Assembly: GCA_026014705.1 (NCBI GenBank)
Contig: JAOZHU010000021.1
Location: forward strand, 1-64,000
Direction of reading: 5' to 3'
DNA: 64,000 nt
From: Candidatus Bathyarchaeota archaeon
GTDB lineage: Archaea; Thermoproteota; Bathyarchaeia; Bathyarchaeales; Bathycorpusculaceae
The position numbers and the translations under genes are program-made. Positions 1 to 64,000 of the stretch are shown here, piece after piece. Position 1 is the first letter of the stretch. Every line of letters starts with the position of its first letter. The notes under the pieces were generated by a model. That model searched no databases. It saw only the letters and a program-made list of their open reading frames with translations, and was not told the DNA's origin.

Positions 1-95
1 GCCACGGTAACGGAAGACAACGCAGGCTTCGCTGCCGTAATGCATGACGCTGTCAGGAAAACGAGAACAAGCAGCAGAGCTACTTTTTTGCTCAT
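1..95 (-). CDS. Secreted or lipoprotein precursor, N-terminal fragment
   Basis: Only the first 31 codons lie in the window. They encode MSKK, a long hydrophobic stretch and the sequence LTASC followed by a polar region, which reads as a signal peptide with a possible lipobox-like cysteine. A GGAG ribosome-binding site stands 5 bases upstream of the ATG. The mature protein is off the left edge, so no function can be given. Two palindromic operator-like sites lie in front of it (143-192). Confidence 0.6.
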   Translation of the reverse strand, partial: MSKKVALLLVLVFLTASCITAAKPALSSVTV

Positions 96-142
96 GCTTA
101 TCTCCATCTGCACTGTGCAGTTTCTGCTGTAAAAGCGTTTTT

Positions 143-192
143 GTCAACGTTTCTTGACTAAACAGGCATTTTTTAAGTCAAATTTTCTTGAC
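143..192 (-). promoter_or_regulatory. Pair of GTCAA-N6-TTGAC palindromes around a TATA-like box
   Basis: Two 16-bp inverted repeats, GTCAACGTTTCTTGAC at 143-158 and GTCAAATTTTCTTGAC at 177-192, have identical 5-bp arms and 6-bp spacers. Their centres are 34 bp apart. A TATA-like run (TTAAAAAA on the minus strand, about 168-176) lies between them. The placement suggests a dimeric repressor or activator of the secreted-protein gene starting at 95. The regulator is unknown. Confidence 0.6.
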
Positions 193-270
193 AAGCAAGC
201 TTTCCAATGATGCTGGTCTGCGGTTTATCAACCATTAGTAACCTCCATCGGATTCCGTTGCAGTGCTTGA

Positions 271-308
271 AGCCAAAAAAAGGGGAAAGGAGCGGAAACA
301 GCTCCTTT
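271..308 (-). terminator. Hairpin with T-run after the PKD-domain gene
   Basis: A perfect 8-bp stem (AAAGGAGC at 286-293, GCTCCTTT at 301-308) has a 7-base loop. On the minus strand it is followed by CCCC and seven T. It lies 28 bases past the stop of the gene ending at 336, as expected for a terminator. Confidence 0.65.
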
Positions 309-335
309 GTTCTGCTTGTTGTCTCCGAGGTGCGA

Positions 336-881
336 TTAGTAGCTAGGCAAGTACTGTGCTGTAATCAGCTTGTTTGAGAAGACGGGTCTGTTTTGGCCGT
401 TGCCGTAGCCGTCGGTGAAGCACCAGAGGTAGTCGTAGCAGCCGAGGTAGCCGTTCCAGACTGGATCATCCACCAAAACCGAATGATAACCCGCTGTTAC
501 CTGAACAGATACGTAGCCGTATCCAGCCCAGTTGCCATCTATGTAGATGTTAGGGTAAAGAGGGTTGCCATAGATGTAGTCATAAGCGTCCACAGTCAGC
601 CAGACCTGTTGGTTCCCAATATTTATGAAGTGCGGACTAGACCAACTGCTCCACGCGCCATTCGCGCATTGCGCTTTAACAGTAACGCTATACACTCCGC
701 CTGAACCCCAAGAATGAGACGCGTATGCAGTAGCGCCCGGCGCGTACCACCCCGTCACCGTCTGAGGCGAGCCGTCACCCCAATCAAACGTGTACCGTAT
801 GTTGTGGCCATAGGGATCTGTCGAAGAGGCACTAAACTGGTAGGATACACCAATATTCCCTGCAGTATGACCAGTAACCAC
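336..881 (-). CDS. PKD-domain protein with PEGA-like tail
   Basis: The 181-residue product has an N-terminal PKD (immunoglobulin-like) domain, shown by the TFDWGDGS motif and by SHSWGSGGVYSVTVKAQ, over roughly residues 5-88. A beta-rich tail follows with NIYIDGNWAGYG and VTAGYHSVLVD, which resembles a PEGA repeat. PKD domains are usually found in surface proteins of archaea. No signal peptide is present: the ORF runs only 11 codons upstream of the GTG start to a TGA, and those codons still read as PKD sequence (ISTPV). It therefore looks like the C-terminal part of a once longer surface protein, or a gene with a disrupted 5' end. Product class is fairly sure; integrity is not. Confidence 0.6.
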   Translation of the reverse strand: MVTGHTAGNIGVSYQFSASSTDPYGHNIRYTFDWGDGSPQTVTGWYAPGATAYASHSWGSGGVYSVTVKAQCANGAWSSWSSPHFINIGNQQVWLTVDAYDYIYGNPLYPNIYIDGNWAGYGYVSVQVTAGYHSVLVDDPVWNGYLGCYDYLWCFTDGYGNGQNRPVFSNKLITAQYLPSY

Positions 882-1255
882 GGGTGTGCTAATACCCCTA
901 AGAAAATGGCAGATTCACCTATAAACCTGTAAATTTACTTCAAAATCCCCCAAACAATTTTACATAACTCAATCAAACACTGCAACTAAAATTCGAACCC
1001 CTGCTATTAACACCACTCATAGTTTAAATAAGGGGGCTATAGTTTTTTCCACACGCTATCACAAACGCGGTGACGAACAATACCCAAGAAGTAAGCGGCA
1101 CAAGCACAACTTCACAACAAAAAGCAACGCGGAAACAACGCAAACACCAAACACAAAAAGCTGCTCACCGCACAGCACACAGCAACAAACCAGAACAAAA
1201 ACAACTATAAACCACACCAACCACAATACAAACCAAACAAAAAGGCGCATAAAAC
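882..1255. other. Intergenic leader of ilvD; no gene seen
   Basis: This stretch holds a TATA-like TTTAAATAAG at 1023-1032 and then about 220 bases rich in A and C and poor in G and T. The box would put a start site near 1055 and give ilvD a long unstructured leader; read on the other strand it could serve the PKD gene. A 47-codon reading frame starting with GTG exists within it, but it has no recognisable content. Confidence 0.4.
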
Positions 1256-2884
1256 ATGAGAAGCGACGAAATAAAAAAAGGAACCGAACGCGCACCCCAC
1301 CGCGCACTCCTAAAAGCACTGGGATTAACAGACAAAAACATGACAAAACCATTCATAGGCATAGTCAACAGCTACACCAACCTCGTCCCAGGACACACCC
1401 ACCTAAACAACATAGCCAACGCCGTCAAACAAGGCATAACCGCAGCAGGCGGAACACCCTTCGAATTCAACACCATCGCCGTATGCGACGGCATAGCCAT
1501 GGGACACCAAGGCATGCGCTACTCACTGCCCTCACGCGAACTAATAGCTGATTCCGTAGAAATCATGACACAAGCACACAGACTAGACGGCATAGTCCTA
1601 GTAACAAACTGCGACAAAATCACCCCAGGCATGCTCATGGCAGCAGCACGATTGGATATACCAGCAATAATGGTGACTGGCGGACCAATGGCTTCTGGCA
1701 CGTTCCACGGCGAGAAAGTCGGCGTCAACAACGTTTTCGAAGGCGTCGGAAAAGCCTTCGCCGAAAAAATCACGGGCGAAGAGTTGGCGGAGTTGGAGGC
1801 TGCTGCATGCCCTGGATGCGGTTCCTGCAACGGCTTGTTCACGGCTAATACTATGGCTTGTTTAACCGAAGCGTTAGGCATGTCTCTGCCGCACTGCGCG
1901 ACTGCGTTGGCTGCCGGTGCGTTGAAGTTGCGTTTGGCTCAGGAGTCGGGTGAAAGAATTGTTGGGCTTGTGGCTGAGGATTTGAGGCCTTCGCGGATTT
2001 TGACTCGGGAGGCGTTTGAGAATGCTGTGGCTGTGGATATGGCTCTTGGTGGCTCTACGAATTCCGTGTTGCATCTTTCTGCCATTGCGCGGGAGTCAGG
2101 TGTGTCTTTGCCTTTGAGTGTTTTTGATGAGGTGAGTAGGCGTGTTCCGCATTTGTGTAGTATGGTGCCGAGTGGTCCTTATGATATGGAAGATTTGGGT
2201 GATGCTGGTGGTGTGCCGGCGTTGATGAAGGAGCTTGCTTCGTTTCTGCATACTGAGGCTTTGACGGTTACGGGTGGGACTGTTGGGGAGAATCTGGTGA
2301 GGGCGGAGGTTTTGAACGGTGAGGTTGTTCGTCCGTTGAGTAGGCCTGTTCATGCTGGAGGTGGAATAGCCATTTTGTCGGGTAATCTTGCGCCTAAGGG
2401 TGCGGTGGTGAAGACGGTGGCGGTTTCGTCTAGTATGCTTAGGCATGCGGGTCCTGCGAGGGTTTTTGATTCGGAGCAGGAGGCGGTTGATGCTATTCGG
2501 AAGCGTTTGGTTCAGTCTGGTGATGTTGTGGTTATTCGTTATGAGGGTCCTAGGGGTGGTCCTGGTATGCCTGAGATGTTGGTGCCTACGGCTGCTATTG
2601 CGGGTATGGGTTTGAGTGAGTGTGTGGCGTTGGTTACGGATGGTAGGTTTTCTGGTGCTACTCGTGGACCTTGTGTTGGGCATGTTGCGCCTGAGGCTTT
2701 TGAGGGTGGTCCGATTGCGGTTGTTCGGGATGGTGATGTGATTGAGGTTGATATTCCTGGGCGTTTGTTGAATGTGCGTTTGAGTGAGCAGGAGTTGCGG
2801 GAGCGGTTGGCTGCGTGGAAGCCTCGGGAGCCGAAGGTTGCGAAGGGTGTTTTGGCGCGGTATTCGCCGACTCCGATGGAGTAG
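1256..2884 (+). CDS. ilvD: Dihydroxy-acid dehydratase
   Basis: IlvD dehydrates 2,3-dihydroxy-isovalerate and 2,3-dihydroxy-3-methylvalerate to the 2-oxo acids in valine, leucine and isoleucine synthesis. At 542 residues it has the family length. Visible motifs are [11 protein letters not shown] (Cys77), NCDKITPGM (Cys119) and CPGCGSCNG (Cys185, 188, 191), which supply iron-sulphur and metal contacts. AAAGGCG precedes the ATG by 6 bases. It stands alone, about 3.6 kb before the ilvB operon. Its codon use changes sharply near 1800-1900: A/C-ending codons before, G/T-ending codons after, although the protein reads as one intact enzyme. Function is confident. Confidence 0.95.
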
Positions 2885-2914
2885 CATCGTGCGTTAGTGT
2901 TCGGGGAAGTTGTG

Positions 2915-2930
2915 CCTTCCTTCTTTTTTT
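2915..2930 (+). terminator. T-rich terminator after ilvD
   Basis: A pyrimidine tract ending in seven T lies 31-46 bases after the ilvD stop codon. Oligo-T tracts of this kind end transcription in archaea. No hairpin precedes it. Confidence 0.5.
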
Positions 2931-3033
2931 GTGGTTTAGGCTGTGCTATTGTGGTTAGGAGTTTTTTGTTTGTTTTTAAAATGTGGGTTGTGGGTTTGTT
3001 GGGTGCGTGTTGCTGGTTGCTGGTTGGGTTGGT

Positions 3034-3483
3034 TTATTTGTAGGTTAGGGTTGTTTCTGCTTGGCTTATGAGGTTGCCGTTGGCGTCTTTCAGTTGGATT
3101 ACTATGCGCAGTTCGGTGTTTGGGGTTAGGTTTGTGGGTAGGGGTGGTGATTCGATGCCGTAGTTGCCGATGTCGTTGCCTACGTTGGTTTTTTCTGCTG
3201 TGGCTATTTCGGTTTCGCCGTTGTATATTTTCATGGTGATTGCGCGGTTTCCTGTGGCGCTGGTTGCTGTTGGGTCGTTGAGGTTGATTAGTTGTTTTGT
3301 TCGGAGTTCGCAGCCGTTTATGTCTACGCTGTATGGTGTGGTGGATGCTACGGCGTAGACGCAGGTGCCAACGGGGATTTGGGGCAGGGTGGCGACTATG
3401 GCGATGATTACGCATGCTATGGCTACTGCTAGAATTAGGAGTTTTTTGTATTTGAGCAGGAGGTTTTTTCGTTTGGGTGGCAT
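3034..3483 (-). CDS. Membrane-anchored extracellular protein, unknown
   Basis: The 149-residue protein starts with a basic segment (MPPKRKNLLLKYKK) and one hydrophobic helix at about residues 15-33. A Thr/Asn-rich, probably all-beta domain outside the cell follows. I do not recognise the family. It faces ilvD convergently, and its own TATA-like box may be at 3623-3638. The type II membrane topology is the only firm inference. Confidence 0.65.
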   Translation of the reverse strand: MPPKRKNLLLKYKKLLILAVAIACVIIAIVATLPQIPVGTCVYAVASTTPYSVDINGCELRTKQLINLNDPTATSATGNRAITMKIYNGETEIATAEKTNVGNDIGNYGIESPPLPTNLTPNTELRIVIQLKDANGNLISQAETTLTYK

Positions 3484-3622
3484 TGGAATCTGTGCTTTTT
3501 TAGGTTCGGTGACTAAAATAGTTTTTCCAAAATCGCGTGGTCAAGGCGTTCAGTGATTTTCAGTTTTCTTTTGTAGCGACGGCTTATGGTGGGTTTTATG
3601 CTCAGGGAAGACTATATCCCCC

Positions 3623-3638
3623 CTTATATATACTATAA
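3623..3638 (-). promoter_or_regulatory. TATA-type promoter upstream of the anchored protein
   Basis: On the minus strand TATAGTATATATAAGG is a good archaeal TATA box about 140 bases before the start at 3483. No plus-strand gene begins nearby. Confidence 0.4.
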
Positions 3639-3722
3639 ATTGGTTTAGTGATTGCTGGGTAGGTGAAGAAGCGGGGAGTTGGCTGCGTATATGCGATAGC
3701 GCTGCAGTTTTTCGTGTTTGTG

Positions 3723-4184
3723 TTACCAGTGGCTTGGGCGGGAATAGTTGAAGATGGGTTTTTCTTTTTTTGCTTTTTCGACTTCTGTGAACATTTGGAG
3801 ATACTCGTTTTTCTTCTCTTCTAGGCGTTTGCGTATCATTTCTAGGAGTTCGGGTACTTTGAAGGGTTTTAGTATGAATCCGTCGGATTTTTCGTTAACT
3901 GCCTTCACCGCGTTATCGATTGAGGGGTTGCCTGTGATTATTATTTTGACCATTTTTGGTTGCATCTGTTTCAGTTGGGGAAGCAGTTCAACGCCTTTTA
4001 TGTCTGGCAAGTCTACGTCGATGAGGGCAAGGTCGAAGGGTGTTTTTTCGCAGGTTTTTAGGGCTTTTTTGCCGTTTTCCACGGCTGCAACCGCGTAGCC
4101 TTCTTCCTGCAGAATTGAAGAGAGCATGCTCCTCATTTGCGCATCATCGTCGATGACCAAGATGTTCGCTATCAAACGTGTCAC
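3723..4184 (-). CDS. Single-domain response regulator (receiver)
   Basis: The protein is a CheY-like phospho-acceptor domain of 153 residues. The acidic pocket is Asp12-Asp14 (VIDDD), the phosphorylated residue is Asp56 (LALIDVDLP), Thr84 is in IIITG, and the conserved lysine is Lys106 (ILKPF). After the receiver fold ends near residue 122 there is a charged helix (KRLEEKKNEYLQMF) and a short tail but no DNA-binding or enzymatic domain. It probably passes a histidine-kinase signal by protein contact. No kinase is in this window. A TATA box is at 4231-4239. Confidence 0.9.
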   Translation of the reverse strand: MTRLIANILVIDDDAQMRSMLSSILQEEGYAVAAVENGKKALKTCEKTPFDLALIDVDLPDIKGVELLPQLKQMQPKMVKIIITGNPSIDNAVKAVNEKSDGFILKPFKVPELLEMIRKRLEEKKNEYLQMFTEVEKAKKEKPIFNYSRPSHW

Positions 4185-4506
4185 TTCCCTGTTTGCGGGT
4201 TTGCCTTAACAGCTTGATGGTGAAAGTATCGATATATTCTTTCAGAATCCAAAATATGAATTAACCATAGTTGCTTGTAGGTTGTGAATTCAAGATTAAT
4301 CACACTTTGATTGCAAAGGCGCTTGGTGTACGTAAGTACATTGTAATGGCGAGCATGGATGCGGTGCTGGGCTGCATGAACGTGCTGACAACAGACTACA
4401 ACAACCAAAAAACAATGATACTTCTGTTGGAACCCTTCTTATTCCTTCTGCAAACAAAATTTAGGCATTAAGGAATAAAAGCTAATGGCAGCATTTTGCT
4501 GAGCTA
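4185..4506. other. Intergenic region; promoter only
   Basis: The minus-strand TATA box GAATATATC (4231-4239) lies about 47 bases before the receiver gene start. The remaining bases hold only short unconvincing reading frames on both strands. I see no RNA gene or repeat. Confidence 0.4.
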
Positions 4507-5277
4507 CTATTTCTTACTTTTATGTGATTCTAATTTAGCTGGTTTCGTTTTTGACGGTGGGTTCATTGAGCTGTTAAACTCCACAATCTTTTCCCAGTTT
4601 ATGGAGTTGTCCTCGTTGAGATAACATGAACTAAAAAATTCTCCGAATTTATTCACCACTTTGCTATACTCATCGTTAAACGCGTCATTTCTTTCTTTAG
4701 CTTTATGACCCAAGGGTTCCACTATTTCCTTGTAGAATTCAGGTCTCCCGGAAATAAAAGCCCAAAAAGATTGCCCGCATTTCTTTATATAATCACCTTT
4801 ATTTTCATTTCCTTCTCTACCGTAACAACAACCATTTACACATATTATATCTTGACCTATAATTCTCTTGGCTTTTTTAAAATCATCTTTCATTTTGTTT
4901 ACTTGCCGGCTGTTCCCCCAGTTTGGACCCGATTTGATAGAAACTAGGTATCTTTTTCCGTCTCGTGAAAAATCTAAATCAATTCCTTCAGCTGGTGCTT
5001 TCTGACCACCAAAAGCTATACCACAGACATAAATCGCGAGACTTTCCAAAAACGTGCCAAACATTGTTTCTTCTTGCGATGATAAATGTGCATCGAGAAG
5101 GTATCTTATATACGCTTCAACAGTGGTAATGTTTTTTGCTTTGAAAAGATACGGGTTTTTTCTCTTAAGAAGCTGATTGAGCTCTAAACACTTAATAGCC
5201 TCTAGTTTTGCAGAATGAAAATCCGCAATTTTGCTATCTACAAAATCAGCTACCTTTTTCAAATCGACTTTGTTCAT
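4507..5277 (-). CDS. Type II restriction endonuclease (PD-(D/E)XK fold)
   Basis: The 256-residue protein has a PD-(D/E)XK nuclease core: EGIDLDFSRDG followed by YLVSIKSGPNWGN, in which Asp and the Ser-Ile-Lys strand supply the metal site. The IKSGPNWGN signature resembles PmeII-type restriction enzymes; that name is from memory and not searched. I start it at the ATG at 5277 because that ATG overlaps the stop of the upstream methylase in an ATGA junction. An earlier in-frame start would run 57 bases into the methylase gene. Together they form a restriction-modification pair, cutting unmethylated invading DNA. The recognition sequence cannot be read from the sequence. Confidence 0.8.
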   Translation of the reverse strand: MNKVDLKKVADFVDSKIADFHSAKLEAIKCLELNQLLKRKNPYLFKAKNITTVEAYIRYLLDAHLSSQEETMFGTFLESLAIYVCGIAFGGQKAPAEGIDLDFSRDGKRYLVSIKSGPNWGNSRQVNKMKDDFKKAKRIIGQDIICVNGCCYGREGNENKGDYIKKCGQSFWAFISGRPEFYKEIVEPLGHKAKERNDAFNDEYSKVVNKFGEFFSSCYLNEDNSINWEKIVEFNSSMNPPSKTKPAKLESHKSKK

Positions 5278-6116
5278 ATCAAGGCGTCCAATGTTTGATT
5301 TATGATTCCAACCCTCTTTTCGGAGATTCTGCAATACTCTGGTACGATGTCTATTCCGACAAAATGTCTACCCAATTGTTTTGCTGCCAAAGCCGTGGTT
5401 CCAGAACCAACGAATGGGTCCAAAACCACATCACCTTTTTCCGTAAAGAGCTTAATAAACCACGAAGGTAAGTCTACTGGAAATGTGGCGCTATGATACT
5501 TATATGCACACTCGGTTGCCATATGTAAGACGTTAGTCGGATAAACTTTGTCTCTTCCAACCCAATTAATCACTTTCTTTCCAAAGCCACTGCTGGTTTT
5601 GGATTGATCTCTAATAAAGTCTTTCACGCCCAAGGCTTGAAGACGTTTTTTTGACCAATTGCCCACTGGAATCATTACAGCGTCTTGGAACATTTTGAAA
5701 TTCCGCGTCTTATTAAATTGGAGAAGTGGTTCCCATGCATTTCTAAATCTGTTCGGCCATTTTCCAGGGTAACAATTCTTCTTGTGCCAGATAAATTCTT
5801 CAGTCCATAACCAGCCTTGCTTTCGCATTTCAAGTATAAGTTCAAGTACAAAGGTGTGTCTTTCGCCATTTACTGCTCTTTCTTTCACGTTGAGAATGAA
5901 CGTTCCATCATCTTTTAGAACTCTTAGAAATTCTTTACTCTTGGGCAAAAACCATTCAACATATTTATCAGGATGAATTCCGCCATATATTTTCTTACGT
6001 CTGTCGGCGTAAGGCGGTGAGGTTATTATCAGATTGAAATATCGATCAGGAAAGCTTGACCTGAGAATTTCTTCACAATCACCACAGAGTATTACATCAG
6101 CTTGCGGTTTTTCCGT
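5274..6116 (-). CDS. DNA methyltransferase, beta class (N4-cytosine or N6-adenine)
   Basis: The motif order is that of the beta class: catalytic SPPY (in NLIITSPPYADRRK) near the N-terminus and the SAM-binding DPFVGSGTTALAAKQLG near the C-terminus. The first ordinary start codon in this frame is a TTG at 5948, but that start would discard the catalytic SPPY. Reading upstream, the frame stays open and gives ADVILCGDCEEILRSSFPD, a typical methylase N-terminus. A perfect AAGGAGG (6125-6131) stands 8 bases before an in-frame ACG at 6114-6116. I therefore extend the gene to 6116 (280 residues). The start is either a true ACG or an ATG changed by mutation or assembly error. SPPY favours N4-cytosine. 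It protects host DNA from the nuclease downstream. Confidence 0.8.
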   Translation of the reverse strand, partial: TEKPQADVILCGDCEEILRSSFPDRYFNLIITSPPYADRRKKIYGGIHPDKYVEWFLPKSKEFLRVLKDDGTFILNVKERAVNGERHTFVLELILEMRKQGWLWTEEFIWHKKNCYPGKWPNRFRNAWEPLLQFNKTRNFKMFQDAVMIPVGNWSKKRLQALGVKDFIRDQSKTSSGFGKKVINWVGRDKVYPTNVLHMATECAYKYHSATFPVDLPSWFIKLFTEKGDVVLDPFVGSGTTALAAKQLGRHFVGIDIVPEYCRISEKRVGIINQTLDALI

Positions 6117-6169
6117 GTCGACGCCCTCCTTGAAGACAGATTTACATAAACTATTTTTGCATTTCTGAC

Positions 6170-6178
6170 TTATAAAAT
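6170..6178 (-). promoter_or_regulatory. TATA box of the restriction-modification operon
   Basis: Minus-strand ATTTTATAA lies about 55-60 bases before the proposed methylase start at 6116 and would place transcription start near 6147. Confidence 0.5.
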
Positions 6179-6320
6179 ATCAGCATTGACTATTGAAACC
6201 CCAAGAATTCAACAGAATCTCCAATAATGAGAAGCATGAGAATAGGATACGCTATTCATAAACTGTTTAGTGCGTGTTTCTGCACCGTAAGCTTTTTATT
6301 TGCACTGCGCTGTATGGTTT

Positions 6321-6440
6321 AGGGTACGTGAAGTTTCACGGAGGCAATTAATGTGAGGGATCGCCACCTCAATAGCTGGGATCGTCGGGTACCGACAGAC
6401 CGTTTTATTTAGCCCACGCCCTGAAGCCGCCGTGACAGCT
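6321..6440 (+). ncRNA. Possible structured leader RNA of the ilvB operon
   Basis: TCACGGAGGC (6336-6345) can pair with GCCGCCGTGA (6426-6435) with a single A-G mismatch, closing about 80 bases. Inside it lie a hairpin TGAGG/CCTCA (6354-6371) and a perfect hairpin GTCGG-GTA-CCGAC (6384-6396). An alternative perfect hairpin CGTGAA-GT-TTCACG (6327-6340) uses the same bases as the closing stem, so the two are mutually exclusive. It sits between a TATA-like box and ilvB. I cannot match it to a known riboswitch; it could also be a free small RNA or simply an operator palindrome at 6327-6340. Confidence 0.35.
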
Positions 6441-6519
6441 ACAAATAAATTCTCCCCCAACAAGTCTCTAAGGCAAATGCCTAGTAATTCTTCTCACCCG
6501 AAAAGGAGCATAAAATGAA

Positions 6520-8232
6520 ATGTCAACAACTAAAATGACAGGCGCAAACGCGCTGCTAGAAGCCCTAGAAAAACAAGGCGTCAAACACGTCTTCGGCATC
6601 CTAGGCGGAGCCATCCTACCCGTATACGACGCGTTATGCCACCACCCAAAGATACGCCACATTCTCGCAAGACATGAGCAAGGCGCAGCCCACGCAGCAG
6701 ACGGCTACGCACGCGCTTCAGGCAGACCAGGCGTATGCTTCGCCACATCAGGTCCAGGCGCTACTAACTTGGTCACGGGCATAGCCAACGCCTACATGGA
6801 CTCATCGCCAGTAATAGCCATAACTGGGCAAGTGCCTTCTGCAGGCGTCAACAGCAGCTACATGATAGGCAAAGACGCTTTCCAAGAAGCCGACATAATT
6901 GGCATAACCACGCCCATAACCAAATACAACCACCAAGTGCGCTCAGCCGCAGAAATCCCCCAAACCGTAAACGCCGCATTCTACATCGCCACGACAGGCA
7001 GACCAGGACCCGTGCTCATAGACGTGCCGAAGAACGTGCAATCCGAAACCGCCGAGATACACTTCAATGGTCCAATCGACATACGCGGCTACCGCCCACC
7101 AGGCAACCCGCACCCACTGCAAATACGCAAAGCTGCTGAACTGCTCTTAGACGCAGAACGCCCCGTCATCCTCGCAGGCGGCGGCGTCATAACCGCAAAC
7201 GCCACAGACGAACTGCTAACAATCGCTGAACTGCTACTGGCGCCCGTGGCTACCACGTTCATGGGCAAAGGCGCAATGCCCGAAATCCACCCATTGAGCA
7301 TTGGCAATATTGGCATGCACGGCAACCCTTTAGCCAACAAGCTACTGTTGGAAGCAGACGTGCTGTTAGCCGTGGGCACACGGTTCGCCGACCGCGCCAC
7401 AGGCAACTTGGACACGTTCTGTCCCGAAGCCAAAAAAATCCACGTCGACATCGACGCCGCAGAAATCGGCAAAAACATCGAAGTCGACGTACCCATCGTA
7501 GCCGACGCCAAACAAGCCCTAATCGCCATTTACGAGCGCCTAATCCAACAAGCCAAAAAGAAAAACGACACGCCGTGGCTGCAACGCGTCAAAACAGCCA
7601 AAACCCAGCTAAACCCACCCGAAAAAGCCGAAACCACAGAGCTAAAGCCCAAACAGCTACTGCAAGTACTACGCAAGCTGCTGCCCGAAGACGCCATCGT
7701 CACCACAGAAGTGGGACAAAACCAAATGTGGAGCGCACTCTACTTCAAAGCCTTAAAGCCACGCACGTTCATAAGCAGCGGCGGCTTAGGCACAATGGGC
7801 TTCGGATTCCCAGCCGCAATCGGCGCAAAAACCGCCTGCCCAAACAGGCACGTGGTGGACATAGCAGGCGACGGAAGCTTCATAATGACCGAACAAGAAC
7901 TAGCATGCAGCGTGCTAGAGGACATCCCAGTCACCGTCATAGTCCTAAACAACGGCGTCCTAGGCATGGTCGCCCAATGGCAACGCATGTTCTACAAAAA
8001 ACGCTACATGGCAGTGAAACTCGGCAAATCACCCGACTTCGTCAAACTAGCCGAAGCCTACGGCGCCCAAGGCTTCCACGTGCAATCAACAACGGAATTC
8101 GAAAAAGCCGTCAAAGCGGCATTAAAAAACACAGTAACCACAGTCATAGACGTCCCCATAAACTCAGAAGAAGACGTCGTCCCCATGGTGCCGCCAGGCT
8201 GCGGATTAAACCAGCAGGTAGGTGACTACTAA
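6520..8232 (+). CDS. ilvB: Acetolactate synthase, large subunit
   Basis: This ThDP- and FAD-dependent enzyme condenses pyruvate with pyruvate or 2-oxobutyrate, the first common step of branched-chain synthesis. Visible are HEQGAAHAADGYARASG with the catalytic glutamate (about residue 50), SGPGATN, and the ThDP motif GDGSF...NN around residues 450-480. The length (570 residues) is normal. The start is uncertain: ATG at 6520 (MSTTKM) or ATG at 6535 (MTGANAL). The AAAAGGAG at 6501-6508 is closer to an out-of-frame ATG at 6515 that opens a 7-codon ORF ending exactly over the 6535 start. It heads the operon ilvB-ilvN-leuCDB-leuA-pheA. Codons are strongly A/C-ending. Confidence 0.95.
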   Translation: MSTTKMTGANALLEALEKQGVKHVFGILGGAILPVYDALCHHPKIRHILARHEQGAAHAADGYARASGRPGVCFATSGPGATNLVTGIANAYMDSSPVIAITGQVPSAGVNSSYMIGKDAFQEADIIGITTPITKYNHQVRSAAEIPQTVNAAFYIATTGRPGPVLIDVPKNVQSETAEIHFNGPIDIRGYRPPGNPHPLQIRKAAELLLDAERPVILAGGGVITANATDELLTIAELLLAPVATTFMGKGAMPEIHPLSIGNIGMHGNPLANKLLLEADVLLAVGTRFADRATGNLDTFCPEAKKIHVDIDAAEIGKNIEVDVPIVADAKQALIAIYERLIQQAKKKNDTPWLQRVKTAKTQLNPPEKAETTELKPKQLLQVLRKLLPEDAIVTTEVGQNQMWSALYFKALKPRTFISSGGLGTMGFGFPAAIGAKTACPNRHVVDIAGDGSFIMTEQELACSVLEDIPVTVIVLNNGVLGMVAQWQRMFYKKRYMAVKLGKSPDFVKLAEAYGAQGFHVQSTTEFEKAVKAALKNTVTTVIDVPINSEEDVVPMVPPGCGLNQQVGDY

Positions 8233-8233
8233 A

Positions 8234-8746
8234 ATGGAAAACCAAAAAACCATCGTCATAGCCGCCCTAGTCGAAAACAAACCAGGCGTACTCCACAGCG
8301 TAGCCAACCTGTTCCGACGCCGCAACTTCAACATCGAAAGCATCACAGTCGGACACACAGAACAAAAAGGCATAACAAGAATGACCATAACCGTCAGCGG
8401 AGACGAAAAAACCCTAGAACAAGTAACCAAACAAATGAACAAACTAATCGACGTCATCAAAGTCACCAGCCTAGAACCAGAAAACATCGTAACCCGCGAA
8501 CTCGCCCTCATCAAAGTCAGCGCACCCGACGCAAAAACACGCAGCGACATAATCAACTGCGTCGAAGTCTTCCGAGGACACATCATCGACGTCTCACCCG
8601 AAACCCTAATGACAGAAATCACAGGCACACCCGACAAAATAGAAGCCTTCCTCAACCTCATGAAACCCTACGGCATAATGGAACTCGCAAGAACAGGCTT
8701 AACAGCACTATCACGCGGCATAAAATCAATCAAAATCGACGAATAA
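8234..8746 (+). CDS. ilvN: Acetolactate synthase, small regulatory subunit
   Basis: The 170-residue product has the N-terminal ACT domain of AHAS regulatory subunits: VIAALVENKPGVLHSVANLF and RRRNFNIESITVG, followed by the C-terminal domain with RELALIKVS. It binds IlvB and gives end-product (usually valine) feedback. I prefer the ATG at 8234, one base after the ilvB stop and preceded by GGTAGGTGA, over a GTG at 8222 that overlaps ilvB by 11 bases. Confidence 0.92.
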   Translation: MENQKTIVIAALVENKPGVLHSVANLFRRRNFNIESITVGHTEQKGITRMTITVSGDEKTLEQVTKQMNKLIDVIKVTSLEPENIVTRELALIKVSAPDAKTRSDIINCVEVFRGHIIDVSPETLMTEITGTPDKIEAFLNLMKPYGIMELARTGLTALSRGIKSIKIDE

Positions 8747-8799
8747 ACCCACCCAAAACCAACACCCCATTTATAAACAACAAAAAGGAAACACAAAAC

Positions 8800-10065
8800 A
8801 TGAACATAACAGAAAAAATCCTAGCCCACGCCTCAGGCAAAACCACAGTACACACAGGCGACATAATAGACGCCAACGTAGACATGATCATGGTCCACGA
8901 CCTAACAGGACCATTAGCCGTCGAAGCCTTCAAACGCATAGGCACCCCAAACGTCTGGAACAACAAAAAAATAACCATAATCCTAGACCACCAAATCCCA
9001 GCAGAATCCGTCAAAGCCGCAGAACTCCACAAAACACTACGCCAATTCGCCAAACAACAACGAATACGCCTATACGACGTGGGCAGAGGCGGCATATGCC
9101 ACCAAGTCATGCCCGAAAAAGGACACGTACTACCAGGCGCGCTCATAGTAGGCGCAGACTCACACACATGCACCTACGGCGCATTCGGCGCTTTCGCAAC
9201 AGGTATAGGCTCCACAGAAGCCGCAGCCGTATTCGCCACAGGCAAAATCTGGCTAAAAGTACCCGAAGCCATCAAAATAAACGTGGAAGGAAAATTCCAA
9301 AACCACGTCACCCCAAAAGACCTAATCCTCGCCTTAATCGGCAAACTAGGCGTAGACGGAGCCATATACAAAACCGTCGAATTCACAGGCGAAACCATAC
9401 GCAACATGAGCATGGCGGGCAGAATGACACTGTGCAACATGACGGTGGAAATGGGCGCCAAAAACGGCATAATCGCGCCAGACACAACCACACGAGATTT
9501 CCTAAAAGGCAGAACCGCCCAGCCTCTGCCGCCGTTTGACCCACTACAAAGCGACATCGACGCCTCTTACGCAAAAACCGTCGAATTCAACGTCACAAAC
9601 TTAACACCGCAAGTAGCCTGCCCCTCGTCGGTGGACAACGTGCGACCTGCCTCTGAAATAAACGCACCAATCGACCAAGCATTCATAGGCTCCTGCACCA
9701 ACGGACGCATCGAAGACCTGCGGCAAGCAGCACAAATCCTCAAGGGCAAACAAGTCAAAAACAGCGTGAGAACATTAGTGATTCCAGCTTCACAAGAAGT
9801 CTACACCCAAGCATTACGCGAAGGATTAATAGAAATCTTCACTGCAGCAGGTGCCATCGTATGCGGCTCAGCATGCGGACCCTGCCTAGGCGGACACATA
9901 GGCTTACTAGCCTCAGGCGAAACCTGCATAAGCACCTCAAACCGCAACTTCATCGGCAGAATGGGCAGCACCGAAGCGAACGTTTATTTGGCATCACCCG
10001 CCACAGTAGCCGCTTCAGCGGTAACAGGCAGAATAACGGACCCACAGAAACTCGAGGCGACATAA
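8800..10065 (+). CDS. leuC: 3-isopropylmalate dehydratase, large subunit
   Basis: LeuC is the 4Fe-4S subunit that isomerises 2-isopropylmalate (or citramalate) with LeuD. Family motifs are VGADSHTCTYGAFGAFATG, IGSCTNGRIEDLR and CGSACGPCLGGH; the cysteines in SCTNG and CGPC are cluster ligands. At 421 residues it is the short archaeal form, related also to homoaconitases. AAAAAGGAAA precedes the ATG. It lies two bases before leuD. Confidence 0.92.
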   Translation: MNITEKILAHASGKTTVHTGDIIDANVDMIMVHDLTGPLAVEAFKRIGTPNVWNNKKITIILDHQIPAESVKAAELHKTLRQFAKQQRIRLYDVGRGGICHQVMPEKGHVLPGALIVGADSHTCTYGAFGAFATGIGSTEAAAVFATGKIWLKVPEAIKINVEGKFQNHVTPKDLILALIGKLGVDGAIYKTVEFTGETIRNMSMAGRMTLCNMTVEMGAKNGIIAPDTTTRDFLKGRTAQPLPPFDPLQSDIDASYAKTVEFNVTNLTPQVACPSSVDNVRPASEINAPIDQAFIGSCTNGRIEDLRQAAQILKGKQVKNSVRTLVIPASQEVYTQALREGLIEIFTAAGAIVCGSACGPCLGGHIGLLASGETCISTSNRNFIGRMGSTEANVYLASPATVAASAVTGRITDPQKLEAT

Positions 10066-10067
10066 CC

Positions 10068-10565
10068 ATGAAAGTAAAAGGCACAGCCATCAAATTCGGC
10101 GACAACGTAGACACAGACGTCATCCTGCCCGGCAAATACCTTGTGCTAACTGACCCAAAGGAACTGGCTAAACACGCCATGGCAGGCTTAGACGAAGCCT
10201 TCCCAGCAAAAGCCCAAAACGGCGTAATCGTGATGGGCGGCAAAAACTTCGGCTGCGGCTCCAGCAGAGAACAAGCGCCCATAGCGTTGAAGCACGCGGG
10301 CGTCCAATGCGTCTTGGCTGAGTCGTTTGCAAGAATTTTCTTCCGAAACGCCATCAACATCGGGTTGCCAGCAATCGAAGCCAAAGGCGTAACATCAGCA
10401 GTGGATAATGGCGACGTGTTGGAAGTGGATTTCGAAGCAGGCAAAGTGCAGAACATCACTAAAAGCAAAAACCTGCATGTGAATAAGCTGCCTTCTTTTA
10501 TCGTTGAAATATTAAAAGATGGTGGGTTGATTGAGAACTTGAGGAAGAGGATAAATAAGAAATGA
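10068..10565 (+). CDS. leuD: 3-isopropylmalate dehydratase, small subunit
   Basis: The 165-residue swivel subunit completes the LeuCD enzyme. It shows the archaeal-type start MKVKGTAIKFGDNVDTDVIL, the GKNFGCGSSREQAP motif and a normal length. I start at the ATG two bases after the leuC stop; a longer reading frame upstream overlaps leuC and is not coding. Its stop overlaps the leuB start in ATGA. Third positions drift from A/C to G/T in the second half. Confidence 0.92.
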   Translation: MKVKGTAIKFGDNVDTDVILPGKYLVLTDPKELAKHAMAGLDEAFPAKAQNGVIVMGGKNFGCGSSREQAPIALKHAGVQCVLAESFARIFFRNAINIGLPAIEAKGVTSAVDNGDVLEVDFEAGKVQNITKSKNLHVNKLPSFIVEILKDGGLIENLRKRINKK

Positions 10566-11599
10566 CAGAATACAAAATATCCGTAATAGAAGGAGACGGA
10601 ATAGGACCCGAACTGACCGAGGCAACATTGAAGGTGCTAGCGGCAGCGCAAGCTCGATTCGGCTTGAAGCTAAAAATGCTTGAGGCAGAAGCAGGCGACA
10701 CGTGCGCTCAACGGCGAGGCGTACCGCTGCCCGAAGACAGCGTACAAAAAATCAAGGCATCCCACGCGTGTTTGAAAGGACCAGTCGGCGAAACAGCCGC
10801 TGATGTCATCGTGAAGCTAAGGTTGATGTTTGATCTTTACGCGAACCTGCGACCGTTGAAAGCGTATCCAGCGGCGGCTGTGGCGTGGCCTGACATTGAC
10901 ATGATTTTCGTTCGGGAGAACACAGAAGACGTTTACAAAGGCTTAGAATTCGCAATAGGCAACGATACCACCATCTGCCTGAGAGTCATCACGCGCAAGA
11001 ACTGCGAGCGCATAGCCCGAAAAGCCTTTGAGACGGCGCGGTTGCGTAACGGCAAAAAAAAGGTCACTGCGATTCATAAGGCTAACGTTATGCGTGTAAC
11101 TGACGGGTTATTCGCCAGCGTCTGCCGCGAAGTAGCCAAACGGTATCCTGACATAGCGTTCAACGAGTTGTATGTGGACGCGGCGAGCATGCGTTTGATT
11201 AAGGAGCCGCAGGATTTTGACGTGTTGGTAACGTGTAACATGTTTGGTGACATATTGTCTGACGAGGCGGCGCAGCTTATCGGTGGTTTAGGCATGGCAC
11301 CAGGCGCTAACATAGGCGACGATTTTGCTCTTTTCGAGCCGATTCACGGTTCAGCCCCGAACCGCGCTGGAAAGCAGACTGCGAATCCATTGTCGATGAT
11401 TTTGGCGGGAAAAATGATGTTTGAGTGGCTGGGTGAAAAATACGATGATGCCAAATGCGTGAAGGCTGCTGAAGCCATAGAAACCGCAGTAGTGGCAACG
11501 TTGCGGAGTGGTGATACGGTGCCGGATTTGGGTGGCAAAACCACGACTTTGGGTATGGCTGAAGCTATCGCTGCGGCGTTAACCAAGAAAACAGGTTGA
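10562..11599 (+). CDS. leuB: 3-isopropylmalate dehydrogenase
   Basis: This is an NAD-dependent beta-decarboxylating dehydrogenase of 345 residues. Motifs are VIEGDGIGPE at the N-terminus, FVRENTEDVYKGLEF, the active-site YVDAASMRL (in place of the usual Tyr-Asp loop) and GDILSDEAAQLIGGLGMAPGAN. It oxidises 3-isopropylmalate to the leucine precursor. The context (leuCD before, leuA after) decides against isocitrate or homoisocitrate dehydrogenase. Start and stop are tightly coupled to leuD. Confidence 0.9.
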   Translation: MTEYKISVIEGDGIGPELTEATLKVLAAAQARFGLKLKMLEAEAGDTCAQRRGVPLPEDSVQKIKASHACLKGPVGETAADVIVKLRLMFDLYANLRPLKAYPAAAVAWPDIDMIFVRENTEDVYKGLEFAIGNDTTICLRVITRKNCERIARKAFETARLRNGKKKVTAIHKANVMRVTDGLFASVCREVAKRYPDIAFNELYVDAASMRLIKEPQDFDVLVTCNMFGDILSDEAAQLIGGLGMAPGANIGDDFALFEPIHGSAPNRAGKQTANPLSMILAGKMMFEWLGEKYDDAKCVKAAEAIETAVVATLRSGDTVPDLGGKTTTLGMAEAIAAALTKKTG

Positions 11600-11606
11600 A
11601 TGGTGT

Positions 11607-13130
11607 ATGGGCTCAAAGGACTCTCGGTATATCCGCGTTTTTGATACTACGTTGCGGGATGGTGAGCAGACGCCGGGCGTGTCTTTGACGTTGGATGATA
11701 AGATTGAGATTGCAAGACAGCTGAGCTTGCTGGGTGTCGACGCGATTGAGGCGGGTTCGCCTATGTCTTCTGAGGGCGAAAAGAAAGTTGTTAAGGAAAT
11801 TGCTAAGGCGGGGTTAGATTCTGAAATTTGTGCTCTTGCCCGCACTACCAGAGCCGACATAGATGCGGCAATCGAGTGTGATGTTGACTTGGTTCACACG
11901 TTTGTTCCCACTTCGCCTGTGCAGATGAAGTATGCTGTTGGTTTGTCGCCTGAGCAGGTGCTGGCGGCAACGGTGGATTCAATCGAGTACGTGAAGAAGC
12001 ATGGGTTGAAATGCGAGTTTTCACCTATGGATGCTACAAGGTCTGAGTTGAAGTTTCTGAAGCAGGTGTGCCAAGCCGCGGAGAAGGCAGGAGCGGACAT
12101 GATTAACATTCCTGACACTGTGGGGATAATGATTCCGCGGACCATGCGCCAGTTGATTGAGGAAGTGAAAACCGCGGTGAAAGTGCCCATAAGCATTCAT
12201 TGCCATGATGATTTCGGCATGGCTGTGGCCAATTCGCTTGCCGCGGTGGAAGCAGGAGCAGCTCAGGTCCATGCTACGATTAATGGTCTCGGAGAAAGGG
12301 CAGGAAACGCTGCGTTGGAAGAGGTTGTTATGGCGCTGCACATGATTTACAAGTTCAAGACAGGTGTTAACACGCGGTTGCTGTACAGCACTTCCAGGAT
12401 GGTAGCAACGTTGACGGGCATTTCAGTGCAGGCGAACAAGGCGTTGGTCGGAGAAAACGCTTTTGCACATGAATCAGGAATCCACACTCGCGGGGTGACA
12501 GCTAAGCCGCTGACTTTTGAGCCCATAAAGCCTGAGCTTGTGGGGCGAACGAGGAAGCTTGTGGCTGGTAAGCTTGCAGGTACCCGCGGCATCAAAGCTG
12601 AGCTTGAGGATGTAGGGATTCATCCTACGGAGGAGCAGTTGAAAGAGATTGTTCAGCGGGTTAAAGACTTAGGCGATAAGGGCAAGATGGTGACTGATGC
12701 TGATTTGATAGCTTTAACTTCGGCGGTTATGGGTGAAGTTATACAGGAAGAGAAAATCGTTGACTTGGGCGACTTGGCGGTGATTACAGGCATCAAGGTT
12801 ATCCCAACGGCATCAGTGAAATTGATTTTGGATGGGAAAGAGTACATTGCAGCCGAGACTGGGGTCGGTCCAGTTGACGCCGTGCTGAAGGCTATCCAGA
12901 AGCTTACGCATAATCTTGCGAAAATCAGGCTGAAAGAATACCGTCTTGAGGCTATTACAGGTGGCTCTAACGCGGTGGCTGAGGTAGTTATAAAAGTGGA
13001 AGATGAAAAAGGACACATAGTATCCGCACGTGCTGCTCGAGAAGATATAGTTATGGCAAGCGTTGAGGCAATGATAAACGGCATAAACAAATGCCTAATA
13101 AAAAATAGAAAGCTGGGAAACAAAAAGTGA
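11607..13130 (+). CDS. leuA: 2-isopropylmalate synthase or (R)-citramalate synthase
   Basis: This acetyl-CoA-dependent synthase has DTTLRDGEQTPG (residues 12-23), the metal motif HCHDDFGMAVAN, NGLGERAGNAALEE and GENAFAHESGIHTRGV. Its C-terminal LeuA regulatory domain covers about residues 380-500. At 507 residues it fits both LeuA and CimA, which share this layout. LeuA would serve leucine; CimA would make 2-oxobutyrate for isoleucine using the same LeuCD and LeuB. Sequence reading alone cannot decide, so the symbol is provisional. Its last codon overlaps the pheA start. Confidence 0.85.
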   Translation: MGSKDSRYIRVFDTTLRDGEQTPGVSLTLDDKIEIARQLSLLGVDAIEAGSPMSSEGEKKVVKEIAKAGLDSEICALARTTRADIDAAIECDVDLVHTFVPTSPVQMKYAVGLSPEQVLAATVDSIEYVKKHGLKCEFSPMDATRSELKFLKQVCQAAEKAGADMINIPDTVGIMIPRTMRQLIEEVKTAVKVPISIHCHDDFGMAVANSLAAVEAGAAQVHATINGLGERAGNAALEEVVMALHMIYKFKTGVNTRLLYSTSRMVATLTGISVQANKALVGENAFAHESGIHTRGVTAKPLTFEPIKPELVGRTRKLVAGKLAGTRGIKAELEDVGIHPTEEQLKEIVQRVKDLGDKGKMVTDADLIALTSAVMGEVIQEEKIVDLGDLAVITGIKVIPTASVKLILDGKEYIAAETGVGPVDAVLKAIQKLTHNLAKIRLKEYRLEAITGGSNAVAEVVIKVEDEKGHIVSARAAREDIVMASVEAMINGINKCLIKNRKLGNKK

Positions 13131-13945
13131 AAGTAGCCTTCCAAGGAGAAAGAGGCGCCTACAGCGAAAGTGCAGTTTACACGTTTTTCGGAGCATCCGT
13201 GGAGGTTAAACCTTGCCGAGACCTGTCTGAAGTTTTCGACAGCGTGGACAAGCAGGACTCGCAGTATGGCGTAGTGCCCATAGAAAATTCCTTGGAAGGA
13301 AGCGTGAACCAAACATACGACCTTTTCTTAACTCATGACTTGAAAGTGTGCGGCGAAGTCATAATCCGAATCTCCCACTGCCTAATTGCAAATCCCAGCA
13401 CAAGCTTAGACGCAGTTAAAGCAGTTTACTCTCATCCCCAAGCGTTGGCTCAATGCCGCAATTTTCTGGAGCGCTTGGGGCGCGAGCTCATTCCCACCTA
13501 TGACACGGCGGGCAGCGTGAAAATGCTGAAAGAAAAAGGCTTAAAGGACGCAGCAGCAGTAGCCAGCGAAAAAGCCGCTGAAATCTACGGCATGAAAATC
13601 CTCGCCCGAGAAATACAAGACAACACAGAGAACTACACTAGATTCTTTGTTCTTTCACACGAAGACTCGCCGATGACAGGCAAAGATAAGACTTCAATAA
13701 TCTTCTCAGCCTCACACACGCCGGGTTCACTGTACACGGCTCTATTCGAGTTTGCTCAACGAAAAATCAACTTGACGCGCATTGAGTCCAGACCGACAAA
13801 GCAGAAACCATGGGAATACAACTTTTACTTAGATTTCGAAGGACACAGAGGCGAAGCCCACTGCGCTGAAGCTCTGAAGGCACTGGAAAAAAGCGCTTTG
13901 TTTGTGAAAATCTTGGGGTCATACCCAAAAGCTGCACAAAGGTAG
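13127..13945 (+). CDS. pheA: Prephenate dehydratase
   Basis: PheA decarboxylates and dehydrates prephenate to phenylpyruvate for phenylalanine. The PDT domain has IENSLEGSVNQTYDL and the catalytic NYTRFF. The C-terminal ACT domain has GSLYTALFEFA and the phenylalanine-binding ESRP, so feedback control is likely. Start is GTG in a GTGA overlap with leuA. It is the only aromatic gene in the branched-chain operon and lies tail-to-tail with tyrA of the aromatic operon. Confidence 0.95.
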   Translation: MKVAFQGERGAYSESAVYTFFGASVEVKPCRDLSEVFDSVDKQDSQYGVVPIENSLEGSVNQTYDLFLTHDLKVCGEVIIRISHCLIANPSTSLDAVKAVYSHPQALAQCRNFLERLGRELIPTYDTAGSVKMLKEKGLKDAAAVASEKAAEIYGMKILAREIQDNTENYTRFFVLSHEDSPMTGKDKTSIIFSASHTPGSLYTALFEFAQRKINLTRIESRPTKQKPWEYNFYLDFEGHRGEAHCAEALKALEKSALFVKILGSYPKAAQR

Positions 13946-13962
13946 ACTGCTTAAGCAGCAGC

Positions 13963-14835
13963 TTAGTTTTCGGTTGCCTCTAACATTTTGTACATGATGT
14001 CATAAGACCGCGTGTACTCGCCGTTAGCTTTCATCAGTTTCGCTTTCAACTGTTCCATCTTGCGCGCTATAGCTGCTGGGTCTTTCTGCTGAATTAATTT
14101 TAGCCATTCGCAGGCTTTCTCTATGAAGCAGCTTTCAAGTTTCTCCAGTTCAGGCAGATTCAACTGGAGGGTAGCGTAGAGGTCTGGGGTCTCTAACGCG
14201 GTGGCTTCAGCCAAAGTGAACAACATGCGGTAAGTTGTACCTGCGACCTTCTTGGTTTCAGCGTAGTCTGCCTGCTCAAGAAGCGCGTCACAAGTGACTA
14301 GCCCCAAGAAGTGCGGCATCCCGAGAACAACCGACATCAACGCATCATGCCTTTCAGGAGACATAACAAAAACGCGTGCTTGCTTCTGCTCCAGCCAGTC
14401 CTTGAAGTCTTCCGCAAACTCCTGCTCAGCAGCATTAGTCGGTGTGAGAACAAACGCTTTATGCTCAACGCCTCGGCTGCCGGGACCAAAGACTGGATGC
14501 GTACCCAGTACCAAGCCACGTTTTATGTGCTTATGCATCACGTCAACAGGGAACTTTTTGATTGAGCAAATGTCCATTACCATTTGCCCGTCACGTATGC
14601 TGGGGGCAATGGTTTTGACAACCTCCTCAAAAGCGCTGATGGATACGCAGATTAGCACTCTGTCGGCGCCTTTAACGGCTTCTGCGAAATCAGCTGTTTC
14701 AACCGCTAATTCGCTTTTCAGTTTTGAGAGCTTGTCCTTGTTTCTGCTGGCAACCACCACAGAATAGCCTTCAGCGAGAAAGAACTTGGCAAACCAAACG
14801 CCCATCTTTCCAGCGCCGAGAATAGCTATTCTCAT
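13963..14835 (-). CDS. tyrA: Prephenate dehydrogenase
   Basis: The enzyme oxidises prephenate to 4-hydroxyphenylpyruvate for tyrosine. MRIAILGAGKMGVWFAKF is the NAD(P)-binding Rossmann start, followed by VVVASRNKDK. GTHPVFGPGSRG carries the substrate-site histidine. I start at the ATG at 14835, which overlaps the aminotransferase stop as ATGA; an ATG five codons earlier is less likely. No fused chorismate mutase is present because that activity is a separate gene in the same operon. It is the last gene of the aromatic operon. Confidence 0.9.
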   Translation of the reverse strand: MRIAILGAGKMGVWFAKFFLAEGYSVVVASRNKDKLSKLKSELAVETADFAEAVKGADRVLICVSISAFEEVVKTIAPSIRDGQMVMDICSIKKFPVDVMHKHIKRGLVLGTHPVFGPGSRGVEHKAFVLTPTNAAEQEFAEDFKDWLEQKQARVFVMSPERHDALMSVVLGMPHFLGLVTCDALLEQADYAETKKVAGTTYRMLFTLAEATALETPDLYATLQLNLPELEKLESCFIEKACEWLKLIQQKDPAAIARKMEQLKAKLMKANGEYTRSYDIMYKMLEATEN

Positions 14836-15914
14836 CTCACTGCCTCGCAAATCCTGTTCAACGCCGTTTCAATGTCGCTTCTGGGCGCAGTCAGCGATAT
14901 TCGGAAGTGTTCGCGGTAGTCCCCGAACGAAGTGCCGGGCGCCACAGCCACGCCCTTGTCAAGCAGGTCCAACGCGAAGCGTTCCGAATCTAAACCACGG
15001 CGTCTCGGGAACACGTAGAACGGCGCGTCAGGTGCTGTGAACTCTAAGCCTGCCTTGGCTAAGATTTTGCATGCCATGTTTGCTCTTTCTTGGTATTCCA
15101 TTTTTATGCCCTTGGTTAACTGCTCATGCATTCCCAACGCAGTTAAAGCTGCGTCTTGGATGAAAACTGGCACATTGGTGATTGTTATTTGGTTCAGCTT
15201 GGCGATTTTGTCAATTAGCTCCTTGCTTGCGACAACGTATCCGATTCGCCAACCCGTCATCGTGAACATCTTTGAGAAGCCTGTAATCATTACGTGGTTG
15301 CCGCTGTACTCCAATATGCTTTTGGTTTTGACGAAGCTTATGGTTCCGTAAACCTCATCTGATAAAATTGGAATTTTCTTCGCGTTAGCTATCTGCACCA
15401 CGCCGTCAAGAACCTTCGGGTCAATAACGTTACTCGTAGGATTATTCGGGTTGTTCAGTATTATCATCCGCGTGTTTCCATCAATCAACCGCTCAAACGC
15501 TTCAAGGTCTATCCGCCACTTGTCATCCAACTCCGTCTTCAACAACCGCGTCTCAGCGCCCAGAGTCTTCGCCGTCAACTCGTAAGCTGTCCAATACGGC
15601 GTAGGCGTAACAACATTGCCACCGCCTCTCAACAGCAGAAACATCGTAGCGAAAACACCCCATTTGGAACCCGGCGTAACCACAACATTATCAGCTGACA
15701 CACCATGCATCGCTGCAAGTTTCTCTCTAAGCTTCTTCTCGCCGTAGGCAGAGGCATACTTGGTTTTGCCCTTCTTCATCGCCTCATAAGCCGCTTCAAC
15801 GATCTCAGGGGGCGTTTCCAAATCAGGGTCGCCTATGTTCAGCTTAATTATCTTTTTGCCTTCATTTTCAAGCTTGATTGCCTTCTCGTTTATTTCATAA
15901 AGCACGTTTAACAA
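14832..15914 (-). CDS. Class I/II aminotransferase, probably aromatic
   Basis: This PLP-dependent aminotransferase has IGDPDLETPPEIVEAA, NNPNNPTSNV and the Schiff-base lysine in GFSKMFTMTGWRIGY. At 360 residues it is slightly short, because the N-terminus begins at a TTG (15914) just after an in-frame stop. Its place between chorismate mutase and prephenate dehydrogenase suggests it transaminates phenylpyruvate and 4-hydroxyphenylpyruvate, or prephenate to arogenate. Specificity is inferred from context only. Confidence 0.88.
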   Translation of the reverse strand: MLNVLYEINEKAIKLENEGKKIIKLNIGDPDLETPPEIVEAAYEAMKKGKTKYASAYGEKKLREKLAAMHGVSADNVVVTPGSKWGVFATMFLLLRGGGNVVTPTPYWTAYELTAKTLGAETRLLKTELDDKWRIDLEAFERLIDGNTRMIILNNPNNPTSNVIDPKVLDGVVQIANAKKIPILSDEVYGTISFVKTKSILEYSGNHVMITGFSKMFTMTGWRIGYVVASKELIDKIAKLNQITITNVPVFIQDAALTALGMHEQLTKGIKMEYQERANMACKILAKAGLEFTAPDAPFYVFPRRRGLDSERFALDLLDKGVAVAPGTSFGDYREHFRISLTAPRSDIETALNRICEAVR

Positions 15915-15933
15915 CTCTCCAGCTTAGTCTTCC

Positions 15934-16212
15934 TCATTCGCCTTTTTCTTCTAATTCCTGAACCGCCATGCACATATTAACTATTTGGCGGTACACAGCC
16001 TCCGCATGAACAGGATTCAAACCCAACGCAGCAGCTTTCACCCGAATGTTCATGTACACGTCGTTCTCCCTCGGAACATCCTTAACAGGCAGCTTCTGCT
16101 CTCTTTTCAGCGCACCAATTAACCTGCAAACTGCAGCCCTTTCACTCAGCAGCTGAACAATCCGCTCGTCTACCTCATCAATCCTCTTCCGCAACTGACT
16201 AATATTCTCCAT
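15934..16212 (-). CDS. Chorismate mutase, AroQ type
   Basis: The 92-residue all-helical enzyme converts chorismate to prephenate. Features are LRKRIDEVDERIVQLLSERA, the GALKREQKLPVKDVPRE stretch with active-site Arg and Lys, and the final helix with Gln. It is a free-standing AroQ rather than a fusion with TyrA or PheA. It begins directly after the chorismate synthase stop. Confidence 0.92.
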   Translation of the reverse strand: MENISQLRKRIDEVDERIVQLLSERAAVCRLIGALKREQKLPVKDVPRENDVYMNIRVKAAALGLNPVHAEAVYRQIVNMCMAVQELEEKGE

Positions 16213-17322
16213 TCACTTCCGCTCCTGCCTCAAAACCTTAGGAATGCAACCTGCACGAATCAAGTGATCCGCAAGCGCCACAGCCACAGCCGCTTCAACC
16301 GCAGGAACAGCCTTAGGAACCACACAAGGATCATGCCTACCCTTCACTTCAACAGTAGCCTCCTCCATCCTAGACAAGTCAACAGTCTGCTGCTTCTTAG
16401 CTAACGATGGCGTAGGCTTCACAGCCACGCGGGCTACAATGGGCATGCCTGAAGAAATGCCGCCTAAAACTCCCCCTGCATTGTTCGTCAACGCCGCAAC
16501 CACTGCATCGCGCACTGCATAAGCGTCATTATTTTCTGAGCCTTTCAACTCCGCAGCCTTAAACCCTGCTCCAAACTCGACACCCTTCACCGCTGGAACC
16601 GTGAACAAAGCTTTAGCAATATCAGCGTCCAACGCGTCAAACAAGGGCTCGCCCACACCCGCGGGCACACCTAACGCGGCAACTTCGATTACGCCGCCCA
16701 AGCTGTCGCCCTCTTTCCGCACGTCTACAATCGCGTTTTCCATTGCTTCAGCGCACGCTTCATCGGGACATCTGACGCTGGTTTCGTAGCGGCGCCTGCG
16801 AATTTCCTCAAAGCTCAGCACTTTACCCATTTTCACTTTGCCAATGGCTACAGTATAAGCTAAAACGTCGATGCCAAATTGGCTCAACAATTTCTTAGCC
16901 ACTGCACCCGCCATTATCAGCGCCACTGTGACTCTGCCTGAAAAACGTCCACCGCCACGGTAATCATTAAAGCCACCGTACTTAACGCGCGCAGCGTAAT
17001 CTGCGTGCCCGGGGCGAGGCAAATCCTTAATAGCCGCGTAGTCGCTGGAGTCCACTTCCTTGTTGGCTACGGTCATGACGATCGGCGCACCCGTTGTGAA
17101 GCCATTGAAAACTCCTGAAAGAATCTCCGCCACATCTTTCTCAATTCTTGCCGACACAATCCTCGGCTGCGGCGGAAGCCGCTTGCTCAACTCCACTTGA
17201 ACGTCTGCTTCGGAAAAAGCCAAGCCCGCTGGGCAACCGTCAACGACGACGCCTACGTGTTTGCCGTGGCTTTCCCCGAAAGAAGTCACTGTGAATTCTT
17301 TACCTATCGAGTTCCCAGCCAC
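16213..17322 (-). CDS. aroC: Chorismate synthase
   Basis: AroC eliminates phosphate from EPSP to give chorismate and needs reduced flavin. Family motifs are TVTSFGESHGKHVGVVVDG at the start, RPGHADYAARVKYG, DYRGGGRFSGRVT, and GRHDPCVVPKAVPAVEA at the end. Length 369 is normal. Its 5' end overlaps the aroA 3' end by 23 bases; the usual MAGNS start confirms the long overlap is real. Confidence 0.96.
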   Translation of the reverse strand: MAGNSIGKEFTVTSFGESHGKHVGVVVDGCPAGLAFSEADVQVELSKRLPPQPRIVSARIEKDVAEILSGVFNGFTTGAPIVMTVANKEVDSSDYAAIKDLPRPGHADYAARVKYGGFNDYRGGGRFSGRVTVALIMAGAVAKKLLSQFGIDVLAYTVAIGKVKMGKVLSFEEIRRRRYETSVRCPDEACAEAMENAIVDVRKEGDSLGGVIEVAALGVPAGVGEPLFDALDADIAKALFTVPAVKGVEFGAGFKAAELKGSENNDAYAVRDAVVAALTNNAGGVLGGISSGMPIVARVAVKPTPSLAKKQQTVDLSRMEEATVEVKGRHDPCVVPKAVPAVEAAVAVALADHLIRAGCIPKVLRQERK

Positions 17323-18604
17323 TCACATCCGCTCCTAACACGCGTAAATCATCGAAGAAACTTGGATAAGACTTTCTCACGCATTCAGCGTCCTGAATCG
17401 TGGTTTCGCCTTCAGCGCCCAAAGCGGCAACCGCGCACGCCATGGCAATACGGTGATCACTATGCGGGTCAACCGTGCAGCCGCGCAATGCGCACGGTCC
17501 CTTCACGGTTAAACTGCTCTCAGTCATCGTTATACCAGCGCCCATCTTTTTCAACTCCATACAAATCGATAGTAACCTATCAGATTCCTTATACCTAAGC
17601 CTTTGGGCATCATGCAATACCGAAATTCCCCGCGCATAGCAAGCAAGCACAGCGCAGACAGGAACAAGGTCAGGTATATCCTTCGCATCAACATCCACTG
17701 CATTAAGCAAGCCGCTGCACTCTGCTACTTCTATGCGGTTACCACGCACATGCACATCCGCGCCCATCCGTTTAAGAATACCCACAATAGCTTTATCGCC
17801 CTGCGCCGTTTGACAATCAAGGTTCCCAACATGCACACGCGACCGCGTTACCGCTGCCGCAGCCAAAAGAAACGCGGCGGAAGAAAAATCGCCGGGCACA
17901 CGGTGGTCACGCGGCTGATACACCTGATTAGACGGGATATGCAAGCAACGGAAATCTTGGGAGATGGAAACTTTCACGCCGTGTTGGGCGAGAACTTCTT
18001 GTGTCATTTGGACATAGCCCTTCGACTCAAGCGGCGTCGTCAACGTGATCCCGGTGTCCGCTTGCGCTTTTGGGCAAGCAAACATCAAGCCTGAAACAAA
18101 CTGGGAGCTCACGTCTCCGCGCATCGCGGTTTTTCCGCCAGCTAATCCGCCGCCCTTAACTTGAACCACCACTTTACCCGCGCGTTTTTGAATGCTAACT
18201 TCAGCGCCTAACTGCCTGAGACTTTCAAGCAACGGCTCAAGCGGTCTCTGCTCCAATGAGCTGCCGAGGAGAAAAACTGAAGGCTCAGCCGCCAGCGCCG
18301 CAACGGGTATCATGAACCGCAAAGTAGCGCCAGACTCCCCGCAGTTTATCGGTTCTTTCGCGCCTGAAAGCGGATTTGCGCCTGTAACTGTCCAGTTGCC
18401 TTCATCAGCGGTTGCTTTTGCGCCTAGGGCTTTGATTGCCCGCAGTGTGGCTTCAGTGTCCTCCGAATGCAGCGGTTCAGTGATTTTTGAAGTGCCAAGC
18501 GAAAGGGCAGCGGCTACGAGCATTCTCTGCGTGTAAGCCTTAGACGGCGGCGCAGCAACTTCGCCCTGCAAATTATCTGTTTTTCTAACTTTGACCTCGG
18601 TCAT
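17300..18604 (-). CDS. aroA: 3-phosphoshikimate 1-carboxyvinyltransferase (EPSP synthase)
   Basis: The enzyme transfers enolpyruvyl from PEP to shikimate-3-phosphate. Visible are PPSKAYTQRMLVAAALS, CGESGATLRFMIP (phosphate site), GDVSSQFVSGLMFACP, and DPHSDHRIAMACAVAALGAEG near the C-terminus. Length 434 is normal. The start codon overlaps the shikimate kinase stop (TAATG). Confidence 0.96.
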   Translation of the reverse strand: MTEVKVRKTDNLQGEVAAPPSKAYTQRMLVAAALSLGTSKITEPLHSEDTEATLRAIKALGAKATADEGNWTVTGANPLSGAKEPINCGESGATLRFMIPVAALAAEPSVFLLGSSLEQRPLEPLLESLRQLGAEVSIQKRAGKVVVQVKGGGLAGGKTAMRGDVSSQFVSGLMFACPKAQADTGITLTTPLESKGYVQMTQEVLAQHGVKVSISQDFRCLHIPSNQVYQPRDHRVPGDFSSAAFLLAAAAVTRSRVHVGNLDCQTAQGDKAIVGILKRMGADVHVRGNRIEVAECSGLLNAVDVDAKDIPDLVPVCAVLACYARGISVLHDAQRLRYKESDRLLSICMELKKMGAGITMTESSLTVKGPCALRGCTVDPHSDHRIAMACAVAALGAEGETTIQDAECVRKSYPSFFDDLRVLGADVSGWELDR

Positions 18605-19479
18605 TACTGAACGACCACCTTGGCTTTTTCGTGATTTACCCGCGTTTGCAGAACTTCGCCTTCATATCGCTGCAGCGCTTGTTTAACGGCGTCAACTTTC
18701 TCGTCTACAGCAACCGCTGTTACAGCAGGACCCTTGCCGCATAAACCAGCAGCAACCGCTCCAGCAGCCAAAGCATCCAACGCTACTGAGGCATCGTAAC
18801 CTAAAGCTGCCGAGTAGACTAAGCCGTTGAGCGACAAGGCAGTCCAGAAATTGCCTTTGCGAGCTTCTTTGTAGGCTACTTTAGCAAACGGTTTAACAAG
18901 CTTGAGCCTGTCAACATCTGAATCGGCCGTGTAAGCTTTTCTGGAGGGTACATGAAACAAAACCGTTAAGCCATCAGGCAAAGTGGAACGTTTAACGAGT
19001 TTACGTCGCATGTTGTCTGTTACTACTGCGCCGCCGAAGTAGGAGGCGCAAGCATCATCGAAAGCGCCTGTTACAGTGACTTTCGCTTCGAAAGCCGCTT
19101 CTATCCCAAGCTTAACAATCGCCAAGTCAGCAAGTGTCTCGCCTAATGCTGCAACTGTGGCTAAAGCCGTAGCGTTTGCTGCTGCGCTGCTGCTTTTTAG
19201 TCCCCGAGCGATGGGGATGTCTGACCATGTGCGCACTGCTGCGCCGAACCGCTTTTCAACGTTAAAGTGCTGGAGAACTTTTGCTGCTGTTTTTTCGATT
19301 AAGACAGGGCTTTCCGCAGGGTCAGAGGTGATTTTGCCCCTGATTACTGCTGGTTCGCTGGTTAGCGTGACTTCAGCCTTTGTTGTTAGGTCTACGCCGA
19401 AGGCGGCGCCTTTGCCCAATGCGATGGCGTTTACGATTGTGGCGGCGCCATGTGCGATGGCTGTGGCTTTCCCTTTCAT
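18604..19479 (-). CDS. Shikimate kinase, archaeal GHMP type
   Basis: The 291-residue kinase belongs to the GHMP superfamily rather than the bacterial AroK fold. The ATP loop is PIARGLKSSSAAANATALA; GAFDDACASYFGG and GLCGKGPAVTAV are the other family blocks. It phosphorylates shikimate. It lies between aroA and aroE, overlapping both, which settles its role. Confidence 0.93.
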   Translation of the reverse strand: MKGKATAIAHGAATIVNAIALGKGAAFGVDLTTKAEVTLTSEPAVIRGKITSDPAESPVLIEKTAAKVLQHFNVEKRFGAAVRTWSDIPIARGLKSSSAAANATALATVAALGETLADLAIVKLGIEAAFEAKVTVTGAFDDACASYFGGAVVTDNMRRKLVKRSTLPDGLTVLFHVPSRKAYTADSDVDRLKLVKPFAKVAYKEARKGNFWTALSLNGLVYSAALGYDASVALDALAAGAVAAGLCGKGPAVTAVAVDEKVDAVKQALQRYEGEVLQTRVNHEKAKVVVQ

Positions 19480-20342
19480 TTGGTTTCGACCTTGCCGAGT
19501 TGGTTTAATGCTGCGGTGCGCATCACTTCAATCGGCGCCACATGCCCTGTCCAAATCTCAAATGAAGCGGCACCTTGGTAAAGCAACATTTCGACGCCGC
19601 TGATTACTCTTGCACCTGCGGCTTTAGCGTCTTTCGCAAGTTTTGTTTCAACAGGGTTGTACACGATGTCCATGACGGTTAAATCTGGCTTTAGCCAGTC
19701 TGGCGCTACTAAGCTTTGGTTGACGTTTGGGTGCATGCCCACCGAAGTTGCGTTAACCAGAATTTCTGCTTCTTGCAGGTTCTTTTGCACAGCGCTAGGC
19801 GAAAGAGCGCCGCCGACGATTTTCTTGCCGAACAGTCGATTCAAGTTATCCGCCAGCACCGCCGCCTTTTCAGCCACCCTGTTCAAAATGCAGAGCGCTT
19901 CAACTTCTTGAGCAAGTGTATAGGCTATGGCTTTTGCTGCGCCACCCGCGCCCAGAAGAAGCACTTTTTTCCCGGCAGGGTTTACGCCGTTTTCGCGTAG
20001 GGCATGCAGTGCTCCGATGCCGTCGGTACTAAAGCCTACAAGTCTGCCGTCCTCGTTTAGTATGGTGTTAACTGAAGCGAGGAATTTGACATTGGATTCT
20101 ACGTCGTCTAAATAGCGGATTACAGCGGTCTTGTGGGGCATAGTTACGTTTAGCCCGCGTATGCCTAAGCCTCGCATGCCCTGCATTGCATTTTGAAGTT
20201 CAACGGCTTTTACTCTGAAAGCTAAGAAAACGAAGTCAAGTTTCAAATGGCTGAAAGCTGCGTTGTGCAGGGCAGGGCTCAAACTGTGCGCTACAGGGTC
20301 GCCGATTACGCCGCATAACTGTGTTTTTCCCGAAATCGTCAT
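19476..20342 (-). CDS. aroE: Shikimate dehydrogenase
   Basis: AroE reduces 3-dehydroshikimate with NADPH. The substrate domain has VIGDPVAHSLSPALHNAAF and NVTMPHKTAVIRYLD (catalytic Lys). The cofactor domain has LLGAGGAAKAIAYTLAQE and the NRVAEK stretch that recognises NADP. LVNATSVGMHPN and SGVEMLLYQGAASFEIWTG complete the family pattern. The length is normal and both ends are coupled to neighbours. Confidence 0.95.
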   Translation of the reverse strand: MTISGKTQLCGVIGDPVAHSLSPALHNAAFSHLKLDFVFLAFRVKAVELQNAMQGMRGLGIRGLNVTMPHKTAVIRYLDDVESNVKFLASVNTILNEDGRLVGFSTDGIGALHALRENGVNPAGKKVLLLGAGGAAKAIAYTLAQEVEALCILNRVAEKAAVLADNLNRLFGKKIVGGALSPSAVQKNLQEAEILVNATSVGMHPNVNQSLVAPDWLKPDLTVMDIVYNPVETKLAKDAKAAGARVISGVEMLLYQGAASFEIWTGHVAPIEVMRTAALNQLGKVETK

Positions 20343-20343
20343 T

Positions 20344-21027
20344 TCACTTTAACCCCAACAGTTCGTATGCCGCTCTCATATCTTGAATAGTCATCTGCCC
20401 TGCCGCTGTTTCGTTTCCGCGTTCAAGCGAAGCGAAAGTGAAGTATCCGCCGAACAGCGGCGACAGAAGCCTTGAGACTTTACCAAGTTCGCCCATGGCG
20501 AAGCACACGATTTTGGCTTTTCTGGAGGCTGCTGACGTGAAATTTAATAAAGCCAAGTTGTCTTCGATGCGCGTTGCGGTTGTGACGATTTTGCTTACGC
20601 TGGCTCCGCTGATGATTGCGCTTTCTAAAACGCTATTAAGTTCTGCAGTGTTCGGCGTTCCGGCGAAATCATGGAAAGAGACAATTGGTTGAGCACCTAG
20701 GCTTTTCAACTCGTTTACGGTTTCGTTCAGCGTTGAATGGTTCAAGTCTACATCAACATATTCAAAGCCGTTTTTTGCTGCGCACAGCAACATCTGCCGT
20801 TGTTCGGTTTCGGTTCCAGCGAATTTGCCGTGGTACCTCTGCAGTTTGCAAGTGGCAATTTTCGGCGTTTCCCCATGAACAGCCACATCCGATAGTTTGC
20901 TGTAATCCTCAAGGCAGTCTAGTCTAATTTCGATTAAGTCTGCGTGTGCGTCTTCTGCTCTTTCGATTGAGCGCAGCGCTTCGAGCACGGTTTTTGGAAG
21001 AATTGACACGCAGATTTTGGGCGTCAA
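20344..21027 (-). CDS. aroD: 3-dehydroquinate dehydratase, type I
   Basis: The enzyme dehydrates 3-dehydroquinate through a Schiff base. LIEIRLDCLEDY holds the substrate glutamate and arginine. SFHDFAGTP has the catalytic His region, SKIVTTATR the Schiff-base lysine, and CFAMGELGKVSRLLSPLFGG the phosphate-like site. 227 residues is the type I length. The start overlaps the end of the synthase gene in an ATGA-type junction. Confidence 0.95.
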   Translation of the reverse strand: MTPKICVSILPKTVLEALRSIERAEDAHADLIEIRLDCLEDYSKLSDVAVHGETPKIATCKLQRYHGKFAGTETEQRQMLLCAAKNGFEYVDVDLNHSTLNETVNELKSLGAQPIVSFHDFAGTPNTAELNSVLESAIISGASVSKIVTTATRIEDNLALLNFTSAASRKAKIVCFAMGELGKVSRLLSPLFGGYFTFASLERGNETAAGQMTIQDMRAAYELLGLK

Positions 21028-22064
21028 TGTTCAATCACTCTTTCGTCTGCCACGGATACGCCGAAGTGCCTGCCGCCCCTCGCTGCCATGTGCACCAAAA
21101 CTTCGTCGCCTGCCTTCAGCTCCGACACTGGTTTTGAGCCTTCAGCTGTTACGAGGCGTATGGTTTCAGCGTTTTGAAGAATCACCTTCACCTTTGAGCC
21201 TTCAGCTTCAGCTTCTACGAGAAGTAAGGGTCTGAACTCGATTTTTGCTCTACCCACGTTTGTGCGGCGTACTTTACCTTCACGGGTGACTATGAGTACG
21301 TCGTCGCCTGCCTTCAGCTCCGACAAGTATCGCGTGTTCTGCAGAGAAGCAAGCGTGTACATGGATGGTGCTCCAGCGTTTACTCTGAACGGGCGAGATT
21401 GCACATACGGGTTTTCGTACACTTCGGCTTCAACGAGAAAGAGCCCTGCGGATTGGCAGCCGACTAGTAGTCCTTCGCCGGTAGTCATCAAGTCGCAAGT
21501 GTCCACGCAAACTCGCGCGCCAATGTCGATCTGTTTTACCGCGGTGACCTTTGCTTGAGTCAATGCGATTCTCGGAGTCTGTTTTTTGACTACAGCCGCG
21601 GTTTTCGTAAGCTCGGCTGCATCCGCAGTTTTCAATAGCACGCCATCGGTTCCAAGTTCCAGCGCCTCCAAAACCAGCTTGGCGTCTTCGGCGTTTTTAA
21701 CTTCAGCGATTAACTTGCTTTTGCCACTGGCTCTTGCAATGAGGTTTTCTAGAGGAATGACCCGCCAGTCTAAACAGTTCAGAATTATGTAGTCAACCCC
21801 GAGTTCAGCAGCCTTTACTGCCGTGTTCTCGTCTGCTTTGCCGCCTATGTTTATTCTCAAAGCCACTTTCTGGTTGCTGCGTTTCAGTTTAGCAACTTTG
21901 CCCTCGTCTAGGCTGTTGAGCACGCTTATAACGCCTTTAGCTAAGCGAGTGTGCGCTTCAGCGCCTTCCAATGTTGCATCGCCAACCTCGGCAGCCAGTT
22001 TCAACAGGCTGTCTCGTTCAGCAGCCGAAGCCTTTGACTCGATTTCAACCCACAGTTCTTTCAT
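21024..22064 (-). CDS. 3-dehydroquinate synthase II (archaeal type)
   Basis: This is the archaeal enzyme that oxidatively deaminates and cyclises 2-amino-3,7-dideoxy-threo-hept-6-ulosonate (ADH) to 3-dehydroquinate, replacing bacterial AroB. Recognisable blocks are the N-terminal KELWVEI start, VDYIILNCLDWRVIPLENLI, CVDTCDLMTTGEGLLVG and RVNAGAPSMYT. The C-terminal beta domain includes two ELKAGDEVL-type repeats. 346 residues is typical. It follows the ADH synthase gene directly. Confidence 0.93.
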   Translation of the reverse strand: MKELWVEIESKASAAERDSLLKLAAEVGDATLEGAEAHTRLAKGVISVLNSLDEGKVAKLKRSNQKVALRINIGGKADENTAVKAAELGVDYIILNCLDWRVIPLENLIARASGKSKLIAEVKNAEDAKLVLEALELGTDGVLLKTADAAELTKTAAVVKKQTPRIALTQAKVTAVKQIDIGARVCVDTCDLMTTGEGLLVGCQSAGLFLVEAEVYENPYVQSRPFRVNAGAPSMYTLASLQNTRYLSELKAGDDVLIVTREGKVRRTNVGRAKIEFRPLLLVEAEAEGSKVKVILQNAETIRLVTAEGSKPVSELKAGDEVLVHMAARGGRHFGVSVADERVIEH

Positions 22065-22852
22065 CGGAGTTCGCCTACGATTTTCTGTGCTTGTGCAACC
22101 GACGCGCCTTGGTGAACGATAGCGGCGAGAGCTTTAACAATCAACGTTGGGTTTTCATGTTGAAACACGTTTCTACCGATAGAGAAACCTGCGCTTCCAG
22201 CCTTAACTGAGTCATTTGCCATCTGCAAGAGTTCCTCTGTTGTGCTGCATTTGGGACCACCAGCGATTACCACAGGGACAGGGCAGCTTTCCACAACGGT
22301 TTTGAAAGTCTCAACGTCGCCAGTGTAGTTTGTTTTGATTATGTCTGCGCCTAACTCTGCGCCTAAGCGGGCTGCGTGTGCGACCACATCAACGGCGTGC
22401 TCGCTCGATATTTTGGGACCGCGTGGGTACATCATAGCCAGCAGAGGCATGCCGTAAACGTCGCATTTTTCGGCAACTTTGCCCAATGTTGCAAGCATTT
22501 TATCCTCGTCCTGAGCCCCTACGTTGACATGCACTGAAACGGCGTCTGCGCCAAGGCGGATAGCCTCCGCCACGGTGCAGACTTGAATTTTGTTGTAAGA
22601 GTTCGGCGTCAGGCTTGATATAGCGGAGAGATGCACGATGAGTCCGGCGTTTCCCGTGTCAACTCGGCGGGCCATGCCTTTGTGCAAAATAAGGGCGTCA
22701 ACTCCTCCTGCTAACAATTGAGTGGTTATTTCCTGCATGTTGCGTATTCCTTTGACGGGTCCTATGGTTACTCCGTGGTCCATTGGCACTATGACTGTGT
22801 GATTGTCGCTTTTGAGTATTCTTTTCAGTCGTCGGTTTTTGCCTTCATTCAT
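22061..22852 (-). CDS. ADH synthase (class I aldolase-like, first step of archaeal DHQ route)
   Basis: The enzyme joins L-aspartate semialdehyde with 6-deoxy-5-ketofructose phosphate to make ADH, the precursor used by 3-dehydroquinate synthase II. The 263-residue TIM barrel shows [15 protein letters not shown] near the start, [10 protein letters not shown] with the Schiff-base lysine, and [15 protein letters not shown] in the phosphate site. It is related to archaeal fructose-bisphosphate aldolase; the operon setting assigns the role. Confidence 0.92.
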
Positions 22853-22901
22853 GCTTTTCTTACTCCTTGGTCGTGTTTAATGTTAAAAATCAGTATGCTG
22901 T

Positions 22902-24164
22902 TCATGTTTGAGGGCTCCTCAAAGCGTTTCTTATTAATTGCAACGTGTTTTCTTTTTGGTTCGAGTCTATGAAGAGCAATATGCTTGATGCGATTGTTAG
23001 TATGCCCGAAATGTTTATGCTGTTGACGCGGAGGGTTTCGGAGATTTTCCCAATTATTCCATGCGTCTCTTCTAAGCCAACGCCGCTGATTTTCAAGAAA
23101 GCCAAGTCTTTCTTAACAGCCATAGCCAAAGCCTCAGCGTGGTTCAGCACCGTTTTATGCGCTTCGTTGAAGAGCGCATCAATGTCTTTTTCCTCGGAAA
23201 CGTAAAGTATAGCTGAATTCGTGTTCATGCTCATGCCCAATAGCGTTGCATGAGCCTTTGCCTTGTCCACTATTTCGCTTACGATGAGCGGATTCTCAGA
23301 CAAGCGATTGCCCAACACGGTTATTTCCGCTATCGGCGAAGGATAAGCAATATTCACACCCAACTCCGTTGCTAAACCGCCAGTGATTATCGTGCCCTCC
23401 TTGGTCAAATCGCCGTGCGCATGGTTGATTACGCGAACATTGATGTCGCGCGGCTTGTACTTCAACGCTTTAGCATGGATGAACTTGGCGCCTGAATCAG
23501 CTAAACCCACAAGAGTATTAACGTTAATCTCTGGAAGCCTTCTCGGAGATGCGACAACCTTAGGGTCACCAGTCATTATTCCGTCAGCATCAGTAACTAA
23601 CACGACCTCGTCAGCGTTCAAAGCCTCGGCGAGTATGAACGCTGTGGTGTCGCTTCCGCCGCGCCCCAGAGTCGTGACTTTGCCATCTGAGGTTCTGCCC
23701 ACGAAACCCGCAATTACAGGCACAACTCCCTGTTCAACGAGAGGCAAAACACACTCCGTAATTCGATGTTTACACTCGCTCAAAAGCGGATTCGCGTTCG
23801 AGAACGCCGCATCAGTGATTATCGGCCAATCATCATCCAACGGATCGAAGTAGCGAGACTTCACGCCGTTAGTTCTCAAAGCCGCAGAAAAAATGCGCAC
23901 GCTGGTTCTTTCACCCATCGAGAGTATATCGTCTAATTCACGTTTTTCCAGCTTGCCGTTAGACGTGTTTTTCGCGGTGCTCATGAGAACATCGGTGGTT
24001 TTTCCCATAGCTGAAACCACCACAGCAATTCGCGTGCCCCTTTCAGCCTCGTTAACCACGGCAGTAACAGCCTTTGACAAGCGTTCATGATCAGCTAGGC
24101 TAGATCCACCAAATTTGACCACAATTTTTTTGCAACAATTTGCTTTTACCATTAGCTCAACCAT
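22902..24164 (-). CDS. lysC: Aspartate kinase
   Basis: The enzyme phosphorylates aspartate on the way to aspartate semialdehyde, a substrate of the next enzyme in the operon as well as of lysine and threonine synthesis. KIVVKFGGSSLADHERL and DSGAKFIHAKALKY define the kinase domain. Two ACT domains follow (about residues 280-420) and suggest feedback control. Two starts are possible: ATG 24164, or ATG 24152 preceded by AGGATGG at good spacing. The gene stands directly behind a leader peptide and stem-loop (24171-24297), so it is the gate of the whole aromatic operon. No aspartate-semialdehyde dehydrogenase is in the window. Confidence 0.93.
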   Translation of the reverse strand: MVELMVKANCCKKIVVKFGGSSLADHERLSKAVTAVVNEAERGTRIAVVVSAMGKTTDVLMSTAKNTSNGKLEKRELDDILSMGERTSVRIFSAALRTNGVKSRYFDPLDDDWPIITDAAFSNANPLLSECKHRITECVLPLVEQGVVPVIAGFVGRTSDGKVTTLGRGGSDTTAFILAEALNADEVVLVTDADGIMTGDPKVVASPRRLPEINVNTLVGLADSGAKFIHAKALKYKPRDINVRVINHAHGDLTKEGTIITGGLATELGVNIAYPSPIAEITVLGNRLSENPLIVSEIVDKAKAHATLLGMSMNTNSAILYVSEEKDIDALFNEAHKTVLNHAEALAMAVKKDLAFLKISGVGLEETHGIIGKISETLRVNSINISGILTIASSILLFIDSNQKENTLQLIRNALRSPQT

Positions 24165-24170
24165 CCTGCG

Positions 24171-24209
24171 CCCAGAACTTCAACCACAAAACTTTGTTCA
24201 AGCTCTGGG
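24171..24209 (-). promoter_or_regulatory. Stem-loop between leader peptide and aspartokinase start
   Basis: On the minus strand CCCAGAGCTT (24209-24200) pairs with AAGTTCTGGG (24180-24171) over 10 bp with one G-U pair. It begins 4 bases after the leader-peptide stop and ends 6 bases before the aspartokinase ATG. There is no U-run after it, so it is unlikely to be an intrinsic terminator and more likely controls translation. Confidence 0.6.
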
Positions 24210-24213
24210 CTAA

Positions 24214-24297
24214 CTAAAAATAATAGTAATAGAACCAATAGCCGAAGCTACCGAACTGCGCTGAAACACTTTCTTTCTCTGTGTCTGGATTGGTCAT
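24214..24297 (-). CDS. Aromatic-rich leader peptide of the shikimate operon
   Basis: The 27-codon ORF starts at an ATG with GAGG six bases upstream and ends in TAG. The last 13 residues are FGSFGYWFYYYYF: five Tyr, four Phe and one Trp. It lies immediately upstream of aspartokinase, the first gene of the operon that makes Phe, Tyr and Trp precursors, and a stem-loop starts 4 bases after its stop. This is the layout of bacterial attenuator peptides such as pheL and trpL, where the ribosome senses charged tRNA. A TATA-like box at 24332-24342 would start the transcript just before the ATG. A longer 60-codon reading of the same frame would begin upstream of that promoter and is less likely. That the ORF exists is certain; its role is inferred. 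Confidence 0.7.
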   Translation of the reverse strand: MTNPDTEKESVSAQFGSFGYWFYYYYF

Positions 24298-24331
24298 TGT
24301 AGCCTCGAACCGACCACAAGGGTGTTGAATC

Positions 24332-24342
24332 GAAAATAAAAG
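24332..24342 (-). promoter_or_regulatory. TATA-like box of the aromatic operon
   Basis: Minus-strand CTTTTATTTTC lies about 40 bases before the leader ATG, placing the transcript start near 24311. A perfect hairpin CGGCGG-TTA-CCGCCG (24369-24383) lies upstream of it and might end the transcript of the preceding amt gene or bind a regulator. Confidence 0.45.
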
Positions 24343-24494
24343 CATTTCGGAAATCCAAATACCAAAAGCGGCGGTTACCGCCGTCTTCTGCACCATCTCA
24401 ACATCGGAACCAGATTGCCGAGTGCATTTTAAGCCACAAAAAAAAAGAAAAAGATGAGGAACTGTGTGCTGATTTTGGCTCTCTTGTGGTTGTA

Positions 24495-25760
24495 CTATTC
24501 CAAATGGTATGCTTCTTCGCCGTGTTGGCTTAAGTCTAAGCCTTTATCCTCTTCTTCAGGGCTCACTCTTAGCGGCGAGAAAACATTAATCAGCTTCAGC
24601 AGCAAGTACGAACCAAAGAACGCGAACGCCGCGACAACCGCGACAGAGGCTACTTGCGCAACCAGTTGCCCCGCATTGCCGTAGAATAAGCCGTTAACGT
24701 TGTTCACCATTGTTGTTGCGAACAGCCCTGTAGCTATCGAACCCCATATTCCGCTGATTCCGTGGCAAGCAAACACATCCAATGAATCGTCTATTCTAGT
24801 TCTCCCCGCACGCCAGTTAGCCACAAAATTCGAGATTACACCAGCAACTAAGCCTATGATTAACGCTGCTGTAACGTTAACGTATCCTGAAGCAGGCGTT
24901 ATAGCTACCAACCCGCAGACGGCACCGACGGATATGCCAATTGCTGACGGTTTACCTTTCCGCACCCAATCCAAAACCATCCAGCTTACTGCGGCTGCCG
25001 CCGCGGCTAGGTTAGTGACGACAAGCGCTGAAACTGCCAAGTCATTTGCGGCTAAAGCGCTTCCCCCGTTGAAACCGAACCAACCGAACCATAACAGCGC
25101 TGCGCCGAGGATTACGTAGGGTATGTTGCTTGGTTTGATTTCACCTGTGTCAGCGTTCTTTCTATCTAAGCTTTTCAAATGATCTTTCCAGTAGATGCAA
25201 CCCTTCCGTCTGCCAATGACCAATGCTGCTGCTAGCGCGGATAAGCCTGCTGCAACATGGACCACGATGCCGCCTGCGAAGTCTATTGCACCTAGAGCGC
25301 GTAGCCATCCATCGGGGTTCCAGACCCAGTGAGCTATTGGCGTGTAAATGAGCGTTGACCAGAGCACAATGAAGATTAGGAGCGAGCGGAATCTGATTCT
25401 TTCTGCGCATGCGCCGATGATGAGCGCTGGCGTGATGGCTGCGAATTTCAGTTGGAAGGCAAAGAACAGCAGTTCTGGTATGTCTGGCGCCAGCGGCGTT
25501 ACCGCATGTATGCTGATGTTGTTCAATCCGAACAGGGATAGGTCGCCGATTACTCCGTGAATGCTTGGTCCGAAAACTAGGCTGTATCCCCAGAGCGCCC
25601 ATACTACGCTTACTACGGCGAATATTATTAGGCATTGGACTATGGTGGAAACAAGGTTTTTCTTTCTAACTAACCCAGCGTAGAAGAAACCTACAGCGGG
25701 AGTCATTAGCATTACGAGTGCTGTTGCGGTTGAAACCCATGATATGTCTCCTGCAGTCAT
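24495..25760 (-). CDS. amt: Ammonium transporter
   Basis: The 421-residue protein has 11 membrane segments of the Amt/Rh family. Visible are GFFYAGLVRKKN in the first helix, the twin histidines in IAHWVWNPDGWL and FACHGISGIWGSIATG, and IDFAGGIVVHVAAG. It carries ammonium into the cell. A second amt and glnK lie just upstream on the same strand, but this gene has its own TATA box (25827-25836). Confidence 0.95.
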   Translation of the reverse strand: MTAGDISWVSTATALVMLMTPAVGFFYAGLVRKKNLVSTIVQCLIIFAVVSVVWALWGYSLVFGPSIHGVIGDLSLFGLNNISIHAVTPLAPDIPELLFFAFQLKFAAITPALIIGACAERIRFRSLLIFIVLWSTLIYTPIAHWVWNPDGWLRALGAIDFAGGIVVHVAAGLSALAAALVIGRRKGCIYWKDHLKSLDRKNADTGEIKPSNIPYVILGAALLWFGWFGFNGGSALAANDLAVSALVVTNLAAAAAAVSWMVLDWVRKGKPSAIGISVGAVCGLVAITPASGYVNVTAALIIGLVAGVISNFVANWRAGRTRIDDSLDVFACHGISGIWGSIATGLFATTMVNNVNGLFYGNAGQLVAQVASVAVVAAFAFFGSYLLLKLINVFSPLRVSPEEEDKGLDLSQHGEEAYHLE

Positions 25761-26072
25761 TCTTAATCCCCTTTTGACACATGTATTGAATGTTTACACT
25801 TTTTCTGTGCATTTAAGCTGTACAAGTATTTAAAAGTATCCGTTTGATGATGAAATTCATTTATTTATTACCATATGTCCAAGAAACAAGGAATTTGTGC
25901 AACAACCTTCGATTTCCCACGCGAAGCCAGGCGAACAAATTGATATTCGTTCAAAAAACGCCACCCTGCCCGTTAATTTTGCAGGTTTTGCTTGCGAAAC
26001 TCAACCCGGAAACAATCGCCAAATCGTCTATAAAAGCAATAAAAAAAGAAGGGAAGGATTGGCATATAGCAA
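25761..26072. other. Intergenic region between glnK and amt
   Basis: It holds the minus-strand TATA box CTTTTAAATA (25827-25836), which would begin the amt transcript near 25805. The remaining bases between 25850 and 26070 show no convincing gene, repeat or RNA. Confidence 0.45.
25827..25836 (-). promoter_or_regulatory. TATA box of the proximal amt gene
   Basis: CTTTTAAATA on the minus strand, about 70 bases before the ATG at 25760. Confidence 0.55.
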
Positions 26073-26411
26073 CTATATGGCATTGCTACCGCGTTCGCCT
26101 GTTCTTATTCGGATTACGTCATCAATAGTCGATATGAAGATTTTTCCGTCGCCGATTGTCCCTGTGCCAGCAGTTTTTGCTATGACATCCGTAACTTCTT
26201 TGACGTCGTCATCTTCAACGATTATTTCGATTTTGGTTTTAGGCAGGATATCTGCACGCACCGTTTTCCCGCTCACTGTTTCGATTATTCCGCTTTGTTT
26301 ACCGCGACCTTTGACATCGTACGCCGTTAAACTTGGGAACCCTGCTTTTCCTAAGGCGGCTTTGACGTAACTGAACATGTCGGGCTTTATTACGGCTTCA
26401 ATTTTCTTCAT
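26073..26411 (-). CDS. glnK: PII nitrogen regulatory protein
   Basis: The 112-residue PII protein senses ATP/ADP and 2-oxoglutarate and blocks the Amt channel when nitrogen is plentiful. KKIEAVIKPDMFSYVKAALG, the T-loop region GRGKQSGIIETVSGKTVRAD, and the B-loop AGTGTIGDGKIF with IRTGERG are visible. The T-loop lacks the tyrosine that is uridylylated in enterobacteria. It is the last gene of the operon KaiC-like, amt, 39-residue ORF, glnK. Confidence 0.95.
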   Translation of the reverse strand: MKKIEAVIKPDMFSYVKAALGKAGFPSLTAYDVKGRGKQSGIIETVSGKTVRADILPKTKIEIIVEDDDVKEVTDVIAKTAGTGTIGDGKIFISTIDDVIRIRTGERGSNAI

Positions 26412-26438
26412 GTTGCATCATCTCCGCAGCATTTGCCT

Positions 26439-26558
26439 CTATAGCCATTTCTTGCCACTCATCTTCATTTTGAGTTTAGCCACTTCTTCCTCAAGATGTT
26501 GCACTCGCTTCTTCAAGTGCGCCACATCTTCGGATGTAGTTTCAATTATCTCTTGCAT
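26439..26558 (-). CDS. 39-residue coiled-coil ORF between amt and glnK
   Basis: The ORF has a strong GGAGGA site nine bases before its ATG and ends at TAG 27 bases before the glnK start. The protein is charged and helical: VAHLKKRVQHLEEEVAKLK shows leucine/valine heptads, preceded by MQEIIETTSEDV and followed by MKMSGKKWL. Its place between an Amt and its PII partner suggests a small modulator of that pair. A small protein that binds AmtB and GlnK is known in Methanosarcina mazei (sP36), but I see no basis to call them homologous. Confidence 0.75.
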   Translation of the reverse strand: MQEIIETTSEDVAHLKKRVQHLEEEVAKLKMKMSGKKWL

Positions 26559-26591
26559 TTTTCTTCCTCCAATTTTTATTTCATTTTTTGG

Positions 26592-27914
26592 TTAGGGGAA
26601 ATCTTTGTCCATCATTTCTTCAGGGTACGCGTATGTCTTGTGGTCTGCAATGTCCAAGCCGAAGAGCTCAGCATCCTTCCGTGCGCGTAGCAAGCCAGCC
26701 TTGTTGATTGCCCAGAACAGGGCGAAACCAGTACCTGCAGTCCACGCTATTATGGAAAGCCCACCTACTGCTTGAATCCCGATTTGGCTCAGGTACGCGT
26801 CAATGGTTGATGCGGCATACAACGGGTGTCCACCTAGGAATGTTGCACCGAAGAGACCTGCCGCTACGAGACCCCACAGTCCACATGCAGCGTGCACTGG
26901 AACGCAGACTGCTGGGTCGTCAATGTGCAGTTTCACTTCTAAGAGCCCTTGCACGAACGTCATTATCAAGCCTGCGATTACGCCTGTTATGAACGCGAAC
27001 AACGGATGCATCATAGCTGCGCCTGCACAGATTGAAACTGCTCCAGCCAGTAAACCTGCCATTGACGTCAATGCGTGTCCTCTCGAGGTCACTGCTGCAC
27101 CGAAGAGTCCGCCAGCCATTGCCATTGCTGTCGTGACTGCTACCCATGCCAATTCAACGTTGATTGTCTGGGCGTCAGTTGCCACGCTTGAGCCTACGTT
27201 GAATCCGAACCAGCCGAAGACTAGTAACCATGCCCCAATAGTCGATAGCGGTAAGCTATGCCCGAAGAACGCTCGGGGTTCCTTCTTCAAGCCACCGAAT
27301 TTACCTGTCCTTGGTCCAATTATGTACGCCGCCATCAGGGCGAACATGCCGCCTGTTAAGTGGACAACGCCTGAACCTGCGTAGTCTATGAAACCAAGCT
27401 GCGAAAGCCAGCCACCACCCCAAACCCAGTGTTCTATTACTGGATAAAGGAAGCCGACAATTGTTGCCGAGGCTATTACCCAGCCCCAGAGCTTATCGCG
27501 CTCTGCTGTTGCACCGGGAATTATTGCGATAGCGGTTATGGCGAACATTGCCATCTTGAACCACAGAGCCAGATCACCGTACCCGAAAGGACTTGCTGGT
27601 ATACCGTAAGCTCCAGTTGAGGACAGCGCTGCTGGCAGCGGGTTTGCAACAGTTGGTAACACTTGAGGTATGCCGAGAACAGGGTTTGTCGTGTAGTACG
27701 CTATTGGAAAGCCTATCAGGAAGTACATCACGAAAGCCAGTGTCCAGCCTATGTTCAGCATAATAACGGTGTGGGCAACGTTCTTCTTTCGCACCAAGCC
27801 TGCGTAGAGGAGAGCGAAACCAGCGGTAGCCATTATGAGTATGGCAACGGGTGCCCAGCCAACAACGAAAGTTTGTTGTATGGCTGCAAATGTGTCGTCG
27901 ACGGGAGTTGACAT
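26592..27914 (-). CDS. amt: Ammonium transporter (second copy)
   Basis: This 440-residue Amt has GFALLYAGLVRKKN, the twin-histidine segments VIEHWVWGGGWL and CVPVHAACGLWGLVAAG, and IDYAGSGVVHLTGG. It differs clearly from the other copy, so the two are paralogues rather than a recent duplication. Genes downstream are the 39-residue ORF and glnK; the KaiC-like ATPase gene ends 14 bases upstream of it. Confidence 0.95.
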   Translation of the reverse strand: MSTPVDDTFAAIQQTFVVGWAPVAILIMATAGFALLYAGLVRKKNVAHTVIMLNIGWTLAFVMYFLIGFPIAYYTTNPVLGIPQVLPTVANPLPAALSSTGAYGIPASPFGYGDLALWFKMAMFAITAIAIIPGATAERDKLWGWVIASATIVGFLYPVIEHWVWGGGWLSQLGFIDYAGSGVVHLTGGMFALMAAYIIGPRTGKFGGLKKEPRAFFGHSLPLSTIGAWLLVFGWFGFNVGSSVATDAQTINVELAWVAVTTAMAMAGGLFGAAVTSRGHALTSMAGLLAGAVSICAGAAMMHPLFAFITGVIAGLIMTFVQGLLEVKLHIDDPAVCVPVHAACGLWGLVAAGLFGATFLGGHPLYAASTIDAYLSQIGIQAVGGLSIIAWTAGTGFALFWAINKAGLLRARKDAELFGLDIADHKTYAYPEEMMDKDFP

Positions 27915-27928
27915 TCAATTCACCCTGC

Positions 27929-28699
27929 CTAGAGTTTGCTTGCGAACCATACTGGCTTCAGCGAAATCGGAATTTCCTCTACTGACAGCCCACCGCTTTC
28001 AATGTTAAGTTTCAGTATCTGTGGCTTCAGTGGGCAGCTTCTTGATTTTCTCAGGATGAAGACTCTGGTCCAGATTACGTCGTGTTTGTGGTAGTCGAGA
28101 TATATCAAGTGGTCTACTAGGTACTCTGTGATGTTGGGTTCTGTTGGAATGCCCTCCGCTGAAAACACAGTGGTCGCTCCTCGTTTTTTTACCTCAAGCA
28201 ATAGTTTCATGAATACTTCCCTGAAATCAGTTGGATCAACGAGTCGTCGTTCAAGCGAAGACAATGAGTCCATGACTATTCTCGCGGCTCCAGGTTGAGC
28301 GTCTAAGCCCTTCATCAGAATGTCCACTGCTTCTTCCTTGTTGACGAGTGAGTAGTCGCTAGCGTATGTTGCACCTATTGAAAGGTCGATTATGACTACC
28401 TGTTTGCTTTGGATCAGTTGTGGGAAGTCGCTCCAGAGTTCTGTGCCGGTTCTCATTATTGTCTGCGGTGTTTCCTCGGTGGTGATGTATACGCATTTTT
28501 CGCCTTTTTCTGCCCCTTTGTGTATGAACTGGAGACAGAGAATTGTTTTTCCTGTGCCTGGTTCGCCCCTTACGAGTATAGCGTCGCCTTTGGGTAAGCC
28601 TGGAATGAAATCGGTCAGTCCTTCAATGCCCATGTCAATCCATTCGATTTTTCTTTCTTTTTGCAGTTCTTCCAGCGTGAGTGCTGTTGGTTTTTTCAT
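27929..28699 (-). CDS. KaiC-like RecA-fold ATPase
   Basis: The 256-residue single-domain protein has Walker A GEPGTGKT (about residue 44), YITTEETPQTIM, and Walker B in ARIVMDSLSSLERR. GIEGLTDFIPGLPKGDAIL matches archaeal KaiC/GvpD-type ATPases. Such proteins are thought to act as ATP-driven regulators by protein contact. It is the first gene of the amt-glnK operon, with a TATA box at 28741-28750, which hints at a link to nitrogen control. There is no helix-turn-helix domain. Confidence 0.85.
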   Translation of the reverse strand: MKKPTALTLEELQKERKIEWIDMGIEGLTDFIPGLPKGDAILVRGEPGTGKTILCLQFIHKGAEKGEKCVYITTEETPQTIMRTGTELWSDFPQLIQSKQVVIIDLSIGATYASDYSLVNKEEAVDILMKGLDAQPGAARIVMDSLSSLERRLVDPTDFREVFMKLLLEVKKRGATTVFSAEGIPTEPNITEYLVDHLIYLDYHKHDVIWTRVFILRKSRSCPLKPQILKLNIESGGLSVEEIPISLKPVWFASKL

Positions 28700-28740
28700 G
28701 TTTGTGCACTTCTTTTTTTGCTGCTTAAATGAGGGCAGCC

Positions 28741-28750
28741 CAATATAAAT
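28741..28750 (-). promoter_or_regulatory. TATA box of the KaiC-like/amt/glnK operon
   Basis: ATTTATATTG on the minus strand, about 45 bases before the ATG at 28699. Confidence 0.55.
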
Positions 28751-28834
28751 GTAGTTAAGATTTGTTCATAATTTGTGTGAATAAATGGAAATATTTGTAG
28801 CACATAGCATAAAGTCTGAGCTTATGTTCAAGAA

Positions 28835-29374
28835 TTATGGTTTAATCGTGACATTTAGCTTAGACAAGTTTTCCTTAATCTCGGCTTTCACACCTATGGC
28901 TGAGAAAAACTCCTCAATGATAATTCTAACAAATTTTTTAGGAAGCTCCAATCCCAAAATCAGAGTGAAGTCTTTCTCTGAATTTTTTGTCATCCTGAAG
29001 AAATTGCAGTTTTCAAGCCTTGCCAAGACATCTTCTGCTGTGTGAACTTTGCTTTTCAGTTGTTCTCTATGCGATTGGGCAACTGTTCTGTGAGCGTTCC
29101 AGAATTTTTCCTGTTCAGGAGACGATTCAATCAGATTCATAAATAGCAGCCAATGGTCTACATCCAGAATAACGTGTTCGCCGCTTAGTAACAAGTCTAA
29201 ATAGGCATAGGCTTTCTTTCTAATTGCAGGGTCCAGCAGTGTCTTGTTTTCATTGTAAAACCGCAATGCACGCCTCATGATTTCGCTCTGAGAAAGCTGA
29301 GTTTCCTTGCTGATTTTTTCCAACAAATTAGCTGTAGGCTGGTCAAAGGCAACGGTTATTCTTGTGGGGTTCAT
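28835..29374 (-). CDS. Ribbon-helix-helix regulator with extended C-terminus
   Basis: Residues 1-45 form a CopG/Arc-type ribbon-helix-helix: PTRITVAFDQPTANLLEKIS, then SQSEIMRRALRFYNEN. The remaining 130 residues are a predicted sensor or partner domain with alternating helix and strand (DVDHWLLFMNL; FTLILGLELPKKFVRIIIEEFF) that I do not recognise. It probably binds DNA as a dimer. It lies between the KaiC-like operon and an Lrp-type regulator. Confidence 0.75.
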   Translation of the reverse strand: MNPTRITVAFDQPTANLLEKISKETQLSQSEIMRRALRFYNENKTLLDPAIRKKAYAYLDLLLSGEHVILDVDHWLLFMNLIESSPEQEKFWNAHRTVAQSHREQLKSKVHTAEDVLARLENCNFFRMTKNSEKDFTLILGLELPKKFVRIIIEEFFSAIGVKAEIKENLSKLNVTIKP

Positions 29375-29433
29375 TAGAGCTTTTCTCCTTGAGAAAGTGC
29401 CACTATAGAGTATGCGTCTTCTGTTGTTTAAGG

Positions 29434-29919
29434 TTATAGTTTGATCCTGTGGTCTTCTTTGATGACGTCAAGGGCGACATTCGTAACTGTTCGCCTAACA
29501 TGAGGCGTTGACAAAAGATTTTTAATGAAGGCGTTCAAGTCAACGCCGTCCTTAAATTTGGTAATCACCACGATGTCGTAGTCACCTGTGGTGTTGTAGG
29601 CAGCGATGACGTTGGCCGCCTTTGCCATTTCTTTTTCTACATCGACAAGGTATCCGCTTTCAACTTGGATGAGTATTATGGCTGTTAGACTGTAGCCTAA
29701 TTTGGCTGAATCTACAATTAGCGCATAGCTTTTCAGTATGCCTTTTCTCTCCAAATTTTTGACATGGTTAAAGGCGGTGCCTGCGGATATTCCGAGCCTG
29801 CTTGCTATCTTGTTAAAACTTAAGCGGCAATCTTCCTGCAGTAGATTAATGATTTGAAGGTCCACATCGCCAATGTTTTCGATTGCGACTGTCTTCACTT
29901 TGAACTCTCCTAAATACAT
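29434..29919 (-). CDS. Lrp/AsnC family transcriptional regulator
   Basis: An N-terminal helix-turn-helix (DLQIINLLQEDCRLSFNKIA, then LGISAGTAFNHVKNLERKG) is followed by the RAM/ACT ligand domain (GYLVDVEKEMAKAANVIAAY, TGDYDIVVITKFKD). 161 residues is the usual size. Such proteins sense amino acids or act globally. The first 8-15 residues may not be translated, since a GTG is available inside. A palindromic TATA box and two ACATACAT repeats upstream suggest self-regulation. Confidence 0.92.
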   Translation of the reverse strand: MYLGEFKVKTVAIENIGDVDLQIINLLQEDCRLSFNKIASRLGISAGTAFNHVKNLERKGILKSYALIVDSAKLGYSLTAIILIQVESGYLVDVEKEMAKAANVIAAYNTTGDYDIVVITKFKDGVDLNAFIKNLLSTPHVRRTVTNVALDVIKEDHRIKL

Positions 29920-29944
29920 TCAATTCGACAGGTACCTCTCAAGA

Positions 29945-30004
29945 CATACATTCAGTTACTCAGAATTTATATAAACATTACTCAATAAAAATAAAACATA
30001 CATG
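29945..30004 (-). promoter_or_regulatory. TATA box and flanking ACATACAT repeats of the Lrp gene
   Basis: TTTATATAAA (29966-29975) is a palindromic TATA box. ACATACAT occurs on both sides of it (about 29945 and 29997). The spacing from the start codon fits transcription toward the Lrp gene. Confidence 0.45.
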
Positions 30005-30162
30005 CATATTTTAACAGAAATGGTTGGTATAATTGGACAAATGCTGATAGAGCGTGATGGTAGAGAAGGCAGAAAGGCCGCGGCGAAAACCTGAACCAAA
30101 GATAAGCGCGCAATTGGTTAGAAACGGGCACTCAAAGCGAACACCCCAATTTAGCATAAGAG

Positions 30163-30170
30163 TTATATTG
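30163..30170 (+). promoter_or_regulatory. TATA-like box of the tubulin-like locus
   Basis: TTATATTG lies about 45 bases before the GTG start at 30210 and would place transcription start near 30193. Confidence 0.4.
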
Positions 30171-30209
30171 TGTAGCATTGTAAACGTTTGGGCAAGGGGG
30201 ATTGAAAAA

Positions 30210-31163
30210 GTGAGAACAAAACTATTCGCGACAGCAATAAGTCTCTTTTTGTTAATAGCAGTTGTATCTGTAGCGCCCACCTATGGGGCGGGCGAAGGAG
30301 AGTGGATCACAAAATACAAAATAGAAGATTCACAGACTGGGCAGCTTCTCATGGAGGTAGATTTTGCACGAGGAATCAACAAAACTTATGCGCCGATACT
30401 ACCTGGAGCTGAACTCACAGTGACTTTCACGGTCAACGTAGTCGTTTCAGGCGGCACTCTAAGACTCTCCACCAGCATGCTTCACTCAACAGTGAGTTCC
30501 ACCTTCTGGAACCTTGTCACGGCAAATTACACAACAAACTTTGTGAATTACAACCCGAATTCAGCCGCAGTAGAGTTCAATGCTGTCCGAGGAAGTTTCG
30601 AAATGATATGCACTGGAAAAATTAAAACCTACCCTGCGAGCACAGTCTTTCCGGTGCCGGTTTCGGTGGTTCAACTATCCAGCTCCGCCGGCGACGTTCT
30701 GGATAACATCAAACCCAATGTAGTTAACGCTGCAATGGACGAATACCTGAAACTTCTTGAGCAAAAAGAAGAAAAATTGCAGTCGCTTAAGGACAGCGGC
30801 GTTGCTGCGGGATACATCGAACTCTTTGAAAATGTTATTGATCAAGCCAAAGCTGAAGCTGCTCAAGGATACGTGAACAACGCAGTTGCACTCTTGAACG
30901 CGTTATCAGTCTCTAATGAGCCTGCTTCTTCAGTAATGGAATCTCTTTTCCTGCCATTGATCGTGGTCTTGGCGGCAGTAGCGGGCGCGGCGGGATTCAT
31001 GTTCCTGAGGGCTAGAGGCAAAATCAAATACGTGCTGCTAGTTCTCGAAGATCAAATCAAAGATTTGGAAGGGCTAACAATGCGGGCGTCAAAAATTGAC
31101 AGAACCCTGTCATCCAGTCTCGACAGCGTTAAAGACCGGCTAAAGAGTTTAGTTGGGATGTGA
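30210..31163 (+). CDS. Type I membrane protein with extracellular beta domain and helical stalk
   Basis: I start the gene at GTG 30210, preceded by AAGGGGG, because translation from there begins with a clean signal peptide (VRTKLFATAISLFLLIAVV, cut near APTYGA). Residues 28-170 look beta-rich and secreted. Residues 172-235 are helical (EEKLQSLKDSG, FENVIDQAKAEAA). A transmembrane helix follows at 245-267, then a short cytoplasmic helix (LVLEDQIKDLEGLTMRASKI). I do not recognise the family. It overlaps the tubulin-like gene by 11 bases, so the two are co-translated; it may be the membrane anchor or outside sensor of that system. Confidence 0.75.
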   Translation: MRTKLFATAISLFLLIAVVSVAPTYGAGEGEWITKYKIEDSQTGQLLMEVDFARGINKTYAPILPGAELTVTFTVNVVVSGGTLRLSTSMLHSTVSSTFWNLVTANYTTNFVNYNPNSAAVEFNAVRGSFEMICTGKIKTYPASTVFPVPVSVVQLSSSAGDVLDNIKPNVVNAAMDEYLKLLEQKEEKLQSLKDSGVAAGYIELFENVIDQAKAEAAQGYVNNAVALLNALSVSNEPASSVMESLFLPLIVVLAAVAGAAGFMFLRARGKIKYVLLVLEDQIKDLEGLTMRASKIDRTLSSSLDSVKDRLKSLVGM

Positions 31164-33831
31164 AAACACGAAGATATACCAAAACAGCGTGCAGCTGATA
31201 GGACTCGGTTCCGCAGGAACCAACATCGTAGAAGCCTTCTTAGAAAACAAAAAAACAATGGAATTAATAGAGAACGAGATTACACGTCTTTCTCTGTTGG
31301 CTGTAGACATCGCGGATCCTGAAATCAGAGCCTTACAGGAAACCAACGAGAAAATTATGAAAACAATGGCTAAAGCAGGCATACCCAAAGAAAGGATGCG
31401 TCTATCTGCACAATCAGTAAAGTTCCCAACCGCAGAAGCAATGTTCGACTTCATTAACCAGAAATATAATGAATATCTGGTAGGCGAAGGCGCCAAACTT
31501 AACTTTCACCCATGGCTTAATTCAACGATGGCTATACCGCCGATGGCAGGCGGTGCAGGCAGGAGAAGAGCATTAGCCAAAGCGATATACGCTCTGAATT
31601 ACTACCAACTAGGCATAATCAGAACCCTAATAAACTCATTCAAAGAACAAGCGCTTTCATCAATAATCACGCCAACCGTGCTTTTGCTATATGGCTTAGG
31701 CGGCGGCACAGGAAGCGGCGTATTCTTCGATTTCGCACGGCATCTACGAAAAGTCTTGGGCTCAGGCGTACCCATAATCGCCTTTGTAATAGCTCCATGT
31801 GGCGGCGATGACCCTCCCGCGAAAGGCTGCTCAGCCTTCACAGCGATGAACGAACTCTCTCTTTTATTGAATAAGGATTACAACGAGTACGTAGTCAAAA
31901 CCTACGGCGAATGTTACCGTAATCCCTTGAACGCGCTCATTTACTTGCCGCTGTTGCCTGCTTACACCAAAGTAGGCAACATTGTTGCTGCCCGAAGAGA
32001 AATGGACGACATGATAGTGGACATGCTCTATGTTTTGATGGATTTTGACTTGGCTGACCTCTTAGGCGGAATAGGCACAGAGGTTGGACTCACAGACAAC
32101 TACGTCCACACACTGGGTATGTTCAAAGTTGTATACCCGATGGATGACTATATTTCTGCTTTGAAACTGAACTTCGAAAAACTAGAGCTACTGCGTGAGA
32201 TTAGACGGGAAAAACTTGACATCCTAGATAAAATTCATGAAATAATAAAAATCAGCAACGAAGAAGCACGAAACTTGTACAAAAACTACCTCATCAAAAC
32301 GGGCACTTACGCCGAGGAACAGTTTGAGGAGAAGCTGAAAGCAATCATTTACAATAATCCAAGACTTGAAGAGGATTTGGAGTTGCATGTCAAGGGTATA
32401 GAGCTTCAAGCGAAAAACTGGATGAGCGAACTGATGAGGTATCTGTCAACAATTAAACTGATGGGCAAGAGTGGACCAATAGAAGATGCCATAGTGAATT
32501 TGACGCTTCACAAAGAAGGCTCCAGAAAACTAGACAACTTGGAAGGCTTGTTAACGCGCTTTACGAAGACGCACCGTGATTTCTCCGAAAGAAAGACCGC
32601 CATCTTTGAACGGCTAAAACAGCTTATTCCAAGCTCACAAGTGTTCACAGTTAGACAGAAGAGAATTCTGGAGGATTTCATGAACTTGGGCGAAATCGCG
32701 GACAAGGCGCTTAACATTCTCAAATTCTATGACGAAACACGATATTTCGTTGACGCCCTAGTCAGATACTACGAAGTTCTCCCCGAATCTGAAGCTGAAC
32801 TGAAAGATTTAAGAAACATCCAGTCTGAACTGGCAACTATTTACCTCATCGTGCAACTGATGCTGCGAACAGCTTCCGACGAAGCGAAAATGATTGACGA
32901 ATACCTTGCCTTCCTGAATGGAATAATAGGGCGCTTTATGGATAAGAAAGGCATTGTAGACTGCGAATTGATGAGAATACAAGAAACAAAGAAAAGACGA
33001 GAATTTGACAAACTGAAACAAGAGCGCGAGATAAGAAAAATCTTCAGCACAAAAAGATACGCGAAAGAACAGCTTATCCAAATTGAAAGAGACCTGAAAA
33101 GAATCCACGAAGAAGAAGCCTACGTCTGCGACCAACTTGACAAAATTGACAACGTGATTAAGCTATATGATCAACTGGGCAAAAAAATTGAGGTAACTTC
33201 GGAATATCGGAAGAAACTCAACAAGATAGTGGATCTGCAGAGAGAATACGAGGAAAAAATCGCCGACATAACTCAGCCGAAGAAGTACTTCGAGAAATCC
33301 GCTGAACTCACCGAAAACGAACAACTAAAGATAATCTTTAAGATACTAACCGAACAGGAAGAGACGCTGACCAAAGACATAATCATCAGCGAAATCTTGG
33401 ACATGGAGCACTACAAAGATTACATGAAGAGCCTCATACGAGTATTCAAGACGCCAAGCGTGATGGGATTCAAACCGACCTACAAATCCGACTACATCTG
33501 GGTAACTGTGCAGGCTCCTCCGAAACTTTGGAGCGAAGATTTGACCCAGGAAATCTACACTGCGTTGGCGGCTTACGTCACCAGCGAGGTTTCAAGAACA
33601 ATAACCGTGCGCGTAATTGAATCTCGTGAACCATGGATAACCAGAGTGCTAGTCGTCGCGGGAAGAGGAAAAGCGGAGCATCTTGAAGCGTTTGATGAAA
33701 TGCAACTGCTATATAACAAGTCTAATGATTTCGAGAGAAGCCTCTCACGTTCGTACCTACTGGAACATGGCGTCTCAGCGAAACAGATAATCGCAGAATT
33801 AACCAATAACAACAACGACAAGAAGAAATAG
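31153..33831 (+). CDS. Large FtsZ/tubulin-superfamily protein with coiled-coil insertion
   Basis: The nucleotide-binding start is VQLIGLGSAGTNIVEAF (residues 13-29). The GTP signature GGGTGSG is at 183-189 and a T7-like catalytic loop DFDLADLLGG begins at 297, matching NVDFADV of FtsZ. After about residue 330 comes some 450 residues of charged helix. Residues 777-840 (IWVTVQAPPKLWSEDLTQEI; ITVRVIESREPWITRVLVVA) align by eye with the end of the FtsZ C-terminal domain. The domain therefore seems split by the insertion. At 892 residues it is more than twice FtsZ length. FtsZ-like families outside cell division, linked to membrane remodelling, have been described (Makarova and Koonin); this may be one. 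Start may be TTG 31153 or GTG 31189. GTP binding and polymerisation are inferred. Confidence 0.85.
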   Translation: MGCENTKIYQNSVQLIGLGSAGTNIVEAFLENKKTMELIENEITRLSLLAVDIADPEIRALQETNEKIMKTMAKAGIPKERMRLSAQSVKFPTAEAMFDFINQKYNEYLVGEGAKLNFHPWLNSTMAIPPMAGGAGRRRALAKAIYALNYYQLGIIRTLINSFKEQALSSIITPTVLLLYGLGGGTGSGVFFDFARHLRKVLGSGVPIIAFVIAPCGGDDPPAKGCSAFTAMNELSLLLNKDYNEYVVKTYGECYRNPLNALIYLPLLPAYTKVGNIVAARREMDDMIVDMLYVLMDFDLADLLGGIGTEVGLTDNYVHTLGMFKVVYPMDDYISALKLNFEKLELLREIRREKLDILDKIHEIIKISNEEARNLYKNYLIKTGTYAEEQFEEKLKAIIYNNPRLEEDLELHVKGIELQAKNWMSELMRYLSTIKLMGKSGPIEDAIVNLTLHKEGSRKLDNLEGLLTRFTKTHRDFSERKTAIFERLKQLIPSSQVFTVRQKRILEDFMNLGEIADKALNILKFYDETRYFVDALVRYYEVLPESEAELKDLRNIQSELATIYLIVQLMLRTASDEAKMIDEYLAFLNGIIGRFMDKKGIVDCELMRIQETKKRREFDKLKQEREIRKIFSTKRYAKEQLIQIERDLKRIHEEEAYVCDQLDKIDNVIKLYDQLGKKIEVTSEYRKKLNKIVDLQREYEEKIADITQPKKYFEKSAELTENEQLKIIFKILTEQEETLTKDIIISEILDMEHYKDYMKSLIRVFKTPSVMGFKPTYKSDYIWVTVQAPPKLWSEDLTQEIYTALAAYVTSEVSRTITVRVIESREPWITRVLVVAGRGKAEHLEAFDEMQLLYNKSNDFERSLSRSYLLEHGVSAKQIIAELTNNNNDKKK

Positions 33832-33851
33832 CCGTTAATCAGATGCGGTTC

Positions 33852-34991
33852 TCAAGCCTTAGCTGTAACTAGACTCTTGACTATGCCTTTCCACTCTTCT
33901 TCTTTTATCCAGCCTTTTTTTATCGCCTGATTTTTTGTTGAACTAACTTTCTTCTCCAGCGCAATGAACATCTCAGTCAAATCAAAACCGCCAACGAACA
34001 TCACCAAGTCTATTCGGTCGCTAACATCTTCCACGAAGAGCGGCTCAGTCACGTAAATGGAGCTGAGGCTGGCTCTCTTCTTGAACCAGTTAGCCACTGT
34101 CAGTTCAATTTTTCCCCTCGAAAGCTTGTCCTTGAAATGCAGCGGCATACGAAGAAGAACATAAAGAACCGAGGCAGTCGACAGTTCAAAGGTCAGAAAA
34201 GGATTAAACAAAGCCGCGTTGAAAATATTTTCCAGCGACCCATAAATGCTGAAACTGGCTCCTGTCGCCGCAAGCATCGTGAAAATCTTCACATTAAACG
34301 CCCTAGACAACTCGGACAGTTCTTGCACCCACGTGTCCTTAGTCAGCATCAACCCCAGCAAATAGTTGACAACGCCATTACCCGCTATCGTGGAGCCGCT
34401 CCGGTCAACACCCACATACGCCTCCAAGCGGTCTCTGTCAATTAACACTAACGGCGTAGTCTCCATCGCTGCACATGCCCCTATCGATGAAAACGCGTTG
34501 AAATGCACATCCGAGGGCTGCACCTTCGAAGGCAACACAACCAACGCCGCTGAACTCGTGCCCCATTCCGCGAACTGCGAAATCAAAGCAGGCAACAAGG
34601 CGCTGCCGACACCGTCCCAGATGGACGACACAATCAAAGCGTCACGTTGTTTATCGGCAAGTTTGTTTTTTAGACGCGTCATGAACGCGTCATTTTTCGC
34701 GAGATGCGGTGTGACATGAAACCAAAAATGCGTGTCAATTTTCTTGTCTAAACCCAAGATGCTGTAGGGGTCAAGACGTGCTTGGCTCCATTTGGAAATC
34801 TCTTTGGCAGATTTGTCAATAAATATTGGCAACGTTTCGTCTGTTTTTTCTGAATATGGCCCCTTTAAAAGAACCTTCACTGGGTACTCACCGATGCAGA
34901 TAATGGCATGGTTAGGCAGCAGCGGCTTCAACAGTGCAATGTGCTTTCCGATGCTTTCCAGAACTTCAAAATTTTGTTTGCAGTTTTCCAT
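33852..34991 (-). CDS. Divergent tubulin-superfamily protein lacking the GTP signature
   Basis: The 379-residue protein keeps the FtsZ/tubulin fold pattern without its active site. ALIVSSIWDGVGSALLPALI lines up with the FtsZ strand-loop-helix that carries GGGTGSG, but here the loop reads DGVGSA (about residues 126-131). ALVVLPSKVQ and TPLVLIDRDRLE match the next two strands, and SSIYVTEPLFVEDVSDRI with LVMFVGGFD matches the C-terminal strands. No T7 acidic loop is evident. It is convergent with the large tubulin-like gene and divergent from the membrane gene at 35054. It may be a non-hydrolysing partner or cap. Similarity is by eye and needs a profile search. Confidence 0.6.
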   Translation of the reverse strand: MENCKQNFEVLESIGKHIALLKPLLPNHAIICIGEYPVKVLLKGPYSEKTDETLPIFIDKSAKEISKWSQARLDPYSILGLDKKIDTHFWFHVTPHLAKNDAFMTRLKNKLADKQRDALIVSSIWDGVGSALLPALISQFAEWGTSSAALVVLPSKVQPSDVHFNAFSSIGACAAMETTPLVLIDRDRLEAYVGVDRSGSTIAGNGVVNYLLGLMLTKDTWVQELSELSRAFNVKIFTMLAATGASFSIYGSLENIFNAALFNPFLTFELSTASVLYVLLRMPLHFKDKLSRGKIELTVANWFKKRASLSSIYVTEPLFVEDVSDRIDLVMFVGGFDLTEMFIALEKKVSSTKNQAIKKGWIKEEEWKGIVKSLVTAKA

Positions 34992-35053
34992 GAGTGTTAT
35001 CCACAACAAGCTTTAAGAGTGGATTGGTAAAATAAGGTTTTAGGTCGTAATAC

Positions 35054-37447
35054 TTGAAGCCAGCAACCGAAGTAGCTCCTTCTCGTGGGCGCAGGTGGTT
35101 CAGGAGAAAAAAAGAAAAAAGTAAAGAGAGAAAACAGAAAGAGTCAACGCTTGAGCCGGCTCCGCTTAAGATGCTCACGTTCATCATAACACTTGCTGGC
35201 ATGGCGTTAGGCTTGTCGCTTATGCCGCTCTTCCCGCAGCCCCTGCCAATTGTTCTGGCATTCTTGGTAGCTTTAGTAACATTCAAGAAACCAAGATTTG
35301 GCATGCCCATTGGAACATTGCTTATTGGGTTAGGCTTGATGTATCAGTTATCGACAGTGAATTTCATTGCCATGCTGGGTGACTCGTTAACTCGTGGCGC
35401 CGTGGTTGTAGTTCTGCTTTTCTTGTTTGTTGCTCTCCCAGCCATTTTCTGCCGCTACAAGCAAGCTATAGCTATCAACATGGGCATCCTTGCGGCTATT
35501 TCGCTGTTTTCGAACCAAACCTATTTTCTGGCAATACCCTTAATTTTCGCTTCAGTCGTGCTCTTCAAAAAAAGTTCAGGGCTTACAGTGGCATACTACG
35601 TCTTGATTTCAGTGCCCCTGATGATGATGCAGTACTTGAACTACATCTTGCAGATAACGGAAGAGGAATGGTGGAGAGTACCAGGCGCCAGCCCACCCAT
35701 TTATGTCCCGCTAACCGCGATTTTCAAAGAACTACAGCAGTCAATGCTCCAGTTCAGGCTGTATGACACCTCCAAAGTCGTGTACGCTATAATCGATCAA
35801 GTCACAGTAACTCCTGAACCCGCGAGGCTCACAGTGAGCACAGTTCTGAGACAATATCTGGACTCAGTTCCAGGCATTTTCCTTTTCTTAGCCATCGTAA
35901 TCGGCGTAGTTTTTGCCATTTCGTTTGTTACCCGCTTCCTCATAAAGGGCGGCTTATCAGAAATGGAGAGGTTTTTCCCAGCTTTCTTAGCAACCAGCGC
36001 TACCGCATTGTTCTTTATTCTATTGAACGTCCTGCAAGGACCCTTAGCGTTTAGAGCGGACATCACCGGCGCCCAGATAGCATTAGGCATGGTGGCAGCT
36101 GCTTTATTCACTTTGCCCACGGCTTTCGTGGAGTATTCACCTAAAACGAAGGCAACAGTGGAAATGATCATCGAAAAAGCTCGAGAACTCATGACTAAAC
36201 TGCAAGGTTTTGAAATGCTGCTGAACGAGACCAAGAGCAGCCTCCCAATAAATGTTAGCCCTATTGAGGGCAAAATGCTTGTTATTAAGGACAAACTCGA
36301 CGATATTATTCGCAGGACAACTGTGAACTCATACAACTCCGCTGAACTGGACAAAAAATTCAGCGAGCTAGAACCTGGCTTAAGCAAAAAGATAGACGAC
36401 TTATTCTCCGAACTCAGTGTTACCTTAGGCGAGTATCACGTGTACGTCAACTGCGAGTACTCGACATGGATAGGAAAATTCAGGGACATGGGCTTGGAGG
36501 TTGACCCTACTGCACAAATAGGTTTCCAAAAAGACTTGCCTGTCGAACAGAGAATAGAACACATAAAAAAAGTCTTTGAAAGCGGACACCTTCTCGCAGG
36601 CGAAGTAATTAACGTCTCCGAGCAGATTTATGAGACCATTCGGTCCTTGTACGACACAAGCCTTCCTGAAGAAAGCCAAACCGTCGCTTTTGCAAAGCAA
36701 AGACTCATGGAAGGAGCGCCTTGGAGCGCTATGGATGCACTTTTTACTGCTTGGAATAATTGGCGGAAGCAATACGGCGCTAAAATTGCCCTGTCTTTGG
36801 ATGCACTCCAGAGTTCTTTAGCGCCTATTGCTAAATTGCGTGCTCAGCGTGAGCGGTTATTGCCCGTTATAAGCGGTGACCTTTCGAAGCTGTTGGATTA
36901 TTCTGAAAAGGCTGAGGAAATCGAGCGTTGCATTGAGAAACCGCGTGGTATCCTCAGCGTTATCGCTATCCGAGACCTTCTGAAATCATCTTTAAACATT
37001 GCTCGCGAGGTGCTTTCGATTCTTCACTCAGATATTGAAGCTAAAGAAACAGCAATCGAAGGTCTTTTGCCCACGAAAGATTATTTGTGGGAGAGGAACG
37101 TCACTTTGAGAAAACGAATGGCAAGCGCGTTGGAAATAATCTGCAAAGCAGAGCAGGATAAGCTGGATGAAGTTCTGGAAAGCATGCCTAAAGCCTTGGC
37201 GGATATAAATGAATGCGTGGAAACGATAGTCAAGTACGCTGAGAAGAAAGAGTTTTTGCTGAACTATCCGATAGCGGAAATGGCTATTGACGATTTGCTC
37301 AGGCAGAAGAAGCGCGTCACCGTTCAAGACCTTCCGTTTGACTCCAAGTACGCGGAGGAGTATCTCAGGCTGTTCTATTGTCAAAGATTTAGTGAGTTTT
37401 CTTTTGACGACACAGACCTGACGCTTGTGAGGAGAGCGAAAACGTGA
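35054..37447 (+). CDS. Polytopic membrane protein with long cytoplasmic helical domain
   Basis: The 797-residue protein starts at TTG with a strongly basic N-terminus (RRWFRRKKEKSKERKQK). About ten hydrophobic segments lie between residues 40 and 360, with an outside loop at 200-265. Residues 365-797 are soluble and mostly helical with coiled-coil character (EKARELMTKLQGFEMLLNE; EKAEEIERCIEKPRG). I do not recognise the family. It is translationally coupled to the following gene by a GTGA overlap and lies beside the two tubulin-like genes, so it is a candidate membrane platform for them. Confidence 0.75.
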   Translation: MKPATEVAPSRGRRWFRRKKEKSKERKQKESTLEPAPLKMLTFIITLAGMALGLSLMPLFPQPLPIVLAFLVALVTFKKPRFGMPIGTLLIGLGLMYQLSTVNFIAMLGDSLTRGAVVVVLLFLFVALPAIFCRYKQAIAINMGILAAISLFSNQTYFLAIPLIFASVVLFKKSSGLTVAYYVLISVPLMMMQYLNYILQITEEEWWRVPGASPPIYVPLTAIFKELQQSMLQFRLYDTSKVVYAIIDQVTVTPEPARLTVSTVLRQYLDSVPGIFLFLAIVIGVVFAISFVTRFLIKGGLSEMERFFPAFLATSATALFFILLNVLQGPLAFRADITGAQIALGMVAAALFTLPTAFVEYSPKTKATVEMIIEKARELMTKLQGFEMLLNETKSSLPINVSPIEGKMLVIKDKLDDIIRRTTVNSYNSAELDKKFSELEPGLSKKIDDLFSELSVTLGEYHVYVNCEYSTWIGKFRDMGLEVDPTAQIGFQKDLPVEQRIEHIKKVFESGHLLAGEVINVSEQIYETIRSLYDTSLPEESQTVAFAKQRLMEGAPWSAMDALFTAWNNWRKQYGAKIALSLDALQSSLAPIAKLRAQRERLLPVISGDLSKLLDYSEKAEEIERCIEKPRGILSVIAIRDLLKSSLNIAREVLSILHSDIEAKETAIEGLLPTKDYLWERNVTLRKRMASALEIICKAEQDKLDEVLESMPKALADINECVETIVKYAEKKEFLLNYPIAEMAIDDLLRQKKRVTVQDLPFDSKYAEEYLRLFYCQRFSEFSFDDTDLTLVRRAKT

Positions 37448-38382
37448 AACTCAGGGAACAACAAGTGCAAAAAGCAGTTTCGGCAGAATCCGTTGCGAAA
37501 GCCCGTTTGAGAAATGTGGGTAATGGCACAATCGAATTTGGCGACGTTGCCATCAGATTTTACGTGGAAAAGGGACACCTTAAAAAGCAGAAAAAGCTTG
37601 CCAAGGAAATCCCATTTATCGAGGTCGAGAGCATAGAGCGCGTTGAAAACGAGCTGAACATTACGTGGAAAGGAGGCGTTGATAGATTCGTCTTGGACCG
37701 CCCAGAACTTGCAGAGGCAATTCGGGCGAAAATGATTGAAGTTTTGGATGCGCAGAGAAAAACCTTGGAACACAAAGAAGAGGCACCGAAACAACAACGA
37801 AAAGAGCTTGCTCAAGCTGTCAGCAACTCCATAAAGATTGCAGATTCATTGTTTGATATTTTACGAAGCTTACATGGGCGGGTTGACTGGAACCGTCTAG
37901 AAACTCGCTTCAAAAGTTCCAGAGAAAACTTTAGGTGCTTTCCACATCAAGAAGGCGCAGTGGACTTGGACGTTGCAAAGCTTTCTTCAGTTATAAAGGA
38001 GCATCTTCCAGAAGAAATTTCTAAAGAAGCATATGGCATCTTAAAAGCAGTGTTTGACTATTTCAAAGGGTTAGCTTCGGAAGGCGATTCACCCAGCCAC
38101 GTTCATCCAACTAATGACGAAGCAAAAAAGGTGGTTCTGGCATATTACATTTTGAACGACATTGCCTTGGGCATAATGGTTGAGGATGAAGAAGTTGACA
38201 GAGAGCGCAACGAACTTGTGAAGTTGCTGGATGAATTGGCAAAGGTTACAGGCTTAGCCACAGACACTGCAGCAATTAAAGATGCTATCAATAAACTGAA
38301 TGCAGAAACGGACAGAGAACGCGCCATTGAGGAAAGCCGAGCGCTCTTCGTTCAGCAGTTAAAGGCACTTATAACAGCATAG
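37444..38382 (+). CDS. Soluble partner with possible PH-like domain
   Basis: The 312-residue protein begins at GTG inside the stop of the membrane gene. Residues 15-105 are beta-strand rich and end in a helix (GTIEFGDVAIRFYVEKG; NELNITWKGGVDRFVLDRPE; LAEAIRAKMIEVLDA), the layout of a PH-like domain; this is a guess from pattern. The rest is helical (KELAQAVSNSIKIADSLFDI; ERNELVKLLDELAK). No catalytic motif is seen. The coupling suggests it acts with the membrane protein of the tubulin-like locus. Confidence 0.6.
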   Translation: MKLREQQVQKAVSAESVAKARLRNVGNGTIEFGDVAIRFYVEKGHLKKQKKLAKEIPFIEVESIERVENELNITWKGGVDRFVLDRPELAEAIRAKMIEVLDAQRKTLEHKEEAPKQQRKELAQAVSNSIKIADSLFDILRSLHGRVDWNRLETRFKSSRENFRCFPHQEGAVDLDVAKLSSVIKEHLPEEISKEAYGILKAVFDYFKGLASEGDSPSHVHPTNDEAKKVVLAYYILNDIALGIMVEDEEVDRERNELVKLLDELAKVTGLATDTAAIKDAINKLNAETDRERAIEESRALFVQQLKALITA

Positions 38383-38433
38383 GCTCTTCGCTTTAGAGAA
38401 ATTTGTGATCCAGCTGGCAAGTTGCCATGAGAA

Positions 38434-38898
38434 CTATTGAAAATGTTGTTTCATTTCTTGGAGAGTTAGCGTAGCTATGTTGTTTTCCTTCAATATTTGC
38501 TCAGCCTTGTTCAAATCGTTAACCCTCAGGATCAAAGCAAATTTCCCATCTGTATGCACAGCAGATGAATAAGCATATTCAATGTTTAAACCGCTCTTGC
38601 TCAGAATCTGGGTTATATTGGACATTGTCGCTTTTTCAGTTATCAAAACAGCGACTACTTCAATATTCTTCTTTGACTTTGCAAGGTTAAAATCAGCATC
38701 TTCCAGAATCTTCGTGGCTTTTTCAGGGTCATCAGTCACCATACGAACCAACCCATATTCGCCTGCGTCTGCAATTGATAAAGCGAAAATTTTGATCTGG
38801 CGCTTGTCAAGGTGATTCATCACTTCAGACAGTGAGCCTGGTCTATTATCCAGAAAGACGCTAACTTGCTGTACGTGCACATGCGACACCGAAATCAA
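38434..38898 (-). CDS. Double ACT-domain protein
   Basis: Two ACT domains make up the 154 residues: VQQVSVFLDNRPGSLSEVMN to about 75, and VVAVLITEKATMSNITQILS to the end. ACT domains bind amino acids. Stand-alone pairs of this type are often encoded next to aryl-CoA ligase and indolepyruvate oxidoreductase genes in archaea, as here. It probably senses an aromatic amino acid and is transcribed divergently from livG. The start (TTG 38898 or internal GTG) is uncertain. Confidence 0.8.
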   Translation of the reverse strand: MISVSHVHVQQVSVFLDNRPGSLSEVMNHLDKRQIKIFALSIADAGEYGLVRMVTDDPEKATKILEDADFNLAKSKKNIEVVAVLITEKATMSNITQILSKSGLNIEYAYSSAVHTDGKFALILRVNDLNKAEQILKENNIATLTLQEMKQHFQ

Positions 38899-38910
38899 GT
38901 AGATTCAAAC

Positions 38911-38922
38911 AATATTTATATC
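38911..38922. promoter_or_regulatory. TATA-like box between ACT gene and livG
   Basis: AATATTTATATC lies 47 bases before livG and 13 bases from the ACT gene start. It fits the livG promoter; a box of this symmetry could work in both directions. Confidence 0.45.
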
Positions 38923-38968
38923 TTCACATTCCCTAACACTTCATCCTTCAAAATCGGAGAATGCGAAA

Positions 38969-39706
38969 GTGCTGAGGTGCGTGGAAATCTCAAAAGAGTT
39001 CGGAGGACTTCAAGCATTAAAAAAAGTGGACTTAACGGTTCACGAAAACGAAATTGCGGGTCTTGTTGGACCTAACGGTTCTGGAAAATCGACACTGTTG
39101 AACGTTATCAGCGGCGTTTACAAACCAGACACAGGGAAAATTTTGTTCATGAACGAGGACATATCAAAACTTCCGCCATACAAAATTTGTGCTAAGGGAA
39201 TAGCAAAGACTTCTCAAACTGTGCAATCCTTCCCGGCCATGACTACAGTCGAAAACGTGCTTGTAGGCGCGCTTTTCGCTAAGACAGAAGGCAATAAGCA
39301 ACGAGACCCAGTGGATAGGGCTATGGAGCTTCTAAAAATGGTGGGTTTGAAGGAAGACAAATTCAATATTCCCGCTAAGACTCTGAACGTGGTGGAGTTG
39401 AGGCGCGTTCAGCTTGCCAGAGCCTTAGCCACGGAACCTAAATTGCTTCTTTTGGACGAGCTTCTAACTGGTTTAACTCCCAAGGAAAGCGACGAAGCCA
39501 TCGCCTTGGTGAAGCAAATAAATAAGCAGGGCGTAACCGTGCTCATGGTTGAACACGTGATGAAAGTAATCATGGGCTTATGTAGCCGGGTAACCGTCCT
39601 GCATCACGGCGAGAAAATCTGTGAAGGAACGCCCGGTGAAGTTTGCACCGACAAAGACGTGATACGCGTTTACTTGGGCAAGAAATTCTCGTTAGACGAG
39701 GAATAA
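38969..39706 (+). CDS. livG: Branched-chain/aromatic amino acid ABC transporter ATPase
   Basis: The 245-residue ATPase has Walker A GPNGSGKST, KTSQTVQSFPAMTTVENVLVG of the Q-loop region, and Walker B LLLLDELLTGLTP. The signature motif is changed: VVELRRVQLARALA replaces the usual LSGG start. It begins at GTG after GGAGAATGCGAAA. It energises import together with LivF, LivH, LivM and LivK encoded downstream. Confidence 0.9.
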   Translation: MLRCVEISKEFGGLQALKKVDLTVHENEIAGLVGPNGSGKSTLLNVISGVYKPDTGKILFMNEDISKLPPYKICAKGIAKTSQTVQSFPAMTTVENVLVGALFAKTEGNKQRDPVDRAMELLKMVGLKEDKFNIPAKTLNVVELRRVQLARALATEPKLLLLDELLTGLTPKESDEAIALVKQINKQGVTVLMVEHVMKVIMGLCSRVTVLHHGEKICEGTPGEVCTDKDVIRVYLGKKFSLDEE

Positions 39707-39708
39707 AA

Positions 39709-40413
39709 ATGCTGGAAGTTGAAAAAGTTTCTTCAGGCTACGGCATGGTTCAAATACTGTGGGATGTCTCATTCAGAATAAACGCAAAAGAAATAGTCAG
39801 CATAATTGGTCCGAATGGCGCAGGCAAAACCACGCTTGTAAAAACCATAGTTGGCCTGCTGCCGTCGAAAAACGGGAGTATTCGATTCAAGGGCGAAGAA
39901 ATAGGAAAACTGCCTCCATATGAGATTGTCAAGAAAGGCGTAAACATGATTCCAGAGGGCAGAGAAATTTTTCCACGAATGACTGTGGAAGAGAATTTGC
40001 GTTTAGGCGCCTATGTAATTGCTGACAAAAACAAGGTTAAGGACTCAAAAGAAAGAGTTTACCAGATTTTCCCTGTTTTAAAAAAGAAAGAGAAACTTTT
40101 AGCCCAGAACCTAAGCGGCGGAGAGCAACAAATGCTGGTTATCGGCAGAAGCTTGATGGCGAACCCTGAGCTTCTGATATTGGATGAACCCTCGTTAGGT
40201 TTGGCGCCTATAATTGTTGAAAAAGTTCTAGACACTCTGACCAAGATAAACGAGGATGGCGTAACCATACTGCTGGTGGAGCAGAACATCCGCGATAGCC
40301 TAAGCATAGCCGACAGAGGATACGTTCTTGAAGAAGGCAAAATTCTTATAGAAGGCAAAGGCAGAGAACTGCTATCTAATGACCATATAAAGGAAGTCTA
40401 CTTGGGTATTTAA
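39709..40413 (+). CDS. livF: Branched-chain/aromatic amino acid ABC transporter ATPase
   Basis: The 234-residue ATPase has Walker A GPNGAGKTT, NMIPEGREIFPRMTVEENLR, signature LSGGEQQMLVIGRSLM and Walker B LLILDEPSLGL. I start at the ATG two bases after the livG stop; the frame is open further upstream but only as overlap with livG. It pairs with LivG in the transporter. Confidence 0.93.
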   Translation: MLEVEKVSSGYGMVQILWDVSFRINAKEIVSIIGPNGAGKTTLVKTIVGLLPSKNGSIRFKGEEIGKLPPYEIVKKGVNMIPEGREIFPRMTVEENLRLGAYVIADKNKVKDSKERVYQIFPVLKKKEKLLAQNLSGGEQQMLVIGRSLMANPELLILDEPSLGLAPIIVEKVLDTLTKINEDGVTILLVEQNIRDSLSIADRGYVLEEGKILIEGKGRELLSNDHIKEVYLGI

Positions 40414-40428
40414 CGGAGAATTCCCCCC

Positions 40429-41742
40429 ATGAACGAAACGTATTGGAACGAAAAAATCGAAACCATGCCACGAGAAGAACTCAGGAAGCATCAATTCCGA
40501 CTACTCAAAGAAAAAATAAAGTTTTGCTACGAAAAAACCGCCTTCTACAGAAACAAATTCAAAAAAGCAGGAATAACCCCTGAAAACATAAAAACTTTGG
40601 AAGACATCCAGAAAATTCCCTTCACAGTAAAAAACGACTTAAGAGACAACTACCCACTCGGAATGGTCGCAGTGAATTTGGATGAAATTGTTGAAATTCA
40701 CGCCTCAAGCGGCACAACAGGCAACCCCATAATCGGCGCATACAGCAAAAGCGACATGGAAGTCTGGCAGGAACTAATGGCAAGGTCACTCTACACGACA
40801 GGCGTCAGAAGACAAGACGTAACACACATTGCCTACGGCTACGGCTTGTTCACAGGCGGCTTAGGCTTTCACTATGGCGCCCAGAAAATAGGAGCAGCAA
40901 TAATTCCTGCTGGAGGCGGAATGACCCAGCGACAGATAAAACTCATGAAAGACTTAGGCACCACGGTTTTGTGTTGCACCCCGAGTTTTGCAGTTTACCT
41001 CGCTGAAACCATGATAAAAGAAGGCGTGAACCCTCGGAAAGACCTCAAACTGCGGATAGGTCTCTTTGGCGCAGAGCCTTGGTCTGAAAGAATAAGAGAA
41101 CGCATCGAAAGCGAACTGGGAATAGATGCCTTCGACGTGTACGGCTTAACCGAGTTATGCGGACCAGGAGTTTCAATAGAATGCACTGAACATAATGGGC
41201 TGCATATTTGGGAAGACCACTTTCTCGTGGAAACCATTGACCCAAACACTGGCGAAGTATTGCCCGCTGGCGAAGAAGGTGAATTAGTATTCACGGCTCT
41301 TACAAAGACGGGGTTACCCATCCTTCGGTACAGGACGCGGGACATTTCAGTCATCGACAAAGAAAAATGCGCTTGCGGCAGGACTCACTGTCGGATGATG
41401 CGGGTACGAGGAAGATCAGACGACATGCTAATCATAAGAGGCGTTAACGTGTTTCCGTCTCAGGTTGAATACGTATTACTGGGCTTTCCAGAATTAGCCT
41501 CGCAATATCAAATAGTCATCGACAGACCTGAAGCGCTGGATGTCTTTTCCATAAAGGTGGAATTAACAGAGAAAACTTTGCAAACACAAGTAGACTTAAC
41601 CGCGTTAAAGAGCAAAATTATAGAAAAAATGCATAACGTCATTGGGCTTTCACCGATTATTGAGCTTGTTAAGCCTGGTGAAATTCCTCGAACTGAGGGA
41701 AAAGCGAAAAGGGTTTTGGATTTGCGTTCAGGCAAGATTTGA
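40429..41742 (+). CDS. paaK: Aryl-acetate (phenylacetate) CoA ligase
   Basis: This AMP-forming ligase activates phenylacetate or indoleacetate to the CoA ester. The ATP loop is ASSGTTGNP; YGLTELCGPGVS, RYRTRDIS and RGRSDDMLIIRGVNVFPSQ are family blocks; the C-terminal lysine region is PRTEGKAKRV. 437 residues is normal. It sits between the Liv ATPases and IorA, so it may feed aryl-CoA into IorAB working in the reductive direction, or run on aryl acids made by it. Confidence 0.92.
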   Translation: MNETYWNEKIETMPREELRKHQFRLLKEKIKFCYEKTAFYRNKFKKAGITPENIKTLEDIQKIPFTVKNDLRDNYPLGMVAVNLDEIVEIHASSGTTGNPIIGAYSKSDMEVWQELMARSLYTTGVRRQDVTHIAYGYGLFTGGLGFHYGAQKIGAAIIPAGGGMTQRQIKLMKDLGTTVLCCTPSFAVYLAETMIKEGVNPRKDLKLRIGLFGAEPWSERIRERIESELGIDAFDVYGLTELCGPGVSIECTEHNGLHIWEDHFLVETIDPNTGEVLPAGEEGELVFTALTKTGLPILRYRTRDISVIDKEKCACGRTHCRMMRVRGRSDDMLIIRGVNVFPSQVEYVLLGFPELASQYQIVIDRPEALDVFSIKVELTEKTLQTQVDLTALKSKIIEKMHNVIGLSPIIELVKPGEIPRTEGKAKRVLDLRSGKI

Positions 41743-41755
41743 AGGCTTCGTCAGC

Positions 41756-43945
41756 ATGGGTTCAAAAATTGCAGACGGCAAACCGAACAGTTTCGTTTTG
41801 CTTAACGGAGACGAGGCTATTGCAAGAGGCGCCGTGGAAGCCAGCGTTAAAGTAGCCGCTTCATATCCTGGAACGCCTGCCACTGAAATTCTGGAAGCTC
41901 TTGCTGAAGTAGCGAAGACTTTTGGAATATACGCTGAGTGGAGCGTTAACGAAATTGTAGCTATGGAAGTAGCCGCTGGTGCTTCGATGGCAGGCGTCAG
42001 AGCCATAGTGTCGATGAAGCATGTTGGGTTGAACGTGGCTGCTGACGCGGCTATGACACTGGCTTATACGGGCGTGGAAGGCGGCTTGGTTATTGCTGTC
42101 TGCGACGACCCAGCTTTGCACAGCAGCCAAAACGAGCAGGACACGCGGTATTTTGCGTTGCACTCCAATTTGCCTTTGTTGGATGCGGGTAGCCCTCAAG
42201 AAGCCTTAGACATGTCCCGTGAAGCCTTCCTCGTAAGCGAGAAGCTCCAGTTGCCAGTGATTGTTCGCCTGACTACGCGGGTGGCTCACGGCAAAGCAAG
42301 GGTAAGAATCAGGGAAGTTGCCAGAAGTTCCCGAAAACCAGAGTTTGACAAGAACATTTCCAGATGGGTCATGGTGCCTTCCAACGCCATAAAGCAGCAT
42401 AGAGCTCTGAGGGAAAAACTGGAGATAGCAGCAGAACTCGCGAACAAGTCCGAGTTTAACATCATTGAAGACAACGGAAAAGAAATCGGAATTATAGGAA
42501 GCGGAATAGGCTACTACTACGCAAGGTCGCTTCTGGATACGAGCCAGTTTTCTTGGCTGAAGCTGGGTTTCGTTTATCCTTTCCCAAGCGAACTGGTCAA
42601 GAAGTTCGCGTCTAAAGTGAAAAAAATAATCGTGGTAGAAGAATTAAGACCCTACCTTGAAAGCAACATCCAATGTTTGCATGTGGACATTCTCGGGAAA
42701 AATAAGTTAGGACTAAGCGAAATCGGAGAATTCACACCTGACACATTGAGAGACGCCTTTGCGGAGTTAGGTTTATGCGAAAGAACTGCGCTTGAAGAAA
42801 CACTGGATTTGCCGCCTCGTCCGCCAACACTCTGCCCAGGCTGCCCTCACAGGGCTTTCTACTACGCATTAAACACTGTTAACCAATTTGTCAGTTGCAA
42901 ACCCGAAAAATGCATAGGCTGCGACATATGCGAGTACGTCTGTTCATTAGAAAAAGAGAAATCCTTCAACCCAGTTAAATCCAGAATCCGCGCTGTGAGA
43001 CTTGACGCTCTGTCTAACATGGCTGTAACTTGCCGAGTATGCAAAGATGCGCCCTGCGTTACAGCTTGCCCTAAAAACGCGTTGAGGCAATCAGTTGAAA
43101 GCGGCATAGTGACGGTTGATGATGAAAAATGCGATGGATGCGGCTGGTGCATCGAAGCCTGCGAGTATGGCGCAATAACGTTGCATCGTGATACGCGAAA
43201 AGCCCTTGTGTGCGATACATGTGGCGGCGAGCCATTGTGTATTCAATGGTGCCCTGAAGGTGCTCTGAATTTTGGAGGAAAAACCACTGATAAAATTGTC
43301 ACAGGCGACATAGGTTGCTACACGCTTGGTTGTTTGCCGCCCGTGAACACGGTGCAGACCTGCTTGTGCATGGGTGGCGGAATTTCGCAGGCGGCAGGTA
43401 TGGTTCACGCCGGAGTAAAAGATAAAGTGTTTGCAGTTATAGGCGATTCAACGTTTTTCCACGCTGGAATGCCTGGTTTATTGAACATAGCTTACAACAA
43501 GGCGAACGTCTGCGTGATTATTCTAGACAATCATGTGGTGGCTATGACTGGGCATCAGCCTACTCCTGGTTCTGGAAAAAACGCGTTAGGTGAAGATGCC
43601 AAAATAGTGAACCTCGCCGAGATTGCACGGAGTCTCGGAATTGAAAAAGTGGAACTTGTCGACCCGTACGATGTTGAGGGAACAAAGAAAGCCATTCGGG
43701 ATATTATGGAGTATAATGGTCCTTCTGTCATTATTGCTCAGAGACCTTGTCCGCTTCGGCTTGAGCGTGGTCCCGCAAGGGAGGTTTTGAAAGAATGCAA
43801 TGCATGCGGCGTATGCGTGGAGGCTTTCGGCTGCCCCGCGATTTCTCTCACCGCGGAACGCGCCGAGATTGACCCCACTCTCTGTTATGGTTGCGGCGTC
43901 TGCGAAACGATATGCCCCTTTAAAGCGATAAGGAGCACGGCCTAA
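41756..43945 (+). CDS. iorA: Indolepyruvate:ferredoxin oxidoreductase alpha subunit with inserted ferredoxin domain
   Basis: IorA interconverts aryl-pyruvates and aryl-acetyl-CoA with ferredoxin. The pyrimidine half (YPGTPATEILEALAE) is N-terminal. The ThDP half has LCPGCPHRAFYYAL, GDIGCYTLGCLPP and GDSTFFHAG, and two 4Fe-4S motifs close the protein (CNACGVC, CYGCGVC). Between CPGCPHR and GDIGCY, where IorA normally has only a short link, lie about 125 extra residues (about 378-505) with four more cluster motifs: CIGCDICEYVC, CRVCKDAPCVTACP, CDGCGWCIEAC, and CDTCGG with WCPE. This insert closely resembles the ferredoxins encoded at 57576 and 60123. Total length is 729 residues against about 600 usually. 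Start ATG 41756. Confidence 0.92.
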   Translation: MGSKIADGKPNSFVLLNGDEAIARGAVEASVKVAASYPGTPATEILEALAEVAKTFGIYAEWSVNEIVAMEVAAGASMAGVRAIVSMKHVGLNVAADAAMTLAYTGVEGGLVIAVCDDPALHSSQNEQDTRYFALHSNLPLLDAGSPQEALDMSREAFLVSEKLQLPVIVRLTTRVAHGKARVRIREVARSSRKPEFDKNISRWVMVPSNAIKQHRALREKLEIAAELANKSEFNIIEDNGKEIGIIGSGIGYYYARSLLDTSQFSWLKLGFVYPFPSELVKKFASKVKKIIVVEELRPYLESNIQCLHVDILGKNKLGLSEIGEFTPDTLRDAFAELGLCERTALEETLDLPPRPPTLCPGCPHRAFYYALNTVNQFVSCKPEKCIGCDICEYVCSLEKEKSFNPVKSRIRAVRLDALSNMAVTCRVCKDAPCVTACPKNALRQSVESGIVTVDDEKCDGCGWCIEACEYGAITLHRDTRKALVCDTCGGEPLCIQWCPEGALNFGGKTTDKIVTGDIGCYTLGCLPPVNTVQTCLCMGGGISQAAGMVHAGVKDKVFAVIGDSTFFHAGMPGLLNIAYNKANVCVIILDNHVVAMTGHQPTPGSGKNALGEDAKIVNLAEIARSLGIEKVELVDPYDVEGTKKAIRDIMEYNGPSVIIAQRPCPLRLERGPAREVLKECNACGVCVEAFGCPAISLTAERAEIDPTLCYGCGVCETICPFKAIRSTA

Positions 43946-44539
43946 ATGAAGCTGGACATAATTTTTTCCGGTGTAGGCGGTCAAGGCGTCGTAGTTATAA
44001 GTGACATTTTCTGCGAAGCAGCCCTCATTGACGGATTTGATGCTGCAAAAGCGGAAATTCACGGAATGGCACAGCGAGGCGGCGCAATAGGCGCACACGT
44101 TAGAATCGGCGACAAAGTGGAAGCACCGTTGATAGAGAGCGGAAAAGCAGACATAGTGGTTGGGTTTGAAGTACTCGAGACTGCTAGAGCCTTGCCTATG
44201 CTTAAGCCTAAAGGCACCGTGGTGGTGAATACTAAGTACTTGCCGCCTAACGCTGCGTTGGCATGTTCCGGTAAACCTCTGAGCCAAGAACAGTTGTTGA
44301 GCCTAATACGGGCAAGAGCGGGTGTTGTTCATGAAATTGATGGCTTCGCCATCGCGAAAAAACTTGGAAACATGCTGGTTGTTAACACTGTTCTCCTCGG
44401 TGCATTATCGGCGCTTCCAGAAAACCCTGTGCAGGAAGCGTCTTTGAAGAAGGCAATGGCTAGTCGTCTCAAGGAGAAACACGTTGAAGTAAACTTGAAC
44501 GCTTTCCAGCGCGGAAAGGAAAGTGTGAAATTTAGATAG
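43946..44539 (+). CDS. iorB: Indolepyruvate:ferredoxin oxidoreductase beta subunit
   Basis: The 197-residue gamma-type subunit has FSGVGGQGVVVISDIFCEAA and EIHGMAQRGGAIGAHVRIG, the conserved GGQG and MAQRGG blocks. It binds the CoA side of the reaction and completes IorA. The ATG directly follows the iorA stop. Confidence 0.95.
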   Translation: MKLDIIFSGVGGQGVVVISDIFCEAALIDGFDAAKAEIHGMAQRGGAIGAHVRIGDKVEAPLIESGKADIVVGFEVLETARALPMLKPKGTVVVNTKYLPPNAALACSGKPLSQEQLLSLIRARAGVVHEIDGFAIAKKLGNMLVVNTVLLGALSALPENPVQEASLKKAMASRLKEKHVEVNLNAFQRGKESVKFR

Positions 44540-44607
44540 TTTTATTAACCCATTAATTGCAGTAATGAAAAGGATTTAATTCAATAATAAAGGAGAAAAC
44601 TGAGACA

Positions 44608-46014
44608 TTGGTAAATAAGAAAGTACTCGGACTGATAGTTGTTGTAATTCTCGTTGCCGCTGTTGCAGTAGCAGCTTTGCAAATGAACCTGTTCCAACCC
44701 GCCCCCTCAGCTGAAGCTCGACCGATCAAAATAGGTTTGGTTGCTTGTTACAATAAGGCAGAAGGTCAGGACATGGACCGCGCAGCAAAATTGGCAGTTG
44801 AAGAAATCAACGCAGCCGGAGGTATTTATGTCTCTGAATGGCACACTAAAGTTCCAATCGAGTTAGTGGAAGTCAATACTGAAGATGACACACCTGCCAA
44901 AGCAGTGAGCCCTGTGACTCAAGCAGTAACTGAGACAGGCGTGGACTTGCTAATTGGAGGATACACCAGCGCAGGAACCCTCGCTAACCAAGTCGTAGCT
45001 ATAGAACACCGTGTTCCTTACATAATAACTGGCGCTTCTTCAAATCTTGTTACGCGGCGTGGACCTCAAGCGAACTATGGCGGTTTGCCTGAAGGGGACA
45101 CTCGGAGGATAGACGACGCAGAAGGAATGAGCTACATGTTCCATTATTGCACAACGACAGGTGACTACAGCAAGACGGTGGTTAATTTCTTTGCTGAAAA
45201 GATGAAGCCACTGCTTGATGATGAATTCGGATTTGCTGAGTCTAGAAAGTTGAGGCTAGCTATACTTTACCGTGATGACGCGTTCGGGAAAGGTGTTGTG
45301 TCAGATAGTAAATCGCTGATCCAGAGCAATAACTTGCCCATAGAGGTTGTCGCTGAAAGAGCTTACCCGACGACGGCCACTACTTTCCAGACTGATCTTA
45401 CAGCCGTTAAGGCCGCTAAGCCAGATGCAGTGTATGTGGTGGACTTCATCGCGAACACAGCGGAAATCATCAAAGAGGGACAAAGGGATGTTGGATTAAA
45501 TACTGTGTACATTGCTGTTGAATGCTGCGAAGACCCACAGTTCTACACGCTTTTAGGAAACTACGGCGACAAGCAACTGCTGGAGTCAAAATTTGCCCCG
45601 TATGCTGGACCACCATATTACTTGCCGATGATTACGACTTACGTTGCAAGCTATCAGCAAAAGTATAACACTCTTCCGGGAATGATGGGTGCAGACACAT
45701 ACGACGCCTTCTACATCGCTAAAGACGCGATTGAACGTGCAGGTTCGGTGGATAAAGCCAAAGTCAGAGATGCATTGGAATCGACCGCTATGGATCAGAT
45801 GCTGATAATGACACAAACGGGCAAGATACAGTTTAGCACTGGAACAAACTACCATGAGATTTCAGCAGTGACTTTCATTGAGCAGCTTGTGTGGAATGCA
45901 ACTCTTGGCGAATGCCGCTCGGTAATAGTGTATCCTGAAACTGCGCCAGTCGTTGGCACATTGAAGCAAGCAGACTTTGTCCTGCCTGAAGGTTACCAGC
46001 CGGGAAGCACATAA
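44608..46014 (+). CDS. livK: ABC transporter substrate-binding protein (Liv type)
   Basis: The 468-residue protein has an N-terminal membrane helix or signal (VLGLIVVVILVAAVAVAAL) and a periplasmic-binding-protein type I fold: IKIGLVACYNKAEGQDMDRA, VDLLIGGYTSAGTLAN, AKPDAVYVVDFIANTAEI, MGADTYDAFYIAKDAIERAG. It captures the ligand outside and hands it to LivHM. AAAGGAG precedes a TTG start. The ligand is probably a branched-chain or aromatic compound. Confidence 0.9.
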   Translation: MVNKKVLGLIVVVILVAAVAVAALQMNLFQPAPSAEARPIKIGLVACYNKAEGQDMDRAAKLAVEEINAAGGIYVSEWHTKVPIELVEVNTEDDTPAKAVSPVTQAVTETGVDLLIGGYTSAGTLANQVVAIEHRVPYIITGASSNLVTRRGPQANYGGLPEGDTRRIDDAEGMSYMFHYCTTTGDYSKTVVNFFAEKMKPLLDDEFGFAESRKLRLAILYRDDAFGKGVVSDSKSLIQSNNLPIEVVAERAYPTTATTFQTDLTAVKAAKPDAVYVVDFIANTAEIIKEGQRDVGLNTVYIAVECCEDPQFYTLLGNYGDKQLLESKFAPYAGPPYYLPMITTYVASYQQKYNTLPGMMGADTYDAFYIAKDAIERAGSVDKAKVRDALESTAMDQMLIMTQTGKIQFSTGTNYHEISAVTFIEQLVWNATLGECRSVIVYPETAPVVGTLKQADFVLPEGYQPGST

Positions 46015-46063
46015 TTTTCTCAACCAATATCCCCTTTCTTTCTTTTTGGCTGAATCTCGGATG

Positions 46064-46073
46064 TTTTAAATAG
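46064..46073 (+). promoter_or_regulatory. TATA box before livH
   Basis: TTTTAAATAG lies 33 bases before the livH ATG, so livH-livM-thioesterase can be transcribed separately from the genes before them. Confidence 0.55.
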
Positions 46074-46106
46074 TAAACATGAGCTAATAGGTGAGGTTGA
46101 ATCGGC

Positions 46107-46982
46107 ATGTTCACCCTTTCGGGAATAGTAGAAACGTTGCTGTGGGGAGTGGCTAACGGTTGCATCTACATACTTTTAGCCACAGGGTTAAACATAATTT
46201 TCGGAGTAATGAAACTCGTCAACTTTGCCCACGGTCAACTGCTGATGATTGGCGCTTACGTAGCTTTCGTTGCTTCGACCGCGCTTGGTTTGAACGCGTA
46301 TCTGGCAATCCTCGTTGCCATGGGCGCGGTTGCTGTGATTGGGATTGGGCTTGAACGTTTTACTTTCCGCAAAGTTCTCGGGACGGACAAGTTGAACGAA
46401 ATCTTCGTTAGCCTCGGATTAATCTACGTATTTGAGAACGCCGCGATTCTCTTGTGGGGAAATGACAGCCAACGGATTGTAAGTCCTTATGAATCGCTGC
46501 GGCTTTCACTTGGCGAAGTGGCGATAGGCTATGATCGCATATTCGGTGTGCTAATTGTAATTGCGATACTGATCGCGCTTTTCTTGCTGATGAAGAAAAC
46601 TAAGATTGGTTTGGCAATGAGGGCAACAAGCCAAAAAAGCGATACTTCAATGCTGATGGGGATAAACATCGAAAAAGTGTACATTTTCACGTTTGCTTTG
46701 GGCGCTGCTTTGGCAGGTGTTGCAGGGGCGCTTTACGGCATAATATTCCCTTTCAACCCGTACATTGGTGCGTTGCCTACCATCAAAGCGTTTGCCATTA
46801 TCATCTTGGGTGGGTTAGGAAGTATACCTGGCGCTGTAGTTGGCGGTTTGCTTTATGGCATAGCTGAGAATACGGCGGTCTATTTTCTAGGCGGCATATG
46901 GCAAGACGCTATCGCGTTTGCGTTGCTTATAGCTGTGCTTGTGCTTAGACCAACTGGGCTTTTCGGTGAAAAGGGTGAGTGA
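46107..46982 (+). CDS. livH: ABC transporter permease (LivH type)
   Basis: The 291-residue integral membrane protein has about eight helices. Its family start is GVANGCIYILLATGLNIIFG with MKLVNFAHGQLLMIGAYVA. The coupling loop is near AMRATSQKSDTSMLMGIN. It forms the channel with LivM. Confidence 0.93.
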   Translation: MFTLSGIVETLLWGVANGCIYILLATGLNIIFGVMKLVNFAHGQLLMIGAYVAFVASTALGLNAYLAILVAMGAVAVIGIGLERFTFRKVLGTDKLNEIFVSLGLIYVFENAAILLWGNDSQRIVSPYESLRLSLGEVAIGYDRIFGVLIVIAILIALFLLMKKTKIGLAMRATSQKSDTSMLMGINIEKVYIFTFALGAALAGVAGALYGIIFPFNPYIGALPTIKAFAIIILGGLGSIPGAVVGGLLYGIAENTAVYFLGGIWQDAIAFALLIAVLVLRPTGLFGEKGE

Positions 46983-46983
46983 G

Positions 46984-48045
46984 ATGGTGCTGGCGATAAA
47001 AGAATCGATCGCGAACACGTTTGGTTTTGTCAAGAATGAAGTTGTGGGTTTCTCGCGTTCTCGAATGTTTTACTATGTTTTGGCTGCTTTGGCGATTGCA
47101 GCCGTTGTTCCGTTGTTTACAAGCAGTTATGTTCTTAGTGAAGTGTTGACGCCTATGGTTATCTTTACGATTTACGCTTCAAGCTGGAACTTGTTGGCTT
47201 CTTCGGGGCAAGGTTCGCTGGGGCATGCTGCTTTTTTGGGCATTGGTGGCTTCGCTTCAGCGTTGCTTGTCATTAAACTTGGGATACCGCCGATAATCGG
47301 GCTATTCGTTGGCAGCGTGTTTTCTGCAGTGATAGGTTTGCTTATTGGTCTTACATGCGTTAGACTCAAAGCTTGGTTCTTAGGGATGGTAACGTTCGGT
47401 TTTTCTGTAATCGCTGTGACAATTATCAGCCAATTTGACGCGGTCACTGGTGGAATCATGGGGTTCCGAACTCCACTCATCGTTGAACGTGGGCTTCCCT
47501 TCTACTATTTGACCTTTGTTTTTGCGGTGATTTCCGTTTTTGCTATACATCTCATTATGAGGTCCAAGTTGGGTTTGGCTTTCCGCGCTATTCATGGGAA
47601 TGAACTTGAAGCCAAAATGAACGGTGTCAATACCGCAAAGTATAGGTTGATAGCCTTCGTTCTCAGCACTTTTTTCGCGGGTTTAGCAGGGGGTCTTTAC
47701 GCTCAGTCCATACAGTACATTCAAATCTCAATTTTTGAGCCGTACTATTCGTTCCTGCCTCTTATGATCTGCGTCATCGGCGGGTTAGGCACGTTGGAGG
47801 GACCGATAATTGGGTCGGTGATTATTGTGGCTATTGACAGGTACTTGCCGGGAATTGACTCTGCTTTGCAGTTTTTGAAGCCGTTATTTCCAAACGTAAG
47901 CTTTGTTGGACCGCCTCTTCGGATGCTGTTTTTAGGGTTGTTTCTGATTGTGATTGTTGTTTTTGCCCCTAAAGGCTTAACGGCTTTTATTCGCCGCGCG
48001 TACGCTTATTTTCGAGGAAAGCTTGTGACGGTGAAGGAACAATGA
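46984..48045 (+). CDS. livM: ABC transporter permease (LivM type)
   Basis: The 353-residue membrane protein has VIFTIYASSWNLLASSGQGS, LGHAAFLGIGGFASALLVIK and FRAIHGNELEAKMNGVNTAK. I start at the ATG one base after the livH stop; an upstream in-frame extension only overlaps livH. It carries about 30 extra basic residues before the first helix. Confidence 0.92.
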   Translation: MVLAIKESIANTFGFVKNEVVGFSRSRMFYYVLAALAIAAVVPLFTSSYVLSEVLTPMVIFTIYASSWNLLASSGQGSLGHAAFLGIGGFASALLVIKLGIPPIIGLFVGSVFSAVIGLLIGLTCVRLKAWFLGMVTFGFSVIAVTIISQFDAVTGGIMGFRTPLIVERGLPFYYLTFVFAVISVFAIHLIMRSKLGLAFRAIHGNELEAKMNGVNTAKYRLIAFVLSTFFAGLAGGLYAQSIQYIQISIFEPYYSFLPLMICVIGGLGTLEGPIIGSVIIVAIDRYLPGIDSALQFLKPLFPNVSFVGPPLRMLFLGLFLIVIVVFAPKGLTAFIRRAYAYFRGKLVTVKEQ

Positions 48046-48416
48046 ATCGGCAAGATTGTTTTAGAGAGCTTTTGGGCATTAAGGTTCTTGAAGTGAAAGA
48101 AGGCTACTCGAGAGTTTCCCTTAAAGTCGCGAGAGAGCATACAAACTTCTTAGGTGCTACGCATGGCGGCGCAATTTTCACCTTGGCTGACTGTGCGTTT
48201 GCGGAAGCCGTGAATTTTGGAGACACGCGGGCGATGGCGGTTCAGGTGAGCATAAATTTTCTTAGACCCAGTTCAGAAGGTGATGTGCTGATGGCTGAGG
48301 CGTCTAAAGTTTCGGAGGGCAAAACTTTTGCGCTTTACAATATTACTATTAGCCGCGAAGGCAAGTTGGTGGCTTTGTTTTCAGGGTTGGCGTATAAGCT
48401 GCCTGCTGAAAAGTAG
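48042..48416 (+). CDS. PaaI-type hotdog-fold thioesterase
   Basis: The 124-residue hotdog enzyme has NFLGATHGGAIFTLADCAFA, the HGG motif and catalytic acidic residue of PaaI-like thioesterases. These hydrolyse aryl-CoA esters and free CoA. Its ATG overlaps the livM stop (ATGA), tying it to the aryl-acid operon. Substrate is inferred from context. Confidence 0.9.
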   Translation: MNRQDCFRELLGIKVLEVKEGYSRVSLKVAREHTNFLGATHGGAIFTLADCAFAEAVNFGDTRAMAVQVSINFLRPSSEGDVLMAEASKVSEGKTFALYNITISREGKLVALFSGLAYKLPAEK

Positions 48417-48488
48417 CGTTTGCAGATATCGGGTTTCTCTGATAGCCTTTTTGAGTGAGCTTTTTTGTAAATTGGGTATTCTGGATAG

Positions 48489-48498
48489 TTTTAAATAG
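48489..48498 (+). promoter_or_regulatory. TATA box of a decayed HEAT-repeat gene
   Basis: TTTTAAATAG, 35 bases before the ATG at 48533; a retained promoter in front of a broken gene. Confidence 0.4.
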
Positions 48499-48532
48499 CG
48501 TGGGATTGCAAAATGGACGGGATGGTTGTCGG

Positions 48533-48753
48533 ATGGAAAGTGAATTGTTGCAGAAGATTGCAGTTGAGACTTTGTCAAAAGAGGAGTGTGTCTGAAAGTT
48601 GAACGTGATTTTAATTTGCTGTCGACACTAGTCACGGGGTTGTCGTCGCCGAAAGCTGCAATACGCTACGGCTGTGCCAAGATATTAATGGATCTAAGCG
48701 CTGAATACTCCGAGGAACTGTACCCGTATATGGATGAAATTGTGGCGCTCTAG
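48533..48753 (+). pseudogene. Frameshifted, truncated HEAT-repeat protein
   Basis: The frame from ATG 48533 reads MESELLQKIAVETLSKEECV and stops at TGA. The next frame continues the same protein (LKVERDFNLLSTLVTGLSS, PKAAIRYGCAKILMDLSAEY, SEELYPYMDEIVAL) until TAG at 48753. Joined, they match the N-terminus of archaeal HEAT-repeat proteins as I remember them, which run on for more repeats. One frameshift near 48590 and loss of the rest make it a pseudogene. Confidence 0.65.
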
Positions 48754-48872
48754 TCCGCCACTTTTGCGCTTTTTGGGCTAACTCCTTTTGGCTCGCAGAG
48801 CACTCAATGGGTCCCGTAATCTGTGTTTCAAATAGCATTGAAAAAATTTCTGTAACATAGAATTCTTTTTCG

Positions 48873-48923
48873 GAAAGGAGGTGTTTCAGTTTTTGGAACG
48901 GTTGTTTCAAAGTGTCCCTTAAG
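48873..48923 (+). promoter_or_regulatory. Palindromic operator-like site 1 with GTGTCCCTTAAG
   Basis: TGGAACGGTTGTTTCA (48894-48909) is followed after 2 bases by GTGTCCCTTAAG. A further GTTTCA lies 21 bp upstream (48883-48888). The same arrangement recurs before the genes at 49369 and 51724. No clear TATA box is present. Confidence 0.65.
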
Positions 48924-48962
48924 CTTCTCGTTGTGCATGTGCTTTTGCAGGTGGTGATCGAA

Positions 48963-49196
48963 GTGAAAAAAATGATTTGCATGATCGCAATCGCTGCAAT
49001 GCTAGCCATGACCGTGTTCTGCGCAACAGCATCCGCCAAGAATGCCCTTGGACCAGCACCCAATTCAGGCGATGGCATCCCAGACGGCAGTGGGTTTGAT
49101 GAGCCTAACGGACCTAATGCAGACGGTTATGGCGTTGGACCAGTCGGACCAGCACCTAATTCTGGTGATTGTATCCCAGATGGTAGTGGGTTTTGA
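48963..49196 (+). CDS. Small secreted protein with two GPAPNSGD repeats
   Basis: The 77-residue product starts at GTG after GGTGGTGATC. It has a signal peptide (MICMIAIAAMLAMTVFCATA, cut near ASA). The mature part is about 50 residues: GPAPNSGDGIPDGSGF, a Gly/Asn/Pro linker, then GPAPNSGDCIPDGSGF. No function is known to me. It shares its upstream operator with two neighbouring secreted-protein genes. Confidence 0.75.
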   Translation: MKKMICMIAIAAMLAMTVFCATASAKNALGPAPNSGDGIPDGSGFDEPNGPNADGYGVGPVGPAPNSGDCIPDGSGF

Positions 49197-49303
49197 TTAA
49201 AATGGGAAAATCTGCCACTACCTTTTTCACTCCTTTTTTTTCATTTACTAGCTAATTGTTCCCCAAGTTTGGATAAGCTAGTGGGATTGGGTATTTTGAG
49301 TTT

Positions 49304-49332
49304 TGAAACGCTCGTTTCACAGTGTCCCTTAA
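49304..49332 (+). promoter_or_regulatory. Palindromic operator-like site 2
   Basis: TGAAACGCTCGTTTCA (49304-49319) is a perfect palindrome with 7-bp arms. GTGTCCCTTAAG follows after 2 bases. The next gene starts at 49369. Confidence 0.7.
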
Positions 49333-49368
49333 GTGGCTGCTTGAAATATACCATATGTGTGGAATTAG

Positions 49369-50601
49369 ATGATTAACAAAAGACGAATCTTGGCGTTTGC
49401 CGTTCTGACGACAATCTTGGTTTTGGTGACGCCAGTTTCTGCGATATTCGCTGCGCAGGGTTCAGCCTCAACTAGTAATGTGGCTGAACAGTTGGTTCGA
49501 CTTGCCAACAACGCAGGACAGCAAGTTAAGAATTTGATTGACACAGTTTATGCAAACGAGACAGCTATAGAAAAAATCACTGAAGTTGAACTCCTTGATG
49601 AGTTGGAAGCAAACGTCACATCATATAATCAAGGGATAGTCACACTTGCCAAAGCTCAAAGTGCACTTGACCTTTTAGATTATAAGGGAGCAATTGGAAA
49701 TGCAACTGAAGGTTTGGGTGTTTTTAGAGAAGTTTTCCAGTCAATTCACACTATCTTGAAAGAGGCGGGTCTTCAGATGGGTCAGTTAGTTGATGCTTAT
49801 GGTTTGCTTGAAGCTTATAGTAGAGCAATTGAAAGAATAGAGCAGCTGAGAGAACTTCTGCCTGAAGAAGCTACGGAGCACAAGAGTCTTCTTGACCAAG
49901 CTGAGGCGCTGTTGGATATAGATGCTGCACGCGAGTTGCTTCTTGAAGGCAAAGTCTCCGAGGTCACGAGTGCACTGTCTGAGGCAAATCAGTTGATCTC
50001 TCAGGTTTATCAGTATTTAAAACATCAAGCTGAGGAATCCAACAATTACAGAGTCGCAGGATACTTGCAGGAAATGGAGCAAGCCAAAGAAACAATACGT
50101 GAGAGGTTCAGATACGCAAAAGGACAAGGAATAGATGTGGAGGCAATTTTGAAAGCACTCGGTTATCAAACTGAAACAGCTTTCATGAATGCCCTTGAAA
50201 ACATGATCAAAACGGCACAGGGCAAAACTGGAGACATTGCCTCTGTAATTCAGGACCTTGAAGCGTTAGGTCAAATGGTTCGGCAGATGAATCAGACGCT
50301 TACGCAAGAAACCCATCGCTATCAAGAGCAGCATGGGGAGGGTGGAAGCGGCAATGGGGCTGGCGAAGGAACTGACAGTTCTGGCTCAGGAAGCGGTTCA
50401 GGAACAGGAACTTCTGGATCTGGCTCAGGCGAAGGTTCACAAGGCTCTGGAGCATCAAGTTCGGGAACGAGTGGTTCTGGAACGGGAAGCGGTAATAGCA
50501 GCTCAGGTTTTGGAAGCGAAACAGGTTCGAGCGGCAAAGGTACAAGCTCGAGTTCAAGCTCTGGTTCAAGTGGTTCAGGCTCTGGAAGCGGCGGAAAATA
50601 A
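49369..50601 (+). CDS. Secreted helical protein with Ser/Gly-rich tail
   Basis: The 410-residue protein has a signal peptide (ILAFAVLTTILVLVTPVSA). A helical region follows over about 30-325 with coiled-coil stretches (LLEAYSRAIERIEQLRELLP; YLQEMEQAKETIRERFRYAK). A tail of about 85 residues is almost only Ser, Gly, Thr and Glu and looks like a flexible or glycosylated cell-surface linker. It has no hydrophobic anchor at the C-terminus. I do not recognise the family. Confidence 0.75.
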   Translation: MINKRRILAFAVLTTILVLVTPVSAIFAAQGSASTSNVAEQLVRLANNAGQQVKNLIDTVYANETAIEKITEVELLDELEANVTSYNQGIVTLAKAQSALDLLDYKGAIGNATEGLGVFREVFQSIHTILKEAGLQMGQLVDAYGLLEAYSRAIERIEQLRELLPEEATEHKSLLDQAEALLDIDAARELLLEGKVSEVTSALSEANQLISQVYQYLKHQAEESNNYRVAGYLQEMEQAKETIRERFRYAKGQGIDVEAILKALGYQTETAFMNALENMIKTAQGKTGDIASVIQDLEALGQMVRQMNQTLTQETHRYQEQHGEGGSGNGAGEGTDSSGSGSGSGTGTSGSGSGEGSQGSGASSSGTSGSGTGSGNSSSGFGSETGSSGKGTSSSSSSGSSGSGSGSGGK

Positions 50602-50630
50602 TCAGCAAGGCAAAAGCTTCTCAGCTTTTT

Positions 50631-51521
50631 CTATTTTTTAAGTTCCACTTGGTTCTCTAGCCCAACTTTTTTCACTTCAACTATCTCCAAGCGTTCAAGT
50701 CTTCTGACTAGGCGCCAGAGGCTAGTTCGTGGCATATCTGGAAATTGTTCCCTGAGTTCAGCTTCGAAGGCTTTGCCGCCTTTCTCTTTTATATAGCGGA
50801 TGACTTCTTGGTCTTCTTTTCCTAGCTGAGGGTTATTCTTCAGAATTTTATTAAGACTAGGTCCTTTTCTCTTTCTATACAGGAGAAAAGCAGTAATGGT
50901 TGCTGCACTGGCTATTATGGCTGCTGCAGCAACGTACACGATTGGAAATCCTGTGGGTGGATTTGAATCGTCTTTCTGATATGGAAAGTCATCTGGTGTA
51001 AGCAGCGGCAGAACGTAGCTTATTTCCCATATACCTGGGCTTAGAGTCATGGTGATTGTGTTGTCTTTGGTTTCTATGGATAGGGGGCTTCCGCTCAAGT
51101 ATATTACAGTGGAGTTTAGCGGCAGATTAACTGTGAGAGTGTATGAGCAGTTAGTGATTAATGACCATACTTCTGCCTCTTTGGTTGTTAAAGCCATAGT
51201 GTCATACTCTATCAAGAGACTCCTTGCGCCAAGGACGTATGCAGTCAAGTTGCTTGCGACTAAGTTGTAGTCTACTGCGGTGTTGTTTTCGTCAAGCAAT
51301 AACAGATTCTGGGGTGATTCCGACAAAAGGGGTAAAGTTATCTCTGCTGTCCATGGCTCAAGCGTTAGCTGTTGTTTGCAGTGGGCTAATCCGTCTCGGT
51401 ACAGCGTAAGCGTTGTTGATAGCACTTGGAACGTTGCTTGCCCACAAATAAAGGCAGAATTCGCCATAAGCATGAGGAAACAAACTAATAGAAAGATGGC
51501 TGTTATATTGAGGATTTTCAT
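50631..51521 (-). CDS. Membrane-anchored winged-helix regulator
   Basis: The 296-residue protein has a signal helix (1-27), an outside beta-rich domain (28-190), one membrane helix (about 193-214) and a cytoplasmic winged helix (225-296: LGKEDQEVIRYIKEKGGKAF, then TSLWRLVRRLERLEIVEVKK). Proteins of this topology are common in archaea as one-step sensors that pass an outside signal to DNA. It is encoded in the middle of, and opposite to, three secreted-protein genes with a shared operator, so it is a good candidate for their regulator. Confidence 0.8.
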   Translation of the reverse strand: MKILNITAIFLLVCFLMLMANSAFICGQATFQVLSTTLTLYRDGLAHCKQQLTLEPWTAEITLPLLSESPQNLLLLDENNTAVDYNLVASNLTAYVLGARSLLIEYDTMALTTKEAEVWSLITNCSYTLTVNLPLNSTVIYLSGSPLSIETKDNTITMTLSPGIWEISYVLPLLTPDDFPYQKDDSNPPTGFPIVYVAAAAIIASAATITAFLLYRKRKGPSLNKILKNNPQLGKEDQEVIRYIKEKGGKAFEAELREQFPDMPRTSLWRLVRRLERLEIVEVKKVGLENQVELKK

Positions 51522-51626
51522 AGTCTTCTTTTACTAAGTTTGTTGGTGCTATTAATTTTTCTGCAGCCGTAATCTCTTTGGTGTATTCATTTTGACAAAT
51601 TCAAAATTATGTGGAGGATATTTGGG

Positions 51627-51674
51627 TGAAACTGTCGTTTCAATTTTTGGAATGATTTTTCCGGCGTGTCCCTG
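51627..51674 (+). promoter_or_regulatory. Palindromic operator-like site 3 (double)
   Basis: TGAAACTGTCGTTTCA (51627-51642) is a palindrome with 6-bp arms. A weaker copy, TGGAATGATTTTTCCG, begins 21 bp later and is followed after 2 bases by GTGTCCCT. The 40 bases match site 1 closely. The next gene starts at 51724. Confidence 0.65.
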
Positions 51675-51723
51675 AAATTAGGCTGTTTACACTAGTTTTG
51701 CAGGGATTTGGAGGTGAAATAGA

Positions 51724-52149
51724 ATGAATAAACCTGTAAAATTGGTTGTTGTCTCCCTGTTAGTTTGCATGGTGGCTATTTCTGTTGGTTCGGCGGCAGC
51801 CCTGAATGGATATCAAAATGGAGATTTAGATCGAGTGCAGCTCAGAGAGCAGCTGCAAGATGGAAGTTGCTGTGAAACTGAAGTAGTAGCTGAGCAGCAG
51901 CGAGAAATGACGCAACAGCAGACACGAGAGCAACTGCAAGAGCAGCTACAGGAGCGATTGCAGGACGGAAGCTGCGGAGAAACCCAAACACGTACTGAAC
52001 CTACACAAGAACAAACCCGAGAACAGCTGCAAGAGCACTTCCGAGATCAATTTAGAGAACGAAGCGGCGGTGAAACTGAAAAATTAGAAGAACCAGTTCA
52101 AGAGAGAAGCCAGCTAAGAGAGCAGGTCAGATATGGCAGATCGGAATAA
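51724..52149 (+). CDS. Secreted Gln/Glu/Arg-rich repeat protein
   Basis: The 141-residue protein has a signal peptide (LVVVSLLVCMVAISVGSAAA). The mature part consists of imperfect repeats built on REQLQ and RLQDGSCGET, with single or paired cysteines in each unit. It is very polar and probably helical. GGAGG precedes the ATG. Function unknown. Confidence 0.7.
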   Translation: MNKPVKLVVVSLLVCMVAISVGSAAALNGYQNGDLDRVQLREQLQDGSCCETEVVAEQQREMTQQQTREQLQEQLQERLQDGSCGETQTRTEPTQEQTREQLQEHFRDQFRERSGGETEKLEEPVQERSQLREQVRYGRSE

Positions 52150-52297
52150 ACCTGCTAATTGGACGTGAGCTGGGTAGGCTTAAGAGCTAATGCCGCCGTA
52201 CCTGCCTTTCTTTTTCTATAACGCGTGTGATTTTAGTTCGGGTTATTTTTTTCATATTACCGAAATGCATTAGAGTGTTCTGTTGCTACAATTGAAG

Positions 52298-52693
52298 ATG
52301 GAAGCCATGGAATCTGGCAAGAAAGATGAGCAGGAGATTTTGGCTAGAATCCGCACCTTGTTAGCTTTAGAAAGGAACTATTTGGCCGAAGAAAGAACGG
52401 AACTCGCTAAATTTAGAACGGGCTTATCACTCGCTGTAATCGGTCCATCGGCAAGCGCATTTTTGATTTACATATTTTCAGTTTTTCCAATTGTGGAAAG
52501 GACACTGTTCGATTTGATTAACATTGTGTTCTTCTCAATCGTCACCGTTGCGGGATTATGGCTGTGCCTCAGCGCCCAAAGGCGACTCAATAAGATAAAA
52601 CAAAAGAAAAAATCGCTAAGACTCAAAGAATCAGAAATAGTAAAGAGCAGCAAAGCTACAAAGGATCTCTTGGGCGACTATCTAAATTCCTAA
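52298..52693 (+). CDS. DUF202-like small membrane protein
   Basis: The protein carries the DUF202 start pattern RTLLALERNYLAEERTELAK followed by FRTGLSLAVIG, and two membrane helices (about residues 50-70 and 75-95), then a basic helical tail (RLNKIKQKKKSLRLKE). I start at ATG 52298; a TTG five codons earlier is possible. Its role is unknown. It is the last gene before the integrated element. Confidence 0.75.
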   Translation: MEAMESGKKDEQEILARIRTLLALERNYLAEERTELAKFRTGLSLAVIGPSASAFLIYIFSVFPIVERTLFDLINIVFFSIVTVAGLWLCLSAQRRLNKIKQKKKSLRLKESEIVKSSKATKDLLGDYLNS

Positions 52694-52861
52694 GGCGCAA
52701 GGCGAAACAGCTCTCGGCATGCTAAATGTCACCAAGCAACAAAAAGCAGATAGAACATTCACAATCACCCACGTTGCTACGCGCTGGTTTTCAGTTAATC
52801 TAAAGAAAGCAATTTATTCAGAAAGAGAAGTTACATGATAAGAATAGTACCTCGGGTATTT

Positions 52862-52883
52862 GTGGTGGGGCCGCTGGGATTTG
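52862..52883. repeat. Left attachment-site copy (tRNA-Pro 3' end)
   Basis: GTGGTGGGGCCGCTGGGATT plus TG is identical to 57184-57205, the 3' end of the tRNA-Pro gene including CCA, acceptor strand and half of the T arm. No 5' half of a tRNA is present here, so it is a fragment left by site-specific integration. Confidence 0.75.
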
Positions 52884-52887
52884 CTCC

Positions 52888-52927
52888 CGGCGGTCAGTGG
52901 CGACATCTCCCGCCGCCTCTTTTTTTT
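52888..52927 (+). terminator. Hairpin with T-run inside left boundary
   Basis: CGGCGG (52888-52893) pairs with CCGCCG (52910-52915), followed by CCTC and an eight-T run. It would stop transcription entering the element from the left. Confidence 0.5.
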
Positions 52928-53050
52928 GAGTTGTTAAGGCTCTGCTTTCGGTTATCTGCGTTTTGATAATGTTGAAAAAGCAATTATGACTTAAATCTCG
53001 ATGAATATATTAACGAAGACAGCTTTGAAGGTTAAAGAGGCTTAAAATGA

Positions 53051-53566
53051 ATGAGAATCGATCCAATTAAATCGCTAGCTCTGAAGAAGGAGATTTTTAT
53101 TTCTCATGGGAAAGACTTGAAGCCTTTGAACGAGCTGAAGGATATGCTTGTTAGTTTTGGGTTGACGCCGGTTGTTCTCAGCGAGCAGCCGAGCGGGGGG
53201 AAAACGGTGATAGAGAAGCTTGAAGCATACTCGGATGTTGGTTTTGCATTTGTAATTCTAACCCCTGATGATCTGGGTGGTTATGCTGAAACAGGAAGCG
53301 TATGGTCAAGACCGAAAAGGCTCAGAAAATTCCTAAGGACTGCTCACACGCGTCCTAGGCAAAACGTGGTTCTTGAATTCGGCTTTTTTGTGGGAAAATT
53401 GGGTCGCGACCGAGTCGCCTGTCTACTTAAGAAACCTGTTGAACAACCTTCAGACATGCAGGGCATAGTTTACTTAAGCTTCAAACAGACATTGGAAGAA
53501 ATAAGGATGGAAATATCGAAAGAGCTCAGAGCTGCCGGATATGAAATTGCGGAGAAATCGGCTTGA
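53051..53566 (+). CDS. TIR-like nucleotide-binding protein
   Basis: The 171-residue protein has the TIR-like fold of the predicted nucleotide-binding family: IFISHGKDLKPLNELKDMLV, GGKTVIEKLEAYSDVGFAFV, LTPDD, and RPRQNVVLEFGFFVGKLGRD with the glutamate expected at the NAD site. Proteins of this type occur in prokaryotic defence systems, where TIR domains destroy NAD or make signals, but this copy stands alone without a recognisable sensor. It is the best-preserved cargo gene of the integrated element, with its own TATA box (53004-53013). Confidence 0.8.
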   Translation: MRIDPIKSLALKKEIFISHGKDLKPLNELKDMLVSFGLTPVVLSEQPSGGKTVIEKLEAYSDVGFAFVILTPDDLGGYAETGSVWSRPKRLRKFLRTAHTRPRQNVVLEFGFFVGKLGRDRVACLLKKPVEQPSDMQGIVYLSFKQTLEEIRMEISKELRAAGYEIAEKSA

Positions 53567-53667
53567 CAACCTGCTAATCAGCAATGGCTTTGTGCACTTT
53601 CTCGAATCCAATTTGTGCAGCGAACAACCCTTAAACTTTTATTCAGAACACAACGGAGAGGCATAAT

Positions 53668-54878
53668 ATGCTCAATTCAGAGCACGAACCTTTAATCAAT
53701 GGTTTCGCCGATCCAAATTTTGAAGAAATAAGAGCCGAGTTTACGAAGAATTTTCTGACGAGAGGAGAAATAGGCGCTGCATGTGCAGTCTATCACAAGC
53801 AGAAGAAGGTTGTGGATCCCTGGGGCGGGCTACCGCGACACAAAAAAGACCCTGCCTTGGAAAGAGGATACCTTAGTGTGTCGCATCAACAACAAAAGGG
53901 CTTGCTGGAATTGCAGTAGCGGTGGCGCATTCCCGTGGACTCATCGGCTTCGATGAAACGGTTGCCACCTATTGGCCTGAATTCGCACAGAACAATAAAG
54001 AGAAGATAACAGTTAGGCAATTGCTGTCACACCAAGCCGGACTATGCGCTCTGGACAAGCCTTTGACTTACGCTGATGCAGCGGATCTTGATAAACGATC
54101 AGAAATTATTGAAGCTCAAAGACCTTTGTGGACTCCAGGAAGTAGACAGGGTTATCACGCAGTAACATTGGGATGGTATGAGAGCGAGTTAATCAGACGG
54201 GTGGATTCAAAGCATAGAAGTATCGCAATGTTTCTTCAAGACGAAGTTTGCAGACCACTGGGTTTGGAATTCTATATTGGTTTGCCGCCTGAAGTTTCGG
54301 ATTCACGAATAGCTGAAATTAGGGCTTTTGGCCTTCCCGAAATTAGTGGAGGGATCTACAAAATGCCCCTTTCCACTGCCATGAGTTTTCTGAATCCACT
54401 GTCAATGACTTCAAAGGCGTTTAGCTTTCCCAAACCTGCAGGCAGCAGTGAGCAGCAGAAAAGGCGCAATTTTCTGTCTTTTGAGGGTCCAGGGATCAAT
54501 GGGATTGGACAAGTTAGAAGTATAGCCAAGGCTTATAGTGCCCTTGTAACTGGTGGAGGAGAGTTAGGATTTAGAAAGGAAACAATAGAAGCCTTGACTG
54601 TTCCTTCAAACTCTGTTTCAAGGGTCTTGCGTGACGAGGTGCTAAAGATTAATACTTCTTTCTCAGTTGGTTTCGTAAAGCCTTTTTCCGCGTTCAATTT
54701 TGGCAGTGAGAATGCATTTGGAATGAACGGCACAGGCGGGTCAATTGGGTTCGCTGACCCCGATTTTCAAGTAGGCTTCGCGTATGCTCCGAATAATTGG
54801 CATTTTAGACTGTTTGATGACCCTCGACAAAAGGCATTGCTTGATGCATTAGCACTTTGTCTGAAAAGGATTTCTTAA
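53668..54878 (+). pseudogene. Beta-lactamase-family serine hydrolase, frameshifted twice
   Basis: The protein can be followed across three frames. The first frame runs to DPWGG (near 53825). The second gives YRDTKKTLPWKEDTLV. The third starts at VASTTKGLAGIAVAVAHSRG (near 53880), which contains the catalytic Ser-x-x-Lys (STTK), and continues intact to the stop at 54878 with LSHQAGLCALDKP and ATYWPEFAQ. Each break is explained by one extra base. The family (EstB/LACTB-like) hydrolyses esters or peptides. As it stands no full protein is made, unless the two indels are sequencing errors. Confidence 0.75.
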
Positions 54879-55102
54879 GAAAGAATTAGGATTCAAGGTA
54901 GTTGCTAATGTAGGCGCTTCTTGGGACTTTTAACGGAAATTGCGAGACAAAGCATGTGCAATTAGTCGGCTTATTTCTGCTTAGTCCAGAACAAGTAAAC
55001 TTTTGTCTGCAGCAACATTCCAACAACCTTTCCGAGCGGGAGTATCGCAAAATAGAATAGGCTGCTCAGCAAATACACCGATGCTTAGAGGAGCAAAGTG
55101 GC

Positions 55103-56623
55103 TTGAAGAAGTGGCTATTGGGCGTGGCTCTGCTTCTGGCTTTGGCTGTAGCGGCATTTGCCGCTTTGAGTTTCCAAGGCTTGTTTAACGGGGGTAGCAA
55201 CGCCCCGCATTTGGATCCTGCCTCGTCAGAGGGAATGCTATTCGAGAAAGATCCCATTGTCTATGCTGAGCTTAGGAGGAACTCCTTCGATGAACGCGTG
55301 GCAAACAGCTCGATGTTCATGACTTATGCTGCAAAAGACTTCCTGGAATGGAAACTGTTTGGCAATATAACTGTATTGAATACTGGGACAGGCACATATA
55401 GGGCAGAACTTCTCAGCAAAGAGACGGTGCAGTTCTTTGGGAATTACTCGGCGGCCCTCCACGAGTTAGGTCTCGCTGTTCACAGCAAAGAGTATCTGAA
55501 TATTGCCGGGAACTTGAGCCAAAACAACAAGGATACCGTAAACTTCAAGCCGCTCACAGACGTTGCAGGAAACCCCATAATCTTCCCAAAGCCTATTAGA
55601 GAATCCTGGAGTTTGGTTGACCAGATTAGGCAGCTGAAGGAATTAGGTTTTGACATTGAAAACTATCCAGACTTGGGGATGGCGCTCAGCTCGAAGGTGA
55701 TTGAGAACAACTGGATTGCATTTGACGACCCTCGCGGAATCAAGTGTTATTCGCCTAGTCTCACTGTGAGTAGCACAGCATATTCTGATCTTACACAAAC
55801 GCAATGGAAGCTATATCTTCAATTTAGCCCTCGCTTCGGAAGCAACACCGTTTACAACAGCTTGTCTTGGGACAATGTCGCTGAGCTGAAGAAGATCAGC
55901 TCGGACGAGGATGGATTGAGAACCGCCATCGCCTCAATATTCTATCTATCACCAACAGCTTACAATACAAAAGACGAAAAGCTCATGGATGGGATAGAGG
56001 CATCAAAGTTTAGTTTGCTTCAGGCAGCCGATCGATTCACCATTATTAGAGGTCTCTATCCTGAAGGGAAGATTGGACCTTGGGGAGATGATCCAAGAAA
56101 CTCCTATTACACAGAAATGGGCGACAGAGTAGGGTGGGGGACCCCCAACGCTATTGGACACTTCTTAGGAATTGATACAAATATTTTAGGCGGCGTTGGC
56201 TGGGCAGAGGGGATAAAAATTTGCAGAAACAATAATGGCCCTGATGGATTTTTAGTGAAGAATTATCCTTCCTATGATTTGGCAAGATTCGTAATCGGTT
56301 ATGAAAGAGTAATGGAAAATGCGCCAGAAAGTACTGTCATAGGTTCGTTGGCACCATCAGTTTTAAGGTTAGCAGGATTCCCGGTTAATCATATAGGTAT
56401 TTCACCTGTACCTCCAGGAAACTCAGGTATGCAATATGCAGTTGGCATCACTCAAAACATTGTAAAAGAATTAAAGAACACGTTTTCAAATGAAACTTTT
56501 CTTCTTGGTCCCGGATACACTATTAGTATGTTCTCTTGTGCAGAAGGATTAAAGAAAGACGGCGTGAATGAAGCATCTGCCTATTTTGGAAGTTCAAGCA
56601 TAAGACTTTTTAAAACACCATAG
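55103..56623 (+). CDS. Membrane-anchored or secreted protein, unknown
   Basis: The 506-residue product starts at TTG after GAGGAG with a signal or anchor helix (WLLGVALLLALAVAAFAAL). The rest is extracellular, with mixed composition and no repeats. FGNYSAALHELGLAVHSKEY and GWGTPNAIGHFLGIDTNILG are notable but match no family I know. It is the largest gene of the integrated element and is intact, unlike its neighbours. Confidence 0.65.
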   Translation: MKKWLLGVALLLALAVAAFAALSFQGLFNGGSNAPHLDPASSEGMLFEKDPIVYAELRRNSFDERVANSSMFMTYAAKDFLEWKLFGNITVLNTGTGTYRAELLSKETVQFFGNYSAALHELGLAVHSKEYLNIAGNLSQNNKDTVNFKPLTDVAGNPIIFPKPIRESWSLVDQIRQLKELGFDIENYPDLGMALSSKVIENNWIAFDDPRGIKCYSPSLTVSSTAYSDLTQTQWKLYLQFSPRFGSNTVYNSLSWDNVAELKKISSDEDGLRTAIASIFYLSPTAYNTKDEKLMDGIEASKFSLLQAADRFTIIRGLYPEGKIGPWGDDPRNSYYTEMGDRVGWGTPNAIGHFLGIDTNILGGVGWAEGIKICRNNNGPDGFLVKNYPSYDLARFVIGYERVMENAPESTVIGSLAPSVLRLAGFPVNHIGISPVPPGNSGMQYAVGITQNIVKELKNTFSNETFLLGPGYTISMFSCAEGLKKDGVNEASAYFGSSSIRLFKTP

Positions 56624-56842
56624 CGATATTAGGCGCAGAGAAGGGAACATTTAGAGCAGACTCCTTTACCACAAAATTGACCTCTGGATACACATTCTCC
56701 AGTTCCCGCATCAGCTCTTCGCATAACAGATGTCAGCACCCGTTTTTTACGCGGTGTGCTGGGAAAAGCTGGGTTTCTATCAGCTTCTCTCGAACGATGG
56801 AACTATAGAAATCAGGATACAAACTGGATGAATAAGGTATAA

Positions 56843-57154
56843 AAAGGGGCTCGAAAACGGCAACGACCCTTTGCTAAGCAAAATTATGGATTTCTGCAAG
56901 AAACACCGTTACATCCAGATCCGAGAAAATATGCGAGACGACCACTTCTTCAAGTAAAGCGCGCGCTCATGAAGGTCTTGGGACACAGGAACATCCAAAA
57001 CACAACGCTTTACACTCAGCTGATTAGCTTTGAAAGCGACGAATACCACTCAGCCACAGCAACCACGGTTCAAGACGCTCAGAAGCTTGTTGAAGCAGGT
57101 TTTGAATACGTCTGCGATTTCAACGAGGTTAAAGTCTTCAGGAAGCGTAAGTAG
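56843..57154 (+). pseudogene. Tyrosine recombinase (integrase) C-terminal remnant
   Basis: The end of the frame reads MKVLGHRNIQNTTLYTQLI, with the LGHxx box and the catalytic tyrosine context of archaeal integrases, then FESDEYHSATATTVQDAQKL and a conserved basic end. KGARKRQR at 56843 matches an earlier block, but the HxxRHW arginine box between them is not readable in frame. The gene has therefore lost its N-terminus and part of its active site. It points toward the tRNA-Pro 30 bases away. Confidence 0.75.
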
Positions 57155-57183
57155 ACCCTATTTAAATGGGGGCCTAGATTATC

Positions 57184-57205
57184 GTGGTGGGGCCGCTGGG
57201 ATTTG
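57184..57205. repeat. Right attachment-site copy within tRNA-Pro
   Basis: This is the tRNA copy of the 22-bp direct repeat found at 52862-52883. Confidence 0.75.
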
Positions 57206-57263
57206 AACCCAGGATCGCATGCGCCCCAGGCATGTATCCTAATCCATGCTAGACGACGGCCCC
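57185..57263 (-). tRNA. tRNA-Pro (GGG anticodon), CCA encoded
   Basis: The cloverleaf is complete: acceptor GGGGCCG/CGGCCCC, anticodon stem CATGC/GCATG with loop CTGGGGC (anticodon GGG), five-base variable loop, T arm CTGGG-TTCAAAT-CCCAG, discriminator A and encoded CCA. There is no intron. Its 3' end is the attachment site of the element to the left. Confidence 0.93.
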
Positions 57264-57575
57264 ACAGGACTGCGCGGGCGTTCGCCCGGTGGCGGGTTAG
57301 TGATTAATACGGTTCTTAAGTTAAAATCTTCTGGTCTGTTGAATCCACCTTTCCCAAGCGGTAAGCAAGCTCGAACTTGGTTTTTAGGAAGGGGAAGCGA
57401 TGCTGCCCTTAAGCGATTAGCGCGAAGAATGATTGAGACGAAGCGCGCTGTATATTTTTTTGTGGATTGTTTACTTAAAGGGCGTTGTTGAAGGTTTTGC
57501 GATTTATTGATTGAAAAGTCATTTGATAAATAAATTTGGAAAAACAGGGAGAATGGAAATATTCCATGCAAATGG
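57264..57575. other. Intergenic region upstream of tRNA-Pro
   Basis: A perfect hairpin CGGGCG-TT-CGCCCG lies about 15 bases before the tRNA 5' end. The rest has short frames on both strands without recognisable content; I call no gene here. Confidence 0.4.
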
Positions 57576-58076
57576 CTATTTCTTTGCTTTCGCTTCTTGG
57601 AAGAGCTTTTTCACTGCGCCGATTCGAGCTTTCTGCGCTAGCACGTCGCTCGTCACTAAGGTTAAGGCTTCTTCGGGGCACCATTTGATGCATTGGGGGC
57701 CGTCAGGTTTATCTTTGCATAAATCGCAGACGTAGACGATTTTGCTTTCTGGGTGCAGCATTATTGCGCCGTAGTCGCAGGCTTCGATGCACCATCCGCA
57801 GCCGTTGCATTTGTCCTTGTCTACGATTATTGCGCCTGTCTCCTCTGACTGCGTTAATGCGTCGCGTGGGCACGCGGCTATGCAGGCGGGTTCCTCGCAA
57901 AGTCTGCAAGCAACAGCCATGTTGGCTATCTGGTTCACGCGAACCACGCGTATGCGGGATTTCATAGGGTTAAAGGCTTTTTCCTTGGTCCATGAGCAAG
58001 CGTACTCGCAGATTTGGCAGCCTACGCATTTGTCAGGGTCGCAGGAAACGAATTTGCGTTCATGAATTTTCACCAT
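57576..58076 (-). CDS. Four-cluster ferredoxin, AOR partner
   Basis: The 166-residue protein holds cysteine motifs for four 4Fe-4S clusters: CVGCQICEYAC, CRLCEEPACIAACP, CNGCGWCIEAC and CDLCKDKPDGPQCIKWCP. It ends in a helical tail. Encoded 6 bases after the AOR gene, it should carry electrons to or from that enzyme. It is closely similar to the ferredoxin at 60123 and to the domain inserted in IorA. Confidence 0.93.
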   Translation of the reverse strand: MVKIHERKFVSCDPDKCVGCQICEYACSWTKEKAFNPMKSRIRVVRVNQIANMAVACRLCEEPACIAACPRDALTQSEETGAIIVDKDKCNGCGWCIEACDYGAIMLHPESKIVYVCDLCKDKPDGPQCIKWCPEEALTLVTSDVLAQKARIGAVKKLFQEAKAKK

Positions 58077-58082
58077 TTTTGT

Positions 58083-59942
58083 TTACGCCTCCTGCTTTCC
58101 TTCGACGATGCGTAACGCGTCGTCCATGCCGAGTTCTTTAAGCTTCTCGGTTGTGGGCAAGCCTTCCAGAGTCCAACCGCGTGCTGTGTAATAGTCATCC
58201 AGCAGCAAATCGAGTTCTTCCTGCGTTACCACTGCGCCTTTTACTGGTCCGTCGTCGGGTATGGGCAGGTTCATGACTTTCCACGGTAACGTGTCGTCTT
58301 TTCTGCCTAAGCCTTCGCGTACATTGATTACGCGGGCAATCGTGTTTATGCGTTCGCCTGCTTTTTTCAGTTCTTCAGGCGTCATGTCGAAACCTGTCAC
58401 GAGGCTGTAGAGTTTCGCCATGTCGGGCATCTCTTTGTAGTATGTGCCTCTTGAGAACTTGCAGACTATGAACGAGTCTATTAATGCGTAAGTATCCTCC
58501 ATGTCTCGCACCATTCTGCCTCTGCCCTTTTCCGCCTTTAAGCGGTCAACTTTGCCTTTAACGTCAAACGCGTAAGCGCCATGCCTGTTGTGGTCTGCCC
58601 CGCGGAAGGAAACCGCGAAACCCAAAGCGGCAGTTTTGAGACAGCGTAAATCGTAACCTGTAACTTCTAACCCTTTAATGTGTTGAGCGAGTTTTTCTGC
58701 GCCTTTGCCAATTTTCTGCCCGGCAATGCGCACGCCTTCAGCCAGCACATCGCCGATGCCTTCGCGTTTACCCATTTTCTCCAGAATCTGGATTAACGCT
58801 TCCGCGTTTCCAAAATTCGCTTCTACACCGCCCATGTCTGCTTTCGACAGGATGCCGTGTTCGTAGCAGTCCATGGCGAAGCCGACGATGACGCCTGCGC
58901 TTATGGCGTCCATGCCGTAATAGTTGCAGAGTTCCATGCCTTTTATTATGGCGTCAAGCTTGTCGATGCCGCAATAGGGTCCCAGCGCCCAAAGCGTCTC
59001 ATACTCCATCCGCGTCATCGTACCCTTGTAGGCGCCTTCTGGAACTATCACTTCATGTTCGCAACGCATGGCGCATGAGCTGCAGCCTATGATTTTCGCC
59101 ACGAACTTTTCGTTCAGCACTTCACCGCTTACTTTCTCTGCGTTTTCGAAGTGTGCGTTATTGTAGTTGCGGGTGGGCATGCAGTGTAACGCATTGTGGA
59201 CGAGGACGTTTTCAGGAGTGCCCAGCGTTCGGTACTTCTGCGTTGCTGGTCCCTTCATGCGCTCGTGGAATTCTTTAACCATGTCCATGAATTCGTCTGG
59301 TTTAGCGGGAACTATGTCGCGTGTGCCGCGGACAGCGATTGCCTTCAGGTTTTTGGAGCCCATGACTGCGCCCATACCTGTTCTTCCAGCAGCTCGTGTT
59401 TTCTCGTTTATTATGCACGCGATTCGGCTTAGTTTTTCTCCTGCTAAGCCTATGGATGCCACGCGAATGTAGTAGTCTCCAAGCTCATCTTTTATCGCGT
59501 CTTCGGTTTCGGCAGGTGACTTGCCCATAAGATGCGATGCGTCAAGCAGTTGCACTGAATCGTCGTCTATCCATAGGTAAACGGGCTTTTCCGATTTGCC
59601 TGTCAAAATAACTGCGTCGTATCCTGCTCGTTTCATTTCGGCGCCGAAAGTGCCATGTGCCACGGCTTCGCCGATGCCGAAAGTTGCTGGAGACTTCGAG
59701 ACGAACGCGTGCCCGTTTCCCGCCGTTGGAAACATTGTTCCAGATATCGGTCCAAGTGTCAGTATAAGCGGGTTGTCGGGGCTGAACGGGTCTACGCCTG
59801 CTTGCGAGTTGTCCAGCCACAGTTTCATGCCTAAACCTATGCCGCCGACGTATTTTTTAGCGATTTCTGTGTTTAATTGTTCGACTCGGGTTTTTCCCGT
59901 GGTCAGGTCGACACGAAGAACTCTACCAGCGTAACCGTACAA
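58083..59942 (-). CDS. Aldehyde:ferredoxin oxidoreductase, tungstopterin family
   Basis: The 619-residue enzyme has the AOR N-terminal domain (YGYAGRVLRVDLTTGKTRVE; YVGGIGLGMKLWLDN; PISGTMFPTAGNGHAFVSKS), cluster ligands CSSCAMRCEH and the later FIVCKFSRGTYY, and GMGAVMGSKNLKAIAVRG. It oxidises aldehydes to acids with ferredoxin, or the reverse. Start is TTG with GGAGG upstream. The exact aldehyde is not readable. A TATA box (59987-59995) begins its unit. Confidence 0.93.
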   Translation of the reverse strand: MYGYAGRVLRVDLTTGKTRVEQLNTEIAKKYVGGIGLGMKLWLDNSQAGVDPFSPDNPLILTLGPISGTMFPTAGNGHAFVSKSPATFGIGEAVAHGTFGAEMKRAGYDAVILTGKSEKPVYLWIDDDSVQLLDASHLMGKSPAETEDAIKDELGDYYIRVASIGLAGEKLSRIACIINEKTRAAGRTGMGAVMGSKNLKAIAVRGTRDIVPAKPDEFMDMVKEFHERMKGPATQKYRTLGTPENVLVHNALHCMPTRNYNNAHFENAEKVSGEVLNEKFVAKIIGCSSCAMRCEHEVIVPEGAYKGTMTRMEYETLWALGPYCGIDKLDAIIKGMELCNYYGMDAISAGVIVGFAMDCYEHGILSKADMGGVEANFGNAEALIQILEKMGKREGIGDVLAEGVRIAGQKIGKGAEKLAQHIKGLEVTGYDLRCLKTAALGFAVSFRGADHNRHGAYAFDVKGKVDRLKAEKGRGRMVRDMEDTYALIDSFIVCKFSRGTYYKEMPDMAKLYSLVTGFDMTPEELKKAGERINTIARVINVREGLGRKDDTLPWKVMNLPIPDDGPVKGAVVTQEELDLLLDDYYTARGWTLEGLPTTEKLKELGMDDALRIVEGKQEA

Positions 59943-59986
59943 ACTGTTGTTCCTCCATGTTTACGGGATTATTAGTCCAGTGAAAA

Positions 59987-59995
59987 CTATATTAA
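59987..59995 (-). promoter_or_regulatory. TATA box of AOR unit 1
   Basis: Minus-strand TTAATATAG, about 50 bases before the AOR start. The flank resembles the promoter of unit 2. Confidence 0.55.
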
Positions 59996-60122
59996 CTTAA
60001 TGGGTTCAGACGCAGAGAACCAACGACTCAAGTCTGTTCTTAATCGCGTTTTTGAACAGTAAAATGGTGGTTCCCAATGTGCAAAAAGGGAAGGGAGAAG
60101 AAAAGATTGGTGGCTGTGGTTG

Positions 60123-60635
60123 CTACTTGGCTTCTGCGGTTTTCTCTTTGGCTTCTTGGAACAGGTTCTTCACTGCCGACAACCGTGACTTCTGAGCAAG
60201 CTGCTGCGCACTGACGAAGCTCAAAGCCTCTTCAGGACACCACTTAACGCATTGGGGACCATCAGGCTGGTCTTTGCAGCTGTTGCACGTGAACACTACT
60301 TTCTTCTCTGGATGCATCATCATCGCTCCGAATTGGCATGCGCTGATGCACCATGCGCAGCCGTTGCAGGCGTTCTCGTCAACAATGATTATGCCCGTGT
60401 CCTCTTCCTGTGATAAGGCGTCGCGTGGGCACGCGGCTATGCATGCTGGGTCTTCGCAGTGGCGGCAAGTAACTGCCAAGTTGTTAAGTGGCCCCAACCG
60501 TAAGGCGCGGATTCTGGATTTTGTCGGGTTGTAAGTTTTCTCGTTGGTCATTGAGCAAGCGTATTCGCAGACTGTGCAGCCTATGCATTTTTCTGGGTCT
60601 GCAGTGACGAATTTTCTGTCTTGCGGTCGCACCAT
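60123..60635 (-). CDS. Four-cluster ferredoxin, AOR partner (second copy)
   Basis: The 170-residue protein has motifs CIGCTVCEYAC, CRHCEDPACIAACP, CNGCAWCISAC and CNSCKDQPDGPQCVKWCP. It lies 2 bases after the second AOR gene. It differs by many substitutions from the copy at 57576, so the duplication is old. Confidence 0.93.
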   Translation of the reverse strand: MVRPQDRKFVTADPEKCIGCTVCEYACSMTNEKTYNPTKSRIRALRLGPLNNLAVTCRHCEDPACIAACPRDALSQEEDTGIIIVDENACNGCAWCISACQFGAMMMHPEKKVVFTCNSCKDQPDGPQCVKWCPEEALSFVSAQQLAQKSRLSAVKNLFQEAKEKTAEAK

Positions 60636-60637
60636 GT

Positions 60638-62509
60638 TTACGCGCCTCCTTGCATAGCTTTTTCAGCTATGTAAGCCAAATCGCCCAAGCCGAGCTCCTT
60701 AAGCTTTTCAACGGTGGGTACGCCGTCTGCTGTCCAGCCTCGCACTGCATAGTAATCATCTAGCCCTATTTGGAATTCTTCCTCGTTGACAGCGACACCT
60801 TTTGCTGGTCCTTCCTCAGGCACTGGACAATTCTTAATCTTCCATGGTAGAGTATCATATTTCCTCGTGCCCTTACCCTCACGAATGTTAAAGAGCCTTG
60901 CGAGATTTTCGATTCTGTCGCCGACTTTCGCCATCTCCTCAGGAGTCATGGGAATGCCTGTGGCTAACGTGTAATAGTTCGCCAAATCTTTCCAGCCATC
61001 ATAATAGGTGCCTCTGGAAAACTTGCACACTATAAGCGAGTCAATGATGTTGTACATCTTGCTTTCATCTGCAATCAGTTTACCCCTGCCAGCTTCAATC
61101 TTGAAACGGTTCACCTTGCCTTTCACGTCAGGCGAGTAAGCACCGTTTCTGAGGTGGCAAGCGCCACGGAACGAAACACTAAAGCCCAATGCCGCGGTTT
61201 TCAACGTTCTGAGGTCATAACCTGGCAACTCTAAGCCCTTGATGTGGCAAGCATATTTTTCAGCACCGTTTCCGATTATTTCCGCTGCTCGCGCAACACC
61301 TTCCGCAAGTGCGTTGCCTAGCCAGCCTTCGCGTTTGCCTATTTTGTGAATAATCGCTATGAGGGCTTCGGCGTTTCCGAAGCGCAAGTCTATGCCGTCT
61401 GTCTGCTCCTTCGTTATCACGCCATGCTCGTAACAATCCATGGCGAACGCGACGACGACACCGATGGATATGCCGTCCATTCCATACTCATTCACAATCC
61501 GCATTGCTTCGATAATCGCGTCAAGACGGTCAACACCGCACAGGGGTCCCATAGACCAGAGGCACTCAAACTCCAAACGCGAAGTAGAACCTTGGTATGG
61601 TCCTTCAGGAACCACGGCGATGTGGTCGCACCGCATGCCGCAGGTTGCGCAACCTACAATTTTCTTCACGTAATGCTCATTCAAGTATTCGCCACTAACT
61701 TTCTGAGCGCCTTCAAACTGAGAGTTAGTAAAGTTTCTAGTAGCCAACGCATAAAGCGAATTAAGAACCAAAACGTTTTCAGGAGTTCCCAGTGTCTTGT
61801 ACTTCTTTGTTGCGGGTCCTTTCATGCGTTCGTGGATCATTTTGACGAATTCTTTGAAGCCGTCAAGGTTTGCTACATTGACGTCGTTTGTTCCGCGAAC
61901 CGCCACGGCTTTAAGGTTTTTTGAACCCATCACAGCGCCCATGCCTGTTCTTCCAATCGCACGGAACTCATCGTTTATTATACATGCTATGCGGCAAAGC
62001 TTCTCGCCTGCTTCACCGATTGCTGATACCCGGATATAATAGTCGCCAAGTTCCTCCCTGATTGCGACGTCAGTCTCGTAAGGTGATTTCCCCGTAAGCT
62101 GCTCTGCGTTTCTTATCTCTACTTTGTCGTCATCAATCCACAAGTACGACAGTTTGTCCGCTTTACCTGTGATAATAACTGCATCGTAGCCTGCGCGCTT
62201 CAAGTCAGGACCGAAAAATCCGTGAGCTTTGGCTTCGCCTACGCCTCCTGTTGCAGGTGATTTAGAGACAACGGCGTAGCCGTTTCCGGCTGTGGGTCCC
62301 ATTGTTCCGCTGAGTGGGCCAGTGGCGAATATCAGCGGGTTGTCTGGGCTGAACGGGTCTGTGCCTGCTTTGGAGTTGTCCATGAGTAGGCGTATGCCTA
62401 AGCCTATTCCTCCTATGTAGTTTTTGGCTAGTTCTTCGTTGAGGGGTTCAGTAGAAATTTTTCCTGTTGTGAGGTTTACTCGGAGAATTTTGCCTGCGTA
62501 CGCAAACAT
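60638..62509 (-). CDS. Aldehyde:ferredoxin oxidoreductase, tungstopterin family (second copy)
   Basis: The enzyme has FAYAGKILRVNLTTGKISTE, PLSGTMGPTAGNGYAVVSKS, GMGAVMGSKNLKAVAVRG and the cluster motif CATCGMRCDH. I start at ATG 62509, which gives the same MxxYAG start as the neighbouring copy and has GGAG about 10 bases upstream; a GTG five codons earlier is part of that site. It is a clear paralogue of the first AOR. Confidence 0.93.
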   Translation of the reverse strand: MFAYAGKILRVNLTTGKISTEPLNEELAKNYIGGIGLGIRLLMDNSKAGTDPFSPDNPLIFATGPLSGTMGPTAGNGYAVVSKSPATGGVGEAKAHGFFGPDLKRAGYDAVIITGKADKLSYLWIDDDKVEIRNAEQLTGKSPYETDVAIREELGDYYIRVSAIGEAGEKLCRIACIINDEFRAIGRTGMGAVMGSKNLKAVAVRGTNDVNVANLDGFKEFVKMIHERMKGPATKKYKTLGTPENVLVLNSLYALATRNFTNSQFEGAQKVSGEYLNEHYVKKIVGCATCGMRCDHIAVVPEGPYQGSTSRLEFECLWSMGPLCGVDRLDAIIEAMRIVNEYGMDGISIGVVVAFAMDCYEHGVITKEQTDGIDLRFGNAEALIAIIHKIGKREGWLGNALAEGVARAAEIIGNGAEKYACHIKGLELPGYDLRTLKTAALGFSVSFRGACHLRNGAYSPDVKGKVNRFKIEAGRGKLIADESKMYNIIDSLIVCKFSRGTYYDGWKDLANYYTLATGIPMTPEEMAKVGDRIENLARLFNIREGKGTRKYDTLPWKIKNCPVPEEGPAKGVAVNEEEFQIGLDDYYAVRGWTADGVPTVEKLKELGLGDLAYIAEKAMQGGA

Positions 62510-62557
62510 GTTATTCTTCTCCACATGTGTTGATAGCTTATTTAGTCAAAATGAAAA

Positions 62558-62566
62558 GTATATTAA
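62558..62566 (-). promoter_or_regulatory. TATA box of AOR unit 2
   Basis: Minus-strand TTAATATAC, followed by CTTTTCA, about 50 bases before the start; unit 1 has TTAATATAG followed by TTTTCA. Confidence 0.55.
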
Positions 62567-62679
62567 TCTAGTGGATAGCTGCATCAGAAATTGATGTATA
62601 ACCTGTAAATTTTATTTCATCGTCAGCATGCCTAAAGCCTCACCAGTTTTTATTGAAACGTGGTCTAAGCTAAGAAACG

Positions 62680-62688
62680 AATATATAA
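62680..62688 (+). promoter_or_regulatory. TATA box of the MoaD-like gene
   Basis: AATATATAA, about 50 bases before the proposed start at 62734. Confidence 0.5.
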
Positions 62689-62733
62689 CGTTTTCAACAC
62701 TGGGTATCTTGATGCTTGGGAGAGTTTCAGGCT

Positions 62734-63024
62734 TTGAAGGTAACAGTTGAATACTTGGGCTACATCAAACAAACATTAGGCGTAGAACAAGGCGAAAACG
62801 TCACGCTTAAAGACGACGCTTTAGTCCGCGACTTGCTGTCAACGCTGGCTGAGAAACATGGCGAACTCTTTCAAAAGTCTGTTTACGAACCGAAATGCAG
62901 CGACTTGAAACCGCATTACATAGCCTCAGTTAACGGCTTACTGCTTAACCAATTGAACGGCATAGAAACCAAACTCAAAGACGGTGACCGCGTCGTCTTG
63001 ATGCCCGTCGTTACAGGCGGCTGA
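62734..63024 (+). CDS. MoaD/ThiS-like ubiquitin-fold sulphur carrier
   Basis: The 96-residue protein has the beta-grasp pattern KVTVEYLGYIKQTLGV, then LVRDLLSTLAEKHG, and ends KDGDRVVLMPVVTGG. The C-terminal Gly-Gly is the thiocarboxylate or conjugation site. Beside two tungstopterin enzymes it probably supplies sulphur for the pterin dithiolene; a protein-modifier role (SAMP) is also possible. I prefer TTG 62734 because an earlier TTG (62716) overlaps the GGGAGAG site. Confidence 0.85.
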   Translation: MKVTVEYLGYIKQTLGVEQGENVTLKDDALVRDLLSTLAEKHGELFQKSVYEPKCSDLKPHYIASVNGLLLNQLNGIETKLKDGDRVVLMPVVTGG

Positions 63025-63080
63025 AATGCGAAAACGTTAAAGCGTGAACCAGCAGAACTCTCTCCACAAGTGAAAAGGCA

Positions 63081-64000
63081 ATGAAACGGGTAGATGCGCT
63101 GAAGCAGGCTGCTTTCGAAGAAAAAACTTTTGACGGTTTCGCAGTTTTCAACTGGGCTAATCTGCTTTATCTGTCAAGTGCTTCCGGTGCAGCGGCGCTG
63201 TTAATCCCGAAAAACGGCGAAAACACAATTTACGCATATGGCGTCAACTACGAACAAGTAAAAGCTGAAGGCAAAGGCTTCAGGGTTGAACTTGTGAAAC
63301 GCGACGAAAATTTGATGGCGAAAATTGCGGAAAAAGCCAGCGCTTGCAGAATCACAAAGCTCGCAGTGGACGCATTAAGCGTTGACGGTTGGCGTGCCTT
63401 AGCCAAAGCAAGCAGAGGCAAAGCAAAACTCGAGGGTGCAGGCAAAATATTATGCGAGCTTCGCAAAGTGAAGGATGCTGAAGAAATCGCGTTGATGCAG
63501 AAGGCTGCAGAGTTGACAAGCGAAGGCATGAAAGCGGCTTCTGAAGTGCTGAGGGCGGGCATTCGGGAGTATGAAGTTGCGGCTGAAATCGAGTACGCGA
63601 TGCGCAAGCATGGTTCTTACGGCACGGCTTTCGATACGGCGGTTGCTTCAGGTGCGCGCTCGGCGTTTCCTCATGGAGGCTGCTGTGACAGGGAAATCCG
63701 CCAAGGCGATTTGGTGGTTGTTGATGTGGGTGCTACGTACAAGTTTTATCGTTCAGACATGACGCGGACTTTTGTTGTTGGGCAACCGTCGGAGAAGCAG
63801 GAGAAACTTTATGGCATCGTAAAGTCAGCTCATGACGAGGCATTTGAGGCTATGAAGCCTAGTGTTAAAGCGGGAGATGTTGATGCTGCAGCGAGGAGAA
63901 TTATTGAGGCTGCGGGTTACGGCGAGTGTTTTGTGCATGGGTTAGGTCACGGCGTAGGTTTGGAAATACATGAGCCGCCCACTTTGAATCCTAGCAGCAA
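63081..64000 (+). CDS. M24 family aminopeptidase (Xaa-Pro type), 3' end missing
   Basis: The first 306 codons are present and the frame is open at the window edge. An N-terminal creatinase-like domain (FDGFAVFNWANLLYLSS) precedes the peptidase fold: RKVKDAEEIALMQKAAELTS, the metal aspartates in VVVDVGATYKFYRSDMTRTF, and the histidine in HGLGHGVGLEIHEPP. It removes N-terminal residues next to proline from peptides. It is not obviously linked to the AOR genes. Confidence 0.9.
   Translation, partial: MKRVDALKQAAFEEKTFDGFAVFNWANLLYLSSASGAAALLIPKNGENTIYAYGVNYEQVKAEGKGFRVELVKRDENLMAKIAEKASACRITKLAVDALSVDGWRALAKASRGKAKLEGAGKILCELRKVKDAEEIALMQKAAELTSEGMKAASEVLRAGIREYEVAAEIEYAMRKHGSYGTAFDTAVASGARSAFPHGGCCDREIRQGDLVVVDVGATYKFYRSDMTRTFVVGQPSEKQEKLYGIVKSAHDEAFEAMKPSVKAGDVDAAARRIIEAAGYGECFVHGLGHGVGLEIHEPPTLNPSS

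Follow-up and report, generated by a model that had tools for sequence, protein, structure and literature searches.

Control of amino-acid operons by translation of a leader peptide is a textbook bacterial mechanism. In the trp and phe leaders of E. coli, the stem that follows the leader stop codon is the ON structure, and the pheL peptide ends FFFTFP-stop. The locus described here resembles pheL and trpL in that a short ORF rich in codons for the end products precedes a biosynthetic operon, in that the aromatic codons end just before the stop codon while segment 2 (the 5' arm of a stem) starts right after it, and in that mutually exclusive states would be set by the position of the ribosome. 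The locus lies in a 64,000-nucleotide stretch of a Bathyarchaeia genome (the window), where the leader ORF and the stem precede the gene for aspartokinase (AK), the first of eleven genes leading through shikimate to Phe and Tyr.

According to a paper of 2021, neither transcription attenuation nor antitermination is known from archaea (PMC8448881). We found no precedent for an archaeal leader-peptide attenuator in the open-access literature, and an earlier report elsewhere is possible. From the nucleotide sequence and its comparison with relatives, we propose, with a probability of about 0.7, that the region is a ribosome-mediated attenuator for charged tRNA-Phe and tRNA-Tyr, and that its output is probably translational.

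Results

The leader ORF and the aspartokinase operon

The features of the locus, all on the minus strand, are listed below with the evidence for each.

13963-22852, minus strand: ten downstream genes, ending with prephenate dehydrogenase at 13963 (ORFs; Pfam for nine of the ten). Genes 2-6 of the operon are a DeoC/LacD-family aldolase (in the ADTH synthase position), DHQ synthase II, AroD, AroE and a GHMP-type shikimate kinase; genes 7-11 are EPSP synthase, chorismate synthase, chorismate mutase, an aminotransferase and prephenate dehydrogenase
22902-24164, minus strand: AK, gene 1 of the operon (ORF, PF00696)
24161-24166, minus strand: candidate segment 4, the AK Shine-Dalgarno-like GGATGG (position relative to the ortholog-supported start at 24152)
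24170-24184, minus strand: segment 3, 3' arm of the stem, GTTGAAGTTCTGGGC (window fold and ortholog stems)
24196-24210, minus strand: segment 2, 5' arm of the stem, GCCCAGAGCTTGAAC (window fold and ortholog stems)
24214-24297, minus strand: leader ORF, 27 codons, full peptide MTNPDTEKESVSAQFGSFGYWFYYYYF-stop (sequence and counterparts in 78 analysed orthologs)
24217-24255, minus strand: aromatic block, the last 13 codons (F, F, Y, W, F, Y, Y, Y, Y, F) (sequence and conserved Phe/Tyr enrichment)
24242-24251, minus strand: 3' arm of pairing H1, GTAGCTTCGG, within the leader ORF (pairs with 24299-24308)
24299-24308, minus strand: 5' arm of pairing H1, TCGAGGCTAC, in the short 5' UTR of the leader, containing GAGG (pairs with 24242-24251)
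24333-24339, minus strand: TATA-like promoter element (A+T peak 42 to 36 nt before the leader ATG)

The initial annotation had placed AK at the head of eleven genes, and this order was confirmed by the ORFs and, for the ten proteins submitted, by Pfam; the ten included AK, and the aminotransferase was not among them. Comparison with the starts of orthologs suggests that AK likely begins at the second in-frame ATG, at 24152, and not at 24164.

The leader ORF runs from an ATG at 24297 to a TAG at 24216-24214, and its peptide ends FGSFGYWFYYYYF-stop. Both the 27 codons and the 10 aromatic residues among the last 13 were read correctly at the outset, as the minus-strand sequence confirmed. The first Phe codon lies 13 codons and the first Tyr codon 8 codons before the leader stop. 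When aromatic residues were counted over the final 15 codons of every ORF at a matching distance, none of 5000 dinucleotide shuffles of the window's upstream region gave the 10 of the actual sequence, the maximum being 8.

Two more in-frame ATGs, at 24342 and 24396, lie 5' of the leader start. Since both are upstream of the TATA-like box, they fall outside the predicted transcript, which supports the 27-codon start; a longer ORF of 60 amino acids from the ATG at 24396 was ruled out by the promoter position. The A+T peak at -42 to -36 was seen across 72 aligned orthologs, and promoter element and transcript start are usually about 25 nt apart in archaea. From this peak and this spacing, a transcript start 13-16 nt upstream of the leader ATG is predicted, near 24311, the same position that the initial annotation had given. 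The GAGG of the 5' UTR, at first taken for the leader's own ribosome site, is not conserved (most close relatives have GAAG there), and it was therefore dropped as a Shine-Dalgarno (SD) sequence of the leader.

The H1 pairing in the window beats that in shuffles (p<0.01). In family f1 the 5' UTR pairs in this way with the Ser-Phe codons of the leader, and the pairing is kept despite sequence change, while H1 was not seen outside f1 in the ortholog leaders compared. Kept within f1 and missing elsewhere, H1 appears to be an accessory feature, and any role of it in control is one that we infer. A universal 1:2 competitor of the stem after the stop codon was considered and rejected: only f1 has a clear H1, and a 5' UTR that pairs directly with segment 2 is found just in scattered members of f6 and f9.

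Conservation of the leader in Bathyarchaeia

AK orthologs were gathered from 61 and then from 257 genomes of the class Bathyarchaeia, and their upstream regions were compared; a search of contigs yielded three useful close relatives among the matches listed, which were mostly distant kinases. A leader ORF was found before 78 analysed AK orthologs in eight families (f1, f5, f6, f9, f12, f13, f14 and f19), so that the search for aromatic ORFs before related AK operons, which had been suggested as a check, was strongly positive. These 78 are the orthologs with a clear AK start, and four more with a leader were left out because they had no clear start or were incomplete.

In the 74 distinct leader peptides, aromatic residues make up 59% of the last 13, compared with 4.7% in the N-terminal part (kinship between the sequences being ignored). 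The 961 residues of the leader ends comprise 265 F, 292 Y and only 14 W, which argues against the earlier inclusion of Trp in the signal. While most leaders have a fairly constant length of 23-29 codons, the peptides differ widely, as in MTNNTRKESWSQQFSSFGYYFYYYFN, MNSHSTTTLTNSSMFYSFSYFFYN, MNNPIATINTQFGFYFSGYWYIFSY and MVNKGKEKLLSSTAYFKELNTFNPYYYYYYYCFF. Their N-terminal halves do not align, F and Y swap at most positions of the block, and both T and C are used at third codon positions. The interchange of F and Y at the same positions indicates that a class of codons is kept and not one peptide. Shuffled upstream regions contained at least 7 aromatic residues in 0.27% of trials, and the ten upstream regions of AK paralogues that served as a negative control had no leader and 0-3 aromatic residues.

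Outside the class, the AK gene of Candidatus Borrarchaeum (L037) is preceded by a short ORF ending FSFYFRF-stop, and that of a member of Jordarchaeia (L039) by the short ORF MWMDYFFMHN-stop. These aromatic-ended ORFs are perhaps leaders of the same kind.

The stem after the leader stop codon

In the window, 24210-24196 is joined to 24184-24170, the outermost pair being 24210 with 24170. The predicted stem has 11 bp, including one G-U, followed by one mismatch and 3 bp, and closes on a loop of about 11 nt. It begins 3 nt past the leader stop codon and ends 5 nt short of the ATG at 24164; the stem-loop annotated between the leader stop and AK is thus present, and the distances of 4 and 6 first given for it are each off by one. 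No U-run follows the stem, the only T4 being in the loop.

The distance from leader stop to AK start is 44-74 nt in the 78 orthologs. For the 73 distinct segments between leader stop and SD, the mean folding z was -2.87 (kinship ignored), and the first stem pair is the first nucleotide after the leader stop in 63 of the 73 and lies within 1-5 nt of it in 72. Quite different stems stand at the same place, such as GCCCAG/CTGGGC, GAGAAACCG/CGGTTTCTC, GAAAGAACC/GGTTCTTTC and GCTTCGAAACC/GGTTTCGAAGC. Swapping arms among 22 divergent stems lowered the pairing from 85% to 50%, a test that favours pairing because the arms were taken from predicted folds, so that the independent weight lies in the z-scores; kinship is ignored in all these figures on the stem. 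As far as comparison of predicted folds can establish it, preservation of the stem by compensation is established: pairing persists as the sequence changes. Taken together, the ortholog leaders and the stem support the central idea of the initial annotation, and the presence of a putative amino-acid-sensing leader ORF before an archaeal aromatic operon can be regarded as established at the level of sequence.

Ribosome position and predicted output

We propose that transcription would begin just upstream of the leader ORF and that the leader would be translated at once. If Phe-tRNA or Tyr-tRNA is short, ribosomes would stall before they reach the stop codon, within the aromatic block, and leave segment 2 free; the 2:3 stem would then form, and the AK ribosome site would be exposed (ON). 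If both tRNAs are plentiful, the ribosome would go on to the stop codon, which the stem adjoins, and would thereby cover segment 2, whereupon segment 3 would be released and may pair with the AK SD (OFF).

The leading edge of the ribosome was placed about 13 nt downstream of the first base of the A-site codon. With this geometry, a stalled ribosome touches the stem only if it stands on the last or the second-last codon, and the predicted folds retain the stem when the ribosome is on the first Phe or Tyr codon and lose it when the ribosome is at the last codon or the stop. Since stalls at the first Phe or Tyr codon spare the stem and a ribosome at the stop melts it, the arrangement matches the trp/phe layout with a sign of the feedback type, and the 2:3 stem is likely the ON state. 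In most orthologs the stem also forms in free RNA, and a transcript that is not translated would therefore look ON.

For the OFF state, folding of the window predicted that segment 4 pairs with segment 3 once segment 2 is covered, and the pairing of segment 3 with the AK SD is strong in f12 and in parts of f6. Local folds gave an exposure of the AK SD of 0.56 with the stem and 0.40 with segment 2 covered, with the same direction in 56 of 74 cases; shuffled 3' arms, however, hid the SD about as well as the real arms (p 0.26). The 3:4 pairing was 3.59 compared with 3.15 in shuffles (p 0.019), and the p-values for both exposure and pairing are optimistic because the sequences are related. Longer folds showed no consistent direction, SD exposure being up in 28 and down in 35. 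It appears that the translational output step is unproven and weakly supported by these folds, and that translational control is plausible at the window locus, where no U-run is found.

The initial annotation had assigned the stem the opposite role, in which the 2:3 stem blocks AK translation and a ribosome stalled on the aromatic codons covers the 5' arm and opens the AK start. For this sign, ribosomes would have to stall on the last or the second-last codon, and it is true that aromatic codons reach the second-last codon in 78% of leaders, where a stall would reach the first stem bases, and that the stem ends within a few nucleotides of the AK ribosome site. The codon adjoining the stop is aromatic in just 27%, however, and most stalls on aromatic codons, including those at the first Phe or Tyr codon, would leave the stem intact, which makes the geometry doubtful. 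In addition, the stem of the orthologs lies 2-10 nt upstream of the AK SD without covering it, and the SD is exposed in local folds with the stem present, so we consider this arrangement rather unlikely. The same Phe/Tyr sensor could instead have a transcriptional output; the stem or a U-rich tract near it would then act on RNA polymerase, and whether transcription terminates or reads through would depend on the ribosome at the stop codon. Against it, a terminating 2:3 stem would have the wrong sign, because starved ribosomes let the stem form, and a T-run is missing after the stem of the window, whose loop holds just T4, while several f1 members lack one altogether. What speaks for it is a stretch of 4-5 T straight after the stem in some members of f6, f9 and f12 and a T-run in the loop in many members of f1, and we judge it unlikely on balance.

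An ORF that is conserved at a fairly constant length could also encode a small protein with a function, or a peptide that causes arrest by its own sequence. The identity of the residues is not kept, however, only the stem and the aromatic content beside the stop, and such a function is very improbable. We attach almost no weight to chance. TTT and TAT codons are indeed common in AT-rich DNA, and an AT-rich intergenic stretch may read as aromatic codons, but the shuffles of the window never reached its count, 78 orthologs conserve the leader, the paralogues have none, and the third positions vary between T and C. The reading that we prefer is thus the Phe/Tyr attenuator in which the 2:3 stem is ON.

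Frameshift-type sites before aspartokinase and trpE

Homologous operons without the leader had been named in advance as evidence against an attenuator. AK operons without an aromatic block were found in families f10, f15, f18 and f21, though they carry another device made of Phe and Tyr codons. The mini-ORFs of f10 and f15 (MGGHLY; MGDHLF-GDGVY) run into CTT.TAC, or into NTT.TTC and NTT.TAC/TAT, with an SD-like GGTGAT or GGTGGT ahead of these sites. At 17 loci of f15 and f10 (L174, L177, L178, L181, L182 and L190-L201), a +1 slip at NTT-T would enter the AK frame, with the caveat that the SD-like stretch itself makes an in-frame GTG in the AK frame. In f18 and f21 (L202-L209), shift-type sites for Phe and Tyr lie about 115-160 nt upstream of AK. 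The zero frame stops early, about 75-117 nt upstream of the AK start, while the +1 frame stays open for about 110 nt, and at all eight loci its end falls from -14 to +17 nt relative to the aligned start of AK, a layout that suggests frameshift-dependent translational coupling.

The trpE genes of these archaea lie outside the 64-kb window and are described here as context and a further lead. A mini-ORF such as ATG-GGG-TAT-CGC-CTT.TGG precedes trpE, which is in the +1 frame. The cassette, defined as an SD-like stretch 3 nt before NUU-U with the main ORF in +1, was present at 63 of the 70 Bathyarchaeia trpE loci sampled (L239-L308), compared with a mean of 0.13 after shuffling. No ATG, GTG or TTG stands between the shift site and the protein body at 36 trpE loci, and at 33 a stop in the trpE frame falls within seven codons before the shift site. 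The genome from which the window comes has such a trpE itself (L259, G000:C42), with the six-codon mini-ORF MGYRL/W and trpE in +1. Outside Bathyarchaeia, 16 of 24 sampled Thermoproteota trpE loci have the cassette (L322-L341, L309, L310, L318 and L321); among these 24, the NTT.TGG mini-ORF was not found in trpE of families f32 and f42 and of one f62 genome. A second trpE copy in one genome (G187, L293) reads ATG-GGT-GAT-CCA-CTT.TAG, with a stop codon where its relatives have TGG. Non-AUG initiation at a conserved Ile codon of trpE was also considered and is less likely, as the ATG and the SD are kept and the A-site codon matches the pathway.

At these sites, starved ribosomes would slip at NUU-U, either into the frame of the enzyme or into an overlapping frame whose end meets the start of AK. 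We therefore hold it quite likely that Thermoproteota have two ribosome sensors, namely the Phe/Tyr leader attenuator and a hungry-codon +1 frameshift that would respond to Trp before trpE and to Tyr or Phe before AK of the sister families.

Discussion

The archaea studied here probably sense amino-acid shortage by the translating ribosome, as bacteria do, and the leader family suggests a possible way for uncultured archaea to regulate aromatic amino acids without a dedicated repressor. A 2016 review of recoding knew of no hungry-codon frameshifting that yields starvation-specific trans-frame proteins (PMC5009743), a gap that the trpE device would fill. We found no report of a hungry-codon frameshift sensor in trpE or in archaea in the open-access literature; if the proposal is true, the frameshift device would be the first case in nature of an amino-acid sensor that relies on hungry-codon frameshifting. 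As the device extends to further classes of the phylum, cultivable organisms may offer a way to test it.

Unlike pheL and trpL, the proposed attenuator of the window is archaeal and has no intrinsic terminator with a U-run before AK; the 3:4 terminator with a U-run that marks the transcriptional form was not found in the window, and a U-run occurs in some other lineages only. The first gene is also different, being AK, the aspartate entry to the archaeal dehydroquinate route, and the window leader would sense Phe and Tyr together. In Rfam, the window had no match with an E of 1 or less, six related loci had none at gathering score, and no covariance match to the T-box riboswitch core was found in the window.

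The locus also shares with the ermC-type translational attenuators a leader ORF, a stem adjoining the ribosome site of the next gene and an output that is probably translational. In ermC, however, the ribosome is stalled by the drug together with the nascent peptide, whereas here the codon content is conserved and the peptide sequence is not; with F and Y interchanging and the N-terminal halves variable, no conserved nascent-peptide arrest sequence was found in the leaders. Sequestration of the SD is likewise not convincing here, unlike in ermC, as shuffled 3' arms behave similarly.

The trpE and AK cassette is closest to prfB, the bacterial gene of release factor 2 (RF2), with which it has in common a short zero-frame ORF, a purine stretch that resembles an SD and stands 3 nt ahead of the shift codon, an NUU with a U behind it, the main protein in +1 and a slow A-site codon as the presumed trigger. 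Unlike in prfB, the A-site codon is not UGA but a sense codon for an amino acid of the pathway (UGG in trpE; UAC, UAU or UUC in AK). As judged from its layout, the cassette would work like an RF2 site and yet is not a member of the RF2 type. The putative frameshift sensor of trpE and AK would be a new kind, while the element of the window would be a variant of known leader attenuation.
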